A stretch of 64,000 bases of DNA. Source: Pseudomonas marvdashtae (GTDB lineage Bacteria; Pseudomonadota; Gammaproteobacteria; Pseudomonadales; Pseudomonadaceae). A program made the position numbers and the translations under genes. Shown piece after piece: positions 1-64,000 of the stretch; the first letter of the stretch is position 1, and every line of letters begins with the position of its first letter. The notes under the pieces are model-generated. The model did no database searches. It was not told the origin of the DNA and was given only the letters and a program-made list of their open reading frames with translations. The stretch is from assembly GCF_014268655.2 (NCBI RefSeq), contig NZ_JABWQX020000002.1, positions 62,001 to 126,000 of the forward strand, read 5' to 3'.

Positions 1-103
1 CGTACGGCTGTTCGTGGTGTAAGGGCTAGTGGCGCATATTGGAGAGGTTGATTGCCAGTATTTTTTTGGGCGCCGCGTTTTCTGCCACAGGCTGTGCTGG
101 CTT
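1..103. other. Window edge, no assignable gene
   Basis: This short stretch lies beyond the stop codon of the LysR gene that follows. In plus frame 2 only six codons precede a stop (reading VRLFVV), which could be the last residues of a gene entering from the left, but that is too little to call. No terminator hairpin is evident. Confidence 0.3.
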
Positions 104-1015
104 TTATTGCTGCGGCTCCTGCGGGCTATCGATCTGCTCCAGCATCCACTCCACGAACAGTCGCACTTTGGGCACTTCCGCTGCATGTTCCGGGTAGGAC
201 AGGTAATAGGCACTGGCGCTGGGCATCGCATGTTGCCAGGGGATGACCAGTTTGCCGTCGGCGAGCTCTTCTTCCACCAGGAATTTTGGCAACAGGGCCA
301 CGCCGCAGCCGACCTGGGCGGCACGAATGCACATGTAGAAGGTTTCGAAGCGCGGCCCGTGGTAGCTGTGTTCGGTGTGGTAGCCCTGGCTGTCGAACCA
401 GTCGTGCCAGGCTTGCGGGCGCGAAGCGTTTTGCAGCAGCACCAGGTCGGCCAGTTGCGTCGGGTCGGTGAAGGGCCGGTCCGGCAGGCTGCCTGGCGCG
501 CAGACCGGCACCAACTCTTCGCCGAACAGTTTCAACGATTCGGTTCCCGGTCGGGAGCCCTGGCCGAAGTAGAACGCCAGGTCGCTACGCCCTTGCTGCA
601 AGTCGTCGGCTTCGTGCTCGCTGCACAAGTCCAGATGAATCGACGGATGCCGCAGGCGCCAACCCTTGAGCCGCGGAACCAGCCAGCGGGCGCCGAAGGT
701 CGGAGGCGTGGAGACTCGCAGGACTTCGGTGTCGCCGCCGTAGGAGCGCAGGTAATGGGTCGACATCTCAACCTGGGTGAGGATTTTTCGCACCTCCCCC
801 AAGTACAAGTTTCCTGCCGGTGTCAGTTGCAGGCGTCGGCGCACGCGCCGGAACAGCAGGTGCTGCAACAGCTCTTCAAGCTGCGCGACCTGTTTGCTGA
901 CGGCGCTCTGGGTCAGGTTCAGTTCTTCGGCGGCGCGGGTAAAGCTCAGGTGACGGGTCACCGCTTCGAAGCACTGTAGCGCTGTAATCGATGGCAAATA
1001 GCGTTTATTGAGCAT
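104..1015 (-). CDS. LysR-family transcriptional regulator (GcvA-like), next to amaB
   Basis: A 303-residue LysR-type regulator. The N-terminal winged helix-turn-helix (about residues 6-65) contains the typical stretch LSFTRAAEELNLTQSAVSKQ, and residues 90-295 form the periplasmic-binding-like effector domain. Length is normal for the family. It is divergent from the aldehyde dehydrogenase gene amaB, with 177 bases between the two start codons, the arrangement in which LysR proteins usually control the neighbouring operon and themselves. In P. putida a LysR gene sits in the same place beside amaB-amaA, so control of pipecolate/lysine catabolism by this protein is a reasonable inference. The effector is not deducible from sequence. 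Confidence 0.9.
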   Translation of the reverse strand: MLNKRYLPSITALQCFEAVTRHLSFTRAAEELNLTQSAVSKQVAQLEELLQHLLFRRVRRRLQLTPAGNLYLGEVRKILTQVEMSTHYLRSYGGDTEVLRVSTPPTFGARWLVPRLKGWRLRHPSIHLDLCSEHEADDLQQGRSDLAFYFGQGSRPGTESLKLFGEELVPVCAPGSLPDRPFTDPTQLADLVLLQNASRPQAWHDWFDSQGYHTEHSYHGPRFETFYMCIRAAQVGCGVALLPKFLVEEELADGKLVIPWQHAMPSASAYYLSYPEHAAEVPKVRLFVEWMLEQIDSPQEPQQ

Positions 1016-1192
1016 GATCAGCCCTTATTTCTTGTTGCTCTGCTTATCCGGTAACGGCCAGCATGAATAAACGGAATGATATCTCGCTTAAAGGTCGTTT
1101 GTTGGCAAGTCTCGGGCCAGCTACAACTACAGGCCTGATCAGCCGTGATCGTCCGGCTGCCCAATTTTGTCTCTCGCTTGAGGAATTTACCC

Positions 1193-2683
1193 ATGGTTGC
1201 TGCATTGCTTGATCGTCTGGGCGTCAACCCGGCCTTGTACCAGAACGGCACACAGCCCGTGCACTCGCCCATCGATGGCAGTCGCATCGGCGCCGTGAAC
1301 TGGGAAGGCGCCGCTGAAGTCGAGCAGCAGGTCAGCCGCGCGGAGCATGCCTTCGACCTGTGGCGCAAGGTGCCGGCGCCACGGCGCGGCGAGCTGGTGC
1401 GTCAGTTTGGCGACCTGTTGCGTGAGTACAAGGCCGACCTCGGCGAGCTGGTGTCGTGGGAAGCCGGCAAGATTACCCAGGAAGGCCTGGGCGAAGTGCA
1501 GGAGATGATCGACATCTGCGATTTCGCTGTCGGCCTGTCCCGCCAGTTGTACGGCTTGACCATTGCGTCCGAGCGTCCTGGCCACCACATGCGTGAAACC
1601 TGGCACCCGCTGGGCGTGGTTGGAGTGATCAGCGCGTTCAACTTTCCCGTGGCGGTCTGGGCCTGGAACACCACCCTCGCGCTGGTGTGCGGTAACCCGG
1701 TGATCTGGAAGCCTTCCGAGAAAACCCCGCTGACCGCCCTGGCGTGCCAGGCCTTGTTCGAACGTGTGTTGAAGAATTTCACCGATGCGCCACCGTACCT
1801 GAGCCAAGTGATCATCGGTGGGCGTGATGCCGGCGAAGCGCTGGTCGACGATCCGCGCGTGGCGCTGATCAGCGCCACCGGCAGCACGCGCATGGGCCGC
1901 GAGGTCGCGCCGAAAGTCGCAGCGCGGTTTGCCCGCAGCATCCTGGAACTGGGCGGCAACAACGCGATGATCCTGGCTCCGAGCGCCGACCTGGATATGG
2001 CCGTGCGCGCCATCCTGTTCAGCGCCGTCGGCACTGCGGGCCAGCGTTGCACCACGCTGCGCCGCTTGATCGCCCATGAATCGGTGAAGGAAGAGATCGT
2101 CACCCGTCTCAAGGCGGCCTATTCGAAAGTGCGCATCGGTCATCCGCTGGAAGGCAATCTGGTCGGGCCGCTGATCGACAAGCAGAGCTTCGAGAACATG
2201 CAGGACGCGCTGGAGCAGGCGTTGAGCGAAGGCGGGCGAGTGTTTGGCGGCAAGCGCCAACTCGAAGACCAGTTTGCGAATGCCTATTACGTCTCGCCCG
2301 CCATCGTCGAGATGCCGGAGCAAAGCGACGTGGTGCGTCACGAAACCTTCGCGCCGATCCTCTATGTGGTTGGCTACAAGGACTTCGCCGAAGCGCTGCA
2401 CCTGAACAATTCGGTGCCACAAGGCCTGTCGTCGTGCATTTTCACCACCGATGTGCGTGAAGCCGAGCAGTTCATGTCGGCCGTGGGCAGCGATTGCGGG
2501 ATCGCCAACGTCAACATCGGCCCGAGCGGCGCGGAGATCGGCGGAGCGTTCGGCGGCGAGAAAGAAACCGGCGGCGGCCGTGAATCCGGCTCCGACGCGT
2601 GGCGTGCCTACATGCGCCGCCAGACCAACACCGTGAACTATTCGCTGGAGTTGCCGTTGGCGCAGGGTATTACTTTCGATTAA
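1193..2683 (+). CDS. amaB: L-piperidine-6-carboxylate (alpha-aminoadipate semialdehyde) dehydrogenase, ALDH7 family
   Basis: NAD(P)-dependent aldehyde dehydrogenase that oxidises piperideine-6-carboxylate / 2-aminoadipate semialdehyde to 2-aminoadipate in the pipecolate branch of lysine degradation. The protein is 496 residues from the ATG at 1193, which has a GAGG ribosome site about 10 bases upstream; the reading frame is open further upstream (to 1145) but lacks such a site. Catalytic Cys286 lies in GTAGQRCTTLRR and the general base Glu252 in ILELGGNN, both diagnostic of ALDH7 (antiquitin-like) enzymes. The next gene encodes the L-pipecolate oxidase that makes its substrate. Family assignment is strong; the substrate comes from the P. 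putida AmaAB precedent. Confidence 0.93.
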   Translation: MVAALLDRLGVNPALYQNGTQPVHSPIDGSRIGAVNWEGAAEVEQQVSRAEHAFDLWRKVPAPRRGELVRQFGDLLREYKADLGELVSWEAGKITQEGLGEVQEMIDICDFAVGLSRQLYGLTIASERPGHHMRETWHPLGVVGVISAFNFPVAVWAWNTTLALVCGNPVIWKPSEKTPLTALACQALFERVLKNFTDAPPYLSQVIIGGRDAGEALVDDPRVALISATGSTRMGREVAPKVAARFARSILELGGNNAMILAPSADLDMAVRAILFSAVGTAGQRCTTLRRLIAHESVKEEIVTRLKAAYSKVRIGHPLEGNLVGPLIDKQSFENMQDALEQALSEGGRVFGGKRQLEDQFANAYYVSPAIVEMPEQSDVVRHETFAPILYVVGYKDFAEALHLNNSVPQGLSSCIFTTDVREAEQFMSAVGSDCGIANVNIGPSGAEIGGAFGGEKETGGGRESGSDAWRAYMRRQTNTVNYSLELPLAQGITFD

Positions 2684-2708
2684 GGCGTGAGCCAAGCGGT
2701 GATCCCAA

Positions 2709-2732
2709 TGTGGGAGCAAGCCCGCTCCCACA
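2709..2732. repeat. REP-like hairpin between amaB and amaA
   Basis: A 9-base inverted repeat, TGTGGGAGC...GCTCCCACA, with a 6-base loop. It is the short GTGGGAGCAAGC-type palindrome widespread between Pseudomonas genes. No T-run follows, so it is better read as a REP element than a terminator; it may influence the amaB/amaA expression ratio. Confidence 0.75.
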
Positions 2733-2774
2733 ATTGAACTGTGTAGTGGTTGGGTTTCATTTCGGAGTCTGGCA

Positions 2775-4058
2775 ATGCCGTTACGCGAAGAATGTCTGTG
2801 GGAAATATTGACGCCACAACGGCCCGACAACACCTCGCTCAAGGGTGAAGTCACGGTGGACGTGTGCGTCGTCGGCGCGGGCTTTACCGGGTTGTCGGCG
2901 GCGGTGCACCTGTTGGAGCAGGGCAGGCGCGTGGCGGTGCTGGAAGCTCATCGGGCCGGGCACGGTGGGTCGGGGCGCAACGTGGGATTGGTGAATGCCG
3001 GGATGTGGATCCCGCCGGATGACATTGAGGCCGGGTTCGGCGAAGCCGTGGGCAGCCAGCTTAATCGCATGCTTGGGGCCGCGCCGGCCTTGGTGTTCAG
3101 CCTCGTCGACAAATACGACATCGATTGCCAGCTGCGTCGCGAAGGCACGCTGCACATGGCCCATAACGCCCGGGGCGAGGCGGATCTGCGCAGTCGCGAA
3201 GCACAATGGAAGCGCCGTGGCGCCCCGGTAGAATTGCTGACTGGCCAAGCCTGCGCCGAAGCCACCGGCACTGACAAGATCGCTGCGGCATTGCTCGACC
3301 GCCGCGCCGGTACGCTCAACCCCATGGCTTATACCAGCGGACTGGCCGCTGCCGCGAAAAAACTCGGCGGCCAGCTTTTCGACCATTCGCCCGTCACCCG
3401 CCTGGAACGCCAGGGCCAGCGGTGGTTGGTGCAGACGGCCCAGGGTTCGGTGCTGGCCGAGCAAGTCGTGATTGCTTCCAACGCTTATACCGAGGGCGAC
3501 TGGACCGAGTTGCGGCGCAATTTTTTCCCCGGTTACTACTATCAGGTCGCTTCCGTCCCGCTGACCGACGCGGCCGCCCGGCGCATTTTGCCGGGAGGGC
3601 AGGGTTCATGGGATACCCGCCAAGTGCTAAGCAGCATTCGTCGGGACAAGGAAGGCCGCTTGCTGCTGGGCAGCCTGGGCAACGGCAACCGCAAGCCGAC
3701 CTGGTTTCTCAAGGCCTGGGCCGACCGGGTGCAGCAGCATTATTTCCCGTACCTCAAGCCGGTGGAGTGGGAGTGCACGTGGACTGGTTGTATCGCCTTT
3801 ACGCCCGACCATCTGATGCGCCTGTTCGAGCCGGCGCCCGGCCTGGTGGCGGTCACCGGCTATAACGGTCGCGGCGTGACCACCGGCACCGTGGTCGGCA
3901 AGGCGTTCGCCGACTACCTGTGCCATGGCGATGCCAAGGCGTTGCCGATTCCCTTCGCGCCGATGCAACCTTTGGCTGGCGTTGGCCTGCGCAGCTGCCT
4001 GTATGAAGCGGGTTTTTCCCTGTATCACGCGGGCCAGTGCTTGCGGATCGTCATCTGA
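2775..4058 (+). CDS. amaA: L-pipecolate oxidase, FAD-dependent (DAO family)
   Basis: A 427-residue flavoprotein of the DAO/glycine-oxidase fold. The N-terminal Rossmann motif for FAD reads VVGAGFTGLSAAVHLLEQG (about residues 32-50), ending in an acidic residue (VLEA) that would bind the FAD ribose. The C-terminal GYNGRGVTTGTVVGK matches the second FAD-contact region of the family. Placement directly after amaB, in the same orientation and with 91 bases between, matches P. putida, where AmaA oxidises L-pipecolate to piperideine-6-carboxylate at the membrane. A FAD oxidase is certain; pipecolate as substrate rests on this context. Confidence 0.9.
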   Translation: MPLREECLWEILTPQRPDNTSLKGEVTVDVCVVGAGFTGLSAAVHLLEQGRRVAVLEAHRAGHGGSGRNVGLVNAGMWIPPDDIEAGFGEAVGSQLNRMLGAAPALVFSLVDKYDIDCQLRREGTLHMAHNARGEADLRSREAQWKRRGAPVELLTGQACAEATGTDKIAAALLDRRAGTLNPMAYTSGLAAAAKKLGGQLFDHSPVTRLERQGQRWLVQTAQGSVLAEQVVIASNAYTEGDWTELRRNFFPGYYYQVASVPLTDAAARRILPGGQGSWDTRQVLSSIRRDKEGRLLLGSLGNGNRKPTWFLKAWADRVQQHYFPYLKPVEWECTWTGCIAFTPDHLMRLFEPAPGLVAVTGYNGRGVTTGTVVGKAFADYLCHGDAKALPIPFAPMQPLAGVGLRSCLYEAGFSLYHAGQCLRIVI

Positions 4059-4178
4059 TTGTTGAAAAGTGTTACGGACAGCGGCGTTTTCCAGCCCAGC
4101 GGCTAGCCTGTTATGGTGCGGGTTGTAGCAGCCGCGCACCGACAGTGTGCAGTTAGGTGACGCAGGTTGTTACACAGT

Positions 4179-4278
4179 GGTTGCACGCCGTTTAGTGTGG
4201 CGGTTGCAATGATGGCTCACGGAGGGTTTCACCTACTTTTAGAAAAGGTTGCACCTCGTGCGGTTTAGACGGTTGCAC
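4179..4278 (+). promoter_or_regulatory. Four GGTTGCA direct repeats (candidate enhancer for the sigma-54 promoter)
   Basis: The octamer GGTTGCA(C/A) occurs at 4179, 4202, 4247 and 4271. Spacings are 23, 45 and 24 bases, close to 2, 4 and 2 helical turns, so all four would face one side of the helix. They lie 70-170 bases upstream of the -24/-12 promoter at 4351, the usual place for enhancer-binding-protein sites. The binding protein is unknown; the repeats are not clean NtrC dyads. Confidence 0.6.
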
Positions 4279-4350
4279 GCCCTGTGAAAAAGGGCCCGAA
4301 ACAGTCGAAATAACAATAAAGCAGCGACTTTTTTCAGAATAAAAAACCGA

Positions 4351-4366
4351 TGGCACGCCCCTTGCT
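4351..4366 (+). promoter_or_regulatory. Sigma-54 (-24/-12) promoter of the liv-type operon
   Basis: TGGCACGCCCCTTGCT matches the consensus TGGCACG-N4-TTGC(A/T) at every fixed position. The invariant GG is at 4352-4353 and GC at 4364-4365. Transcription would begin near 4377, leaving a leader of about 52 bases before the ATG at 4429. This implies RpoN-dependent, activator-driven transcription of the amino-acid transporter. Confidence 0.85.
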
Positions 4367-4428
4367 CTTAGCTTTTCAGTGAAGTGAAGTCGCAGTGCCA
4401 ACTAAAAAAAACCTTGGAGCACCACCTC

Positions 4429-5565
4429 ATGTCCCAGACGTTTTACAAGAAAGGCTTTCTGGCCCTCGCAGTGGCAACTGCGCTGGGTGTTTCTGCGTTT
4501 GCCCAGGCTGATGTGAAATTTGGTGTGGCGGGGCCAATGACCGGTGCCAACGCCGCGTTTGGCGAGCAGTACATGAAAGGTGCGCAGGCCGCGGCTGATG
4601 TCATCAACAAGGCCGGTGGCGTCAATGGCGAGAAAATCGTCCTGGTCGCCGGTGACGATGCGTGCGAACCGAAGCAGGCCGTGGCCGTGGCCAACCGACT
4701 GGTTGACCAGGACAAAGTGATTGGCGTGGTCGGGCACTTCTGCTCATCCAACACCATCCCGGCCTCCGAGGTCTATGACGAAGCAGGCATCATTGCCATC
4801 ACCCCAGGTTCCACCAACCCGGCCGTTACCGAACGCGGCCTGAGCGCGATGTTCCGTATGTGCGGTCGTGACGACCAGCAAGGCATCGTGGCCGGCGACT
4901 ACATCGTCGACGTGCTCAAGGGCAAGAAAGTCGTCGTGCTGCACGACAAGGACACCTACGGCCAAGGCCTGGCGGATGCTACCAAGGCCCAGCTCGAAAA
5001 GCGTGGCGTGAAGCCCGTGCTGTATGAAGGCCTGACCCGTGGCGAGAAAGACTTCAGCGCCGTGGTCACCAAGATCCGTGGGGCTGGCGCCGACGTGGTC
5101 TACTTCGGCGGCCTGCACCCGGAAGCCGGTCCTCTGGTTCGCCAGTTGCGTGAACAAGGCCTCAAGGACGTCAAGTTCATGTCCGATGACGGCATCGTCA
5201 CCGACGAACTGGTCACCACCGCCGGCGGCGCGCAATACGTCGACGGCGTGTACATGACCTTCGGTGCCGACCCGCGCCTGCTGCCCGACAGCAAGGCTGT
5301 GGTCGACGCCTTCCGTGCCAACGGCGTCGAACCTGAAGGCTACACCCTGTACGCCTATGCCTCGGTCCAGGCCCTGGCTGCTGGCTTCAACGGTGCCAAG
5401 TCCAACAAAGGCGAAGACGCGGCCAAGTGGCTGAAAGCCAATCCGGTCCAGACCGTGATGGGCAAGAAGGAATGGGACACCAAAGGTGACCTGAAAGTCT
5501 CCGACTACGTGGTCTACCAGTGGGACAAGGATGGCAAATACCACCAGTTGGAAAAACAGAAGTAA
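4429..5565 (+). CDS. Branched-chain-type amino acid ABC transporter, periplasmic substrate-binding protein
   Basis: A 378-residue periplasmic binding protein of the LivJ/LivK/BraC family (type I fold). The start at 4429 has GGAG about 11 bases upstream and gives a classical signal peptide (residues 1 to about 26, cleavage near AFA-QA); the frame continues upstream to 4384 but that extension would precede the ribosome site. Family hallmarks include GPMTGANAAFGEQ near the mature N terminus, AGGVNG and the ligand-pocket region GHFCSSNTIPASEVY. It is followed by both permeases and both ATPases in one direction. It differs clearly from P. aeruginosa BraC, so the ligand may be a branched-chain or another amino acid. 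Confidence 0.92.
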   Translation: MSQTFYKKGFLALAVATALGVSAFAQADVKFGVAGPMTGANAAFGEQYMKGAQAAADVINKAGGVNGEKIVLVAGDDACEPKQAVAVANRLVDQDKVIGVVGHFCSSNTIPASEVYDEAGIIAITPGSTNPAVTERGLSAMFRMCGRDDQQGIVAGDYIVDVLKGKKVVVLHDKDTYGQGLADATKAQLEKRGVKPVLYEGLTRGEKDFSAVVTKIRGAGADVVYFGGLHPEAGPLVRQLREQGLKDVKFMSDDGIVTDELVTTAGGAQYVDGVYMTFGADPRLLPDSKAVVDAFRANGVEPEGYTLYAYASVQALAAGFNGAKSNKGEDAAKWLKANPVQTVMGKKEWDTKGDLKVSDYVVYQWDKDGKYHQLEKQK

Positions 5566-5586
5566 GGGCTGAAGCGATCGATCAAA

Positions 5587-5622
5587 CCCTGTAGGTCCCG
5601 GCCAAGTCCGGTTTCTACAGGG
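5587..5622 (+). other. Stem-loop downstream of the binding-protein gene
   Basis: CCCTGTAG (5587-5594) pairs with CTACAGGG (5615-5622), with further CCGG pairing inside. There is no U-run, so it is not a standard terminator. Such hairpins after binding-protein genes often protect the 5' mRNA segment and set the excess of binding protein over permeases. Confidence 0.6.
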
Positions 5623-5680
5623 AGCACTGGTCGCGCCTGGCATTGCTCCGACGTAAATCTGTATTTTCCTTAGAAGAGCC

Positions 5681-5699
5681 GCACGCCCCAAGGGCGTGC
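5681..5699 (+). other. Second stem-loop before livH
   Basis: GCACGCCC and GGGCGTGC form a perfect 8-base stem with a 3-base loop, 27 bases before the livH start and without a U-run. It may tune read-through or translation of livH. Confidence 0.5.
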
Positions 5700-5725
5700 A
5701 GGTTCTCACTGCGTGAGATTGCGTT

Positions 5726-6640
<915 letters not shown>

Positions 6641-6642
6641 GT

Positions 6643-7923
6643 ATGTCTGCTGCCAATAAACCGCTTGATATCAAAAAGAGCGTCATCGACGCGATCCTGG
6701 CCGGCCTGATCTCGCTGATCGTGTTCGGACCGATCGTCGGCGTGGTGCTCGACGGCTACAGCTTCAATCTGCAACCGGCCCGCGTCGGCTGGCTGGTGGC
6801 GATCGTGATGGTCGGGCGCTTCGCCCTGAGCCTGTTCCTGCAAACCCCCAAGGGACTGAAGATTCTCCAGGGTTTCGAGAGCACCGGCTCCGGCGTGCAC
6901 GTGTTGCCGCCAGACTACAAGTCGCGCCTGCGCTGGATCATCCCCGCGCTGATCGTGATTGCCATCGTGTTTCCGTTCTTCGCCAACAAATACATCCTCA
7001 CGGTGGTTATCCTCGGGCTGATCTACGTGCTGTTGGGCCTGGGCCTGAACATCGTGGTCGGCCTGGCGGGGCTGCTCGACCTTGGTTACGTGGCGTTCTA
7101 TGCCATCGGTGCCTATGGCCTGGCCCTGGGCTATCAATACCTCGGACTGGGTTTCTGGACCGTATTGCCGCTGGCGGCCATCGCGGCGGCGATGGCGGGC
7201 TGCATATTGGGATTCCCGGTGTTACGAATGCACGGTGACTACCTGGCCATCGTGACCCTGGGTTTTGGCGAGATCATCCGGCTGGTGCTGAATAACTGGC
7301 TGTCGTTCACGGGTGGGCCGAATGGCATGCCGGTGCCGTCGCCAACCTTTTTCGGCCTGGAGTTTGGTCGAAGGGCGAAGGAAGGCGGGGTGCCTTTCCA
7401 TGAGTTCTTCGGCATCGACTACAACCCCAACATCAAATTCCTGTTCATTTACATCGTACTGTTCATCACGGTGCTGCTGGTGCTCTACATCAAGCATCGC
7501 CTGACCCGCATGCCGGTCGGTCGCGCCTGGGAAGCCCTGCGCGAAGACGAAATCGCCTGCCGTTCCATGGGCCTGAACCACGTGCTGGTCAAGCTTTCGG
7601 CGTTCACCATCGGTGCGTCGACCGCTGGCCTCGCAGGTGTGTTCTTCGCCAGCTACCAGGGCTTCGTCAACCCGTCATCGTTCACCTTCTTCGAGTCGGC
7701 GCTGATCCTGGCGATCGTCGTGCTGGGCGGCATGGGCTCGACCGTGGGCGTGGTGATAGCCGCCTTCGTGCTCACCGTGGCACCGGAGCTGCTGCGCAGT
7801 TTCTCCGAGTACCGTGTGTTGCTGTTTGGCGTGTTGATGGTGTTGATGATGATCTGGCGCCCGCGTGGCCTGATTCGTATCAGCCGTACCGGTGTGACGC
7901 CGCGCAAGGGGGTAGCGCCATGA
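6643..7923 (+). CDS. livM: Branched-chain amino acid ABC transporter, permease LivM
   Basis: A 426-residue inner-membrane permease, partner of LivH. The start at 6643 follows the livH stop by two bases; the frame is open far upstream inside livH but that part is only a shadow. The first roughly 110 residues carry extra hydrophobic segments typical of LivM, followed by the conserved core (GLGLNIVVGLAGLLDLGYVA) and the coupling loop AIVVLGGMGSTVGVV. The final ATGA overlaps the start of livG, indicating translational coupling. Confidence 0.93.
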   Translation: MSAANKPLDIKKSVIDAILAGLISLIVFGPIVGVVLDGYSFNLQPARVGWLVAIVMVGRFALSLFLQTPKGLKILQGFESTGSGVHVLPPDYKSRLRWIIPALIVIAIVFPFFANKYILTVVILGLIYVLLGLGLNIVVGLAGLLDLGYVAFYAIGAYGLALGYQYLGLGFWTVLPLAAIAAAMAGCILGFPVLRMHGDYLAIVTLGFGEIIRLVLNNWLSFTGGPNGMPVPSPTFFGLEFGRRAKEGGVPFHEFFGIDYNPNIKFLFIYIVLFITVLLVLYIKHRLTRMPVGRAWEALREDEIACRSMGLNHVLVKLSAFTIGASTAGLAGVFFASYQGFVNPSSFTFFESALILAIVVLGGMGSTVGVVIAAFVLTVAPELLRSFSEYRVLLFGVLMVLMMIWRPRGLIRISRTGVTPRKGVAP

Positions 7924-8792
7924 GCGAAGTCGTACTCAAAGTTGAAAACCTGATGATGCAGTTCGGCGGCATCAAGGCCCTCAGCGACGTCAGCCTGCAG
8001 GTCAAGCGCAACTCGATCTTTGCCCTGATCGGCCCCAACGGTGCGGGCAAGACCACGGTGTTCAACTGCCTGACCGGTTTCTACAAGGCTTCGGGCGGCA
8101 AGATCGAGCTCAGCGTGCGCGGCGAGCAGACCGACGTCATCAAGCTGTTGGGCGAAGCGTTTCGCCCAACCGACTTTGTCTCGCCAAGATCCTTCGCCAG
8201 CCGGCTTTACTACAAGATGTTCGGCGGCACCCATCTGGTGAATCGCGCGGGCCTGGCGCGTACGTTCCAGAACATTCGGCTCTTCAAGGAAATGTCGGTG
8301 CTGGAAAACCTGCTGGTGGCCCAGCACATGTGGGTCAACCGCAGCCTGGTGGCGGGCATCCTCAACACCAAAGGCTACCGCAAGGCTGAAAGCGACGCCC
8401 TGGACCATGCGTTCTATTGGCTGGAAGTGGTCGACCTGGTGGACTGCGCCAACCGCCTGGCCGGGGAGCTTTCCTACGGTCAGCAACGCCGTCTGGAAAT
8501 CGCCCGGGCGATGTGCACCCGTCCGCAGATCATCTGCCTCGACGAACCAGCCGCTGGCCTCAACCCTCAGGAAACCGAAGCGCTGAGCGCGATGATCCGG
8601 CTGCTGCGCGACGAGCACGATCTGACCGTGGTGCTGATCGAACACGACATGGGCATGGTAATGAGCATTTCCGACCACATCGTGGTGCTGGACCACGGCA
8701 ACGTGATCGCCGAGGGCGGTCCCGAGGCGATTCGCAACGATCCGAAGGTGATCGCGGCTTACCTGGGTGCCGATGAAGAGGAATTGGTATGA
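7920..8792 (+). CDS. livG: Branched-chain amino acid ABC transporter, ATPase LivG
   Basis: A 290-residue ATP-binding subunit. Walker A is GPNGAGKTT (about residue 38), the signature is LSYGQQRRLEIARA, Walker B is IICLDEPAAGLNP, followed by the H-loop region LIEHDMGMV. It is about 35 residues longer than a typical 255-residue LivG; the extra length is an insertion between Walker A and the Q-loop region (around residues 65-110). The start overlaps the livM stop by four bases and its own stop overlaps livF the same way. Confidence 0.93.
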   Translation: MSEVVLKVENLMMQFGGIKALSDVSLQVKRNSIFALIGPNGAGKTTVFNCLTGFYKASGGKIELSVRGEQTDVIKLLGEAFRPTDFVSPRSFASRLYYKMFGGTHLVNRAGLARTFQNIRLFKEMSVLENLLVAQHMWVNRSLVAGILNTKGYRKAESDALDHAFYWLEVVDLVDCANRLAGELSYGQQRRLEIARAMCTRPQIICLDEPAAGLNPQETEALSAMIRLLRDEHDLTVVLIEHDMGMVMSISDHIVVLDHGNVIAEGGPEAIRNDPKVIAAYLGADEEELV

Positions 8793-9505
8793 GTGGACCT
8801 ATCCTCGAACTCAAGGAGCTGGATGTGTTCTACGGGCCGATCCAGGCCCTGAAGAAAGTCTCCATGCACATTGGTGAAGGCGAAACCGTGAGCCTGATCG
8901 GCTCCAACGGGGCCGGCAAGTCCACGCTGCTGATGTCAATCTTCGGCCAGCCGCGGGCGGCGGGCGGGCAGATCATCTACCAGGGCGTGGACATCACCCA
9001 GAAGTCGTCGCACTACATTGCGTCCAACGGCATCGCGCAGTCACCGGAAGGCCGCCGGGTATTCCCCGACATGACCGTCGAGGAAAACCTGCTGATGGGC
9101 ACCATCCCTATCGGTGACAAATACGCCAGCGAAGACATGCAGCGCATGTTCGAGCTGTTCCCGCGCCTCAAGGAACGGCGCAACCAGCGGGCCATGACCA
9201 TGTCCGGCGGCGAGCAGCAAATGCTCGCCATCGCCCGGGCATTGATGAGTCGGCCCAAGTTGTTGCTGCTCGATGAGCCGAGCCTGGGGCTGGCGCCGAT
9301 CGTGGTGAAACAGATCTTCGCGACTCTGCGTGAACTGGCCTCCACGGGCATGACCATCTTCCTTGTGGAGCAAAACGCTAACCACGCCCTCAAGCTGTCT
9401 GACCGGGCCTATGTGATGGTCAACGGCGAAATCCGCCTGACCGGCACTGGCAAGGAACTGCTCGCCAACGAGGAAGTGCGCAACGCGTATCTGGGCGGGC
9501 ATTGA
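8789..9505 (+). CDS. livF: Branched-chain amino acid ABC transporter, ATPase LivF
   Basis: A 238-residue second ATPase of the importer. It has Walker A GSNGAGKST, signature MSGGEQQMLAIARAL and Walker B LLLLDEPSLGLAP, with the LivF-typical SPEGRRVFPDMTVEENL segment. It is the last gene of the operon: a strong intrinsic terminator begins 15 bases after the stop codon. Confidence 0.94.
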   Translation: MSGPILELKELDVFYGPIQALKKVSMHIGEGETVSLIGSNGAGKSTLLMSIFGQPRAAGGQIIYQGVDITQKSSHYIASNGIAQSPEGRRVFPDMTVEENLLMGTIPIGDKYASEDMQRMFELFPRLKERRNQRAMTMSGGEQQMLAIARALMSRPKLLLLDEPSLGLAPIVVKQIFATLRELASTGMTIFLVEQNANHALKLSDRAYVMVNGEIRLTGTGKELLANEEVRNAYLGGH

Positions 9506-9520
9506 GTTGATGTTGCAATG

Positions 9521-9550
9521 AAAAACCGGCGAGTGATCGCCGGTTTTTTT
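9521..9550 (+). terminator. Intrinsic terminator of the liv operon
   Basis: A perfect hairpin (ACCGGCGA, loop GTGA, TCGCCGGT) is flanked by an A-run upstream and seven T downstream. It is textbook rho-independent and can act in both directions. Confidence 0.93.
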
Positions 9551-10178
9551 ATCCCCGAAATCCAGCCTTTGGCCATCTCCGGCAATTGTGGAAAACAATC
9601 CTGAACCCTTTCGAAACCGCGACATAAAGTCGCCGCAAATAGTTGTTTTGTCACGGTTTTGACTTGTCCCCGTTTGCTGTGGAGCCGGCTGTGGGTAACG
9701 TGGGAATATCTGGCTGCAAGCCTTTCATTCCGTGGCTTACAGCGCTGCGATCATTTTTTGATCAGGCGTTTTTGCTCAAGCAGGAGTGGCGGTTGTCAAC
9801 AGTTTTCTACGGAGTGAAAGAGCCTCGATAGCCGGTGTGCAAGCCTGTGGATAAGTCTGTGACTAAACTCTGGAAAGACGGCGCTGAGTGCCGTCGTTGC
9901 TGGCTTGGAGCCATCGCCGTATTGAGCGCTGCTTATAGCAGGGAAATTGCGCTGCACAACCTGACTTGCTCGGTCAAGCGAAAAAATTTTCCAAATCTTC
10001 CGCAAAGCCTTATGCACAGCGGCTTCCAGTGTTTGTACTTGCCCCCGGTTATTGTGGACCTGCCTGTGGATAAGGTGCGTGCAACCCGCTACAGCCCTTG
10101 TTGGGCAAGGCCTGACGGAGGTTGGTTGTTTTTTGAGCACCTTCCCGGCTAAAAGCCCCTGCTCAAGCCTTGCCCCTG
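9551..10178. other. Gene-free stretch with a cluster of DnaA-box sequences
   Basis: About 630 bases without a convincing gene. Three sites match the DnaA box TTATNCACA exactly: 9846-9854 and 10065-10073 (read as TGTGGATAA) and 10010-10018 (TTATGCACA). Two more differ by one base (9587-9595 and 9690-9698). An A/T run (AAAAAATTTT) lies near 9981. Short frames in both strands show no family resemblance or ribosome sites. The stretch may titrate DnaA or be a DnaA-regulated site; there is no dnaA or rpmH nearby. Confidence 0.5.
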
Positions 10179-10198
10179 GCATGCCCGGCCGGGCATGC
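10179..10198. promoter_or_regulatory. Perfect 20-base palindrome upstream of ydfG
   Basis: GCATGCCCGGCCGGGCATGC is its own reverse complement and lies 50 bases before the ydfG start codon. It has the form of an operator for a dimeric repressor. It is not followed by a T-run. Confidence 0.5.
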
Positions 10199-10248
10199 TG
10201 TGGGCCGATTTCCATTCAATGGCTTTGAGCCCAAGCAAGGAGAACACG

Positions 10249-11013
10249 ATGTCTGACACCCTGTTTATCACCGGCGCGACGTCCGGTTTTGGTGAAGCCT
10301 GTGCCCGTCGTTTTGCCGAGGCGGGTTGGAAACTGGTGCTGACCGGTCGTCGTGAAGAACGCCTTGATGCACTCTGCGCCGAGCTATCGAAGCAGACCGA
10401 AGTCCACGGCCTGGTCCTGGACGTGCGTGATCGCAAGGCCATGGAAGACGCCATCGCCAACCTGCCGCCGTCCTTCGCCAAATTGCGCGGGTTGATCAAC
10501 AACGCCGGCCTGGCCCTGGGTGTCGATCCCGCGCCCAAGTGCGACCTCGATGATTGGGACACCATGGTCGACACCAACGTGAAAGGCCTGATCTACAGCA
10601 CGCGCCTGTTGCTGCCGCGCCTGATCGCCCATGGCCGTGGCGCCGGGATCGTAAACCTGGGCTCCATTGCCGGCAGCTACCCGTACCCAGGCAGCCACGT
10701 GTACGGTGCGAGCAAGGCGTTCGTCAAACAGTTCTCCCTGAACCTGCGCTGCGACCTGCAAGGTACGGGCGTGCGGGTGAGCAACATCGAGCCGGGTTTG
10801 TGTGAAAGCGAGTTTTCCCTGGTGCGCTTTGGCGGCGATCAGGAACGCTACAACGCGACCTATGCCGGTGCCGAGCCGATCCAGCCGCAGGATATCGCCG
10901 ATACGATTTTCTGGGTGCTCAACACCCCGGCGCACATCAACATCAACAGCCTTGAGTTGATGCCGGTGAGCCAGACCTGGGCCGGTTTCGCCATCGAGCG
11001 CAACAAGGCCTGA
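10249..11013 (+). CDS. ydfG: Short-chain dehydrogenase, YdfG-type (NADP 3-hydroxy acid / malonic semialdehyde dehydrogenase)
   Basis: A 254-residue SDR enzyme. The start at 10249 has AAGGAG eight bases upstream. The N-terminal TGATSGFG nucleotide motif, the NNAG motif and the catalytic YGASK (Tyr-x3-Lys) with an upstream serine (LGSIAGS) are present. GRREER after beta-2 suggests NADP preference. The resemblance to E. coli YdfG runs through the whole length, including the C-terminal INSLELMPVSQ. It is monocistronic, bounded by a palindrome upstream and a REPIN downstream. Confidence 0.85.
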   Translation: MSDTLFITGATSGFGEACARRFAEAGWKLVLTGRREERLDALCAELSKQTEVHGLVLDVRDRKAMEDAIANLPPSFAKLRGLINNAGLALGVDPAPKCDLDDWDTMVDTNVKGLIYSTRLLLPRLIAHGRGAGIVNLGSIAGSYPYPGSHVYGASKAFVKQFSLNLRCDLQGTGVRVSNIEPGLCESEFSLVRFGGDQERYNATYAGAEPIQPQDIADTIFWVLNTPAHININSLELMPVSQTWAGFAIERNKA

Positions 11014-11048
11014 CCGCTGAGGTACTTGAGCTGGAAATGTTGAGCCCT

Positions 11049-11143
11049 TGTGGCGAGGGAGCTTGCTCCCGCTCGGCTGCGAAGCAGTCGTAAGCTTTTT
11101 GGGGCCGCTGCGCGGCCCAGCGGGAGCAAGCTCCCTCGCCACA
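11049..11143. repeat. REPIN, GTGGCGAGGGAGC type (copy 1)
   Basis: Two inverted REP arms (TGTGGCGAGGGAGC... and its complement) of 25 identical bases enclose a 45-base centre that itself contains inverted segments. It lies between convergent genes. The same element recurs at 28842, 43709, 47552 and 48224. Confidence 0.9.
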
Positions 11144-11151
11144 GTGGAGGG

Positions 11152-12291
11152 TCAAGCCAGGTAATCAGCCAGCCCGCGATAGCAGGTCAGCAGGTGATAT
11201 GGCGTGGTGGACGGCATGTCCCGGCGGCTGATGTTGCCACCGGCGTCGAGGCATTCGTTCCAGCCTTCCGGGCTCAAGAAATGTTGCTCAAACGCCTGTA
11301 ATTGACGCAGCAACGTCCCTTCGCTTCCTGGACGCAAGGTCAGCGCACGCAGGTATTCCGCCTGGGCCCAGATGCGTTGGGTGGCGTCACGCGCGAGCGC
11401 CTGTGGTTCCAACGCCAGCATGGCGCACACTGCGCCAGACTGCTGGTCTACGCCCTGTTGCTCGGTATGGCTGAAGCTGCGCTCCACGGCTGTGTGCAGT
11501 TTTCCCCCGCGCAGCAAGGGCGATGAGGCCAACAGGAAATACCATTCAAACTGGTGGCCCGGTTCGTACCAGTTATCCACAGCCTTGAGTGGCTTCTCCA
11601 TCATGACCTGCCGTTGCGGGTCAACGAAGTATTTGAACATGCCGTCGCAAAGGCTCCGCAACGCCTGGCGCACATTGGCATCGTCGCGAACCGAAAGGAT
11701 CGCGAGAAACGCTTCTGCCAAATGCATCAACGGGTTCTGCAACGGGCCGGATTGGCAAGTCGACCAATCCCGCCCAAGGTTGGCTTCGTAAAGGCCGTCG
11801 TCGGTGGCGAAGCGTCGCGTGATCACTTCCAGCGCCGCATTCAGCGTGGACTCCACCAACGGCTCGCGAACCTTGCTCCAGTAGTGAGCGCAGGCGAAGA
11901 GGATGAAGGCGTGGGTGTAGAGATCCTTGCCGGTATCCAGCGGCGCACCCTGCGGATCGATGCTGTAGAACCAGCCGCCATGTTCGGCATCGTGGAAATG
12001 CCGTTGCAGCGAGCGGAACAACGCAGCGGCCCGCTCTACGGCATCCGGTACTTCTCCGATCAGGCTGGCGAACACATACAACTGTCGTGCACAGGCCATG
12101 GCCCGGTAACGTTGCGGCGGCAGCGGCGTGTGCTGGGAATCGAGGGATTCGTAGGGCAATGCCAACTCGGCATTCCAGCCCGGGCCTTGCCACATGGGCA
12201 CAATCACGTCGTGAAAATGCCTATGCACCGTGGTGAACAGGGCAGTCAATTCAGGCTGGTGAGCAGGGCGGGAAGCATCAGGCATTGGCAA
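11152..12291 (-). CDS. AGE-family sugar epimerase/isomerase (N-acylglucosamine 2-epimerase fold)
   Basis: A 379-residue protein of the (alpha/alpha)6-barrel AGE family, which isomerises or epimerises aldoses. Recognisable are the conserved RQLYVFA helix, the TGKDLYTHAFILFA segment with an active-site His, the NPLMHLAEAFLAL helix and EPGHQFEWYFLL with the catalytic His. Pseudomonas members of this length act as D-mannose isomerases, but ligand specificity cannot be read here. It stands alone, convergent with ydfG. An in-frame Met at residue 3 is an equally possible start. Confidence 0.85.
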   Translation of the reverse strand: MPMPDASRPAHQPELTALFTTVHRHFHDVIVPMWQGPGWNAELALPYESLDSQHTPLPPQRYRAMACARQLYVFASLIGEVPDAVERAAALFRSLQRHFHDAEHGGWFYSIDPQGAPLDTGKDLYTHAFILFACAHYWSKVREPLVESTLNAALEVITRRFATDDGLYEANLGRDWSTCQSGPLQNPLMHLAEAFLAILSVRDDANVRQALRSLCDGMFKYFVDPQRQVMMEKPLKAVDNWYEPGHQFEWYFLLASSPLLRGGKLHTAVERSFSHTEQQGVDQQSGAVCAMLALEPQALARDATQRIWAQAEYLRALTLRPGSEGTLLRQLQAFEQHFLSPEGWNECLDAGGNISRRDMPSTTPYHLLTCYRGLADYLA

Positions 12292-12354
12292 ACGTCGTCA
12301 CGGCTGGGGAGCGATTGCGCGACATGGTAGCAGAGTGGTCGACTTCGTAGAGAT

Positions 12355-12412
12355 GCGCCTGCACGACCCATATCGCGAGCAAGCCTGCCCACGATAAAGG
12401 TCGTGCAGGCGC
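12355..12412. repeat. Long hairpin with REP-like core after ureJ
   Basis: A perfect 14-base inverted repeat (12355-12368 with 12399-12412, GCGCCTGCACGACC and complement) encloses a REP-like core (ATCGCGAGCAAGC...). It lies just downstream of ureJ on the minus strand and may end or stabilise the ureEFGJ transcript. There is no U-run. Confidence 0.6.
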
Positions 12413-12419
12413 TAGCGGG

Positions 12420-12992
12420 TCAGCCTGCCAACAACCAAACCCCAGCCGCCGCCGACGCCGCTCCAGCCAAGCGCACCAAGGGCGCGGCCGCCCGTGGCAA
12501 TACCCGCACCAAGGCGAAACCCGCGCCATGCAGTGCCGCCGTTGCCGCGACGAAACCGATCGCATAAGCCCACGGACTCGACATGTAAGGTAGCTCCAGG
12601 CCATGGGCCACGCCGTGGAACAGCGCGAACAATGCCGTCGCTGCCACTGCCAGACTCAGTGGCGGACGCACCGCCAGCGCCACCGCCAGGCCCAGGGCCA
12701 ATACAGACGCCGCAATCGCGCTTTCCAGCGCCGGCAGATCCAGGCCCTCGAAGCCCAGCAGGCCGCCGAGCAACATTGTGCCGACGAACGTGCACGGCAG
12801 CGCCCAGCGCGCCGCGCCTTGTTGTTGCGCTGCCCACAAGCCCACCGCCAGCATCGCCAGCAAATGATCGAGCCCGCCGATGGGGTGGCCCAGCCCGGCG
12901 ATCAGGCCGTTATCGCCGTGGCCTGGGTGGGCGAATGCCAGTGCGGGGCTTAGCAGCAAAGCGAGGGCGGCGAGGGTGCGTTTGAACGTCAT
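12420..12992 (-). CDS. ureJ: HupE/UreJ-family membrane protein, putative nickel permease
   Basis: A 190-residue membrane protein of the HupE/UreJ family. From the ATG at 12992 it has a signal peptide (to about ALAFA), directly followed by HPGHGD, the family's N-terminal metal-binding motif, then about six hydrophobic helices including HPIGGLDHLLAMLAVGLWA and ALFHGVAHGLELP. The frame continues 12 codons upstream to 13028 but an AAGGAAG ribosome site favours 12992. It follows ureG by 32 bases and is the last gene of the ureEFGJ block, consistent with nickel supply for urease. Confidence 0.88.
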   Translation of the reverse strand: MTFKRTLAALALLLSPALAFAHPGHGDNGLIAGLGHPIGGLDHLLAMLAVGLWAAQQQGAARWALPCTFVGTMLLGGLLGFEGLDLPALESAIAASVLALGLAVALAVRPPLSLAVAATALFALFHGVAHGLELPYMSSPWAYAIGFVAATAALHGAGFALVRVLPRAAAPLVRLAGAASAAAGVWLLAG

Positions 12993-13024
12993 GGAGAAAG
13001 CTTCCTTGTTGTAAGTGAAAATGT

Positions 13025-13639
<615 letters not shown>

Positions 13640-13648
13640 GTGAATCTC

Positions 13649-14353
13649 CTAGGAACGGAACAGGCGGCTGTACTGGCGTTCATGGGCCATGCACGCCAGG
13701 GACAGGCCAAACGCGGCGCTGCCGTAATGTTCAGGGTCGATGGTCGAGGCGATCTGCTGGGCCTGCTGCAGCAACGGCAACAGTTCGCTGGTCAGGCGCT
13801 GGGCGGCTTGCTGGCCCAGCGGCAAGGTCTTCATCAGCACCGCCAGTTGGTTTTCCAGCCAGCTCCAGAGCCAGGCGGCGAGGGCATCCTGCGGCTCGAT
13901 GCGCCACGCGCGGGCGGCCAGGGCCCAGCCCAGTGCCAGGTGCGGTTCGCTGCGCTGTTCGAGGCTGAGCTGTTCAAGACTGAGCCGTTCAAGAAAGCCC
14001 CGTGCTGCGCTGTCGAGTTCCGGCAGGCCAACGAGCAATTGCTGCAACGAGTAGCCCATTTGCCGACTCTCTTGATAAAGCTCGCGGGTTTCCCGGCTGG
14101 CGCGGTGTTCTGCGCACAGTCGTAGCAGCGCCTCCCAATCGTTGGCCGCGGCTGCGGTGCAGTGGGCCAGCAGCAAGGGCGCTTCGAAGCGCGCCAGGTT
14201 CAGCAGCATTTGATCACTGATCCAGCGGCGAGCATCGTCAGGCGTCTTGACCAAGCCATTGTCGACGGCCATTTCCAGCCCTTGTGAATAGCTGTAGCCG
14301 CCGATCGGCAGTTGTGGACTGGCCAGACGCAGCAGCGCCCAGGCCGGATTCAT
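13649..14353 (-). CDS. ureF: Urease accessory protein UreF
   Basis: A 234-residue, all-helical UreF that bridges UreD and UreG and acts on GTPase activation. The family start LLRLASPQLPIGGYSYSQGLE is present, as is the C-terminal GLSLACMAHERQYSRLFRS, which ends in the usual Arg-containing tail. The start ATG overlaps the ureE stop (ATGA), indicating translational coupling. Residues 135-150 contain a short LEQLSLEQ duplication. Confidence 0.95.
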   Translation of the reverse strand: MNPAWALLRLASPQLPIGGYSYSQGLEMAVDNGLVKTPDDARRWISDQMLLNLARFEAPLLLAHCTAAAANDWEALLRLCAEHRASRETRELYQESRQMGYSLQQLLVGLPELDSAARGFLERLSLEQLSLEQRSEPHLALGWALAARAWRIEPQDALAAWLWSWLENQLAVLMKTLPLGQQAAQRLTSELLPLLQQAQQIASTIDPEHYGSAAFGLSLACMAHERQYSRLFRS

Positions 14354-14850
14354 GTGCGCACGCCGAACTGATGCAGGCGCGGGGCATAGTTGAAATCTTC
14401 ATCGCCGTGCCGGGAATGGTGATGACCGCCACCATAGGCGCCGTGTTCGGGCTGGAACGGCGCTTCGATGGCCTCGACGCTGGCGCCGAGTTGTTCAAGC
14501 ATTGCCTTGAGCACGTAGTCGTCCAGCAGGCGCAGCCAGCCGTCGCCCACTTGCAGCGCCACATGGCGATTACCCAGGTGGTAAGCCGCGCGGGTCAGTT
14601 CTAACGCACTGGCACAGGTGACGTGCAGCAACTGTTCAGGGCGGGCGCAGACGCGCACGATGCGCTCATCTTCGGCTTGCAAGCATTCACCGTCGTAAAG
14701 CGGCGGCTGACCTCGCTCCAAAAACAGACCCACATCTTCACCCTCGGCACTGAAACAGCGCAGACGGCTTTTACTGCGGGCATCGAAGGTCAGGTGCAAC
14801 TCGGCGTCCCAGCGCGATTGGGCGGCGATTCTGCGGTGGATCACCAGCAT
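14350..14850 (-). CDS. ureE: Urease accessory protein UreE, nickel chaperone
   Basis: A 166-residue UreE. The start at 14850 (MLVIHRR...) is the family start; the reading frame runs on upstream to 15099, but that part has no homology and contains the promoter. The C terminus is His-rich (GGGHHHSRHGDEDF), a nickel-binding tail, and the internal LGNRHVALQV carries the conserved dimer-interface nickel His. It is the first gene of the ureE-ureF-ureG-ureJ operon, about 14 kb from the structural urease genes. Confidence 0.95.
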   Translation of the reverse strand: MLVIHRRIAAQSRWDAELHLTFDARSKSRLRCFSAEGEDVGLFLERGQPPLYDGECLQAEDERIVRVCARPEQLLHVTCASALELTRAAYHLGNRHVALQVGDGWLRLLDDYVLKAMLEQLGASVEAIEAPFQPEHGAYGGGHHHSRHGDEDFNYAPRLHQFGVRT

Positions 14851-14886
14851 TGGAGTGCTTCCAGCAATGAACGATGCTGTGTTTAG

Positions 14887-14902
14887 AGCAAGGGGCTTGC
14901 CA
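14887..14902 (-). promoter_or_regulatory. Sigma-54 promoter upstream of ureEFGJ
   Basis: Read on the minus strand the site is TGGCAAGCCCCTTGCT, with one mismatch to TGGCACG-N4-TTGC(A/T). GG and GC have the required 10-base separation. The start of transcription would be near 14877, leaving a leader of about 27 bases to the ureE ATG. Confidence 0.75.
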
Positions 14903-14964
14903 ATCGAAGAGGGTGTAGGAAATATCTGGGGATGGCGTTTCAGGATGGGACGGATTGCGTGCCA

Positions 14965-14996
14965 TGTTGGTGCGTATCGCGATGGTGCGCACCATT
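14965..14996. promoter_or_regulatory. NtrC-like half-sites and palindrome upstream of ureE
   Basis: TGGTGCG occurs at 14968-14974 and again inside the perfect palindrome ATGGTGCGCACCAT at 14982-14995. TGGTGC/GCACCA are NtrC half-site sequences. The cluster is centred about 105-110 bases upstream of the predicted start, as expected for an enhancer. The half-site spacing is not the classical N5 dyad, so the protein is inferred. Confidence 0.5.
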
Positions 14997-15019
14997 TTGC
15001 GGCTGGTATAAAAAGACAT

Positions 15020-15106
15020 TGTGGCAGCGAGCCTGCTCTCGATAGCGGCGCATCATTAACATCAATGCTGACTGACCCGACGCCATCACGAGCAGGCATG
15101 CTGCTG
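15020..15106. repeat. Degenerate REPIN-like element
   Basis: GTGGCAGCGAGCCTGC near 15021 and CATCACGAGCAGGCATGC near 15083-15100 are imperfect inverted copies of a REP core. The element lies between ureE and the DUF6124-like gene. Confidence 0.45.
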
Positions 15107-15154
15107 GGTCATCTTCGCTTGGGGCGTCGGCTCAGCTTGCATCAAGACAAAGCG

Positions 15155-15538
15155 TTATCCCTTGGCGCCAGGCGCCGCCATCTCCTTAGTCTCCAGATGA
15201 TCCAATGCCCGCTCGACCAACAACTGAACTCCATCGGCCATGCGGCTGATTGCCAGGGCGATGCAGCGGCGCGATTCGTCGATGTCGTCGGCCAGGTCGG
15301 CGGCGATGGTGCTGATCGACAGCAGGTCTTCGGAGGCGTTGGCGAGCAGGGTTTCGGTGTCGATGTGCGGGGAGACGATGAAGAGCTGGTCTTTGTCGGG
15401 TTCCGGCGGAGGGGCGGGCTGGGGTTTCAGGTAGTAGTCGAGGGCGCGGTTGGTGGCGTCTTCGAGGCGTTTTTCTTCGAGTTTTTCGACGCGGGATTTG
15501 TGTTCGTTTTGCGGTGGATTTGGTGACGGCTTGAACAT
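15155..15538 (-). CDS. DUF6124-like small protein of unknown function
   Basis: A 127-residue soluble protein without signal or membrane segments. It has a charged, Pro-rich N terminus (MFKPSPNPPQ), then a predicted helical region; the C-terminal half (EDLLSISTIAADLADDIDESRR...MADGVQLLVERALDHLE) is the conserved block of a Pseudomonas family annotated as DUF6124 (related to DUF3077). The start at 15538 has GGAG at 15547-15550 on the plus coordinate. That ribosome site is perfectly complementary to a loop in the structured leader upstream, which suggests translational control. A truncated relative lies at 48049-48223. Function is unknown. Confidence 0.75.
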   Translation of the reverse strand: MFKPSPNPPQNEHKSRVEKLEEKRLEDATNRALDYYLKPQPAPPPEPDKDQLFIVSPHIDTETLLANASEDLLSISTIAADLADDIDESRRCIALAISRMADGVQLLVERALDHLETKEMAAPGAKG

Positions 15539-15540
15539 AG

Positions 15541-15700
15541 TTGTACTCCGAAATTTTTAGGAGCCAACACCGCCTCGCTTGCACAGTCGAGAGAGGTGGC
15601 AGCTATGCATAGGTGTGCAAGACCGGTCGGAGTACCCGGCAGACCCGAAGGTCTCCCATACACAGCTGCCATAACGGTCCGCGAGCATAAAAAAATGCTC
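15541..15700 (-). ncRNA. Structured leader with C4-antisense-like architecture (copy 1)
   Basis: On the minus strand a 16-base closing stem (15655-15670 with 15598-15613, three G-U pairs) encloses an AGACC-UUCG-GGUCU hairpin (15641-15654) and a CCGG/CCGG hairpin. The loop GUACUCCGA (15627-15635) is exactly complementary to UCGGAGUAC at the ribosome site of the downstream gene (15543-15551). The strand CUUGCACA (15614-15621) is exactly complementary to UGUGCAAG in the loop of a hairpin further downstream (15578-15585). A hairpin GAGCAT/ATGCTC with a U6 loop precedes it (15683-15700). The two-pair antisense layout is that of phage P1/P7 C4 RNA, which represses a downstream gene; here the target would be DUF6124. 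Structure is seen; function is inferred. Confidence 0.6.
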
Positions 15701-16017
15701 GATGAATAGCCATCGACAATTGTGTCCTCCGTCGGACTTGCACGTCCGTGTCACCGTTTTTGCGATGACGAACAGAGGTTAGCGGCGCTCGAAAGCGCTG
15801 CCTAGTTCATGAACAGCCCGGCGTGTTGAAGGAAATGTCCGAGGGTTTGGCGGGGAAAAAGCACCGAAAGATCACAGCGGTCGGCAGCTCCTACAGAAAT
15901 TGCCTAGCGGCTGCCGAAAGCTGCGATTTTTTGATTTGAATGTCTGATGGAGCGAGAGGGTTGGTCAACTCCGCCATCGCGAGCGGGCTCGCTCCCCCAG
16001 AGGAAGCATGCGGACAG
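15701..16017. other. Intergenic region upstream of the RNA leader
   Basis: About 315 bases without a gene. It must hold the promoter for the leader/DUF6124 transcript, but no clear -35/-10 pair stands out. A REP-like palindrome (ATCGCGAGCGGGCTCGCT) is at about 15977-15994, and an imperfect inverted repeat with CGGTCGGCAGC and GCGGCTGCCG surrounds 15878-15916. Confidence 0.4.
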
Positions 16018-16650
16018 TTATTCAGTACTGCCCAACCCGCGCCAGTGCTTGAGACCAATGAAGATGAATCGCAATTGCTGGGTAATCTTCGCTTGGGGGG
16101 TGAGGTGTTCGGGCAGGGCTTCGGCGGGCGGGTCGATGATGTCCGGCAACGTCGCGAAGACACTTTTGACGATGAGGTCGGCCATCACGTTCAGCCCCGC
16201 CAGGTCCAGGTGCTGCAGTTTCGGCATGAGCGCCAGGTCGGCGGTCAGGTCCGAGCTGATGTCCTCGCGCAGTCTTGCGATGGCTTGGCGTACCGGCTGT
16301 GAACCACCGTACTGCTCGCGTGCCAGGAACAGGAACTGTGACCGGTTGGCGTGGACCACGTCGAGAAAGATCCGCACCGACGCATCGATGATGCCGCCCA
16401 TCACGAATTCATTGTGGCGCACCAGCCGGATGGTCGCGCGAAAGGTCTGGCCGACTTCACTGACGAGCGCCAGGCCCAGTTGGTCCATGTCATCGAAGTG
16501 TCGATAGAACCCGGTGGGCACGATGCCCGCCGCCTTGGCGACTTCGCGCAGGCTCAGGCTGCCAAATCCCCTGCCGCACTCCATCAAATGGCGGGCTGCG
16601 TCCATCAGGGCATTTCGGGTCTGTTGTTTCTGTTCGGCGCGGGGCAGCAT
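16018..16650 (-). CDS. desT: TetR-family regulator, DesT/FabR-like
   Basis: A 210-residue TetR regulator from the ATG at 16650 (a start 12 codons upstream, at 16686, is possible; GGAAG lies about 11 bases before 16650). The helix-turn-helix is in FGSLSLREVAKAAGIVPTGFYRHF. The ligand domain contains FLFLAREQYGGS and PDIIDPPAEALPEHL. The sequence follows P. aeruginosa DesT closely as remembered; DesT senses acyl-CoA saturation and represses the desCB desaturase genes. Those genes are not adjacent here, so a paralogue with other targets is possible. Confidence 0.7.
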   Translation of the reverse strand: MLPRAEQKQQTRNALMDAARHLMECGRGFGSLSLREVAKAAGIVPTGFYRHFDDMDQLGLALVSEVGQTFRATIRLVRHNEFVMGGIIDASVRIFLDVVHANRSQFLFLAREQYGGSQPVRQAIARLREDISSDLTADLALMPKLQHLDLAGLNVMADLIVKSVFATLPDIIDPPAEALPEHLTPQAKITQQLRFIFIGLKHWRGLGSTE

Positions 16651-16760
16651 CGCAAGACTGACTTCCGAGTCATGGGAGCGATGCACTCTAGCAAATCGGC
16701 TTTGCCGTCGTCGAACGGTAGAGGAGGTTCAGGCTGGAAAACGAGGGGCTTGAAAAGTCA

Positions 16761-16790
16761 AAAGCCCGATTCAAGGAATCGGGCTTTTTT
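16761..16790. terminator. Bidirectional intrinsic terminator
   Basis: AAAGCCCGATT and AATCGGGCTTT form an 11-base stem with a 5-base loop, followed by T-rich sequence on both strands. It lies 17 bases beyond the stop codon of the minus-strand repeat-protein gene and would end that transcript. Confidence 0.9.
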
Positions 16791-16806
16791 CCGGGCCACC
16801 ATGGGC

Positions 16807-17301
16807 TCAGCTCACTGTGCTGTTGCGTTCGATCACGCGATCACCACCGCCTTCGGCGAGGGTCTGGCCTGGGGTGCGGTCGGAGCCGTCAGCCGCCAAG
16901 GTTTGGCCTGGTGTGCGGTCGGAGCCGTCAGCCGCCAAGGTTTGGCCTGGGGTGCGGTCGGAGCCGTCAGCCGCCAAGGTTTGGCCTGGAGTGCGGTCGG
17001 AGCCGTCAGCTGCCAGGGTTTGACCTTGTGGAGTGCGCGAAGAACCGTCTTCGGCGAGGGTCTGGCCGGGAGTACGGTCGGAACCGTCAGCTGCAAAGGT
17101 ATCATTCTGCTTGGTGCGGTCATAACCGTCCTCGACCAAGCCTTTTTCTTCCAGGCGGTCACGACCACCTTCGGCTACGGTTTGGCTATAGACAGACTGG
17201 CTATCCTTGACCTGGGGGGTGGCTTGTTCGGAGGCTGGCAGGGCGAAAGCCGTAGAGGCCAGCAGTGAAAGGGACAGGCTCATCAGTAATTGGCGTTTCA
17301 T
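16807..17301 (-). CDS. Secreted protein of 13-residue tandem repeats, unknown function
   Basis: A 164-residue protein. Residues 1-20 form a signal peptide (cleavage near AFA-LP). After a charged linker come about seven repeats of the type TLAADGSDRTPGQ; four central copies are identical in amino-acid sequence, one earlier copy has an extra Gln, and the last ends in GGGDRVIERN. The repeats are Asp/Gly/Thr/Arg-rich and probably disordered. The ribosome site is GAGGAG, 8 bases before the ATG. There are no cysteines or membrane anchor, so it is presumably periplasmic or exported. Similar repeat proteins occur in other pseudomonads with unclear names. Confidence 0.75.
   Translation of the reverse strand: MKRQLLMSLSLSLLASTAFALPASEQATPQVKDSQSVYSQTVAEGGRDRLEEKGLVEDGYDRTKQNDTFAADGSDRTPGQTLAEDGSSRTPQGQTLAADGSDRTPGQTLAADGSDRTPGQTLAADGSDRTPGQTLAADGSDRTPGQTLAEGGGDRVIERNSTVS
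16862..17096. repeat. 39-base tandem repeat inside the secreted repeat protein gene
   Basis: The unit containing CGGTCGGAGCCGTCAGCCG recurs every 39 bases (for example at 16877, 16916 and 16955), then becomes more diverged towards 17096. Near-identity of the central copies suggests recent expansion and a likely length polymorphism between strains. Confidence 0.85.
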
Positions 17302-17689
17302 GATCGTTGCTCCTCGGGAGGGCTTAAAAGTGGGTACGAGGGCAATGCTACTCTCGATAAGTCGATATAAAAGTTCATAAACGCAATGGTAATAATCAAC
17401 AGAATTGATTGTTCAGCGGAAAGGCTCTAGAACGGGCCTTTCGGAGGGAGCGTTTTGCTCTGGAGTGGGTAGTTTGTACTCACTTGCGCTCCGCAATAGT
17501 GCGGTGCCGGTAACAGGTAGCTGACGATCTGGTCAGGATCCAGAGTGTTTTTTCGTGCCGTTCTCTGCTCATGGTGGTAAACCTGTCGGCCGTTTCGCCA
17601 GTCCAATCATTTATGCAGCGAGCCGGTCCAGGTTCGTGTTGCCCAAGCGTCGCGGTCCGGACGCTGGTTTGTCATCAGGAGCCTTGTGC
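17302..17689. other. Divergent intergenic region
   Basis: 388 bases between the repeat-protein gene (minus) and the AsmA-like gene (plus). The part at 17350-17420 is A/T-rich and probably holds the repeat-protein promoter. The frame of the next gene is open back to 17555 but has no ribosome site there. No RNA gene or palindrome was recognised. Confidence 0.4.
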
Positions 17690-19759
17690 ATGACGCGCAC
17701 CTCGAAAATCCTTGCTTGGGGCCTTGCCTGCCTCGTCGTTCTGCTGGCGGTGCTGGTGTTGTTCCTTGCATTGTTCGACTGGAACCGCATCAAGCCTGCG
17801 CTCAATGCCAAGGTGTCCGAGGAGTTGCATCGTCCGTTTGCAATCAATGGCAACCTGGCGGTGGTGTGGCGGCGCGAGCTAACCGAAGGCGGGTGGCGAG
17901 CGTGGATGCCCTGGCCCCATGTCGTGGCCGAGGACTTGACCTTGGGCAACCCGGACTGGTCGAAGACACCGCAAATGGCCACGCTCAAGCGCGTTGAATT
18001 GCGCGTTTCGCCCTTGGCCCTGCTGGCCCAAAGGGTGGCGATTCCGCGCATCGACCTGACTGAACCCAACGCCAATCTGCAGCGCCTGGCCGACGGGCGC
18101 GCCAACTGGACGTTTCAATTCGATCCGAAGGACCCACAGGCCGAGCCGTCCAATTGGGTGGTGGACATTGGCGCCATCGGTTTCGACAAGGGCCATGTCG
18201 TCCTTGATGACCAGACGCTCAAGACCCGGCTCGACCTGCTGATCGACCCGCTGGGCAAGCCGATTCCGTTCAGCGACATCGTGGGTGAGAAGACTGCTAA
18301 AAAAGTTCGGGAGCAGGGCGCGGCGCCGCAGGATTATGCCTTCGCCTTCAAGGTTGACGGGCAGTACCACGGCCAGGCGCTCAGCGGTTCCGGCAAGGTC
18401 GGCGGACTGCTGGCCTTGCAGGATGCATCGCAACCATTCCCATTGCAGGCCCAGGCAAAGATCGCCGATACCCGCATCGAACTGGCCGGCACTCTCACTG
18501 ACCCGAAGAACCTCGGCGCCCTTGACCTGCGCTTGAAGCTGGCCGGCAACAGCCTGGCCAACCTTTATCCACTGACGGGCGTCACCCTGCCGGATTCGCC
18601 GCCCTACGCCACCGACGGTCGATTGATCGCCAAGCTCCACGAGCCGGACGGCGCGCAATTTCGCTATGAGGCGTTCAACGGCAAGATCGGCGACAGCGAT
18701 ATCCATGGCGACCTGGCCTATGCCGCCAGTCAGCCCCGGCCGAAACTCAGTGGCGCGCTGGTTTCGAACCAGTTGTTGTTCAGCGACCTGGCACCGCTGA
18801 TCGGTGCTGACTCCAACACTGAACAAAAAGCCCGGGGCGGCGCCAGCAAGCAACCGTCCGACAAGGTGTTGCCGGTGGAGGAGTTCCGCACCGAACGCTG
18901 GAGCGTGATGGACGCCGACGTGGAGTTCACCGGCAAGCGCATTGTCCACAGCGAGCAGTTGCCCTTTAACGACCTCTACACGCACCTGGTGCTCAACGAT
19001 GGTCAACTGGGCCTCGAGCCCCTGCGCTTTGGCGTAGCCGGTGGCCGGCTCGATGCGCAGATCCGCCTCAACGGCCGCACCCAGCCGCTCGAAGGGCGGG
19101 CGAGATTGACGGCGCGGGGCTTCAAGCTCAAGCAGCTATTCCCCGGCTTCGAGCCAATGAAAACCAGTTTCGGCGAGCTCAATGGCGACGCTGATCTCTC
19201 CGGGCGCGGCAACTCGGTGGCGGCCCTGCTGGGGACGTCCAATGGCACGCTGAAGATGCTCATCAATGATGGCGCTATCAGTCGGGAGTTGATGGAGCTG
19301 GCCGGACTCAACGTCGGCAATTACGTGGTAGGGAAAGTCTTTGGCGACAAGGAAGTGAAGATCAACTGCGCGGCGGCTGACTTCGACATCAAGACTGGCC
19401 TGGCGACCACGCGCCTGTTCGTATTCGACACTGAGAACGCAATTATCTATATCGACGGCACGGCGAACATGGCGACCGAGCAGTTGGACCTGACCATCAC
19501 CCCCGAGTCCAAAGGCTGGCGGTTGATTTCCCTGCGCTCTCCGTTATACGTGCGGGGGACCTTCGCCAAGCCCGCTGCCGGGGTCAAGGCTGTGCCGCTG
19601 ATGCTGCGCGGGGCGGGGATGGTGGCCTTGGGGGTCATCGCCGCCCCAGCGGCCGGGTTGCTGGCGTTGGTGGCGCCTAGCGGCGGCGAGCCGAACCAGT
19701 GCGCGCCGCTGCTGCAGCAGATGAAGGAAGGCAAGGCACCGAGGACGGTAAAGGACTGA
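17690..19759 (+). CDS. AsmA-family protein, periplasmic with N-terminal membrane anchor
   Basis: A 689-residue AsmA-like protein. From the ATG at 17690 (AGGAG 8 bases upstream) it begins with a single membrane anchor (ILAWGLACLVVLLAVLVLFLALF) followed by the AsmA start DWNRIKPALNAKVSEELHRPF, and ends with the C-terminal AsmA block (DLTITPESKGWRLISLRSPLYVRGTFAKP). A final hydrophobic stretch (APAAGLLALVAP) and a short cytoplasmic-like tail follow. AsmA/TamB-type proteins form beta-rich bridges implicated in phospholipid transport to the outer membrane. It appears monocistronic. Confidence 0.9.
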   Translation: MTRTSKILAWGLACLVVLLAVLVLFLALFDWNRIKPALNAKVSEELHRPFAINGNLAVVWRRELTEGGWRAWMPWPHVVAEDLTLGNPDWSKTPQMATLKRVELRVSPLALLAQRVAIPRIDLTEPNANLQRLADGRANWTFQFDPKDPQAEPSNWVVDIGAIGFDKGHVVLDDQTLKTRLDLLIDPLGKPIPFSDIVGEKTAKKVREQGAAPQDYAFAFKVDGQYHGQALSGSGKVGGLLALQDASQPFPLQAQAKIADTRIELAGTLTDPKNLGALDLRLKLAGNSLANLYPLTGVTLPDSPPYATDGRLIAKLHEPDGAQFRYEAFNGKIGDSDIHGDLAYAASQPRPKLSGALVSNQLLFSDLAPLIGADSNTEQKARGGASKQPSDKVLPVEEFRTERWSVMDADVEFTGKRIVHSEQLPFNDLYTHLVLNDGQLGLEPLRFGVAGGRLDAQIRLNGRTQPLEGRARLTARGFKLKQLFPGFEPMKTSFGELNGDADLSGRGNSVAALLGTSNGTLKMLINDGAISRELMELAGLNVGNYVVGKVFGDKEVKINCAAADFDIKTGLATTRLFVFDTENAIIYIDGTANMATEQLDLTITPESKGWRLISLRSPLYVRGTFAKPAAGVKAVPLMLRGAGMVALGVIAAPAAGLLALVAPSGGEPNQCAPLLQQMKEGKAPRTVKD

Positions 19760-20033
19760 TCGCGTTTGCGAAGTGGGCGGATGTTTGCTGGGTAGCAGAA
19801 AGTTAATGGGCTGTCTGTTCTATTAGTTTCTGAGTTGGTTAGTGTTATTGGTCGAATTGTAACGCCGTTTTGGTTTTTAACGAATCGGACAGGGTTGCAT
19901 GCGGCCGCTTGGATGGTGGTAACAAGCAGTCATGGATGAACTGTGGAAAGTCCGGGCTTATGTGATTAAGTTGGCGCTTGCAGTCAGGTGGCAAAACAAG
20001 AAACAACAATCACTTATTAAAAGGAAAAATATC

Positions 20034-20840
20034 ATGAGTATCTTATTGCCCAGCATCGACGAGAGTATGCGCTTTTTTGAAACGGTAAGGCTTGCGCCCG
20101 TCAGTGTTGCTGATTTATCTGCAGGTGCACCAAGAAGTTCCCGTTTAACGGCTATGGCTGAAAAGTCGGAGAGTCAGTCAGTTGCCCAGGCAGACGTATT
20201 ATTAGCCAACGAGAATCCCGCCATTATCGGCTTTGCCGATAATTTGGACGGAGATACAAAACACGCGGCGGCGGACAGTATTCATTTTGCTGAACGTGTT
20301 GCCACTTTCAAGTTTGACAAGAACACGCAGCCCCTCGAGTGGCACGAACTGTACAGTGATGCAATGAGGCATTGCGGATGGACGATGACCAGCAATAAAT
20401 ATCAGGAACTTACGACTTCAGAAACAAGTCTGACGATGGATTCCATCGTTCTGGAAATTGTCCAGGCGGTGGCAGGCCGAAATGCTCCGGCGATGCTTGA
20501 TTTATTGTTAGGCGTCTTTGATCGGGTGCGATCCGACGAGGAGCTGGTAAATCTTTTTGATAGCACCAGTGCAAAAGGTGCGGATAAGGACTTCAGAATC
20601 GTACCCTGCATCCAATCCCCAGGGGGAACTCCGATAACGGCTTTCCTGGCGGTCGACTGCACTCTCTCTTCAAGCCAAGGCGGGGCTTGGTTCTGGAAAT
20701 GGAAAGTGTCGAGGCTTCAAATGAAGCGCGTGGCTACGATGGCCGAGCTCAATATGCGCATACATGATCGGAACAGGGACCTGATCTATCAGAAGCTGGA
20801 TAAGAGCTCTGACGAGTTTTTCAATAGTATCGAGTTATAA
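20034..20840 (+). CDS. Unknown protein, first of a tandem paralogous pair
   Basis: A 268-residue soluble protein without signal peptide or membrane segment. The start at 20034 has AAAAGGAAA 7 bases upstream; the frame is open to 19932 but that region is A/T-rich leader. It was not recognised. The centre carries W-x3-Y-S-x2-M-x4-W-x4-NK (LEWHELYSDAMRHCGWTMTSNK), a pattern repeated in the next gene, so the two are paralogues. The C terminus is Trp/Lys-rich (WFWKWKVSRLQMKR). The gene is visibly richer in A and T than its neighbours, which suggests acquisition. It and the next gene, 51 bases apart, look like one transcription unit. Confidence 0.7.
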   Translation: MSILLPSIDESMRFFETVRLAPVSVADLSAGAPRSSRLTAMAEKSESQSVAQADVLLANENPAIIGFADNLDGDTKHAAADSIHFAERVATFKFDKNTQPLEWHELYSDAMRHCGWTMTSNKYQELTTSETSLTMDSIVLEIVQAVAGRNAPAMLDLLLGVFDRVRSDEELVNLFDSTSAKGADKDFRIVPCIQSPGGTPITAFLAVDCTLSSSQGGAWFWKWKVSRLQMKRVATMAELNMRIHDRNRDLIYQKLDKSSDEFFNSIEL

Positions 20841-20891
20841 GCGCTCACCGGGTTGTTCGAATGAGCAACCCATCTTGGAAGGTGGTCTGTC

Positions 20892-21608
20892 ATGTTGAAT
20901 GAGGAAATACTGCTGCTTCCGGAAGGGCTGTTGTCTATTTCGCAAGGCGTGCCAAAGGAGTGGCGGCAGAAGTTGAAATATGCGTTGCTCTATTCCCATC
21001 TGTACGCACGCTCCAGCGGTGACAAGTTTGATGCTTTGGGGAAATGGCGCTCAGGTTATTCCCGCGTCATGGGAAATCTGGAATGGGCGACCATGGCGAA
21101 TAAAGCGTCCAGTTTCGAGCCGAAGGACGAGGCTGTCATTGTGCTGAGCGACTTGCTCAGGGAAAAATTGATATCGGATTTCCAACCGCAAGAGTTGGCG
21201 CAGCTTGATCGACTGATCGCCAATGTTGAGGCGGCGCCGGGTTCAGAGCCGCCGGGTGCTGCGATCAGGGAGCAGTTGCTTTCACCCGTTCAGTCGCTGA
21301 ACAACTCCGATACGACTATTTTCGTGCATATCAGCCTGATAGGCGTCGGCCCCGTTGTTTATACGGTATCTGTGAGGTTTCGGACCTCGCAAGGTGTTGA
21401 TGAGCTTTTTTTCCAGCAGCGTTTCGCAGGCAAGCATGTAGTGGGACAGGTCAGTGTGGCTGTTTCCAAAAGACAACTCAGCACAGCCCGTTACGAAGGA
21501 AACGGTATTGAACAAAAGGTGAGGCGCGGCCTGCCGGCCAACGCGGACTCATTGCTCGTCGAGCTTTCTTCAGCAGGCGATCCAAAGCCTCATGCTCTGC
21601 CAGCATGA
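20892..21608 (+). CDS. Unknown protein, second of a tandem paralogous pair
   Basis: A 238-residue soluble protein, not recognised. It shares the core pattern of its upstream neighbour (GKWRSGYSRVMGNLEWATMANK), followed in both by a predicted helical segment and a beta-rich half (here TIFVHISLIGVGPVVYTVSVRF). The ribosome site is GGAAGG, 10 bases upstream. Its last 19 bases overlap the 3' end of the convergent LysR gene, an unusual tail-to-tail overlap suggesting insertion next to a pre-existing gene. Possible roles (effector, toxin partner, structural protein) are not supported by any motif. Confidence 0.7.
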   Translation: MLNEEILLLPEGLLSISQGVPKEWRQKLKYALLYSHLYARSSGDKFDALGKWRSGYSRVMGNLEWATMANKASSFEPKDEAVIVLSDLLREKLISDFQPQELAQLDRLIANVEAAPGSEPPGAAIREQLLSPVQSLNNSDTTIFVHISLIGVGPVVYTVSVRFRTSQGVDELFFQQRFAGKHVVGQVSVAVSKRQLSTARYEGNGIEQKVRRGLPANADSLLVELSSAGDPKPHALPA

Positions 21609-22558
21609 TCGCTCTGGCTCTGGGCGACCCGATCCTGGAACAGTTTTAACGAACTCGTCAGTGCGTGCCCGGACTGCCGCGCCTCTTCCTCCAGCCATTT
21701 GAAAAGCGCTCGTACTGGTGGATGGCGTTCCCGGCCCGGAACGCATAAGGCGCTGTAGCCCGCGCCGTTGACTTGGACGTGCGGGCGGTAAGCGACCAAC
21801 AAACCGCTGGCGACGCTTTCGGAGACCAGGACGTTGCTCGCCAGTACCAGGCCTTGCCCGGCGATTGCCGCTTGCAGGGCGTAATGTTCCTCGTCGTATT
21901 CGCGTATGCAGGGCTGGTGGGTCAGCCAGGTTTCTCCCGCTTGCGCGCACCAGGCGTCCCAGCCATGGGCATACAGCTTGGTGTTGTGCCATCGCACACT
22001 GATCAGCGTCGTCGGTTGCCGGGTCGCCAGAGCGGCTATTTGCTCAGGTGACCCGTATACGCCGAAGGATTCGTCGAACAGGCACAGGCCATACAGGTTT
22101 GAATAGTTGTCCAGGCTGTAGCGCACCACCATGTCCACGCTGGCGTCCTGATGCAGGTCGATGACTTCGCAATGGGTGTCCAGCCTTACGTTGATGTTCG
22201 GATGGCGCGCATAGAACCGGCCCAGGCGTGGCACCAGCCATAAGGCGGCAAATGCGGCCGTGGTGGAAATCGTCAGGTGGCTGGTGCTGCGTTGTGGGCG
22301 CAAGGAGTCCACGCTTTGCGCGACTTCCAGCAAGGCGCCGTGAAGGCTATGGAACAAGCGTTGCCCGCCTTCGGTGAGTCGTACCTGGCGGGGCAATCGT
22401 TCGAACAACGACAAGCCCAGCCAGGTTTCCAGCGCGCGGATCTGATGGGAAACCGCCGTCGGTGTGACCGAAAGCTCCTGGGCCGCCGCCTTGAAACTGA
22501 GCAGCCGTGCGGCGGATTCAAAGGCGCGCAGGGCATTGAGGGGCAAGGTGGCAAACAT
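21590..22558 (-). CDS. LysR-family transcriptional regulator, GcvA-like
   Basis: A 322-residue LysR regulator. The N-terminal helix-turn-helix is LSFKAAAQELSVTPTAVSHQIR (about residues 20-42), and the effector domain begins near residue 92. It is somewhat longer than usual (about 300) through a C-terminal extension of about 25 residues. It is divergent from the azoreductase gene, 128 bases between starts, so azoR is the likely target. Confidence 0.9.
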   Translation of the reverse strand: MFATLPLNALRAFESAARLLSFKAAAQELSVTPTAVSHQIRALETWLGLSLFERLPRQVRLTEGGQRLFHSLHGALLEVAQSVDSLRPQRSTSHLTISTTAAFAALWLVPRLGRFYARHPNINVRLDTHCEVIDLHQDASVDMVVRYSLDNYSNLYGLCLFDESFGVYGSPEQIAALATRQPTTLISVRWHNTKLYAHGWDAWCAQAGETWLTHQPCIREYDEEHYALQAAIAGQGLVLASNVLVSESVASGLLVAYRPHVQVNGAGYSALCVPGRERHPPVRALFKWLEEEARQSGHALTSSLKLFQDRVAQSQSDHAGRA

Positions 22559-22686
22559 CGGTAATCTCCAATGAATGAGAAAAACTCATCCAGGTGCATT
22601 AACGCTCATTTGAGTGAAAACGGATCTGAGCTTCAAGCTGAAAGCCACAGACAGTTCCGATTGTAGTCACAGATGAGGCGTTATAG

Positions 22687-23325
22687 ATGAGCAATATTCT
22701 TGTAGTGCAGGGCAGCCCTCGCGGTGAGCGGTCCCATTCCCGGCGTCTGGCAGAAACTTTCATAAGCGCCTGGCAGGACGTCAATCCACAGTCCCAAGCG
22801 ACCCGCCGCGAAGTCGGCCGAACGGTCATTGCGCCAGTCAACGAAGCCTTTATCGCGGCAGCGTTCCACCCCGAGCCGCAGGCACGGCCGCTGACAATGC
22901 GGGCCGACCTGGCCTTGAGCGACACCTTGGTGGCGGAGCTGATGGCCCACGAGCGGCTGGTGATCTCCGCGCCCATGCATAACTTCGGCGTGCCCAGCGG
23001 GATAAAAGCGTGGATCGACCAGATCGTGCGCATCGGCCTGACGTTCAATCACAGCCTGGATAACGGCGTCTCGCAATACGAACCGCTGGTGTTGGGCAAG
23101 AAGGCTTTGATCGTGACCAGTCGTGGCGATTTTGGCTTTGGCCCCGGTGGCCAACTGGAGGCCATGAACCACGCCGACACGTGGCTGCGTACCGTCCTGG
23201 GATTTATCGGCATCAGCGATGTGACGGTGGTGGCCGCCGAAGGAGAAGAGTCGGCGGAGCACAGCTTTGCCCGTTCCTATGCCGAGGCCGAGCAGCGGTT
23301 GTTGGCGCTGGCGCGGACATTTTGA
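22687..23325 (+). CDS. azoR: FMN-dependent NADH-azoreductase / quinone reductase
   Basis: A 212-residue flavodoxin-fold enzyme of the AzoR family, which reduces quinones and azo compounds with NAD(P)H through bound FMN. Visible are the FMN phosphate site [14 protein letters not shown] (residues 9-22), [16 protein letters not shown] (isoalloxazine contact) and TSRGDFG. Length fits the family. It is divergent from a LysR regulator, the arrangement of inducible azoreductases. Confidence 0.88.
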
Positions 23326-23435
23326 GTGGCAGCAGGCTTGGTCCTGGATTCAGCGCGGGCTGAAGTGACCCGGGTGTCATAGACTGGTCATCATCGATAT
23401 CGATGCTGACCACTTTTGATCTCAAGGATGTCGCC

Positions 23436-24326
23436 ATGTCGCAGCGCTGCGCCACTCGCTACCCGCTGGTACTGGTCCCGGGCATGCTCGGTTTCATTCG
23501 CCTGGTGCTGTATCCGTACTGGTATGGCATCGTCGCGGCGCTGCGCCGAGGCGGAGCGGTGGTGGTTGCGGTGAAGGTCTCGCCGCTGCATTCCTCGGAA
23601 GTGCGTGGCGAGCAGCTTTTGGCGCGGATCGAGGAAATCCTGCGCGACACCGGCGCGCAGAAGGTCAACCTGATCGGCCACAGCCAGGGCGCTCTCACTG
23701 CTCGCTACGCCGCAGCCAGGCGCCCGGACCTGGTCGCGTCAGTCACCTCGGTGGCCGGCACCAACCACGGTTCCGAACTGGCGGATTACCTGCACACCCA
23801 TTACCCGGCCGACAGCGCCAAAGGACGATTGCTGAGCGCCTTGTTGCGGTTGATCAACGCCATGATGAGCTTGCTGGACAGCGGGTATCACGGGCCAAGA
23901 CTGCCGGTCGACATTCAAGCCTCCCATGCCTCGCTGACAACCGCCGGGGTAGCGCTGTTCAACGAGCGTTATCCACAGGGGTTGCCACAGACCTGGGGCG
24001 GGCAGGGGCCGGAAGAAGTCGGTGGCGTGCGCTATTACTCCTGGTCCGGGACCTTGCAGCCGGGCAAGACCGATAAAGGGCGCAACCTGTTCGACGGGAC
24101 GAACCGCAGTTGCCGGTTGTTTGCTCGCACCTTCGTGCGCGAGGCGGGGCAGTGCGACGGGATGGTCGGACGCTACAGCTCGCACTTGGGCACGGTCATC
24201 CGCGATGACTACCCGCTGGACCATTTCGACATCGTCAATCAGTCGCTGGGGTTGGTGGGCAAGGGCGCGGAACCCATTCGCTTGTTTGTCGAGCATGCCG
24301 AACGATTGAAGTCAGCCGGCGTTTAG
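23436..24326 (+). CDS. Triacylglycerol lipase / esterase, Pseudomonas lipase family I, without signal peptide
   Basis: A 296-residue alpha/beta hydrolase related to LipA-type bacterial lipases over its full length (YPLVLVPGMLGF, SPLHSSEVRGEQLL, KVNLIGHSQGALTARYAA, GVRYYSWSG, SSHLGTVIRDDYPLDHFD). The predicted triad is Ser83 (GHSQG), Asp241 (CDGMVG) and His263 (LDHFD). The start at 23436 has AAGGATG upstream; 23403 is an alternative. There is no signal peptide and no foldase (lif) gene next to it, so it is probably cytoplasmic or leaves by another route. The preceding gene is 110 bases away; transcription is likely independent. Confidence 0.87.
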   Translation: MSQRCATRYPLVLVPGMLGFIRLVLYPYWYGIVAALRRGGAVVVAVKVSPLHSSEVRGEQLLARIEEILRDTGAQKVNLIGHSQGALTARYAAARRPDLVASVTSVAGTNHGSELADYLHTHYPADSAKGRLLSALLRLINAMMSLLDSGYHGPRLPVDIQASHASLTTAGVALFNERYPQGLPQTWGGQGPEEVGGVRYYSWSGTLQPGKTDKGRNLFDGTNRSCRLFARTFVREAGQCDGMVGRYSSHLGTVIRDDYPLDHFDIVNQSLGLVGKGAEPIRLFVEHAERLKSAGV

Positions 24327-24453
24327 CCGCCGGACTGCATTAGCGACTTCAGCGCGAGCAGCGACGCGAGAGTCGATCTGGAAAGGTGTAACGGGCTTTG
24401 TCTACACTGCACCTCATCGCCGTCCTCCTCGGGCGGCAACCAGGAGAAACACC

Positions 24454-24750
24454 ATGAAGATGCTGCGCCTGCCATTGTTGATGATCGGTTTGCTGCTGTG
24501 TTCCCAGGGCTTCGCCGCCACGGCCCAACAGACCAAGATGACTACCTGCAATGCCGACGCGACTGCCAAGGCCCTCAAGGGGGACGAACGCAAAGCTTTC
24601 ATGAGCAACTGCCTGAAGGCCACTCCGGTCGCCGCCGAACCGAGCACGCCGCAGGAACGCATGAAGACCTGCAACGCCACGGCCACCACCCAGGCCTTGA
24701 AGGGCGATGCTCGCAAGACCTTCATGAGCGAATGCCTGAAGAAAAAATAA
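24454..24750 (+). CDS. psiF: PsiF-repeat family periplasmic protein
   Basis: A 98-residue protein with a signal peptide (to about GFAA) and two PsiF repeats: KMTTCNADATAKALKGDERK and RMKTCNATATTQALKGDARK, each ending in FMSxCLK. The four cysteines are paired within repeats (TCN...NCL, TCN...ECL) and may form disulfides. In E. coli, psiF is phosphate-starvation-inducible; the molecular role is unknown. The ribosome site is AGGAG, 8 bases before the ATG. Confidence 0.9.
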   Translation: MKMLRLPLLMIGLLLCSQGFAATAQQTKMTTCNADATAKALKGDERKAFMSNCLKATPVAAEPSTPQERMKTCNATATTQALKGDARKTFMSECLKKK

Positions 24751-24888
24751 CGCCTTGGATTTTTCTACGCCCCTGAGGCAAAAAAACACCTGAACCCCGA
24801 CCAAGGTCGGCCGATACAATGCCTAGTGCTGCCAGCGGAACGCTGGCAGACTGCCGATCCTTTCACGCTCGTTTTGTTCTGGGGCTGT

Positions 24889-25902
24889 ATGCCAACGTTT
24901 TCTCAGCGTCATGTGTTGTTGGTGATCAGTTGGGTGATCATTTTTGGTGGGTTGTTGCTGGTGCTGCCGCTGCGCCTGTTGCCGAGCCTGTTGGCCGGGT
25001 TGCTGGTGTTCGAGCTGGTCAACATGCTCACGCCGCAGCTGCAACGGTTGATCGAAGGCCGGCGCGCCCGTTGGGTAGCGGTGGCGCTGCTGGGGACGCT
25101 GGTGGTCAGTGTACTGAGCCTGATTTTCGCCGGTGCCTTCAGCTTCCTGCTGCATGAAGCGGAAAACCCTGGCGCTTCCCTGGATAAATTCATGGGCGTG
25201 GTGGACCGCGCCCGAGGGCAATTGCCGCCCTTCATCGACGCGTATCTGCCGGCCAGCGCCGCCGAGTTCCGGGTGGCGATCGGTGACTGGATGAGCAAGC
25301 ACCTGAGCGACTTGCAGCTGGTGGGCAAGGACGCGGCCCATATGTTTGTCACGCTGCTGATCGGCATGGTGCTGGGCGCCATCGTCGCCTTGCAGCGCAT
25401 CCCCGACCTGACCAAGCGCAAGCCCTTGGCCGCCGCGCTGTTCGATCGGCTGAACCTGCTGGTCAAGGCGTTTCGCAACATCGTATTTGCGCAGATCAAG
25501 ATCTCCCTGCTCAACACCTTCTTCACTGGGATTTTCCTGGCGGTGGTACTGCCGCTGTTCGGCATCCAGCTGCCGTTGACCAAGACCCTGATCGTGATGA
25601 CGTTCCTGCTGGGGCTGCTGCCGGTCATCGGCAACCTGATGTCCAATACGCTGATCACCATCGTCGCCTTGTCGCTGTCGATCTGGGTGGCGATGGCGGC
25701 GCTGGGCTACCTGATCGTGATCCACAAGCTCGAGTATTTCCTCAATGCCCGTATCGTCGGCGGACAGATCAGCGCCAAGTCTTGGGAATTGCTCATGGCG
25801 ATGCTGGTGTTCGAAGCCGCATTCGGCCTGCCGGGGGTGGTGGCGGGGCCGATTTATTATGCGTATCTCAAGAGTGAGTTGAAGCAGGTGGGGATGGTTT
25901 GA
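24889..25902 (+). CDS. AI-2E family transporter (YdiK/PerM-like membrane protein)
   Basis: A 337-residue inner-membrane protein of the AI-2E transporter (TqsA/YdiK) family with about seven or eight membrane segments in the family pattern: three near the N terminus, a soluble stretch of about 60-130, then helices from VTLLIGMVLGAIVAL onwards including PLTKTLIVMTFLLGLLPVIGNLMSN. The ATG at 24889 is preferred over the upstream frame start at 24826. The transported compound is not known for this subgroup; many members act as ion or small-molecule exporters. Confidence 0.85.
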   Translation: MPTFSQRHVLLVISWVIIFGGLLLVLPLRLLPSLLAGLLVFELVNMLTPQLQRLIEGRRARWVAVALLGTLVVSVLSLIFAGAFSFLLHEAENPGASLDKFMGVVDRARGQLPPFIDAYLPASAAEFRVAIGDWMSKHLSDLQLVGKDAAHMFVTLLIGMVLGAIVALQRIPDLTKRKPLAAALFDRLNLLVKAFRNIVFAQIKISLLNTFFTGIFLAVVLPLFGIQLPLTKTLIVMTFLLGLLPVIGNLMSNTLITIVALSLSIWVAMAALGYLIVIHKLEYFLNARIVGGQISAKSWELLMAMLVFEAAFGLPGVVAGPIYYAYLKSELKQVGMV

Positions 25903-25959
25903 TCCCATAGGCGCGGCGCCTGGACTGACCTCACAGCGAGCAGGCGCCTCGGTACTGCA

Positions 25960-27234
25960 TCAGCCCTGCGTCCCATACCGCTTCATCGCCTCGATCGCCA
26001 ACCCGCTGCCAATACTGCCGAAGATATTGCCTTCCACATGCCGCGCCTGGGGCAGCATGGCCGAGACGCTGTTGCGCAGCGCCGGGATGCCACTGGAGCC
26101 GCCGGTGAAAAACACGGTATCGACCTGATCGACGCGCACGTTGGCATCGTTGAGCAATTGCGTGACGCTGCCGCGCACCCGCTCCAGCAAGCCGTCGATC
26201 GCCGATTCGAACAGGGCTCGGCTCAGGTCCACGCTCAGGCCCGGCTCGATGCGGTCCAGCGCGACATGGCGTTGGTCGGCGTGGGTCAGCTGGATCTTGG
26301 TTTCCTCCACTTCCATCGCCAACCAGTGCCCGGCACGCTGGTCGATCAGCTTGAACAGCCGGTCGATGCCGCCGGTGTCTTCGATGTCGTAGCGCATGCT
26401 GCCCAGGGCCAGGGTCGATTTTTGCGAGTAGACCGCGTTGATGGTGTGCCAGGTCGCCAGATTCATGTGGTGGCTGGTGGGCATGTAGGCGCCGCTTTTC
26501 ATCCGGCTGCCGTAGCCAAACAGCGGCATCAAGCCTTGCAGGCTGAGTTGTTTGTCGAAGTCGGTCCCGCCGATGTGCACGCCACCGGTGGCGAGGATGT
26601 CGGCGTGACGGTTGTCGTGGGTGCGACGTTCGGGGGACAGGCGCACCAGGGAAAAGTCCGAGGTACCGCCGCCAATGTCAACGATCAGCACCAGCTCTTC
26701 TTTTTCGATGGTCGATTCATAATCGAAGGCTGCCGCAATGGGCTCGTACTGGAAGGAGACTTCCTTGAAACCAATGGCTCGGGCGACGTCCACCAAGGTG
26801 TTTTCCGCTTCCTGGTCAGCCATTTCATCGTCGTCGACGAAAAACACCGGACGACCCAGCACTACTTCTTCGAATTCCCGACCGGCGGTGGCTTCGGCAC
26901 GTTTCTTCAACTGGCCGATGAACAACCCCAGCAGATCCTTGAAGGGCATCGCCGTGCCGAGCACGCTGGTGTCCTGCTTGATAAGCTTGGAGCCCAACAG
27001 GCTCTTGAGCGAACGCATCAGCCGGCCTTCATAGCCTTCCAGGTATTCGTGCAGCGCCAGGCGACCGTACACCGGGCGACGCTCCTCGAAATTGAAGAAG
27101 ACCACCGAGGGCAGGGTGATCTTGTCGTCCTCCAGCGCGATCAACGTTTCCATGCCGGGGCGCAGCCAGCCGACAGTGGAGTTGGACGTGCCGAAGTCGA
27201 TGCCGCAGGCACGGGCCGGGGATGCGTTTTTCAT
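25960..27234 (-). CDS. yegD: Hsp70-family protein, YegD-like
   Basis: A 424-residue actin/Hsp70-fold ATPase. Phosphate-1 is GIDFGTSNSTVGW (residues 11-23), phosphate-2 is VLIVDIGGGTSDFSLV, and the adenosine motif is FFTGGSSGIPALR. It lacks a DnaK-type C-terminal substrate-binding domain, as does E. coli YegD. It is divergent from cbpA, which encodes a DnaJ-type co-chaperone, with 292 bases between; a functional link to CbpA is plausible but unproven. Confidence 0.9.
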   Translation of the reverse strand: MKNASPARACGIDFGTSNSTVGWLRPGMETLIALEDDKITLPSVVFFNFEERRPVYGRLALHEYLEGYEGRLMRSLKSLLGSKLIKQDTSVLGTAMPFKDLLGLFIGQLKKRAEATAGREFEEVVLGRPVFFVDDDEMADQEAENTLVDVARAIGFKEVSFQYEPIAAAFDYESTIEKEELVLIVDIGGGTSDFSLVRLSPERRTHDNRHADILATGGVHIGGTDFDKQLSLQGLMPLFGYGSRMKSGAYMPTSHHMNLATWHTINAVYSQKSTLALGSMRYDIEDTGGIDRLFKLIDQRAGHWLAMEVEETKIQLTHADQRHVALDRIEPGLSVDLSRALFESAIDGLLERVRGSVTQLLNDANVRVDQVDTVFFTGGSSGIPALRNSVSAMLPQARHVEGNIFGSIGSGLAIEAMKRYGTQG

Positions 27235-27526
27235 GTCTTTCGGGTTCCAGTTGAAAAAACGGCCGCGCAGTGTATGTCAGTGCGAGGCGGATTCGTAGGC
27301 CGGTTATCCGCTAATTCGCAAACAGCGGCCTTGAAAGACGACTCGACACCCCCAAACTTGCTGGCATGGGTCCGGTAGCACAGGGCGGTACAAGAACCGC
27401 TGCCGGCTGCCGATAAACTTCTGATGCACCGTCCGGTCACAACCTTGAGGCCGGTCAACCGGTGTCCGGACATCCGGGCATGCCGTGCGTGGCGGTGCGA
27501 CATCGATAACGGATGGTAACGCTTAG

Positions 27527-28465
27527 ATGGACTTCAAAGACTATTACAAGATTCTGGGTGTGGAGCCGACGGCGGACGACAGCACGATCAAGGCTGCCTA
27601 CCGCAAGCTGGCGCGCAGATATCACCCGGACGTGAGTAAAGAAAAAGACGCCGAGACCAAGTTCAAGGACGTCTCCGAAGCGTACGAAGCATTGAAAAGC
27701 GCCGAAAAACGTGCGGAGTACGACGAGCTGCGCCGTTACGGCCAGCACGGCCAGCCTTTCCAAGGGCCGCCGGGTTGGCAGAGTCGCGGCGGCTTTGGGG
27801 GCCAGGACACGGGTGACTTCTCGGACTTCTTCAGTTCGATCTTTGGTAATCGCGGGCCGGGTTTCGGTGGCGGACAATCAGGTCGCAGCGCCGGCCGGCG
27901 AGGGCAAGACGTGGAAATGGAATTACCGATCTTCCTGGAAGAGACCCTGTCGAACGAGTCGAAGAAGGTCACCTTCCAGGTGCCTCAGTACAACGCCGCG
28001 GGCCAGCACGTCAGCAATACCAGCAAAAGCCTGAACGTGAAGATTCCATTGGGCGTGACCGATGGCGAACGTATCCGCCTGAAAGGCCAGGGTGCGCCCG
28101 GTATCGGTGGTGGCGCCAATGGTGACTTGTACCTGACCATTCGCTTCGCCCCGCATCCCAAGTTCGACGTCGAGGGCCAGGACCTGATCATCACCTTGCC
28201 GCTGGCGCCGTGGGAACTGGCGCTGGGCACCGAAGTGGCGGTGCCGACCCTCACCGGCAAGATCAACCTCAAGATCCCGGCGGGCAGCCAGAATGGCCAG
28301 CGCATGCGCGCCAAGGGTCACGGCTTGCGTAACAAGGCCGGCGAGCGAGGCTACCTGTTCGTGCAGCTCAAGGCGGTGATGCCGAAGGCCAGCGACGAAT
28401 CAGTCAAGGCCTTGTGGGCTGAACTGGCGAAGAAAGCCGCGTTCGATCCACGAGAGAATTTCTGA
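27527..28465 (+). CDS. cbpA: Curved DNA-binding protein CbpA, DnaJ-type co-chaperone
   Basis: A 312-residue DnaJ homologue. The J domain occupies residues 1-70 ([20 protein letters not shown]) and includes the HPD motif (RRYHPDVSK). A Gly/Phe-rich linker (about residues 80-125) and two C-terminal substrate-binding domains follow; the zinc-finger domain of DnaJ is absent, which defines CbpA. It cooperates with DnaK and associates with the nucleoid in stationary phase. It is followed 50 bases later by its modulator cbpM. Confidence 0.93.
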
Positions 28466-28515
28466 CCGCTGCGGACTTGGGCAACCGCCCGTTAAAGCAT
28501 TGGGAGAAGCAGATC

Positions 28516-28815
28516 ATGAACAACCCGATCGTTGAACTGAACCTGGTGGATTTCTGCGAGGCCGCTGCGTTGCAGGATATCCATGTCATCGAAATCGTCC
28601 GGCATGGCATCCTCGAGCCTCACGGTGCGGCACCGACGGACTGGCGCTTTACCGATTACGAACTGATCCTGGCCAAGCGTGCCGCCAAGTTGCGCCGCGA
28701 GTTGGAGCTGGAATGGGAAGGGGTCGCCCTGGCGCTGGACCTGCTGGAAGAGGTCCAGCAACTGCGAAGCGAAAACCGCATGCTCAAGCAGCGGCTGGGG
28801 CGGTTGGTGGAGTGA
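28516..28815 (+). CDS. cbpM: Chaperone modulator CbpM
   Basis: A 99-residue MerR-like small protein that binds the J domain of CbpA and inhibits its co-chaperone and DNA-binding activity. The start at 28516 has GGGAGAAG 6 bases upstream. The conserved core is DFCEAAALQDIHVIEIVRHGILEPHG...WRFTDYELILAKRAAKLRRELELEW, followed by a C-terminal coiled-coil-like heptad region. It is in an operon with cbpA. Confidence 0.92.
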   Translation: MNNPIVELNLVDFCEAAALQDIHVIEIVRHGILEPHGAAPTDWRFTDYELILAKRAAKLRRELELEWEGVALALDLLEEVQQLRSENRMLKQRLGRLVE

Positions 28816-28841
28816 CACGCGTTCTCTGGGCCGACTGCATT

Positions 28842-28949
28842 TGTGGCGAGGGAGCTTGCTCCCGCTGGGCCGGTCCGACGCTTCGGGCGCAGCGGCCGCG
28901 CTTTTTTGCGGCTGCTACGCAACCGAGCGGGAGCAAGCGCCCTCGTCAC
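28842..28949. repeat. REPIN, GTGGCGAGGGAGC type (copy 2)
   Basis: The left arm (TGTGGCGAGGGAGC...) is intact; the right arm carries changes (GCGCCCTCGTCACA instead of CTCCCTCGCCACA). The centre contains a C/G-rich inverted pair. It lies between convergent cbpM and ureC. Confidence 0.85.
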
Positions 28950-28981
28950 AGGTTCTGCGCTCGGTCAGGTATCTCCTTTCA

Positions 28982-30682
28982 TCAAAACAGAAAATACCGC
29001 TGCGCCATCGGCAGCACATCAGCCGGCTCGCACCACAACAACACCCCATCGGCCTTGACCTGATAGGTCTGCGGATCGACATCGATGTTCGGCAGGTAGT
29101 CGTTGTGGATCAGGTCAGTCTTCTGCACATCGCGGCAACCCTTTACCACGGCGATTTTCTTCTTCAGCCCTAGCTGTTCCGGCAACCCAGCCTCGGCGGC
29201 GGCCTGGCTGATGAAGGTCAGGCTGGTGGCATGCCGCGAGCCGCCAAAGCTGGCGAACATCGGCCGGTAGTGCACGGGTTGCGGCGTCGGAATCGAAGCG
29301 TTGGCGTCACCCATCAGGCTGGCGGCAATCGCCCCGCCCTTGAGAATCAGCGTCGGCTTGACACCAAAGAACGCCGGGCGCCAAAGCACCAGGTCGGCCC
29401 ATTTCCCGACTTCGACGGAGCCCACTTCATGGCTGATGCCGTGGGTGATCGCTGGGTTGATGGTGTACTTGGCGATGTAGCGCTTGATGCGGAAATTGTC
29501 GTTGCCTTCGCCATCGCCGGGCAGGGCGCCGCGTTGCTTCTTCATCTTGTCGGCGGTCTGCCAGGTGCGGGTGATGACTTCACCGACGCGGCCCATCGCC
29601 TGACTGTCGGAACTGATCATCGAGAAGGCGCCGAGGTCGTGGAGGATGTCTTCGGCGGCGATGGTTTCGCGACGGATGCGGCTTTCGGCGAAGGCCACGT
29701 CTTCGGCGATGCTCGGGTCGAGGTGATGGCAGACCATCAACATGTCCAGGTGCTCGTCGATGGTATTGCGGGTGAACGGCCGGGTCGGGTTGGTCGAACT
29801 GGGCAACACGTTAGGGAAGCCGCAAGCCTTGATGATGTCCGGCGCATGGCCGCCACCGGCGCCTTCGGTGTGGTAGGTGTGGATGGTGCGGCCCTTGAAC
29901 GCGGCCAGGGTGGTTTCGACGAAGCCGGATTCGTTGAGGGTGTCGGTGTGGATCGCCACCTGTACGTCATATTGGTCGGCGACGCTCAGGCAGTTGTCGA
30001 TGGCCGCCGGCGTGGTGCCCCAGTCTTCGTGCAGCTTGAGGCCGATGGCGCCGGCCTTGACCTGTTCGATCAATGGTTCCGGCAAGCTGGCGTTGCCCTT
30101 GCCGGTGAAACCGATGTTCATCGCGAACGCGTCGGCGGCCTGGAGCATGCGCGCCAGATGCCACGGGCCGGAGGTGCAGGTGGTGGCGTTGGTCCCGGTG
30201 GCCGGGCCCGTGCCGCCGCCGATCATGGTGGTGACGCCACTCATCAGCGCCTCTTCGATCTGCTGCGGGCAGATGAAATGGATGTGGGTGTCGATACCCC
30301 CCGCCGTGAGGATCATGCCTTCGCCGGCGATCACTTCGGTGCTGGCGCCGATGGCGATGGTCACATCGGGCTGGATGTCCGGGTTGCCGGCCTTGCCGAT
30401 GGCGGCGATGCGCCCGTCCTTGAGGCCGACATCAGCCTTGACGATGCCCCAGTGATCAATGATCAGCGCGTTGGTGATCAGCGTGTCGACGACCTCGGCG
30501 GCCAGCAGCTGGCTCTGGCCCATGCCGTCGCGAATCACTTTGCCACCGCCGAACTTCACTTCTTCGCCGTAGGTGGTGAAGTCCTTTTCCACTTCGATCC
30601 ACAGCTCGGTGTCGGCCAGACGGACCTTGTCGCCGACGGTGGGGCCGAACATGTCGGCGTAGGCTTGTCTCGAAATCTTCAT
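28982..30682 (-). CDS. ureC: Urease subunit alpha (catalytic)
   Basis: A 566-residue catalytic subunit that hydrolyses urea to ammonia and carbamate at a di-nickel centre. Nickel ligands are in [12 protein letters not shown] (HxH), the carbamylated lysine in [12 protein letters not shown], further His in [13 protein letters not shown] and [11 protein letters not shown], and the flap cysteine in MVCHHL. The start at 30682 ([18 protein letters not shown]) is the family start; the frame extends 15 codons into the REPIN upstream. It is the last gene of the urt/ure run, separated from ureB by that REPIN. Confidence 0.97.
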
Positions 30683-30695
30683 GTGCTTTCCTGAT

Positions 30696-30796
30696 CGTTC
30701 CCACGCTCTGCGTGGGAATGCCGCCATGGACGCTCTGCGTCCGCTTGTGTGACGCGGAGCGTCACGGGATGCATTCCCACGCAGAGCGTGGGAACG
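30696..30796. repeat. REPIN, CGTTCCCACGC type (copy 1), between ureB and ureC
   Basis: CGTTCCCACGCTCTGCGTGG at the left is matched by its inverted copy at the right end; each arm is itself a hairpin. The centre carries GACGCTCTGCGTC and GACGCGGAGCGTC. The same element interrupts the operon at 34154 and 37766. Confidence 0.9.
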
Positions 30797-30805
30797 AGCT
30801 GACGC

Positions 30806-32183
<1,378 letters not shown>

Positions 32184-32192
32184 GCCGCGACC

Positions 32193-32495
32193 TCAGGCGA
32201 TGGGTTGGTGGACGGTGACCAGTTTGGTGCCGTCGGGAAACGTCGCTTCGACCTGGATCTCCGGGATCATTTCCGGGATGCCTTCCATCACCTGCTCGCG
32301 GCTCAGCAGCGTGGTGCCGTAATGCATCAGCTCAGCCACGGTCCGGCCGTCACGGGCGCCTTCGAGCAGCGCGGCGGAAATATAGGCCATGGCTTCCGGG
32401 TAGTTGAGCTTCACACCTCGGGCCAGGCGCCGTTCGGCGACCAGGCCGGCGGTGAAGATCAGCAGCTTGTCTTTTTCGCGTGGGGTCAGGTCCAT
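32193..32495 (-). CDS. ureA: Urease subunit gamma
   Basis: A 100-residue structural subunit of urease. The complete family pattern is present: [39 protein letters not shown] (in segments) to the C-terminal [18 protein letters not shown]. The ATG at 32495 is the family start; a TTG two codons upstream is in frame but unlikely. Confidence 0.97.
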
Positions 32496-32559
32496 GTGCA
32501 ATCCAAGTAGGGCAGATAAGTAAGTTCGGGCTGGATACAGATCCCTTGTGAAGAAAGAG

Positions 32560-33402
32560 TCAGGTACTCCAGATTCTTGGCGGCATGGCCTCTCTTCCCA
32601 ACAGCGCTGGCCTGAGCAAACGCCACAATTCGATCAACCATCCCCGCGCGAGCAGCGCCTCGCTCGCCAGGCAGCGAGCCACGAGCAGGCCGGGTAATTG
32701 CGTCAGGTCGCCGCGCACGGCATGGCCCAGGGATCGGCATTGCTCCAGCAGTTCGCCGTCGATCTCGCCAGTGACTAATAACGTGGCAAATACCGGATCG
32801 CCACCCAGCCCGATGGGCGAGTCGAGCAAGCCGTCGTCGCCGACGATGCGCTGGCGCTCGTGCCACAACAACTGGCCGTCGCGGCGGATGTCCAGGCGCG
32901 ATTGAAAATGCCCGAGATCGAAGCGCTCGTGACTGGCCGGCCGGCCGAGGGCAACCATGTCCCAGTAGAACAACCGGGCGTCACCCTGCAGGTCGATTTC
33001 GGTGCTGAGTTCCGCCTGGGCCGCGCTGAACACGATGGTTTCCTGAGGCAGCCATTCCAGGGTTGCGCCGGGCGCCACGCTCAGCTTCAGTTGCTGGTAC
33101 GCCGGGCCGGCGGCGCGGTACCACTTGGCCGCGCCGGGGCTCGTCAGTTGCGCCCAGGCACCGGCGCCGACGTGGGCCGAGATGTCCAGCCGATCGCCGC
33201 CGGCAATCCCGCCGGGCGGGTGAACGATGATGTGCTGGCACACCTCGGGCCCCTCGGCATACAAATGCTTTTGCACCCGCAGCGGGCCGATGTGGCGACG
33301 CTGGACCGGGCGTGTGCACTCGCCGAATCGGGCATAGCCCAATTCCAGCTCGGCGTGCCAGCTGGGGGTGAACAAGGCTGAGGGCGAGACAGGTAGATTC
33401 AT
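32560..33402 (-). CDS. ureD: Urease accessory protein UreD
   Basis: A 280-residue UreD (UreH), the scaffold that binds apo-urease and recruits UreF-UreG for nickel insertion. Recognised by [35 protein letters not shown] and the central [13 protein letters not shown]. It lies 30 bases after urtE and 64 bases before ureA, so the urea transporter and urease genes appear to form one long unit. Confidence 0.95.
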
Positions 33403-33432
33403 GATTTCTGATTATTGTCGTGACGCTACAGA

Positions 33433-34131
33433 CTAGATGGTAACCAGCCCGCGCACACCCTCGGCTTCCATATTTTCTCCGCGCCCTTGCTGCACGATCT
33501 CGCCCCGGGACATCACCAGGTATTGATCGGCCAGCTCGGCGGCGAAGTCGTAGAACTGCTCCACCAGCAGGATTGCCATGTCGCCCCGGGCCGCGAGTTT
33601 CTTGATCACCACGCCAATTTCCTTGATCACCGAAGGCTGGATGCCTTCGGTGGGTTCGTCGAGAATCAGCAGGCGCGGACGGCTGGCCAAGGCCCGGCCA
33701 ATGGCGAGCTGCTGTTGCTGGCCGCCGGACAAGTCGCCGCCACGGCGTTGCTTCATTTGCAGCAGTACCGGGAACAATTCGTAGATGAACGCAGGCACTT
33801 CCTTGGCCTCTGAACCGGGAAAGCGCGACAGGCCCATCAGCAGGTTTTCTTCCACCGTCAGCCGACCGAAAATTTCCCGGCCCTGAGGCACGTAGGCAAT
33901 GCCTGCGTGGACGCGTTGGTGCGGCTTGAAGGTGGTGATGGCCTTGCCTTCCCAATTCACCGCGCCTTCCTTGGCCGGCAACAGGCCCATCAGGCATTTG
34001 AGCAGGGTGGTCTTGCCCACGCCGTTGCGCCCCAACAGGCAGGTCACCTCGCCGACCTTGGCGTCGAACGACAGGCCCCGCAGGATGTGGCTACCGCCGT
34101 AGTATTGGTGCAGCTTGTCGACTTGCAGCAT
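33433..34131 (-). CDS. urtE: Urea ABC transporter, ATPase UrtE
   Basis: A 232-residue ATPase of the LivF class. Walker A is GRNGVGKTTLLKCLMGLLP, signature LSGGQQQQLAIGRAL, Walker B LLILDEPTEGIQPS, and EQFYDFA replaces the typical EQN H-loop surroundings, which is characteristic of UrtE. It starts 172 bases after urtD because a REPIN lies between. Confidence 0.95.
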   Translation of the reverse strand: MLQVDKLHQYYGGSHILRGLSFDAKVGEVTCLLGRNGVGKTTLLKCLMGLLPAKEGAVNWEGKAITTFKPHQRVHAGIAYVPQGREIFGRLTVEENLLMGLSRFPGSEAKEVPAFIYELFPVLLQMKQRRGGDLSGGQQQQLAIGRALASRPRLLILDEPTEGIQPSVIKEIGVVIKKLAARGDMAILLVEQFYDFAAELADQYLVMSRGEIVQQGRGENMEAEGVRGLVTI

Positions 34132-34153
34132 GTTCCAGATTCTCCTCGATGAT

Positions 34154-34281
34154 CGTTCCCACGCTCTGCGTGGGAATGCATTCTGTGACGCTCTGCGTCA
34201 CCATTGCGCAGGTGTGAATCCGGCGCAAACCAAGGGACGCGGAGCGTCCCAGGCGGCGTTACCACGCAGAGCGTGGGAACG
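34154..34281. repeat. REPIN, CGTTCCCACGC type (copy 2), between urtD and urtE
   Basis: It has the same inverted arms as the element at 30696, with a slightly different centre containing GACGCTCTGCGTC and GGACGCGGAGCGTCC. The right arm has an interrupted CATTCC segment. It occupies most of the urtD-urtE gap. Confidence 0.88.
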
Positions 34282-34303
34282 ATCAAAACCAACTCCTATC
34301 GCC

Positions 34304-35164
34304 TCAGCGACCGAGATACACCTCGATCACTCGCTCATCGGCCTGCACCTGTTCCAGCGACCCTTCGGCCAGCACGCTGCCTTGGTGCAGCACGGTGACG
34401 TGGTCGGCAATCGCGCCGACGAAGCCCATGTCGTGCTCCACCACCATCAGCGAATGCTTGCCCGCCAGGGACTTGAACAGCTCGGCGGTAAACTCGGTCT
34501 CGGCGTCGGTCATGCCCGCCACCGGTTCGTCGAGCAGCAGCAGTTGCGGGTCCTGGACCAACAGCATGCCGATCTCCAGGAATTGTTTCTGGCCATGGGA
34601 CAAGAGACCGGCGGCGCGATTGACCGAGGTGGTGAGGCGAATGGTCTCGAGCACTTGGCTGATGCGGTCGTGCTGCTCGCCGTTCAGTTTTGCCCGCAGG
34701 CTGGCCCACACCGATTTGTCGGTCTTGAGCGCCAGCTCCAGGTTCTCGAACACGCTCAGGGCTTCGAATACCGTGGGCTTCTGGAACTTGCGCCCGATGC
34801 CGGCCTGGGCGATCTGCACTTCGCTCATGGTCGTCAGGTCGAGGGTTTCGCCGAACCAGGCCTTGCCATGGCTGGGGCGGGTCTTGCCGGTGATCACGTC
34901 CATCAGGGTGGTCTTGCCGGCACCGTTGGGGCCGATGATGCAGCGCAATTCGCCGACGCCGATGTACAGGTTCAAATCGTTCAAGGCCTTGAAACCATCG
35001 AAACTGACGCTGATGTCTTCCAGGGTCAGGATGGTGCCGTGGCGGGTGTTCAGGCCCACGCCGGCCGCCTGGCCAAGGCCGATGGCGTCGCGGCTGCTGC
35101 CTTGGTCTTTGTTGGGCTCAAGGATCGGTTCGAGCATGAAATCGGCTGTCGGGGTGATTCTCAT
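34304..35164 (-). CDS. urtD: Urea ABC transporter, ATPase UrtD
   Basis: A 286-residue ATPase of the LivG class with a 35-40 residue N-terminal extension usual for UrtD. Walker A is GPNGAGKTTLMDVITGKTRP, signature LSHGQKQFLEIGMLL, Walker B LLLLDEPVAGMTDAE, H-loop VVEHDMGFV. The start overlaps the urtC stop (ATGA). Confidence 0.95.
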   Translation of the reverse strand: MRITPTADFMLEPILEPNKDQGSSRDAIGLGQAAGVGLNTRHGTILTLEDISVSFDGFKALNDLNLYIGVGELRCIIGPNGAGKTTLMDVITGKTRPSHGKAWFGETLDLTTMSEVQIAQAGIGRKFQKPTVFEALSVFENLELALKTDKSVWASLRAKLNGEQHDRISQVLETIRLTTSVNRAAGLLSHGQKQFLEIGMLLVQDPQLLLLDEPVAGMTDAETEFTAELFKSLAGKHSLMVVEHDMGFVGAIADHVTVLHQGSVLAEGSLEQVQADERVIEVYLGR

Positions 35165-36240
35165 TGTTCGCCTCTCTTCTTCAGCAAGCCGATCACACCT
35201 TTAGGCAGATACAGGGTCACGACGATGAACAATGCACCGAGGAAGAACAGCCAATATTCAGGAAACGCCACGGTGAACCAGCTCTTCATGCCGTTCACCA
35301 CACCGGCGCCCAGCAACGGCCCAATCAACGTGCCGCGCCCGCCAAGGGCGACCCACACAGCGGCTTCGATGGAGTTGGTCGGCGACATCTCGCTGGGGTT
35401 GATGATGCCAACCTGCGGCACGTACAGCGCACCCGCCAAGCCGCACAACATTGCGCTCAACACCCAGACGAACAGCTTGAAGCCACGGGGATCGTAGCCG
35501 CAGAACATCAGGCGGTTTTCCGCGTCGCGCAGGGCGGTCAATACCCGACCGAACTTGCTGCGGGCCAGGCGCCAGCCGATGAACAGGCTCGCCACCAGCA
35601 ACAGCACCGTGGCAAAAAACAGCACCGCCCGGGTGCCCGGCTCGGTGATGCCAAAGCCTAGGATCGAGCGGAAATTGGTGAAGCCGTTGTTGCCGCCAAA
35701 CCCGGTTTCGTTGCGGAAAAACAGCAGCATCCCGGCGAAGGTCAGGGCCTGGGTCATGATCGAGAAATACACGCCCTTGATCCGCGAGCGGAAGGCGAAG
35801 AAGCCGAACACCAGCGCGAGCAAACCCGGCGCCAGCACCACCAGGCACATCGCCCAGAGGAAACTGTCGGTGCCGGCCCAGTACCAGGGCAGTTCAGTCC
35901 ACGACAGGAAAGTCATGAACGCCGGCAAGCCATCGCCAGCGGCTTGGCGCATCAGGTACATGCCCATGGCATAGCCGCCCAGGGCGAAGAACAGGCCATG
36001 GCCGAGGGAGAGCAAGCCGGCGTAGCCCCAGACCAGGTCCAGCGCCAGGGCGACGATGGCGTAGCAGAGAATCTTGCCCACCAGGGTCAAGGTGTAGGCC
36101 GAGACGTGCAGCGGGTTGTCCGCCGCCAACAGCGACAGCAACGGCAGGCTCAGCAGCACGGCGAGGATCAGCGCGCCGACGGCGAGGGTGACTTTGGGGC
36201 CGGCCTTTTGCGTGGCCGTGAGCATCAGGGGCTGGTTCAT
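35161..36240 (-). CDS. urtC: Urea ABC transporter, permease UrtC
   Basis: A 359-residue LivM-class permease with about nine to ten membrane segments, conserved DLVWGYAGLLSLGHGLFFALGGYAMGMYL and the coupling loop AVWVALGGRGTLIGPLLGA. Its first base coincides with the last base of the urtB stop codon. Length matches UrtC. Confidence 0.95.
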   Translation of the reverse strand: MNQPLMLTATQKAGPKVTLAVGALILAVLLSLPLLSLLAADNPLHVSAYTLTLVGKILCYAIVALALDLVWGYAGLLSLGHGLFFALGGYAMGMYLMRQAAGDGLPAFMTFLSWTELPWYWAGTDSFLWAMCLVVLAPGLLALVFGFFAFRSRIKGVYFSIMTQALTFAGMLLFFRNETGFGGNNGFTNFRSILGFGITEPGTRAVLFFATVLLLVASLFIGWRLARSKFGRVLTALRDAENRLMFCGYDPRGFKLFVWVLSAMLCGLAGALYVPQVGIINPSEMSPTNSIEAAVWVALGGRGTLIGPLLGAGVVNGMKSWFTVAFPEYWLFFLGALFIVVTLYLPKGVIGLLKKRGEQ

Positions 36241-37742
36241 CAGTCGATTACCCGTCCTTTGAGCGCGAAGAGGCCTTGCGGACGCTTCTGGATGAACAGA
36301 ATGATCAGCGCGAGGATCAGGATTTTGCCAAGCACGGCGCCGATCTGCGGTTCGAGAATCTTGTTGGCGATGCCCAGGCCGAACGCGGCGAACACACTGC
36401 CGGCCAACTGGCCGACGCCGCCGAGCACCACCACCAGGAACGAGTCGATGATGTAGCTCTGGCCCAGGTCCGGGCCGACGTTGCCGATTTGGCTCAGGGC
36501 CACGCCACCGAGCCCGGCGATGCCCGAGCCGAGGCCGAAGGCGAGCATGTCTACGCGGCCGGTGGGCACGCCGCAGCAGGCGGCCATGTTGCGGTTCTGG
36601 GTCACGGCGCGCACGTTCAGGCCCAGGCGTGTCTTGTTCAGCAGCAGCCAGGTCAGCACCACCACGAACAGGGCGAAGGCGATGATCACGATGCGGTTGT
36701 ACGGCAGCACCAGGTTCGGCAACACCTGGATCCCGCCCGATAGCCAGGCCGGGTTGGCGACTTCGACGTTCTGCGCACCGAACACCAGGCGCACCAATTG
36801 GATCAGCATCAGGCTGATGCCCCAGGTGGCGAGCAGGGTTTCCAGCGGACGCCCATAGAGATGACGGATCACCGTGCGTTCCAGGGCCATGCCGATGGCT
36901 GCAGTGATGAAGAATGCCACCGGCAGGGCGATCAACGGGTAGAACTCGATGGCGTTCGGAGCGAAGCGCTGGAACAGCATCTGCACCACATAAGTGGAAT
37001 ACGCGCCGAGCATCAGCATCTCGCCGTGGGCCATGTTGATCACCCCCAGCAGGCCGAAGGTAATCGCCAGGCCGAGGGCGGCGAGCAGCAGGATCGAACC
37101 CAGGGACATGCCGCTGAAGGCTTGGCCCAACAGTTCGCCGATCAGCAGTTTGCGCTTGACCTGGCCGAGGCTGGTTTCAGCCGCGGTGCGCACGGCGGTA
37201 TCGGTTTCGACGCCGGGTTCGAGCAAGCCTTCGAGGCGGGTGCGGGCCAGCGGATCGCCGGTTTCCCCCAGCAGCCGGACAGCGGCCAGGCGCACGGAGG
37301 GGTTGGCGTCAACCAGTTGCAGGTTCGCCAGGGCCAGGCTCAGGGCGGCGTGTACGTCTTCGTCCTGCTCGCCGGCCAGTTGCCGGTCGAGGAAGGCCAG
37401 TTGCGCCGGGCGGGCGCTTTTTTGCAGTTGCTGCGCGGCGCCCAGGCGTACGCCGGCATCGACGGCGAGCAACTGGTGGCTGGCGAGGGCGGTTTCGATG
37501 AGCCCACGCAAGCGGTTGTTCAGGCGCAGGGTTTTGGGTTGGCCGTCGACGGTCAACTGGCCTTGCTGCAAGGCATTGATCAACTCGACGCGTGCCGGGT
37601 CGGGCTGCGCGGCCCAGGTTTCCAGCAGCTTTGCCTGCTGGGCCGGGTTGGCGGCGACGAAGTCTTCGGCGTCGCCGGCGTGGGCTCCCAGTGGTAACAG
37701 CAGCACCAGGGCGAGGATGAGGCGGTAAAGGGCGTTGGGCAT
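36240..37742 (-). CDS. urtB: Urea ABC transporter, permease UrtB
   Basis: A 500-residue LivH-class permease with the UrtB-specific N-terminal extension: a signal peptide (to about GAHA), then about 200 periplasmic residues with HEAT-like repeats (PSVRLAAVRLLGETGDPLAR). The permease core begins near residue 205 (LLGQAFSGMSLGSILLLAALGLAITFG) and includes the loop VVVLGGVGQLAGSVFAA. It is the first membrane gene after urtA, separated by a REPIN. Confidence 0.95.
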   Translation of the reverse strand: MPNALYRLILALVLLLPLGAHAGDAEDFVAANPAQQAKLLETWAAQPDPARVELINALQQGQLTVDGQPKTLRLNNRLRGLIETALASHQLLAVDAGVRLGAAQQLQKSARPAQLAFLDRQLAGEQDEDVHAALSLALANLQLVDANPSVRLAAVRLLGETGDPLARTRLEGLLEPGVETDTAVRTAAETSLGQVKRKLLIGELLGQAFSGMSLGSILLLAALGLAITFGLLGVINMAHGEMLMLGAYSTYVVQMLFQRFAPNAIEFYPLIALPVAFFITAAIGMALERTVIRHLYGRPLETLLATWGISLMLIQLVRLVFGAQNVEVANPAWLSGGIQVLPNLVLPYNRIVIIAFALFVVVLTWLLLNKTRLGLNVRAVTQNRNMAACCGVPTGRVDMLAFGLGSGIAGLGGVALSQIGNVGPDLGQSYIIDSFLVVVLGGVGQLAGSVFAAFGLGIANKILEPQIGAVLGKILILALIILFIQKRPQGLFALKGRVID

Positions 37743-37765
37743 ATGCTTGGCCTTGCGTGTTTGAT

Positions 37766-37865
37766 CGTTCCCACGCTCCGCGTGGGAACGCAGCCCGGGA
37801 CGCTCCGCGTCCCATGGTGGACGCAGAGCGTCCGGTGAGGCATTCCCACGCAGAGCGTGGGAACG
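37766..37865. repeat. REPIN, CGTTCCCACGC type (copy 3), between urtA and urtB
   Basis: Inverted arms CGTTCCCACGC(T/C)C(T/C)GCGTGG at the left and the complement at the right are the same family as at 30696 and 34154. Placed after the binding-protein gene, it may act as a 3' stabiliser of urtA mRNA. Confidence 0.9.
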
Positions 37866-37895
37866 ATCAGCAGGGTTAGGGGCTTTTTCCCGGGC

Positions 37896-39161
37896 TCAGT
37901 TGCTCTTCACCGCATAGTCAGGCTTCTTGTCGTTGCCGGAAATGAACGGGCTCCAAGGTTGCGCGCGGATCGGCCCTTCGGTCTGCCAGACCACGTTGAA
38001 CTGGCCGTCGGCCTGGATCTCGCCGATCATCACTGGCTTGTGCAGGTGGTGGTTGGTCTTGTCCATGGTCAGGGTGTAGCCCGACGGTGCGGCAAAGGTC
38101 TGGCCGGCCAGGGCTTCGCGGACTTTATCGACATCGGTGGACTTGGCTTTTTCCACCGCTTGGGCCCACATGTGGATACCCACGTACGTGGCCTCCATCG
38201 GGTCGTTGGTCACGGCTTTGTCGGCGCCCGGCAGGTTCTTCGCCTTGGCGTAGGCCTTCCAGGCGTCGACGAATTTCTTGTTCGCCGGGTTATCCACGGA
38301 TTCGAAGTAGTTCCACGCCGCCAGGTTGCCCACCAGCGGCTTGGTGTCGATGCCGCGCAGTTCCTCTTCGCCCACCGAGAACGCCACGACTGGCACGTCG
38401 GTGGCCTTCAGGCCCTGGTTCGCCAGTTCTTTGTAGAACGGCACGTTGGAGTCGCCATTGACCGTGGAGATGACCGCAGTCTTGCCGCCGGCCGAGAACT
38501 TTTTGATGTTGGCGACGATGGTCTGGTAATCGCTGTGGCCGAACGGGGTGTAGACCTCTTCAATGTCCTTGTCCGCCACGCCTTTGGAGTGCAGGAACGA
38601 ACGCAGGATTTTGTTGGTGGTGCGCGGGTAGACATAGTCGGTGCCGAGCAGGAAGTAGCGCTTGGCGCTGCCGCCTTCTTCGCTCATCAGGTATTCCACC
38701 GCCGGAATCGCCTGCTGGTTCGGCGCGGCGCCGGTGTAGAACACGTTCGGCGACATTTCTTCGCCTTCGTATTGCACCGGGTAGAACAGCAGGCCGTTGA
38801 GTTCTTCGAACACCGGCAACACCGATTTGCGCGACACCGAGGTCCAGCAGCCGAACACCACGGCGACCTTGTCCTGGGTCAGCAACTGCCGGCCCTTTTC
38901 GGCGAACAGCGGCCAGTTCGACGCCGGGTCCACGACCACCGCCTCAAGCTTCTTGCCGTTCACACCACCCTTGGCATTGATCTCGTCGATGGTCATCAGC
39001 GCCATGTCCTTGAGGGACGTCTCGGAGATCGCCATGGTGCCGGACAGCGAATGCAGGATGCCGACCTTGATGGTCTCGGCGGCCTGGACGGTCCAGGCCA
39101 TGCCCATCGCGGCAATGCTCGCCGAGAGTGTAAAAGCCTTGATCAAGCTACGACGCTTCAT
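37896..39161 (-). CDS. urtA: Urea ABC transporter, substrate-binding protein UrtA
   Basis: A 421-residue periplasmic urea-binding protein. The start at 39161 yields a signal peptide (MKRRSLIKAFTLSASIAAM..., cleavage near VQA-AE) and the family start ETIKVGILHSLSGTMAISE. Conserved DPASNWPLFAEKGRQLL, GCWTSVSRKSVLPVFEE and NGLLFYPVQYEGEE identify UrtA against other Liv-type proteins. The frame is open far upstream but the signal peptide and a predicted promoter fix the start. Confidence 0.96.
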   Translation of the reverse strand: MKRRSLIKAFTLSASIAAMGMAWTVQAAETIKVGILHSLSGTMAISETSLKDMALMTIDEINAKGGVNGKKLEAVVVDPASNWPLFAEKGRQLLTQDKVAVVFGCWTSVSRKSVLPVFEELNGLLFYPVQYEGEEMSPNVFYTGAAPNQQAIPAVEYLMSEEGGSAKRYFLLGTDYVYPRTTNKILRSFLHSKGVADKDIEEVYTPFGHSDYQTIVANIKKFSAGGKTAVISTVNGDSNVPFYKELANQGLKATDVPVVAFSVGEEELRGIDTKPLVGNLAAWNYFESVDNPANKKFVDAWKAYAKAKNLPGADKAVTNDPMEATYVGIHMWAQAVEKAKSTDVDKVREALAGQTFAAPSGYTLTMDKTNHHLHKPVMIGEIQADGQFNVVWQTEGPIRAQPWSPFISGNDKKPDYAVKSN

Positions 39162-39223
39162 GGTGCGATCTCCGTGGTCTTGGTATTTTTCTGGATGGCA
39201 GATGCAGACGCTGAAGGCGCTTT

Positions 39224-39239
39224 TGCAAGGGGTGTGCCC
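39224..39239 (-). promoter_or_regulatory. Sigma-54 promoter of the urt/ure operon
   Basis: On the minus strand the site reads GGGCACACCCCTTGCA: two changes from TGGCACG-N4-TTGC(A/T), with GG and GC at the invariant positions and spacing. Transcription would start near 39214, 53 bases before the urtA ATG. Confidence 0.72.
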
Positions 39240-39334
39240 GGTCGGGGAAAGGCTTGGAAATGCGGGGTTGGCTGGGGATGCGTGGGAGCGGATGCACCAT
39301 GAGTGAACGAGATGCGGGGGCTGGTGCGAGGAGG

Positions 39335-39351
39335 TGCGCCACATTAGTGCG
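39335..39351. promoter_or_regulatory. NtrC-like dyad upstream of urtA
   Basis: TGCGCC-ACATT-AGTGCG fits the NtrC consensus TGCACY-N5-RGTGCA with one change in each half. It is centred about 130 bases upstream of the predicted start. Further TGCACCA (39294) and TGGTGCG (39322) half-sites lie between it and the promoter. Confidence 0.55.
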
Positions 39352-39383
39352 AGGGATGCAATTCCCATGGGCTCCAGTTCAAT

Positions 39384-39402
39384 TGTGGCGAGGGGATTTA
39401 TC
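39384..39402. repeat. Solo REP-like arm overlapping the stop codon of the FecCD-type gene
   Basis: TGTGGCGAGGGGATTTATC is one arm of another common Pseudomonas REP type. Its TTTA includes the TTA (stop TAA on the minus strand) at 39398-39400 of the permease gene, so the repeat supplies the stop codon. Confidence 0.55.
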
Positions 39403-40408
39403 GCCGGCGCATCAGGCCGATAAAGAACAGTCCACCGATAGCTGCGGTAGCGACTCCAATCGGCAAGTCCTCCGGCGCGATCAGCGTGCGGGCCGCCACG
39501 TCCACCCACACCAGGAACAGGCTGCCGAGCAGTACGCAGGCTGGCAGCAGCCGACGATGCTCGGCACCCACCAGGCGTCGCGCGATGTGCGGGACCATCA
39601 GCCCGACGAAACCAATCGAGCCGCTGATGGAGACCAGCACGCCGGTCATCAATGACGCGATCAGGAAGATCCACAACCGCACCTTCGCCGCGTTCAGCCC
39701 CAGCGTCACGGCGGTCTGCTCGCCCGCCATCAGCGCGTTCAACGGGCGGGCCATGCCCAGCAGCAACACCAGTCCCAGCACCACACTGGCCGCCGGCACG
39801 GCCAGCAGTTCCCAGCGCGCCAGGCCCAAGCCGCCGAGCATCCAGAACATCACCGCTGAACTGGCGCGATGATCACCAAGGAACAACAGCAAGTTGGCCG
39901 CCGCCATCATCACGAACGACACCGCGACGCCGCACAGCAGCAGGCGATCACTTTCCAGGCGACCCTGGCGGGCGGCGATGGCCAACACCAGCAACATGCT
40001 CAGCAATGCGCCGATAAACGCGGCGAGGGGCAAGGTGAGCAGGCCGATGATTTCGCCGACATGCAGCACCACGATGACCGCACCCAGGGTCGCGCCGGAC
40101 GTCACGCCGAGAAGATGCGGATCGGCGAGCGGATTGCGCGTGACCGCTTGCAGCACCGCACCGATCAACGCCAGCCCCGCGCCCACCAGGGCGCCAAGCA
40201 GCAGGCGCGGTACGCGGATCAGCCAGACGATGTGCTCCTGCCCCGGCGTCCAATGGACATCGCCCACGCCGAAAGCCTTGTTCAACAGAATGTCCCAGAC
40301 CACGCCCACCGGCAGCCGCGCGGGCCCGAAGCCCAGGGACACCACGCACGACACGAGCAGCATCACGCCGAGCAAGATCAACAGCGCGCCATAGCGACGA
40401 GTGTTCAT
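39398..40408 (-). CDS. FecCD-family ABC transporter permease
   Basis: A 336-residue inner-membrane permease of the iron-siderophore/cobalamin (FecCD/BtuC) family with about ten helices. Diagnostic segments are RVPRLLLGALVGAGLALIGAVLQAVTRNPLADPHLLGVTSGA (in parts), and GSIGFVGLMVPHIARRLVGAEHR, the ATPase-contact loop. It is the last of three genes (ATPase, binding protein, permease) joined by short overlaps. The ligand is unclear: an iron or other metal chelate, or cobalamin; context with OprC hints at copper complexes. Confidence 0.9.
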   Translation of the reverse strand: MNTRRYGALLILLGVMLLVSCVVSLGFGPARLPVGVVWDILLNKAFGVGDVHWTPGQEHIVWLIRVPRLLLGALVGAGLALIGAVLQAVTRNPLADPHLLGVTSGATLGAVIVVLHVGEIIGLLTLPLAAFIGALLSMLLVLAIAARQGRLESDRLLLCGVAVSFVMMAAANLLLFLGDHRASSAVMFWMLGGLGLARWELLAVPAASVVLGLVLLLGMARPLNALMAGEQTAVTLGLNAAKVRLWIFLIASLMTGVLVSISGSIGFVGLMVPHIARRLVGAEHRRLLPACVLLGSLFLVWVDVAARTLIAPEDLPIGVATAAIGGLFFIGLMRRR

Positions 40409-41352
40409 TGGCGGTGCAGACCCTTCGCCAGGGTTTGCACCGCCAGCACATTATCGATGCCTGGCGTGGCCTGTACGTAGGGAATCACGATGAAGCGCCG
40501 ATGCTTGATCGCATCCACCGAGTGCAGTGCCGGATTATCCAAAAGGAATTGCTGCTTCTGCTCGGCGGTGGTTTCGCCATAGTCGACGATCACAATCACC
40601 TCGGGGTTGCGCTCCACCACGTTCTCCCAGTTGACCCGGGTCCAACTGGTTTCCACGTCGTCGAGGATGTTGCGCCCGCCCGCTGCGTCGATCAGCGCCT
40701 GGGGCATACCCAGTCGCCCGGATGTCATCGCTCGATCCTCGCCGCTGTCGTAGAGGAATACCCTAGGTCGCTCGGACGGCAGGTGTTGGCGGACTTCGGC
40801 CACCTGGGCCTGCATCGTCGCGATCAGCGCATCGGCGCGATCCTGCACGTCGAAGATCTTCCCGAGGTTGCGCAGGTCGTTGTAGGTGTCCTCCAGCGTG
40901 GCCGCCCGGCGCTTCATCACGAATGCACAGGATTCGGTCAGTTCGTAGACATTGATGCCCAGCGGCTGCAGGGTTTGCGGCGTCAGATCCCCACCCACCC
41001 GCATGCCGTAGTCCCAACCGGCGAAGAAGAAGTCGACGTTGGCATTGAGCAACGTTTCCACCGAGGGATACTTGGCGGCCAGTTCCGGCAGGCCATCGAG
41101 GATCTTCGCCATGTCCGACGTTACCGATTTCCAGCCACTGATGCCGCTGTAGCCGACCATGCGCGGCTTGAGGCCCAAGGCGAGCATCATCTGGGTCATG
41201 TTGATGTCATGGCTGACAGCGTGCCGGGGCGCCTCGTTGAACACCACTTGGCGGTTGCAACTCTGGATCGTCAACGGGTAGCGAGTGGCTTCGGCCAACG
41301 CATGGGCACTGCCCAGCAGCAAGGGCAGCAACAGCAGGGAACGCAAGATCAT
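40405..41352 (-). CDS. ABC transporter substrate-binding protein, FecB/BtuF-like
   Basis: A 315-residue periplasmic binding protein (type III fold). It has a signal peptide at residues 1-20 (LLLLPLLLGSAHALA). The two lobes are joined by a long helix around residue 160. Cys residues in IQSCNRQVVF and TESCAFVMKRR and Met-rich NMTQMMLALGLKPRM are notable. The start at 41352 overlaps the ATPase stop; a TTG five codons upstream is less likely. Specificity cannot be read; the protein is typed only as metal-chelate/cobinamide-like. Confidence 0.87.
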   Translation of the reverse strand: MILRSLLLLPLLLGSAHALAEATRYPLTIQSCNRQVVFNEAPRHAVSHDINMTQMMLALGLKPRMVGYSGISGWKSVTSDMAKILDGLPELAAKYPSVETLLNANVDFFFAGWDYGMRVGGDLTPQTLQPLGINVYELTESCAFVMKRRAATLEDTYNDLRNLGKIFDVQDRADALIATMQAQVAEVRQHLPSERPRVFLYDSGEDRAMTSGRLGMPQALIDAAGGRNILDDVETSWTRVNWENVVERNPEVIVIVDYGETTAEQKQQFLLDNPALHSVDAIKHRRFIVIPYVQATPGIDNVLAVQTLAKGLHRQ

Positions 41353-42137
41353 GGTTGGGTTATCCAAGTGATTCGTGGGTAGCCGGCCAGTGGATGTTCG
41401 TCCACCAGCGCGTCAACGCCGAACACCTCACGCAGCAGTGCGCTGGTCAGGACGTCCTTGGGCGTGCCGCTGGCGACGATCCGTCCGTGTTCGATCACAT
41501 ACAGGCGATCGCAGAACGCGGCGGCCAGGTTCAGGTCGTGAATGCTGGCGAGGGTGCCGATACCCAGGCGTTTGATCAATTGCAGCAATTGCAGTTGATA
41601 ACGAGGGTCGAGGTGATTGGTCGGTTCATCAAGAATCAACAACTGCGGTTGTTGGGCCAGTGCCCGGGCGAGGATTACCCGCTGTTTTTCTCCGCCTGAC
41701 AGGGTCGAGAATGCATGATCGCCAAAGCCATCGAGTCCCGCCGATTGCAAAGCCTGGAGCACCAGGCACCGGTCTTCGTGATTGTCGCCGTCGAACAGAC
41801 CCTTGTGGGGCGTGCGGCCCATGGCGACCACTTCCTCGACCGTCAGGCCAAAGGCGTCGGGAAACTCCTGCAACACCACGGCGATGCGTTGGGCGCACCA
41901 GCGCGAGGACTGTTTCCAGAGGTTGTGGTGCTCGAGTTTCACCTCGCCATGTTCCGGTCGACTGAAGCGATAGGCGCAGCGCAACAGGCTGGTCTTGCCG
42001 CTGCCGTTGGGACCGATCAACCCGACAAACTCTCCGGCCGCCACCTGCAACGTGGCGTCGCGCAGCTGGAACTGGTGATGGCAGTGGCCATGGCCCAAGG
42101 GCGTCCAGGCGAGATGGGAGAGGGTCAGCGAGGTCAT
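41349..42137 (-). CDS. ABC transporter ATPase, FecE/BtuD-like
   Basis: A 262-residue ATPase. Walker A is GPNGSGKTSLLRC, the signature LSGGEKQRVILARALAQQPQ, Walker B LLILDEPTNHLDP, and the H-loop SIHDLNLA, typical of iron-siderophore/cobalamin importers. The start at 42137 is chosen because it begins the domain (MTSLTLSHLAW); the frame is open to 42212 through a hairpin. It overlaps the binding-protein gene. Confidence 0.9.
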   Translation of the reverse strand: MTSLTLSHLAWTPLGHGHCHHQFQLRDATLQVAAGEFVGLIGPNGSGKTSLLRCAYRFSRPEHGEVKLEHHNLWKQSSRWCAQRIAVVLQEFPDAFGLTVEEVVAMGRTPHKGLFDGDNHEDRCLVLQALQSAGLDGFGDHAFSTLSGGEKQRVILARALAQQPQLLILDEPTNHLDPRYQLQLLQLIKRLGIGTLASIHDLNLAAAFCDRLYVIEHGRIVASGTPKDVLTSALLREVFGVDALVDEHPLAGYPRITWITQP

Positions 42138-42186
42138 GCATGCACTCAGGATTTGGTTTGGAACATATCGGGCTGTGTTCATCGTT

Positions 42187-42225
42187 GGAAAGCGGCGCGA
42201 TTGTAGAGGCATCTCGCCGCTTTCC
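42187..42225. other. Hairpin between the PepSY gene and the ABC transporter genes
   Basis: GGAAAGCGGCG and CGCCGCTTTCC form a perfect 11-base stem with a 17-base loop, 16 bases after the PepSY stop (minus strand). There is no U-run. It may separate the copper genes from the transporter genes or only modulate read-through. Confidence 0.6.
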
Positions 42226-42240
42226 GTTAATGCACTCTCT

Positions 42241-43620
42241 TCAGCTTGACGATGAGGCCGTCTCAGGCTGGCGATTGAACCGCGTGACCAGGCGATCCAG
42301 CAACCACACCACTACCAGTGAAGCTCCCACCAACGGGAACACTACCGCCAGGGCCAGCATGATGAACACGCCGCTCTTCCAAGCCGGCAAGTCGTGACGC
42401 AACGGCGGCACGCCGAACTTGCCTTGCGGCCGGCGCTTCCACCAGATCACCAGGCCGCTCACGGCGCTGAGCAGGATCATCAGGCAGATCAACAGCACGA
42501 TGATCTGGTTCACCGGGCCGAACATCTTGCCTTCATGCAGCATCACCCCGGTTTCGGTGGCGCGGGCCACGAGGTTGTAGTGCTCCCAGCGCACATCGGC
42601 CAGGACCTTGCCGGTGTATTGGTCAACATGCAGGGTCGCGTCATTGCGCGGGTCGTCGGCGAACACGGCGATGGTGAAAACGCCGGAGGCAGTCGTCGGG
42701 AACGTGATGCTGTAGCCGGGTTCGACGTTGCGCTCGGTAGCGATGTCCTGCACCGCTTGCAACCTGACGGTCGGGGCGGCGGGGCCTTCGTGCATGCCGC
42801 CATGGGCCATGTGTTCGGCATGGTCTCCGGACATCGGCATCGGCGTGTTTTCCATGGCCCAGGGCACGGTCTGGCGATGGGCGTGGTTGAGGCTGCCGGC
42901 CTCCACGTCGGACTTCGGTACGTCGTTCCACATCGCTGCCGGGAAGCGGTTCCAGAGGTCGGCGTATTGCTTGCCCCAGAAGCCGGTCCAGGTCATGCCG
43001 CTGAGCAGCATCACCAGCAAGAACGCCGAGCCCCAGAACCCGATAACGACGTGCAGGTCACGCCAGAACACCCGGCCGCGAGTGTTCCAGCGCGGCCACA
43101 GCACGCCGGCCGACGATTGCCCGCGCGGCCACCACAGGTACAGCCCGGAAACCAGCAATACCACGCCCCAGCCGGCGGCCATTTCCACCAGCCGATCGCC
43201 GACGGTGCCGATCATCAATTCGCCGTGGATCGCCCGCGCCATGGCTTGCAGGTTGTCTTTGGCGTCCTGCTCGCCGAGGACATCGCCGTGATACGGGTCG
43301 ATGAACACGTTCAATTCCCGGCCCTTGTCGATCACCACGAATTGCGCGCTGCGTTCGGCATTGATCGGCGGCAGGTACTGTGTGACGTGGCCCTCTGGAT
43401 AGGCCTGGTGAACCTGCTTGAGCAGATCGTCCGCCGCCAAGCTGTGATGGCCGGCCGGCACGTTCAGCAGATCGCCGTACATCAGGGGGTCGAGTTGTGG
43501 CTTGAACAGGTAAATGATCCCGGTCAGGGCCAGCATCACCATGAACGGCGCGACGAACAGACCGGCATAGAAATGCCAGCGCCAGGCCAGGTTATAAAAA
43601 TTCGGTTTCGGTTGGCTCAT
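42241..43620 (-). CDS. PepSY-domain membrane protein (PiuB/siderophore-reductase-like)
   Basis: A 459-residue inner-membrane protein of the PepSY-associated TM (PiuB) family: N-terminal segment WRWHFYAGLFVAPFMVMLALTGIIYLF, a first periplasmic PepSY part, helices near residues 135-155 and 190-215, a long Met/His-rich periplasmic loop (HTMPMSGDHAEHMAHGGMHE-like, about residues 265-295) and final helices. Such proteins reduce ferric or cupric complexes or bind haem. The ATG at 43620 has GGAG about 10 bases upstream. Downstream of oprC, in the same orientation, its His/Met-rich loop fits copper handling. Confidence 0.87.
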   Translation of the reverse strand: MSQPKPNFYNLAWRWHFYAGLFVAPFMVMLALTGIIYLFKPQLDPLMYGDLLNVPAGHHSLAADDLLKQVHQAYPEGHVTQYLPPINAERSAQFVVIDKGRELNVFIDPYHGDVLGEQDAKDNLQAMARAIHGELMIGTVGDRLVEMAAGWGVVLLVSGLYLWWPRGQSSAGVLWPRWNTRGRVFWRDLHVVIGFWGSAFLLVMLLSGMTWTGFWGKQYADLWNRFPAAMWNDVPKSDVEAGSLNHAHRQTVPWAMENTPMPMSGDHAEHMAHGGMHEGPAAPTVRLQAVQDIATERNVEPGYSITFPTTASGVFTIAVFADDPRNDATLHVDQYTGKVLADVRWEHYNLVARATETGVMLHEGKMFGPVNQIIVLLICLMILLSAVSGLVIWWKRRPQGKFGVPPLRHDLPAWKSGVFIMLALAVVFPLVGASLVVVWLLDRLVTRFNRQPETASSSS

Positions 43621-43708
43621 TGCAAAGCGCTCCGCAGGGCTAATTGGGTTGTTATGTTTTTGGTGGTTGCCGGGCAACCGCCAGGTGAGCCTTGGATAAA
43701 CACGGACC

Positions 43709-43803
43709 TGTGGCGAGGGAGCTTGCTCCCGCTGGACTGCGCAGCAGTCCCCAGTTTTTTGCGGTTGCTACGCAACCGAGCGGGAGCAAGCTCCCTCGCC
43801 ACA
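43709..43803. repeat. REPIN, GTGGCGAGGGAGC type (copy 3)
   Basis: Two full inverted arms of the GTGGCGAGGGAGC family enclose a 45-base centre with GCGGTTGCTACGCAACC. It lies between oprC and the PepSY gene. Confidence 0.9.
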
Positions 43804-43832
43804 GGGTCAGGTGTCAGGCTTGGCCTGTGTTG

Positions 43833-45959
43833 TTAGAAACTCATATCCACCTTCGTCCAGAGCGTGCGCCCCGGTTCGTTGATGGCCTGGGGATCGCTCG
43901 CCGGGTAGCCAAACCCGGCGTTGCCGGCGAGGTTCAAGTGCTCGGCGTAGGCTTTGCCGAACAGGTTGTCGACGCCGCTGCTGACCTTCCAGTGTTGATT
44001 GATGCGGTAGGCGCCGTTGAGCGAGAAGACCCCGAACCCCGAGCTTTTGCCGTAGTCCTTGCCGACCACGTTGCCTCTGTTTTCATCGACACGGTGTTGC
44101 GCCGCCACCACCCGCCACAAGGCCCCGGCGCTCCAGCGGTCTTCGCTGTAGGTCAGGTCCAGGCGTGCGTCCAGCGGCGGCATTTGCGCCAGGGCGCTGC
44201 CGTCGCTGCTGTTCTTGCCCCAGGCGTAGGCCAGGGTCGCGTCGGCTTTCCAGCGCTCGGTCAATTTGTAGGCCGCGCCCAATTCGCCGCCCATGATCCG
44301 CGCGTCGATGTTCTCGGCCCGGGAAGTGGTGCCCATCATCCCCGGCGTGTAGTCGAACAGGATGTAGTCGCGTACCTGCCCGACGTACCCCGATGCCCAG
44401 GCTTCGAGAGTGTCGGTCTTGTACTGCAGGCCGACGTCGAGCTGGGTGGTTTTCTCCGGCTTGATCGCGTCGAAGGCGTTCAGCGAACCGCTCGGGCCGG
44501 CGTCCGGCGAGAACAGCTCCCAGTAGTCCGGGAACCGTTGCGTGTGACCGATGCCTGCGTAGAGGGTGGTGGGGTTGTCGGCCAAATCGTGTTCGTAGCG
44601 GACGAAACCGCTGGGCAGGGTGTCGGCGCGGGTGCCGTCGGCGGTGGGATTGGGGCGGGTCGACATGCCGGAGCCGATGCTCTGGCGGTAGTCCTTGGCC
44701 GAGGCGCGGTCGAGCCGGGCGCCGGTGATCACTCGGTCACGGTCGGCGGCGTACCAGGTCAGTTCGCTGAACGCGCCGTAATTGTGGAAGTCGGCGTCCT
44801 TGGTGTACGGCAGGTCCTTGTAGGTGTCCACGCCCATGCTGCTGCGTTGGCGATGTTCGTTGGTCTGGGCGTCCAGGCCGCTGATCAGTTGTACATCGGC
44901 CCAGCGCCAGGTGGCCTTGATACGAGCACCGAGGGTGCGGCGGTCGACGTTGGACGCCATGGGCCCGGCCATCATCCCCGTACCGGACGGCGTGCGCAGC
45001 GTGTAGTTGTCCATCACGTGGTCGGCGTAGTTGTAGTAGACCTGGGCCTCGACCTTGTCCAGCACCTCGCCGATGTTCGAGCGCTCGAAACGCAGCCCGA
45101 GGCTTTCACGCTTGAACTGTGAGCCGTCCATGCCGCGCCCGGCGTAGCGTGCTTCACCGTCGCCCTTGCCGGCCGTCAGCTCCAGCAGGGTATCGGCGTC
45201 CGGCGTCCAGCCGAGGGTGACGTCGCCATTCCACTTGTCATAGCGTGACGGCACGGTGTCGTTATTGCCGTCGCGGTAATCGTCCGAATGCGCGGTGTTG
45301 CCGATCACCCGGACATAACCCTGCGGCCCCCCGGCGGCGGCATCCAGCACTTTGTCGAAACGACCGTTGGAGCCGGCCAGCACACTGGCGTTGACCCGCG
45401 TGCCCAGTTCCCCGAACTGTTCCGGCTCGCGCTCGAACAGCACGGTCCCGGCCGATGCGCCGGGGCCCCAGAGCACGGTTTGCGGGCCTTTGATGACGGT
45501 GAGCTTGTCGTAGGTTTCCGGCGATATGTAGGACGTCGGCGCGTCCATTCGACCTGGGCAAGCACCCAACAGCATGCTGCCGTTGGTGAGGATGTTCAGT
45601 CGTGAGCCGAACATGCCGCGCAACACCGGGTCGCCATTGGTGCCGCCGTTGCGCACCAGGGCGAAGCCGGGAATGGTCTTGAGATAGTCGCCGCCATCAC
45701 TGGCCGGCACCGGTTGGCGCGGGTCCTTGGGGTTGGTGACGACAGTCAGCGGTGAACTGGGGGCGATGGCGGTGATGACCGTCGGGCTCAGTTCCTCGAC
45801 CTGATGGTCGTGATGCTCGTGCTCGTCGGCCAGCACGAGCGGGGTAAGCAGCAGGCCGCACAGTGCGGCGAGGGTTTGGCGCAAACGAACCCGTGGCTCG
45901 TTCAGGGGGCAGCTAACCTGGGCAGAGCCCAAAGCGATGCCAGCAGAAAACCTGGACAT
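43833..45959 (-). CDS. oprC: TonB-dependent copper receptor (OprC/NosA family)
   Basis: A 708-residue outer-membrane receptor. The signal region (LRQTLAALCGLLLTPLVLA) is followed by a His-rich stretch (DEHEHHDHQVEE), then the plug domain (DGGDYLKTIPGFALVRNGGTNGDPVLRGMFGSRLN, MLLGACPGRMDAPTSYISPE with the Cys/Met copper site of OprC) and a 22-strand barrel ending in Phe (KVDMSF). Met-rich loops are visible. OprC binds and imports copper. The start at 45959 gives an N terminus about 25 residues before the signal core, so a shorter start is possible. Confidence 0.9.
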   Translation of the reverse strand: MSRFSAGIALGSAQVSCPLNEPRVRLRQTLAALCGLLLTPLVLADEHEHHDHQVEELSPTVITAIAPSSPLTVVTNPKDPRQPVPASDGGDYLKTIPGFALVRNGGTNGDPVLRGMFGSRLNILTNGSMLLGACPGRMDAPTSYISPETYDKLTVIKGPQTVLWGPGASAGTVLFEREPEQFGELGTRVNASVLAGSNGRFDKVLDAAAGGPQGYVRVIGNTAHSDDYRDGNNDTVPSRYDKWNGDVTLGWTPDADTLLELTAGKGDGEARYAGRGMDGSQFKRESLGLRFERSNIGEVLDKVEAQVYYNYADHVMDNYTLRTPSGTGMMAGPMASNVDRRTLGARIKATWRWADVQLISGLDAQTNEHRQRSSMGVDTYKDLPYTKDADFHNYGAFSELTWYAADRDRVITGARLDRASAKDYRQSIGSGMSTRPNPTADGTRADTLPSGFVRYEHDLADNPTTLYAGIGHTQRFPDYWELFSPDAGPSGSLNAFDAIKPEKTTQLDVGLQYKTDTLEAWASGYVGQVRDYILFDYTPGMMGTTSRAENIDARIMGGELGAAYKLTERWKADATLAYAWGKNSSDGSALAQMPPLDARLDLTYSEDRWSAGALWRVVAAQHRVDENRGNVVGKDYGKSSGFGVFSLNGAYRINQHWKVSSGVDNLFGKAYAEHLNLAGNAGFGYPASDPQAINEPGRTLWTKVDMSF

Positions 45960-46042
45960 GATGATTCCATCGAACAGACGTAGACGACACGGTCGGGCAG
46001 CCTGGGGCTGTCTTTTTGCGACCGGGTGAGTAAGTGTCGGGG

Positions 46043-46477
46043 CTACGCGACGATGGGTGGTGCGCGCGTGCGGGCACCGGGGAAGAATGCTGGCCGGGCG
46101 TGGCCCAGGCGCGGCGAGGGACCGTTATAGGTATGTGTGGGCGACGCGTCGAAGACGGTGAAAGTATGGCCGCCAGTGAGGGCGGGGCAGTTGAACAGCA
46201 GGCTGCAATAACCGCATTTTTCCCACAGCGCATGGTGCTCGCCCTGGGGCGGGCAATGCTCGGCTGCCGGCGCTTCGTGCGCCGTCATGTCCATGCCCAT
46301 CTCCATGCTCATGGACACAGGCATGGACGAAGACATGCGTTGATCCATCGGCATCGACTGGGAAACCAGCGGACCGATAAAGATCATAAGCATGGCGAAC
46401 AGGCTGATCCAGCTGCCGCGGGTCAGGCTCATGGGCTGACGGCGGTGCGTGGACAGGCTGGCGCGAGGCGATTGCAT
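46043..46477 (-). CDS. DUF2946 protein with Met-rich and Cys motif
   Basis: A 144-residue DUF2946 protein. It has an N-terminal hydrophobic anchor or signal (WISLFAMLMIFIGPLVSQS), a Met-rich stretch (MPMDQRMSSSMPVSMSMEMG) and the family Cys motif KCGYCSLLFNCPAL. These suggest copper binding in the periplasm. It is 83 bases upstream of oprC, in the same direction. An in-frame Met at residue 16 is an alternative start. Confidence 0.82.
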   Translation of the reverse strand: MQSPRASLSTHRRQPMSLTRGSWISLFAMLMIFIGPLVSQSMPMDQRMSSSMPVSMSMEMGMDMTAHEAPAAEHCPPQGEHHALWEKCGYCSLLFNCPALTGGHTFTVFDASPTHTYNGPSPRLGHARPAFFPGARTRAPPIVA

Positions 46478-46491
46478 TGGGCGGCTACGTC

Positions 46492-46971
46492 TTATTGGCC
46501 GTGCATATGTTTCTTGGTGCCGTCGGGTGCTTTTTTCTGCACCGCGACATCAACCGTGACATCCCCGGCCTTTTCGAAATGCAGGGTCATGGGGAAGCGT
46601 TTGCCGTCGCTGAGCAGGCTTCGGTCCTTCAGGTCCAGCAGCATTACATGGTAGGCCATCGGTGCGAAGGTGATGGTCGCACCGGGAGCGATACTCACGA
46701 CGGGCACCGGCTGCATCTTCATCAAGTCGTTTTGCATCACATGCTCATGAAGCTCGGCCTTGCCGGCAATGGGCGAGTCGACGCTGAGCAGCTTGTCGGC
46801 GGTGGTGCCGCTGTTGTGGATGACGAAATAGGCGGCCACGGTCGGCGCGTTGGGCGGCAATTCCTGGGACCATGGATGAGCGATTTCAAGATCGCCCGCC
46901 TTGTATTGATGAGCTTGGGCGAAGCCGACGGGAAGCAGCAGGGCAGCCAGCAGGATAAGTCTGTTCAACAT
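46492..46971 (-). CDS. Periplasmic copper chaperone PCu(A)C
   Basis: A 159-residue PCuAC protein that binds Cu(I) in the periplasm. It has a signal peptide (cleavage near AQA-HQ). The copper motif H-M-x10-M-x21-H-x-M is recognisable in ELHEHVMQNDLMKMQPV followed by MAYHVML. The C terminus carries KKHMHGQ, another soft-metal motif. It is 14 bases upstream of the DUF2946 gene. Confidence 0.92.
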   Translation of the reverse strand: MLNRLILLAALLLPVGFAQAHQYKAGDLEIAHPWSQELPPNAPTVAAYFVIHNSGTTADKLLSVDSPIAGKAELHEHVMQNDLMKMQPVPVVSIAPGATITFAPMAYHVMLLDLKDRSLLSDGKRFPMTLHFEKAGDVTVDVAVQKKAPDGTKKHMHGQ

Positions 46972-47016
46972 GGCAATTCTCCGGAACGATTCAGGGCGCA
47001 GTTTTATGCGGAAGAA

Positions 47017-47415
47017 TCAGGCCAGAGGTGAGGCGCGGGGATTGAGGCTGGGCCATTGCTGGCGCGGCGTGGGGCTGTCGAGCGTCGAGTGGACGGCACC
47101 GTGATGGGCCAGCTGTGCATCCAGATACAACTGCGGGGCATGCCCGGCGAGCGCCACCAACGGCGCCGGACCTGAGCAGCACCAGCAATGCTGCATCGTC
47201 GAGTGATTGTCTTGCTGTGGCGTGCCCTGTTCGAACGTGCCCAGGGACACCGCGACCATTTTCGTGCCGCTGGAGGAGCAGAAACTGCCCCATAGCATTT
47301 GCTCGGCTGGCGAATTGGCGGTCGCGCCACCGCTGTTGGAAAGCGGCATGGCAAGCATGTTGAACAGCACTGCGAAGCAGGCGATCCAGGCAAATGCAAG
47401 CCGTTGTCGGGACAT
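47017..47415 (-). CDS. DUF2946 protein, second copy
   Basis: A 132-residue DUF2946 protein with an N-terminal hydrophobic segment (FAWIACFAVLFNMLAMPL) and the Cys motif HCWCCSGPAPL. It is the probable first gene of the oprC operon (DUF2946, PCuAC, DUF2946, OprC, PepSY), 45 bases before the PCuAC gene. It shares little with the other DUF2946 gene beyond the Cys motif. Confidence 0.82.
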   Translation of the reverse strand: MSRQRLAFAWIACFAVLFNMLAMPLSNSGGATANSPAEQMLWGSFCSSSGTKMVAVSLGTFEQGTPQQDNHSTMQHCWCCSGPAPLVALAGHAPQLYLDAQLAHHGAVHSTLDSPTPRQQWPSLNPRASPLA

Positions 47416-47551
47416 GGGGCAATCCGCTCGGTTGGGCGATCAGGTGGCGGTATTTAGCCTGATCGGGGGACAGAAGTAAAAAAGCCACGTGCGGTGTAGG
47501 GTCGCAGGGCTGGTGTTAACAGTAGCAACATATTTTAAGGTGAGTGCTTTC

Positions 47552-47672
47552 GTGGCGAGGGAGCTTGCTCCCGCTGGGGCGCGAAGCGGTCCTAAAACCG
47601 GACATTGCGGTGTTTCAGGAAAATAGCGTTGGGGCTGCTGCGCAGCCCAGCGGGAGCAAGCTCCCTCGCCAC
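47552..47672. repeat. REPIN, GTGGCGAGGGAGC type (copy 4), extended centre
   Basis: Inverted arms as in the other copies, but the centre is longer and contains CTAAAACCGGACATTGCGGT, which also occurs in the copy at 48224. The right arm ends 13 bases from the stop codon of the antitoxin-like gene. Confidence 0.9.
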
Positions 47673-47684
47673 GGGCATTATTGA

Positions 47685-47960
47685 TCATTTGATATCCAGT
47701 CGTTCCCGATCTGCGCCGGTATAAGCCTGTGCTATATCGTTTGCCCGGGCGATATCGTTGAGGGTTGCTCGAATCAAGACGCCGTCACCCTTATCTTCTT
47801 CCAGGCAAGCATCAAGATAAGCCAACTTTTCCTCTGCCGTTTGGAGATAGCTGGCAGCATCGAAACGTGTGAAGGCTTCATCTCGCAGAATTCGGGCGAC
47901 CGCTGGATCGCTTTTGGCGCGTTCCGCAATCGTATGTTTATAGTTTCGTGTAAGGGCCAT
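47685..47960 (-). pseudogene. Antitoxin-like protein (addiction-module antidote family), 3' end probably lost
   Basis: 91 codons whose product resembles HigA-like addiction-module antidotes (MALTRNYKHTIAERAKSDPAVARILRDEA, then YLQTAEEKLAYLDACLEE...LNDIARANDIAQ). The family normally continues for about 15-30 residues with a second helix-turn-helix part; here it stops at ADRERLDIK, 13 bases from a REPIN, so the end was probably replaced. No toxin gene lies upstream or downstream. Whether the short product is functional is unclear. Confidence 0.5.
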
Positions 47961-47997
47961 TTATTCACCTGTGGGACCAGAGAACATGCGTGGTTTT

Positions 47998-48033
47998 TGT
48001 GGCGAGGGGTTTGATCAATCGCTTTGATCAAAC
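47998..48033. repeat. REP-like hairpin, GTGGCGAGGGG type
   Basis: TGTGGCGAGGGG leads into an 11-base stem (GGTTTGATCAA / TTGATCAAACC) with a 5-base loop. It lies between the antitoxin-like gene and the DUF6124 remnant. Confidence 0.6.
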
Positions 48034-48048
48034 CCAAGGCCCTGTCGC

Positions 48049-48223
48049 TTATCTCGGATCGACCACATCCAGCGCCCGATTTGCCAACAACTGGCTCAAC
48101 TCAATCATCTGCTGGACCCCTTGCGCGATATGTCGTCGCGAGCCCTCCAGATCGAATGCGAGGTCGCTGACCATGGCTGTCCCTTCGGGAATGTTGCCCC
48201 CGTCTGAAGACGAATGAGATCTT
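48049..48223 (-). pseudogene. Remnant of a DUF6124-like gene (C-terminal part only)
   Basis: The open frame encodes TAMVSDLAFDLEGSRRHIAQ and GVQQMIELSQLLANRALDVV, clearly alignable with the C-terminal half of the intact protein at 15155 (ISTIAADLADDIDESRRCIA, MADGVQLLVERALDHLE). The N-terminal half is missing; the frame runs directly into a REPIN at 48224. With the RNA element on the far side of that REPIN, this is a broken copy of the leader-plus-gene unit. Confidence 0.65.
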
Positions 48224-48371
48224 TGTGGCGAGGGAGCTTGCTCCCGCTGGGCCGGGCTGGCGCTCCAGCGCGGAGCGGCCCTAAAACCGGACATTGCGGT
48301 GTGTCAGGAATATCGCGTCCACTTTTTTGGGGCTGCTGCGCAGCCCAGCGGGAGCAAGCTCCCTCGCCACA
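48224..48371. repeat. REPIN, GTGGCGAGGGAGC type (copy 5), extended centre
   Basis: Inverted arms of 25 bases at 48224-48248 and 48347-48371. The centre shares CTAAAACCGGACATTGCGGT with the element at 47552, showing a common recent origin. It separates the DUF6124 remnant from the C4-like RNA element. Confidence 0.9.
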
Positions 48372-48376
48372 GGGCG

Positions 48377-48451
48377 GCGGCTGTGCGCAGGTTAGTCGAC
48401 CGGGGAGTCCAGCATTACCGGCGCGCCCGAAGGCGCCCTGCGCACAACCAC
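48377..48451 (-). ncRNA. C4-antisense-like RNA element (copy 2), cut off from its target gene
   Basis: On the minus strand a 15-base closing stem (48437-48451 with 48377-48391, two G-U pairs) encloses a GCGCC-UUCG-GGCGC hairpin (48423-48436) and a CCGG/CCGG hairpin with ACUCC in its loop: the same order of parts as at 15598-15670 with almost entirely different stem sequences. The segment CGACUAA (48392-48398) is complementary to the loop of an upstream hairpin CGGG-UUUAGUCG-CCCG (48510-48525). The downstream target region was replaced by a REPIN. Confidence 0.55.
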
Positions 48452-48680
48452 CATCAAGTGCAGGGATGAAATACCTGACTGACGAAGCTTGTGAACCCGC
48501 TGAAAACCTCGGGCGACTAAACCCGATCACTGAAGGGCAGTGACGGGAATCAAGTTACCGAGGGCCTCCAAGGCGCACAAGCCGGCGGATTCTGGCGTAG
48601 TTGTAGGCAGCGACGCAAGGTGATGTAGCCTGCTGACGTAGTTCTGACAGGACAGGCTTGTAGGACGGTGCAGTTTTCTG
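48452..48680. other. Gene-free stretch upstream of the second RNA element
   Basis: About 230 bases with no gene. It contains the hairpin at 48510-48525, a second inverted pair (CACTGAAGGGCAGTG near 48528-48542) and probably the promoter of the RNA element. Nothing else was recognised. Confidence 0.4.
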
Positions 48681-49433
48681 TCAGATCAACTGCAGCAGCC
48701 CCTGCAACACTTCATCCACCGTCCCAAACTCCCGATCCACCCCCACCAACACCGGCCGCCTCAGCACCAACACCGGCACCCCTCGCTCCCGCGCCACCTC
48801 CAGCTTCGGTTCAGTAGCCGTACTGCCGCTGTTCTTGCTCACCAGCACATCGATCTGCCGTCGTTCGAACAGCTCTCGCTCGCCCTCGATGTGAAACGGC
48901 CCACGGGCCCCAATCACTTCGCAGCGTTCGTTACCGGGATAAACGTCCAGGGCACGCAGGGTCCAGAATTGCTCCGGCGGAATTTCATGCAAATGTTGCA
49001 GCGGCTCACGGCCGAGGGTGAACAAGGGGCGTTGGAAGGGACGCAGCGCCTGGATCAATTCGGCCCAGTCGGCCACTTCGCGCCAGTCATCGCCAGCCCG
49101 GGGTTGCCAAGTCGGACGGCGCAGCGCCCAGCAGGGAATGCCACAGGCGCGGGCCGCGTGGGCGGCGTTGTGGCTGATCTGGGCGGCGTAGGGGTGGGTG
49201 GCGTCCAGCAGCAGGTCGATGCCCTCGGCGCGGATGAATTGCGCCAGCCCTTCGGCGCCGCCGTAGCCACCGACGCGGACCTGGCAGGCCAGGTCGTTGG
49301 GGATGCGACCGATGCCTGCCAGGCTGTAGATGTGCTGGGGGCCAAGCGTGCGGGCGATGGCCAGGGCTTCGGTGACGCCACCGAGCAGCAGGATGCGTTT
49401 CATCGCAAGGCTTTTCATGACAAGTCTCTTCAT
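48681..49433 (-). CDS. cobK: Precorrin-6A reductase
   Basis: A 250-residue CobK/CbiJ reductase that uses NADPH to reduce precorrin-6A. Recognised by [17 protein letters not shown] at the N terminus, [17 protein letters not shown] and [30 protein letters not shown]. Three in-frame ATGs stand in a row (49433, 49418, 49403), each in a CTTG(T/C)(C/G)ATGAA(A/G) context; 49433 has GGAG 7 bases upstream and overlaps the cbiD stop (ATGA), so it is chosen, although the domain begins at 49403. Confidence 0.92.
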
Positions 49434-50527
49434 GACAAGGCTCCGGCATGACCGACAATCCCGCCCTGGCGGTCGATGGCGAAGACTTCGACCTGGACCA
49501 GGGCCGGCACCACACTGCGCGCGAAGGCCAGCGCGTGCTCGCACACCGCGTCGCCCAAGGCAATGCCGGCGGCACTGGCCATTGCCAGGGCCTGTTGGCT
49601 GGTGTTGGCTTCTCGGATCCCCTGCTGCAAAACTTCATCGGCACCGATGGCAGCCGCCCATTCGGCCAGTTGTGGCAGGTCGATGCTCGAGTGGCGGCTG
49701 TGCAGGTCCATGTGGCCGGCGGCGAGTTTGCTGATCTTGCCAAAGCCGCCGCAGAGGCTGAGTTTTTCCACCGGCACCTTGCGCACATGCTTGAGCACGG
49801 CGCCGACGAAGTCGCCCATTTCGATCAGGGCGATTTCCGGCAGGTCGTAGACCCGGCGCATGGTGTCTTCGCTGGCATTGCCGGTGCAGGCGGCGATGTG
49901 CAGGTAGCCGTTGGTTTTCGCCACGTCGATGCCTTGGTGGATCGAGGCAATGTAGGCCGCACAGGAAAACGGCCGGACGATGCCGCTGGTGCCGAGGATC
50001 GACAGGCCGCCGAGGATGCCCAGGCGCGGGTTCATGGTTTTCAGCGCCAGGGCTTCGCCGCCCTCGACATTGACCGTGACTTCGAAACCACCGGTGTAAG
50101 CGCTTTCCTCGGCCAAGCGGCCCAAGTGATCGTTGATCATCTGGCGCGGCACCGGGTTGATCGCCGGTTCGCCGACGCCCAGCACCAACCCCGGTCGCGT
50201 TACCGTGCCCACGCCACGACCGGCGACGAAGCGCACGCCGGGCTCGGCGACCAAGCGTACTTGGGAAAACAGGAGCGCGCCGTGGGTCACGTCCGGGTCA
50301 TCGCCGGCGTCCTTGATCGTTCCGGCCTCGGCGCCTTGCTCGGTCAACCGGCAGAACTCCAGGCGCATCTGCACCTGCTTACCCTTGGGCAATACGATTT
50401 CCACGGCATCGGCTTCGGTGCCGCAAAGCAGCAGTCGCGCGGCTGCCAGGCTGGTGGCCGTGGCGCAGCTGCCGGTGGTCAGGCCACTGCGCAAGGGGGC
50501 GGGTTGTTCGGCGGTTTCGTCACGCAT
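49430..50527 (-). CDS. cbiD: Precorrin-5B C1-methyltransferase CbiD
   Basis: A 365-residue CbiD that methylates C1 of the corrin ring. Conserved parts: [62 protein letters not shown] and the glycine-rich [12 protein letters not shown]. Pseudomonads lack CobF and use CbiD in the otherwise aerobic pathway. The 5' end overlaps cobL by 8 bases and the 3' end overlaps cobK. Confidence 0.95.
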
Positions 50528-51731
50528 CGAGAGGTTTCGTCAGGTCCAGCAAGGTGATCGGCAAGGCCTGGCGCCAGGTGTCGAACTCGCCCAATGGCTG
50601 GGCCTGGGCGATGTGGATGCGGGTCAGCTCGCCGCCGTGGCGTTCGCGCCAGTGCATCAGGGTCATTTCGCTTTGCAGGGTCACGGCATTGGCGACCAAC
50701 CGACCGCCGGGCTTGAGCTGGGCCCAGCAAGCGTCGAGCACGCCTTCTCGGGTGACGCCGCCACCGATGAACACCGCGTCCGGACGTTCGAGGTTCTCCA
50801 GCGCCTGCGGGGCACTGCCGCGAATCAGCTGCAGGCCCGGTACGCCGAGGCTGTCGCGGTTGCGTTCGATCAAGCCTTGGCGACTTTCGTCGGCTTCGAT
50901 GGCCAGGGTCCGGCAACTGGGATGGGCGCGCATCCATTCGATGCCGATGGAGCCGCTGCCGGCGCCGACATCCCAGAGCAATTCACCGGGCGTCGGGGCA
51001 AGGCGGGCGAGGGTGATGGCGCGCACGTCGCGCTTGGTCAACTGGCCGTCATGCTCGAATGCGCTGTCTGGCAGACCGGCCAGGCGTGACAAGCGCTGTG
51101 TCGACGGTTCGGCCCGGCATTCGAGGGCGATCAGGTTCAGGTCGGCGACGGTTTCATCGGACCATCGCGTCGCAGTGCTTTCGATCCGTCGTTCTGCCGC
51201 GCCGCCTAAATGTTCCAGCACCGTCATGGCGCTCGGGCCGAAGCCGCGCTCGCGCAGCAACGTCGCCACGGCGGCAGGGCTGTGGCGGTCGTTGCTCAGC
51301 AGCAACAGCCGGACACCTGTGGATAAATGCCCATTGAGCGCGGCCAAGGGGCGCGCCACCAGCGACAGCGTGACCACGTCCTGCAGCGGCCAGCCCATGC
51401 GTGCCGCCGCCAGCGAACAGGACGACGGCGCCGGGATGACCAGCATCTGATCACTTGGCACCTGTTTCGCCAGGCTGGCGCCCACGCCGTAGAACATCGG
51501 ATCGCCGCTGGCCAGCACACACACCGGTTCGCCCTGCCGAGCGAGCAGCGGCTCCAGGGAAAACGGGCTAGGCCACGATTCCCGTTCGCCACGGATACAC
51601 AGCGGCAGCAACGCCAACTGGCGAGCGCTGCCCACAATGCGCGATGCACGTAGCAAGGCATGGCGGGCCGTCCGGCCCAGGCCCTTGAAACCGTCTTCAC
51701 CGATGCCCACTACGGTCAGCCAGGGGGTCAT
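50520..51731 (-). CDS. cobL: Precorrin-6Y C5,15-methyltransferase (decarboxylating), CbiE-CbiT fusion
   Basis: A 403-residue bifunctional enzyme. Residues 1 to about 200 are the CbiE tetrapyrrole methylase domain ([47 protein letters not shown]). Residues about 215-400 are the CbiT SAM-dependent methyltransferase/decarboxylase ([21 protein letters not shown]). It is the first gene of the cobL-cbiD-cobK unit and divergent from cobG with 210 bases between. Confidence 0.95.
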
Positions 51732-51941
51732 CTCTGTTCCTCGAATAGATGGGGTTGATCGACAGGCAGGTTGCCGCCGCGAACCGGGCCGCCATAATAC
51801 CGCGCCCCGGCGGATCAGGCGTGAACCATCCGTGTGTGCCCACCACCAGCATTCCGACCCGCAAGCTTTTCATGACCCGCGGCAAAGCAGGCATAATGGC
51901 GCTCCTCGCCACTGTGGCGTTTCTTATTTGCCGGTCTTCCT

Positions 51942-53261
51942 TTGAACGAACGTCCATCCTCCCTCGTCGTACGCCCCTCCGGTTGTCCGGGGTTGCTGCG
52001 TGTCGTCCAGGCGCTGGATGGGGGGATCTGTCGGATCAAGCTCGATGGTGGCTGCATCCAGGCGGATCAGGCCGAAGCCGTGGCGGCGGTGGCCGAGCGG
52101 TTCGCCGGGGGCGTGATCGAGGCGACCAACCGGGCCAACCTGCAAATCCGTGGGATCGGTCCCGAGCACAACGCGCTGATCGAGCCACTGCTGGCCGCCG
52201 GGCTTGGCCCGCGCACTCCGGCTGGCGATGACGTGCGCAACCTGATGCTCAGCCCGTCGGCCGGGATCGATCGGCAGATGCTGTTCGACACCCGCCCGTT
52301 GGCCGCGCAGATCCTCTTCACCCTGCAAACTCATGAACGCTTCCATGAACTGTCGGCCAAGTTCGCCGTGCAACTGGACGGCGGCGAAGCACTGGCAATG
52401 CTCGAACATCACCACGACCTGTGGCTGTCGGCCCTTTTGCGCGACGGCGAGCCCTGGCTGGCCTTTGGCCTGGCCGGTACCCCGCTGGACAAGCCCGCGG
52501 GCAGGGTGCCCCTGGCCCAGGGACATACCTTGGTGGTGGCGGTGCTGGAGCTGTTTCTCGACCTGGCCCGCCCGGACCAGACGCGCATGCGCCATTTGCT
52601 GGCCGAGATCGCTGAAGATGAACTCGTGACCCGATTGGCCTCTCGCGTGCCCCTGCAACCTTGCCTGGATTGGCAGCGGGAAGCGTCGATCGATGAATTG
52701 CACATCGGTATCCATGCCCAGCACAACGACCGCGTCTACGTCGGTGCGGGGGCGCCTCTTGGCCGGCTCGATGCGGCCATGCTGCGGGAGGCGGGTCAGG
52801 TGGCGCGGGAGAAGGGCGACGGCAGCCTTCGTTTTACCCCTTGGCAAAGCCTGCTGCTGCCCAACGTGCGCGGTGAGGACGCCGGGGAAGTGTTGGAACG
52901 GCTAGAGGCGTTGGGCCTAGTGTGTTCGCTTGATCAGCCGCTGGCGCACATCATCGCCTGCACCGGTTCCAGTGGCTGCGCCAAGGCCCTGGCCGACACC
53001 AAGGCCGACGCCCGTCAACTGGCCGAGCTGCTGCAAGGCCAGCGTCATGCCGTGAAGGTTCATCTGTCCGGCTGCCCGCGTTCCTGCGCGGCGGCACACA
53101 TCGCGCCTGCCACCTTGCTGGCGGTCGCACCCGGTCGTTACGACCTATATTTTCGCGATGCCACGCTGCCGGGTTTCGGCGCGCTGCAAGCACACAATCT
53201 GACAATCGAAGCGCTCGGCCGCTGGCTCGACGCTCACCCCCGGAGCCCCCTTGATGCTTGA
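51942..53261 (+). CDS. cobG: Precorrin-3B synthase, oxygen-dependent
   Basis: A 439-residue protein of the sulfite/nitrite-reductase-like fold that hydroxylates precorrin-3A and triggers ring contraction in the aerobic pathway. A 4Fe-4S/haem-site Cys set is visible in CTGSSGCAKA and HLSGCPRSCAAAHIA. The repeated ferredoxin-like parts (RIKLDGGCI...EATNRANLQIRGIG and later DDR-type half) are typical. The start is TTG at 51942, because no ATG occurs near the N-terminal homology; the weak start may keep expression low. Confidence 0.9.
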   Translation: MNERPSSLVVRPSGCPGLLRVVQALDGGICRIKLDGGCIQADQAEAVAAVAERFAGGVIEATNRANLQIRGIGPEHNALIEPLLAAGLGPRTPAGDDVRNLMLSPSAGIDRQMLFDTRPLAAQILFTLQTHERFHELSAKFAVQLDGGEALAMLEHHHDLWLSALLRDGEPWLAFGLAGTPLDKPAGRVPLAQGHTLVVAVLELFLDLARPDQTRMRHLLAEIAEDELVTRLASRVPLQPCLDWQREASIDELHIGIHAQHNDRVYVGAGAPLGRLDAAMLREAGQVAREKGDGSLRFTPWQSLLLPNVRGEDAGEVLERLEALGLVCSLDQPLAHIIACTGSSGCAKALADTKADARQLAELLQGQRHAVKVHLSGCPRSCAAAHIAPATLLAVAPGRYDLYFRDATLPGFGALQAHNLTIEALGRWLDAHPRSPLDA

Positions 53262-53880
53262 TTACATCCGCGACGGTCAGGAGATCTATCGCAACTCCTT
53301 CGCGATCATTCGTGCCGAGGCCAACCTTGCGCGCATTCCGGCCGATCTGGAGAAACTGGCCGTGCGAGTGATCCACGCCTGCGGCATGGTCGAGGCCATC
53401 GACGGGCTGCAATTCTCCGACGGCGCCGGCAAGGCCGGGCGCGAAGCGCTGGCTGCTGGCGCGCCGATTCTGTGCGACGCGCGGATGGTCAGTGAAGGCG
53501 TAACCCGCGCGCGTTTGCCGGCCAATAACCCAGTGATCTGCACCCTGCGCGATGACAGCGTCCCGGAGCTTGCCCGCGAGTTGGGCAACACCCGCTCAGC
53601 CGCCGCCCTGGAGCTATGGCGCCCACATCTGGAAGGCAGCGTCGTGGTCATTGGCAACGCGCCGACCGCGCTGTTCTACCTGTTGGAAATGCTCGATGCC
53701 GGCGCGCCGAAACCGGCACTGATCCTCGGTTTCCCGGTGGGCTTCGTCGGTGCCGCCGAGTCCAAGGCGATGCTGGCGGCCGACAGCCGTGGCGTTCCGT
53801 TCGTGATCATGCAAGGCCGGCTCGGCGGCAGTGCCATGGCCGCCGCCGCCGTCAATGCCCTCGCCACGGAGGTTGAATGA
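53254..53880 (+). CDS. cobH: Precorrin-8X methylmutase
   Basis: A 208-residue CobH/CbiC that moves the C11 methyl group to C12, forming hydrogenobyrinate. Conserved [18 protein letters not shown] (catalytic His), [12 protein letters not shown] and the C-terminal [13 protein letters not shown]...[15 protein letters not shown]. It overlaps the cobG stop by 8 bases. Confidence 0.95.
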
Positions 53881-54611
53881 TGCAGCAGCCTGGACGTCTG
53901 ATCGGCCTTGGCGTGGGGCCAGGTGATCCGGAACTGATTACCGTCAAGGCCTTGCGCCTGCTGCGTGAATCGCCCGTGGTGGCGTACTTTGTCGCCAAGG
54001 GCAAGAAGGGCAACGCCTTCGGCATCATCGAGGCTCATTTGCAGGATGCGCAGACGTTGCTGCCGCTGGTCTACCCAGTCACCACCGAAGCGTTGCCGGC
54101 GCCGCTGTCCTACGAACAGGTGATCGCCGATTTCTACGACACCGCCGCCGAGCAATTGGCGGTACACCTGGATGCCGGCCGCGACGTGGCCGTGATCTGC
54201 GAGGGCGATCCGTTTTTCTACGGATCCTATATGTATTTGCATGATCGGTTGGCCGAGCGCTACGAGGCCCAGGTCATTCCCGGCGTGTGTTCGATGCTGG
54301 GCGGTGCCTCGGTGCTCGGTGCGCCGCTGGTCTATCGCAACCAGAGCCTGTCGGTGTTGTCGGGCGTGCTGCCGCACGAGGATCTCAAGCGGCGACTGGC
54401 GGATGCGGATGCGGCGGTGATCATGAAGCTGGGGCGCAATTTCCCCAAGGTTCGCCAAGTGCTCCAGGAACTGGGCATGGACGGGCGGGCGCTGTACGTC
54501 GAACGCGCGACCATGGCCAACCAGAAAATCGTCCCGCTTGATGAAGTAGAGCCGATGTCTTCGCCGTATTTCTCGCTGATCATCGTCCCTGGCGAGCGGT
54601 GGCAGGGATGA
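53877..54611 (+). CDS. cobI: Precorrin-2 C20-methyltransferase
   Basis: A 244-residue tetrapyrrole methylase. [20 protein letters not shown] (SAM loop), [20 protein letters not shown] and [13 protein letters not shown] are diagnostic of CobI. Two consecutive ATG codons at 53877 and 53880 are both possible starts; the first overlaps the cobH stop (ATGA). Confidence 0.95.
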
Positions 54612-56308
54612 CTTCAAAGGCTCCGGCAATTGTCATCCTCGGCCAAGGCAGCCTGGCGACGGCCCGACGGATTCAGCAGCGCTACCCCGACGCCTTGATC
54701 CACGGCCTGGCTGGTCGAGTCAAGGGTGATCGGCAATACCTCGAGTTTGGTGCGACGTTGCGCGAACTCTACCAACGGGACACGCCGATCATCGCCCTGT
54801 GCGCGGCGGGCATTGTCATCCGCACCCTGGCGCCGCTGTTGCTGGAAAAAGGCGCCGAACCGCCGGTGCTCGCGGTGGCCGAGGATGGCAGCGCCGTGGT
54901 GCCACTGTTGGGCGGCCTCGGTGGTGTGAATGGCATGGCCCGGGACATCGCGGCAGCGCTGCACGTCGCGCCAGCGATCACCACCAGCGGCGAATTGCGT
55001 TTCGGCACGTGCCTGCTCAACCCGCCAAGCGGCTATAGCCTCGGCGACCTGGAACAGGGCAAGCGCTTCGTGTCCGATCTCCTCGCCGGTGAAACGGTGC
55101 GGGTCGAAGGCGCGGCGCCTTGGCTGGATCAGGCGCAGTTGCCTCAGGACGCGCAGGCGCGGCTGGCGATCCGCATCGACAGTGCCGCTGGAGTACCGAC
55201 AGCGGACGAGCTGCGCATCTATCCGCGCAATGTGGTGATCGCGGTGAGTGCTGGCGCGACGGATATATCGAACCTCAGTGTGCAAGCGCTGGCCCAGGCC
55301 GGTCTCGCGCCCCAGTCGCTGGCATGCCTGTTGGCAGCGGACAGCGATATGCCGCGCTCCGAATTGCAGCAAGCCGCTTCGGCCTTGGGCGTGCCGCTGC
55401 GCTTTGTTGCGGCCAACGCAAACGTGGCGCAGTGGCTGGGCGATGCCATGGGCCAGCCGGTATCCCTTCAGGTCTTGGACGGCGTAGCCATCGCCGTGGC
55501 CGAGCAACCCGTCGACCCGCAACGAATCGGCCGCCCGCGCGGTCGTCTGGCAGTGATCGGTCTTGGTCCTGGCGCGGCCGAGCTGATGGTGCCGGCCGTG
55601 CGCGCCGAGCTGGATCGCGCTACGGACGTGCTGGGCTATGAAACCTACGTGCGCATGGCCGGGCCTTTCCGGGCCGACCAGGTGCAGCATTGCACCGACA
55701 ATCGCGAAGAGATGCAGCGTGCCCGACATGCTTTCGAACTGGCCGCCGAGGGGCGATCCGTGGTGGTGGTGTCGTCGGGCGACCCCGGCGTTTTCGCCAT
55801 GGCGGCCGCGGTACTCGAGGCCTTGCATGAGTCCAGCGATACGCGCTGGCATAGCGTGGACCTGCAAATCCTGCCGGGCGTCTCGGCCTCTCTGGCCACC
55901 GCCGCCCAGGCCGGCGCGCCGCTGGGGCATGATTTCTGCGTAATGTCGCTGTCGGACAACCTCAAGCCTTGGTCGATCATCGAGAAGCGCCTGGACCTGG
56001 CGGCCCAGGCCGACCTGGCCCTCGCGTTCTACAACCCGATCTCGCGTTCCCGACCATGGCAGCTGGGGCGCGCTTTGGAGATAGTCGCGCAACATCGCAC
56101 GCCGCAAACCCCCGTCGTCCTGGGACGTGATATCGGGCGGCCGGGCCAGACCTTGCGTGTCACGACCCTGGGGCAACTAACCCCGGATCAGGTGGATATG
56201 CGCACCATGGTGCTCGTTGGCTCATCCACGACCTGCATGTTTCCTCGCGCCGAAGGTGGCGACTGGGTGTACACCCCTCGCTGGTACGGCAACAAACCGG
56301 CGGGATGA
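54608..56308 (+). CDS. cobJ: CbiG-like domain fused to precorrin-3B C17-methyltransferase
   Basis: A 566-residue fusion. Residues 1 to about 300 resemble CbiG/CobE ([50 protein letters not shown], then a CobE-like part [12 protein letters not shown]). Residues about 315-560 are the CobJ methylase ([66 protein letters not shown], in parts). The length agrees with P. aeruginosa CobJ. The start ATG overlaps the cobI stop; a hairpin follows the stop. Confidence 0.94.
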
Positions 56309-56313
56309 AAGCC

Positions 56314-56340
56314 GGGCGGTCCGTTCGGACCGCCCTTAAT
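56314..56340 (+). terminator. Probable terminator of the cobGHIJ operon
   Basis: A perfect 9-base stem (GGGCGGTCC/GGACCGCCC) with a GTTC loop starts 6 bases after the cobJ stop. The tail is only TTAAT, so termination may be partial. Confidence 0.7.
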
Positions 56341-56722
56341 GAAGTGTTCATTGTTTTATCTCATGTGTTTTTCTACTTGTGCGCTGAGTGGCGGAAAGTA
56401 GTGAGTCTGATGTTAGTGAGTGGCTCCGACCCGCATGATGTTTTTGGTTGGATACTTGCGGCGTAGTTTTATTTTGAACAGGTATTGAGTGTCTTGTTGG
56501 TTGAGCGAGTCTCGGCGGCGCGTTATGTTCGGTTGCGCTACGCAGGTGGTTTATTTGATTGGCATGTTCTGGCGTTTTTCGGCCTGAGCTGCATCATTCG
56601 ACTTGGTTTGTTTTTTTATCTTTCTTATCGATAGACTCGTTGGCGTGTCGGGGTACCCCTGCGCACAGGAAGTGCCTGCTGCTGTCGAATCTGGTCGTAA
56701 CAATAAATGGAATTATTGTGTT
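56341..56722. other. A/T-rich upstream region of the toxin gene
   Basis: About 380 bases, markedly richer in T than the cob genes (runs such as TTTTATTTTG and TTTTTTTATC). No gene is recognised; the reading frame of the toxin extends back to a TTG at 56603 without a ribosome site. The toxin promoter should be here, but no consensus stands out. The composition change marks a probable junction of acquired DNA. Confidence 0.45.
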
Positions 56723-59700
56723 ATGAATGATTTTGTCGCTTTAAGTCAGTATGTAGAGTTTAGTAAATTATTAAGTCAGGAAGATCTGCAAGGATTGCTG
56801 TTGCCTTATAAAGAATCTGAACACTATCTGGCTGCGCTCCGATATCACGCCAGTTGTATCGAGGCTCAGGACAGCCCTCGTATGCTGACGCCCCTGGCAT
56901 TGCTGAAGCGCACGCTTGACTTGTTTCAAGCGAATAGCAGGCGACGCCGCGCTCCCAATTTACGGGTGAGCCCCGACAGCGCCGGAGGGCTGGCGGGGGC
57001 TCAAAGCAAGATAGAAGATTACGAAGCGCGCCTGCAGCATAGTCTCGAACTTCTGAAGCAACCTGCCACCGAAGTTCCAAAGAAATTGCATTTCGTCTGG
57101 CTGGGCGGAGGTTTGGGTGACATTCAATTGGACTATCTTCGCATCTGGAAAAAAACAATGCCCGACTTCTCTGTGAATGTCTGGCATGACCCGGACGGGT
57201 TATTAGTGCATGAAACCAATCGGATCATTGTCGAGGCGGCCAAAGCGGATACGTGGCTCAGCGAAGAAAACGCTGTTACATCAGCCAATGATCTGGCTGA
57301 TCTCTATGAAGCGCGAGTAACGGCATTGAAACGCCAGATGTTCATGCATATCCAGCAGGCGCTTGAACAAGGTAAAAGTGCCGATGAGGCGCGTATCGAT
57401 CTTTTGGTTAGTGGCTATGGTCGCGACGAAGCAGTCCTGCATGCGCTGAAGACAGAGAATGCCCAGGTCATGGGCAGTCTCAAAGAAGAAAATATCCAAC
57501 TGCGCGATGTTCGAAAGCTTCAGACATTTTCTCGACTGGAAGATTTTTATAATCGTGAAATGTCCTTGCGCGGTAATCTCGCGGCCGCGTCGGACCTTGC
57601 GAGGTTGGTGGTGGTGCATGCCGAGGGTGGTGTCTACAGCGACGTGGATTTCTTGCCGCCACTGGCCAATGACCTGGCAGGTATCGAAGTCAATCAACTG
57701 ATGCCCGACGCGCGGCTGGGTGTGTTGCAGTTGCTGTTAAACAATAACCCCCACTGGATGCCGGGTCGCGGGGCATTGCTCAATCGATACGAGGACTACA
57801 GCAAGCCTATTCCTGCGGAGCATCTCGAGGCGTTGGAACGATTCGCAAAAAGTGCCCCGCCGTTGGAGAAGGTATTTGTGCCGTTCACGCAGGGCAGCGC
57901 TCCGGCCGACAGTTTGCGATTGGCGAAAATTGAGGGGGGAGAGTCCAATGCGCTGATTGTCGCCCATCCCGGATCGGCGACATGCGAAGCCATCATCGAG
58001 CGCTTGCAGACTCACTATCAGGCGCTGCTCGCGGTCGAGCGAGAAGCCGGAAAGCGCAATATCGAATTTTTTCAGGCCGATCGCATATTCGAGCTCACCG
58101 GCGAAGTGCTCAAGGATGAATTCAATATCGTCAGCAATGAAGCGAGCATGGGTGAGGACCCAGCCACGAACTTATGCCTCGGGATCAGTGATTACTTCAG
58201 TGATGGCATTCGTCCGAAGAGTCAGGGCTCGATATTCCTGACGGGGCCGGGCGCTGTGCGAGCGGGTCTGCTGGAATATGCCCGCAGGTATTCCACGCCA
58301 AAAGTGGCTGAGCAGGTGCGCAAAGCCATTCGATTGAGCACCGGTTTCAACAACGCTACGGAGGAGGAGAAAGATCATTCATGGACGGAGAACGCTAAAA
58401 GCATCGACAACTGGTTCACGGCCGAAAAGGCTCGCTGGACCGAGGGGCGGATGCGAGCACGCTACGCAGCGGATTTAACAGAATTGCTCAAGTGGCGAAG
58501 CATCGATTTCCAGCAGGGCTGGCCGGTGATCGAAGGACGCCATGTGCTGTCCACCGATTTGTTGCAGCAACTGGCCGATAACCTCGGTGAGCCCTTCATG
58601 ACGGCCATGAACCTTGGCCATACCGGTACAGTGACCTTCGACAGGCTCATTCCCCTGGGGTTTGATGACCGCCAGTCGATCGTTGCCCAAAGCGCCAGTG
58701 CGATGCCGCCAGCATCGTTGAGCGATTCACAGACGCAACCATTGACTGTCTCGCAAGTTCTGCACCAACTCGCCGAAGGTGACCTTGATGTCTCTCGGTT
58801 GAGCCCCTTGCAACGTCTGCAACTGGGGGCCTTGATCGGGGCAAAGGCGTTGGATAATCGCAGCTTCGAAACGGTTCGCCCGCAATTGGACAACTTGATC
58901 AATGGTTTCAGGAAACCTGGAACGGTCAACGATTACGCGACCATTGAGCGCGCATTGTTCGCTCATCAAGCGCCGGCATTCGTGGCGGGGTTGGCCAGCA
59001 TGGCGGACGTTCTTCCCAGGCATGATGAAACCGCACTGGGCCTGAAGAAAATAAGCCTTGAACAACCGCTGACGTTACGTCAATGGGGCCAGCATGCTGC
59101 CCGTATCCAGCAGGCAGCGCTGCACGAGTATCGGGTCCGCGTCGTCATGCGGCTGAACGATATTCTGTCAGCGACTGATCCCGACAAGTTCAGGTCGGTA
59201 CCGCAGGATCTGTTGCTCCAGGGGCCGGGCGATCGAGTGGCCGGGCGGTGTTATCCGTTATCCCTGGTGATGGCGGCAGCCTTTTCGAAGGGGCTGGGGG
59301 CGGTTAAAACCCTGTGCGATCGATTCGACCTGGCGATTGTCGAGCATGACACCCGTGATTCAGCGGTTTTCCTGCACAGTCTGGAGTCGATGCGTGACAT
59401 GCGAGTTGGCGATGTAGGGAGTGCGCTGGCGCGCGCTGACCTGAAGGGGGTCGTCAGCATCCTGCTGAATAAGCCAACGGGTACGCTGATGCTCAATTCC
59501 GATAACCACGCCATGCTGGTCGCCAAGACGTCTGAAGGCAAAAGCAGTGCCTATCACTTCTACGATCCGAACTTCGGCGTGTTCGAGTTCGAAAGCGCAA
59601 CAGATTTCGCCGAGGCGCTGGAGGCGTTTTTCGTCAAGCAAGGAATGGCCAGCCAATATGCCGCCTATGGTGATGCGGCTCGTCCCTCCTTCGACTTGAT

Positions 59701-62700
59701 CGAGCTGGACGGCGCGCGAGTGACACGGGAGGTGTTACCCAATTCAGTGAGGGTTTCGGAACTGTTGCAACCCGACGCATTGCCAGGACAGTCGCAACGT
59801 TCGGTCAGGCAGCGCGTTGCCAGTGCCCGAGGGCAATCGTTGCAGGACAACCCGCGGCTGGGTAGTTGCCTGCTGACGTTGGATGGCCACTGGTGGGCGC
59901 AACAGATCGCCGAAACGGCCACTCACCTGCAGCAGATGAATAAGCTCAAGCCCGAACTCGCACCGTTGTTCGATACCCTGGAGGTCCTGTCGGACGGGAC
60001 GTACCGGATGAGCATGATCGATCCCGCCGATTCTGAGCATCCCATCCAGATCCAGACGAATGACGCTCGTGTTTTGCGAATAAAGACCTACCTCACAGAA
60101 CGTTTTTCAACGTTGGCCAACCACCCTACCGTTTCGAACGATCCCACGGCGGTGGGCAGCGTTCACACCTTGAACGCCGGTTTCGCCATACAAGCCTTGA
60201 TGAACGCATTGAGGGGGCGGGAGGGGGACGCTCGCACGCTTTCCTGGGCGGTGCGATTGCATGCCTATGTCAACTACGCGCAATTAACACATGGCAACGT
60301 GACCGACATCGTCGAGCTGGTCGGTCTGATCCGCAAAGCGTTGGCGCAAGAGAAGCTGATTGCCAACACCGTCGCGCCAGTGGTCAAGGCCTCCGTGGGC
60401 ACCACCGCGAGCGAAGCGACTGGAGGGCTCTTGCAGTTGGCGAATGTTGGGTTCGATATCTATCAATTAGCCAATGCAGACAGTGAAGTTGAACGTGCCC
60501 AGTTCGGCACCCAATTGGCTTTCGACTCGGCCGGGCTGGTGTTGTCGGGGGCGGCGTTAGGAGCCTCCGTGGTCGGCGCTGCGACAGCCGGGACGATGCT
60601 GGGTGGCGCTTCGGTGATACTGGGAGGGCTGGCGGTAGGGGTTGCGGCACTGGCCCAAGGATTCGCCACCATTGCCGAAGAAGCCAAGCAAGTCGGGCTG
60701 TTTTTCGATGAGGTGGAGCACGCCCATCTTCATCCCTTTAAGTTCAATGCTGGCTCGAACGCTTGGCTGCCGCGCCCGTCACTGATCGTCCAGACGGTGG
60801 ACTTGGCTAGAGGCGTGCTGGTGCTGGACAGCCCTAAGTTGTATCCCCAGCGTGACCACCTTGGGGTACCGACGTTGGAATGGGATTACGAGCGAGCGAT
60901 CAATATTCGTGAGGGGTTGAGACTGCCACATCAGGTCGGATTCGCACCGCCCGCCGGCCAGGGCATCGTTTTGCCCTGCACGCCACAGACTTGTTATTTA
61001 TATGAATACAAGGCTCTGCCCGGCGCTACGACACGCAATGACAAAGGTTTTGACACGGGGCGACGTCTGGAAGAGAACACTGCCGGTAAGTGGCTGTTTG
61101 ATTTCTGGGGGCCGTGGGAATACATAGTCCATCGCCTATTCAATCCTGACTTTCGGCCAACGCGGATCGATGTGGTACTCGATGACAATGCTCGTTCATT
61201 GGTTGTGCCAGTACTGCCTGCAAACTGGCATGGCCTGGTCTCTTATCAGATCCAGGGGGCAGGCAATCAATGCGCAGTGCGGCTCAATCCCGGCGTGAGC
61301 GTTACTTTCGATTCGGTGCGACCGTTGAACTCGAGTTGGGTACTCGATGCCCCTGGAGCGAAGGAAAGCGATATTCGGTTCGAGTCTTCCGGGAACAAAA
61401 TCTCCATTGGTGAAATTGAGGTTTCCTTCACTGGAACAGGACAACACGGGGTTCTGATCCGGATCGGCACTGAGCAGCTATTTCAAGTGGATTGGAGCAC
61501 GCGTCTGCTCAATGTTGTCGAGCAGGTGGTGCCATCGGGACTGGATCAACAGGTATTGCGGGAGCATCTCAAGGCCCTGAACCACCAGCATCGCCTGGTG
61601 GCGCCCTATACGCCGGTACATGATTATCTGGTTCCATTCGAAGACCCGAAAGAAAACCGACGCGTCATCGCCTGGTACGATGCAAAAGAGGACCGCTTTC
61701 TCTACATCCGTGACGAACTCGTAGGCGATGAGCCGACGTTTCTGGGGGCGGTAGTGAATGGTTATGCCTGGTTCTACGATCCGAAAGACCTAAGGATCTG
61801 CCAGGTCGATGCCACCACCGGCGTGCTGAGTCGGCTCTATTGGCTATGGGGATCCATGACTGAGGACGCGGTAATCAAAAGTGTCGAGGCAGACGCACAG
61901 GGGATCATCCATGTCGTACAGCACATCACTCGCAAGGGCGGGGTCCATGATGAGCTGGCCTATGTGATTTACGATGAGCAACTGCTGCTGACTTCAGTCA
62001 TCCGAGACCTCGACACTGAGTTGGAAACGCTCCTGAGCGCCAGCCAACACTTGAGCGAATGGTCAAAAGTGCTCCCCGATGGCTACGTCTATGCGCCATC
62101 CTTCGGCAACGAGCACACCTACGAGACCGTCACTTGGCAACCGGCTCCCTTTGTAACCGTCTGTTGGAAGCCAGATGAAGCGTACCGGGATATGGCCTGG
62201 GTACGTCGCGACGACAATCTGATCATTCGTCCCGCCCCAAGACCCAGGCATCATCGTGGTTGGCCTGACTCCATAAAGCATATGACCGGGCTGAGGCTGT
62301 TGGCGCAAGCAGGGGAAGGCGATGCGTTTGCCATTTATGACGAAACTTACAAGGCCGTGTGCCGCAGGCAGCGAACTGTCGTGGACGGCATAGGACAGTG
62401 GTCCAACCGGTGGATGCAGACCGGGAACGTAAAGGAGGTTTTTGTTGCCCACCATGGATACGTGGCCGCGACTTTCGATGACGTGTTCTTTGACCTGACC
62501 AGCGAAGGAGCCTTGGTGCTGGGCGGCGTGAACAACCAGTGGTTCAAGAATCAAGAGCAGGCTTGGTGGCCTGCGTTGGAACCATTGGCCCGGCGGCATT
62601 CCATTGAACGCTTTGCTCTTATGGGCTTGACCGATTCCAGCGGTAAAACCAGCTTGTACGCCTGGTACATCGACAACCGGCTATTACTGGTGGATTCGAG

Positions 62701-63766
62701 GCAGGCAACGCAAGTCCGCCTGCTGGACGTAACGCCGGATGGCGAAGCTGCCTGGTTATTCGACGTTGAGAGGGGCGAGGTATTGCGCCAGTCCCTCATC
62801 GACCTGAAACAGGCAGGGGCCGCGTTCGGGCAAGGGTCGCGATTGCTACAGGCTGATGTATTGCTCGAGGCGGAGCGTGAGTGGGCGCCCTGGCGGTTTA
62901 TCGGGCTGGTGGCCGATGGGCCGGGACTGCGAGGCGTCACCTATGAGGGGCTGGTGGTCAGACTGCGCGATCATGAGCCGGCAATGATCACTGGCGTCAC
63001 CCATGAGTGGGTAGTCGCCCAGGGCGGTCATGAACAGGAGGCACTTGAGCGGCTGGCCAGCTCCCCGTCCCACAGCGCACTGCTGACGGTGGAGGAGCCC
63101 GACAACCTGACGTGGTTCGTCGCCCGGACCGGGCAGGTCATCCGAGTGCCCAAGGCGGCCCTTCCGGCCGCATATGAAGTGCTGGGAACCCAGCGGCGGA
63201 ACAATGTATTACTTCGCGAAAGCAAGAAAGGGACATTGCTGACTTTTCCGCGGGAGGGGCAAGCTGGGCCGCTCAACTATGCCCAGCGCAAAGGCGAAGT
63301 AATGGTCGTCGAGAGCCAGGGAACCCTCCTCGATGATCTCCTGGCAGTGATGCCTGACGATGTCACCACCGTGGTCTTGCGCGTGGGTCAAGGTGCGGTG
63401 ACTTACCGATTATCGAAATCGGCCTGGCGGCGGGTTGGGTCGGTCATTCTCGACTGCCGGCATTCGCTGGGCGACGTGGCGACAACGCCCGGCAAGGTGA
63501 TCTGGGAACTCGAAGAGCCCGACCAATTGCTGTTGAGCCATGTCGATGAGCATTTGGTGATCATTGACCCGAACAGCGGATGCAGTGTGGTCTGTCGTGA
63601 AGTGTTTGCCACTGATGTCAACTTACGTGGCGAGGTCGTGCTCGACTTCGGTGCGAACCGACACTATGCCGTTTCGACGCTCGTAGCGCGGTTAGGCGCT
63701 TTGCCAGACATTCAGAGCGTTACTACGCTGGAGGAACTTTTGGAGTTGTCGCTGGAAACAATATGA
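56723..63766 (+). CDS. Giant multidomain toxin: glycosyltransferase, papain-like protease and TcdA/TcdB-type pore region (lymphostatin-like)
   Basis: About 2347 residues from the ATG at 56723 (GGAA about 10 bases upstream). Residues about 118-520 form a large-clostridial-toxin-type glycosyltransferase: VPKKLHFVWLGGG with Trp126, RGNLAAASDLARL, and the metal-binding DxD at 307-309 (YSDVDFLPP). Residues about 815-1010 hold a C58/papain-like triad: Cys843 (GRCYPLSLVM), His929 (SDNHAMLV), Asp948 (FYDPNFG). Residues about 1235-1500 include hydrophobic helices (LVLSGAALGASVVGAATAGT, ASVILGGLAVGVAALAQGF) of a TcdA/TcdB pore type. The remaining 850 residues are beta-rich with recurrent W/Y-D motifs. 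The order matches lymphostatin (LifA/Efa1). No signal peptide; target and delivery are unknown. Confidence 0.85.
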   Translation: MNDFVALSQYVEFSKLLSQEDLQGLLLPYKESEHYLAALRYHASCIEAQDSPRMLTPLALLKRTLDLFQANSRRRRAPNLRVSPDSAGGLAGAQSKIEDYEARLQHSLELLKQPATEVPKKLHFVWLGGGLGDIQLDYLRIWKKTMPDFSVNVWHDPDGLLVHETNRIIVEAAKADTWLSEENAVTSANDLADLYEARVTALKRQMFMHIQQALEQGKSADEARIDLLVSGYGRDEAVLHALKTENAQVMGSLKEENIQLRDVRKLQTFSRLEDFYNREMSLRGNLAAASDLARLVVVHAEGGVYSDVDFLPPLANDLAGIEVNQLMPDARLGVLQLLLNNNPHWMPGRGALLNRYEDYSKPIPAEHLEALERFAKSAPPLEKVFVPFTQGSAPADSLRLAKIEGGESNALIVAHPGSATCEAIIERLQTHYQALLAVEREAGKRNIEFFQADRIFELTGEVLKDEFNIVSNEASMGEDPATNLCLGISDYFSDGIRPKSQGSIFLTGPGAVRAGLLEYARRYSTPKVAEQVRKAIRLSTGFNNATEEEKDHSWTENAKSIDNWFTAEKARWTEGRMRARYAADLTELLKWRSIDFQQGWPVIEGRHVLSTDLLQQLADNLGEPFMTAMNLGHTGTVTFDRLIPLGFDDRQSIVAQSASAMPPASLSDSQTQPLTVSQVLHQLAEGDLDVSRLSPLQRLQLGALIGAKALDNRSFETVRPQLDNLINGFRKPGTVNDYATIERALFAHQAPAFVAGLASMADVLPRHDETALGLKKISLEQPLTLRQWGQHAARIQQAALHEYRVRVVMRLNDILSATDPDKFRSVPQDLLLQGPGDRVAGRCYPLSLVMAAAFSKGLGAVKTLCDRFDLAIVEHDTRDSAVFLHSLESMRDMRVGDVGSALARADLKGVVSILLNKPTGTLMLNSDNHAMLVAKTSEGKSSAYHFYDPNFGVFEFESATDFAEALEAFFVKQGMASQYAAYGDAARPSFDLIELDGARVTREVLPNSVRVSELLQPDALPGQSQRSVRQRVASARGQSLQDNPRLGSCLLTLDGHWWAQQIAETATHLQQMNKLKPELAPLFDTLEVLSDGTYRMSMIDPADSEHPIQIQTNDARVLRIKTYLTERFSTLANHPTVSNDPTAVGSVHTLNAGFAIQALMNALRGREGDARTLSWAVRLHAYVNYAQLTHGNVTDIVELVGLIRKALAQEKLIANTVAPVVKASVGTTASEATGGLLQLANVGFDIYQLANADSEVERAQFGTQLAFDSAGLVLSGAALGASVVGAATAGTMLGGASVILGGLAVGVAALAQGFATIAEEAKQVGLFFDEVEHAHLHPFKFNAGSNAWLPRPSLIVQTVDLARGVLVLDSPKLYPQRDHLGVPTLEWDYERAINIREGLRLPHQVGFAPPAGQGIVLPCTPQTCYLYEYKALPGATTRNDKGFDTGRRLEENTAGKWLFDFWGPWEYIVHRLFNPDFRPTRIDVVLDDNARSLVVPVLPANWHGLVSYQIQGAGNQCAVRLNPGVSVTFDSVRPLNSSWVLDAPGAKESDIRFESSGNKISIGEIEVSFTGTGQHGVLIRIGTEQLFQVDWSTRLLNVVEQVVPSGLDQQVLREHLKALNHQHRLVAPYTPVHDYLVPFEDPKENRRVIAWYDAKEDRFLYIRDELVGDEPTFLGAVVNGYAWFYDPKDLRICQVDATTGVLSRLYWLWGSMTEDAVIKSVEADAQGIIHVVQHITRKGGVHDELAYVIYDEQLLLTSVIRDLDTELETLLSASQHLSEWSKVLPDGYVYAPSFGNEHTYETVTWQPAPFVTVCWKPDEAYRDMAWVRRDDNLIIRPAPRPRHHRGWPDSIKHMTGLRLLAQAGEGDAFAIYDETYKAVCRRQRTVVDGIGQWSNRWMQTGNVKEVFVAHHGYVAATFDDVFFDLTSEGALVLGGVNNQWFKNQEQAWWPALEPLARRHSIERFALMGLTDSSGKTSLYAWYIDNRLLLVDSRQATQVRLLDVTPDGEAAWLFDVERGEVLRQSLIDLKQAGAAFGQGSRLLQADVLLEAEREWAPWRFIGLVADGPGLRGVTYEGLVVRLRDHEPAMITGVTHEWVVAQGGHEQEALERLASSPSHSALLTVEEPDNLTWFVARTGQVIRVPKAALPAAYEVLGTQRRNNVLLRESKKGTLLTFPREGQAGPLNYAQRKGEVMVVESQGTLLDDLLAVMPDDVTTVVLRVGQGAVTYRLSKSAWRRVGSVILDCRHSLGDVATTPGKVIWELEEPDQLLLSHVDEHLVIIDPNSGCSVVCREVFATDVNLRGEVVLDFGANRHYAVSTLVARLGALPDIQSVTTLEELLELSLETI

Positions 63767-63790
63767 GTTGATCGTCCTGCGCGCCGGAAG

Positions 63791-63824
63791 AAATAAAAGG
63801 GTTGCAGCTGCGACCCTTTTATTT
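63791..63824. terminator. Strong bidirectional terminator
   Basis: AAATAAAAGGGT and ACCCTTTTATTT form a perfect 12-base stem, with further pairing inside (GTTGC/GCGAC) down to an AGCT loop. A-rich and T-rich flanks make it work for both the toxin gene and the opposing gene at the window end. Confidence 0.92.
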
Positions 63825-63829
63825 GCGCG

Positions 63830-64000
63830 TCAGATTGGGCGGTTTTTTCGCAAGTCAAAGCGCTTCATGAGTTTTCCACTCGACTTCTGTTTAAGATAAG
63901 CTCTGACTCGATCCATTTCGTTTCGGTCAAGCCTCATGTATGCCTTGTGCTGGATGATCGTTGCGGAGTGTTCTTCCAGACTCCAGAATAAAAAACTGCT
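63830..64000 (-). CDS. 3' end of an unidentified gene, cut by the window
   Basis: An open frame enters from the right edge and ends at a TGA at 63830-63832, just before the shared terminator. The 56 visible residues (for example SLEEHSATIIQHKAYMRLDR, VRAYLKQKSSGKLMKRFDL) are charged and helical-looking. No family is recognised. Its position opposite a terminator supports a real gene end. Confidence 0.5.
   Translation of the reverse strand, partial: SSFLFWSLEEHSATIIQHKAYMRLDRNEMDRVRAYLKQKSSGKLMKRFDLRKNRPI

Follow-up and report, generated by a model that had tools for sequence, protein, structure and literature searches.

A C4 antisense RNA with a diverged leader upstream of a DUF6124 gene in Pseudomonas marvdashtae

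The window, a stretch of 64,000 nucleotides from Pseudomonas marvdashtae, carries between a TetR gene and ureE a minus-strand unit in which a structured leader precedes a gene encoding a DUF6124 protein. The features of this unit are given below from the upstream side, with b' denoting the loop of the third C4 stem and a' the tail after it, names chosen to match the order in phage P1.

15776 to 15804, minus strand: putative weak promoter, TAGGCA - 17 nt - TAACCT, read by eye
15729 to 15782, minus strand: putative c4-a1b1 leader, with a 5' hairpin GUCAUCGCAAAAACGGUGAC and a hairpin presenting a1 (RF03163, 30.3 bits, below the gathering score of 46.7)
15737 to 15743, minus strand: a1, GUGCAAG, in a hairpin, complementary in sequence to the a' tail of C4
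15724 to 15732, minus strand: b1, ACGGAGGAC, partly complementary in sequence to the b' loop of C4
15699 to 15716, minus strand: terminator-like hairpin between a1b1 and C4, then a U-run at 15689-15695
15592 to 15676, minus strand: C4 antisense RNA, copy 1 (RF01695, 65.8 bits, cut-off 45; span as given by the model; fold z -4.95)
15627 to 15635, minus strand: b' specificity loop of C4, GUACUCCGA, exact complement of b2
15614 to 15621, minus strand: a' specificity tail of C4, CUUGCACA, exact complement of a2
15578 to 15585, minus strand: a2 target, UGUGCAAG, just 3' of C4, exact 8-nt complement of a'
15543 to 15551, minus strand: b2 target overlapping the Shine-Dalgarno sequence, UCGGAGUAC, exact 9-nt complement of b', 4 nt before the ATG
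15155 to 15538, minus strand: DUF6124 gene, 127 aa, an open reading frame matching PF19619 (92.2 bits, cut-off 27), with purifying selection in relatives

C4 RNA is known chiefly from phages P1 and P7, where two of its short regions block translation of a downstream gene after RNase P cleavage to about 77 nt. The initial annotation had described the window leader as C4-like, and all of its coordinates proved correct on the minus strand, including the two exact complementarities, of the b' loop with the ribosome site and of a' with 15578-15585, and the assignment of the downstream frame to DUF6124. Its fold was likewise reproduced, with a closing stem of 16 bp including three G-U pairs by count (17 bp in the minimum-energy fold), a UUCG hairpin and a CCGG-stem hairpin; the predicted fold has a z of -4.95, none of 200 shuffles being as stable, and the 231-nt leader as a whole has a z of -4.24. 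The label can be upgraded from C4-like to C4, as the Rfam search of the whole window gave an E-value of 1.6e-10 for C4 and placed both window copies above the curated RF01695 cut-off (65.8 and 70.5 bits against 45), and the P1 leader aligns with this one.

The c4-a1b1 match of the window (E 6.5e-6 in a local search) lies in register before C4 and aligns with the P1 immI leader, and an alignment of P1, four other loci and the window shares the 5' hairpin, the a1 hairpin and the U-run before C4. On sequence grounds, the order as in P1, the aligned leader and the c4-a1b1 match, in register but below its cut-off, make the window element a C4 proper with a diverged leader. The b1 site varies jointly with the loop and the ribosome-binding site in homologues. 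Blocks resembling the promoter were seen at L057 and, in part, at L094; since a sigma-70 scan of 14800-16800 returned no promoter, the one at 15776-15804 is kept as putative, and a stricter terminator script gave the hairpin at 15699-15716 no score. A GG near the 5' end of C4 and a conserved CC.CC near its 3' end are at most sequence hints of RNase P cleavage. Up to an E-value of 1, c4-a1b1 was the only Rfam family besides C4 to match at the locus, isrK being absent, and an ordinary riboswitch was rejected on this result, as was a local inverted-repeat artefact on the Rfam match together with the covariation described below.

The statement that the element occurs in two copies holds for the window, but the genome contains 31 C4 matches. 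The second window copy belongs to a damaged unit with the following features.

48506 to 48557, minus strand: putative c4-a1b1 leader of copy 2, in register (RF03163, 31.8 bits, below 46.7, E 3.9e-6)
48370 to 48458, minus strand: C4 antisense RNA, copy 2 (RF01695, 70.5 bits)
48067 to 48177, minus strand: truncated DUF6124 remnant downstream of copy 2, an open reading frame matching PF19619 positions 26-62 of 63 (59.4 bits)

In this unit (48040-48560, minus strand) REP-like repeats occupy the place of the a2 and b2 targets and of the first half of DUF6124, all of which are lost. By modelled pairing its C4 could act on other units, and its best predicted partner is the L055 unit, with a combined energy of -20.4 kcal/mol.

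Across the genome, 26 of the 31 C4 matches and 34 DUF6124 matches are paired, under a rule that places C4 within about 400 nt upstream of DUF6124 on the same strand (coordinates compared by hand). The five C4s without DUF6124 comprise one at a contig edge (L059), two before a family of ~89 aa (L041 and L044), one preceding an open reading frame whose start resembles, by eye, that same family (L046), and one without a clear gene (L031). An upstream C4 is lacking at eight of the 34 DUF6124 matches, one of them at a contig edge, leaving seven of 33 not at an edge, and for six of these seven our own C4 model, up to an E-value of 1, gave no upstream C4. DUF3077 was rejected as a partner family, its two adjacent matches here (one gene) lying beside none of the 31 C4s.

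Within the genus sample a C4 match was present in 184 of 199 genomes, with 20 candidates scored per genome and many genomes reaching 20, and one genome scored more fully (G160) gave 32 matches. In the class sample, with 15 candidates scored per genome, C4 was found in 18 of 274 genomes including the source genome, the others having 1 to 6 each, and DUF6124 in the source genome only (1/274); 14 control genomes had neither. The named relatives of the window DUF6124 occupy 72 loci, all in Pseudomonas, which we take to belong largely to the fluorescens group. Among 50,697 phage records a DUF6124 relative occurs in a single one, where it lies at the end of the record, and among plasmid records in none. 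In 12 of 14 tested pairs DUF6124 has a dN/dS of 0.035-0.31, and the other two pairs have no non-synonymous change.

The linkage was followed from both sides. Searching with the window DUF6124 protein gave relatives, at E-values up to 1e-20, in 61 of 199 genomes, and 130 loci (30 given, including that of the window, and 100 fetched, hand-picked from the list) were searched with a covariance model. The initial annotation had envisaged a model built from the two copies; that used here was built from 40 C4s and found a C4 in the sense direction upstream of DUF6124 at 120 of the 130 loci, that is, 119 of 129 in other genomes and the window's own, the ten without being L108, L186, L187, L189, L191, L194, L197, L201, L207 and L248. 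From the RNA side, 241 of 263 C4 loci had a start codon adjoining the site complementary to the loop, the 22 failures including evident starts missed by the script (e.g., L006 and L043). The 241 downstream proteins formed clusters of 159 around DUF6124, 32 of ~52 aa ("ALNPS"), 11 of ~89 aa and 9 of ~175 aa; one representative per cluster matched DUF6124, no Pfam family, no Pfam family and Bro-N, respectively. A profile of 19 DUF6124 proteins matches 150 of the 241, and at least four of the nine unmatched members of the DUF6124 cluster apparently have wrong-frame starts. Ninety loci chosen by C4 score alone comprised 32 ALNPS, 19 DUF6124 by profile and 5 more of the DUF6124 cluster, 9 of ~89 aa, 9 of the Bro-N cluster, 5 other and 11 without a start. 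At L003, L004, L005, L016 and similar loci C4 precedes the ~52-aa family (ALNPSKIR...), whose representative has no Pfam match; at other loci it precedes a Bro-N protein of about 175 aa. Outside the genus, 22 of 24 C4 loci had a start, and the five downstream proteins scanned gave Phage_pRha, AntA, Bro-N, P22_AR_N and one without a match, so that four of the five are of antirepressor type.

The window unit lies in a segment that differs from the same site in other genomes:

15098 to 15970, no strand assigned: additional segment of approximate extent between tetR and ureE, from comparison with other genomes

At 29 tetR loci of other genomes no DUF6124 match was found, and our own model gave no C4 apart from one fragment (13.2 bits, E 0.53) in L311; ureE lies within the stretch at 22 of them, and in all 22 genomes with a readable tetR-ureE gap the window unit is absent from it, the gap measuring 234-410 nt in 19, 845-899 nt in 3 and 1234 nt in the window. 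The nearest protein relatives sit elsewhere in their genomes: among 29 other loci (L094-L122), flank similarity was limited to two, over 79 and 105 bases. The unit seems to move as a cassette. The element had been called non-phage, which suits its TetR and UreE neighbours, but the unit is of phage-type ancestry and is missing at this site elsewhere. A 26-nt near-copy of the tetR 3' end (15102-15127) was seen at the right border of the extra segment. Two further observations in the window are a match to 5_ureB_sRNA (RF02514, 117.7 bits) at 30250-30535 on the plus strand, and a 164-aa open reading frame at 16807-17301 on the minus strand, with a signal-peptide-like start, ~14-residue repeats (QTLAADGSDRTPG) and no Pfam match.

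Both pairings covary and favour the unit's own target. For 28 of the 31 C4s of this genome (the damaged L050, the contig-edge L059 and C3:5037 being left out), predicted energies of the loop averaged -13.86 kcal/mol with the own downstream region and -8.36 kcal/mol with other copies, the own target being best in 21 of 28, and those of the tail averaged -8.56 against -5.56 kcal/mol, with the own target best in 18 and among the top three in all 28. At the upstream sites the preference was weaker, with means of -11.59 own and -9.43 others for the loop (own best in 5/28), and -8.53 and -6.29 for the tail (own best in 13/28); none of 5000 permutations reached any of the four own-target means. In G160 (30 of 32 C4s) the own target was best for the loop in 18 and for the tail in 24. 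The earlier description of the element as self-targeting is thus borne out in two genomes, in terms of predicted energies.

The same was observed in a non-redundant set of 186 own-genus loci, comprising 128 loops and 28 tails. Start codons in it were picked next to the loop-complementary site, which biases it towards pairing (of 239 own-genus loci, 20 yielded no start codon and another was excluded because its third stem was poor). Mean energies were -13.20 own against -5.97 for b2 and -8.92 own against -4.91 for a2; the own site was better than 95% of 60 others in 165 of 186 loci for b2 and 172 for a2, and, at the upstream sites, in 93 for the loop and 141 for the tail. The median number of paired bases was 10 for b and 7 for a, and the b2 stretch plus 3 nt contained a Shine-Dalgarno-like motif in 158 of 186. 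Anchoring on the Shine-Dalgarno GG was possible at 103 of the 186 loci and fixes the GG core; with Watson-Crick and G-U pairs counted, six positions beyond the core pair in 90-97% of these 103 loci against 41-59% when shuffled, with several Watson-Crick types at each and none of 1000 shuffles reaching the count at any; the position on the 3' side of the core does not covary. Compensatory change across Pseudomonas, which the initial annotation had offered as a check, is strong in both the loop/ribosome-site and the tail/a2 pairs.

Differential patterns of change were observed between the code and its scaffold. Each of the 29 C4s parsed in this genome has a loop of its own, with 10 tails among them; in G160, 30 C4s share 29 loops and form 30 distinct combinations of loop and tail. 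Among 35 DUF6124 pairs with 95-100% protein identity, some of which share members, the loops had changed in 23 and the specificity was clearly different in 20. Two neighbouring units of this genome, L053 and L054, encode identical proteins with 5 synonymous changes and are alike from the promoter to the a1 hairpin (77/85), in the two C4 halves (34/41 and 33/35) and in coding sequence (358/363), but unlike in the loop (6/17) and in the last 20 nt before the start (7/20), and b1 differs too; L120 and L182, from two genomes, show the same pattern of a changed code on a largely kept scaffold. Leader swapping is unlikely to lie behind the changed code of L053 and L054, because the promoter-a1 region, C4 halves and coding region are alike and the loop and pre-start region are not; gene conversion of their coding region is possible.

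In 74 cassette pairs with at least 90% coding identity (66 cassettes), 26 loops were identical, 36 were at most 60% identical and 12 lay between, with a mean identity of 0.91 for the scaffold and 0.71 for both the loop and the a2-b2 spacer. The loops thus often change wholesale, with compensation, but no faster than the a2-b2 spacer. Active avoidance of cross-talk is not supported by the strong non-cognate pairs in two genomes, which number 59 of 1626 when both partners come from one genome and 76 of 1680 when they come from different ones. Given that the spacer diverges as fast as the loops and that such pairs are little rarer within than between genomes, selection for private codes is at most presumed.

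The preferred reading, to which we assign a probability of about 0.85, is that the leader is a homologue of P1/P7 immI with genuine C4 targeting and silences the adjacent DUF6124 gene by dual pairing. One transcript would carry a1-b1, C4, a2-b2 and the DUF6124 gene, and C4 would be released from this precursor, with RNase P trimming expected by analogy with P1. The a' tail would then pair with a2 and the b' loop with b2, and the latter pairing would cover the Shine-Dalgarno sequence and block DUF6124 translation, while a1/b1 upstream would form a second docking site or may be a decoy. Homology to P1 and the location of b2 lead us to expect that C4 denies the ribosome access, and we infer repression of DUF6124 translation from homology and covariation; transcription, processing and action in trans of the window C4 are likewise presumed. 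The unit would spread as a cassette, and with 29 loops among 29 parsed C4s each C4 should silence chiefly its own gene.

The closest competitor is a purely cis-acting leader, in which C4 pairs with its own a2/b2 as a built-in lock and no free trans-acting RNA is made. C4 and target lie close together on one presumed transcript and cognate pairing is stronger than that with paralogues, as such a lock would have it; yet the P1 record shows c4 as a separate RNA with separate target sites (AF234172), C4 relatives of Acinetobacter baumannii are reported as abundant and apparently processed in the portion of PMC5320573 drawn on here, and a second target pair, upstream of C4, also favours the own C4. 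A strictly cis-acting lock is accordingly possible but doubtful.

Somewhat less probable still is that attenuation and sponging govern the unit, the terminator giving a short isrK-like leader RNA that binds C4 and relieves repression. Under the stricter script a terminator-like hairpin with a U-run lies between a1b1 and C4 at 74 of 263 loci, which speaks for such a leader RNA and at the same time rules out a terminator in every leader; isrK matched 14 of 18 leaders searched at E-values up to 1, six of them above cut-off, with P1 below cut-off; in Gifsy-1, the short IsrK acts in trans as an activator of translation of its own read-through transcript (as described in the part of PMC4825925 used); and for Burkholderia cenocepacia isrK and C4 appear next to each other in a list (PMC4603805, in the part used). 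Set against these, the same script found no such terminator in 29 loci of this genome (L031-L060 without L059), and the window copy, with a terminator-like hairpin by the other scan, has no isrK (RF01394) match up to an E-value of 1, whereas 6 of 17 other loci searched are above cut-off; moreover, sponging of C4 by isrK is our own proposal, the phrase "C4 RNA" being absent from PMC4825925. At L005:1386-1485, L009:1386-1485 and L016:1603-1699 (minus strand), c4-a1b1 and isrK overlap just upstream of C4, which suggests a single kind of leader comprising both IsrK and C4. The closest paralogous unit is followed by a match to TwoAYGGAY RNA (RF01731, 58.9 bits against a cut-off of 43) at L057:2156-2275 (plus strand).

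A relationship like that of type I toxin-antitoxin pairs, in which over-expressed DUF6124 harms the cell and C4 is the RNA antitoxin, would explain the private codes and is unlikely. It fits a small protein tightly linked to an antisense RNA expected to block its translation, the many copies with different codes, and the control by P1 C4 of Icd, reported in the part of PMC11897509 used as an FtsZ-dependent inhibitor of E. coli division. By alignment, however, DUF6124 is not a short hydrophobic peptide; its predicted fold, from 19 sequences, is of helices with moderate confidence (mean pLDDT 77.5, pTM 0.47), and it has no similarity to Icd. That fold had no match in BFVD at E-values up to 0.001, DUF6124 had no relative among PDB sequences up to an E-value of 1, and the literature search found no paper on it.

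It is very improbable that the leaders are functionless leftovers of P1-like prophages, for although they are homologous to P1 immI, four of five scanned non-genus downstream proteins are of antirepressor type (Rha, AntA, Bro-N, P22_AR) and window copy 2 is damaged, the pairings covary strongly, DUF6124 is under purifying selection, each of two genomes holds about 30 C4s, and a single phage record has a DUF6124 relative.

With C4 targeting of the adjacent gene as the preferred reading, we tentatively offer a wider one, on which we would not rely. About thirty largely orthogonal, phage-derived C4 channels would control small host proteins, DUF6124 and at least three further families; each unit would be a heteroimmunity group, so that arrivals and duplicates are expressed only with a code new to the cell, driving concerted switching of b1, b' and b2 while the protein and the RNA scaffold stay constant, and the terminated leader, where present, would be an isrK-type sponge opening the switch.

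These units represent a device of the P1/P7 type that is widespread in a bacterial genus, the two fuller counts giving 31 and 32 matches, almost all with codes of their own. As putative antisense repressors they form a natural set that is easy to work with experimentally; they also provide a first way into DUF6124 and a case for asking why antisense codes switch completely between near-identical duplicates, and C4 and IsrK may be linked through them as two parts of one leader. The RNA class is known, and what is new, as far as our searches go, are the target families, the copy number with private codes and the concerted switching; judged by title, none of the papers found treats Pseudomonas C4 together with its target family, and the additional files of PMC2864571 (flanking genes) may hold an earlier mention of the present targets.

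In Table 1 of PMC2864571, C4 and c4-a1b1 are listed for proteobacteria and phages as certain, non-cis-regulatory RNAs, and Weinberg et al. predicted the C4 motif in Pseudomonadales according to the part of PMC5320573 used. The c4-a1b1 family (RF03163), above cut-off in 12 of 18 Pseudomonas loci searched, is comparable in that its leader hairpins carry C4 target sites and putative counterparts lie in register ahead of both window copies; these counterparts score under the curated cut-off. The Group 1 sRNAs of Acinetobacter baumannii, as described in the same part of PMC5320573, are many C4-like RNAs per genome, abundant and with apparent RNase P-type processing; they share with the present units the number per genome and a variable a' region, but their targets are speculative there, whereas the present units have an identified neighbouring target family and a cognate code. 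The short IsrK of Salmonella Gifsy-1 (RF01394), a terminated leader, is comparable as a leader RNA before an antirepressor operon, and isrK matches several Pseudomonas C4 leaders, but it is a trans activator of the translation of its own read-through transcript (PMC4825925, in the part used), and the window copy is without an isrK match.

The closest likeness is to P1 and P7, whose C4 is a three-stem RNA with a' and b', with a2/b2 downstream, b2 near the ribosome site, a1/b1 upstream, and RNA and target gene in tandem. The P1 record (AF234172) gives the order a1, b1, c4, a2, b2, icd and notes a2/b2 for repression of icd/ant translation, and its leader is above cut-off for Rfam C4 and c4-a1b1. 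Unlike P1 immI, which targets icd/ant with b2 10 nt before the ATG, the window element faces DUF6124 with b2 4 nt before it, and, unlike the phage C4, it is chromosomal and belongs to a set of 31 matches in one genome, of which the 29 parsed have 29 loops.
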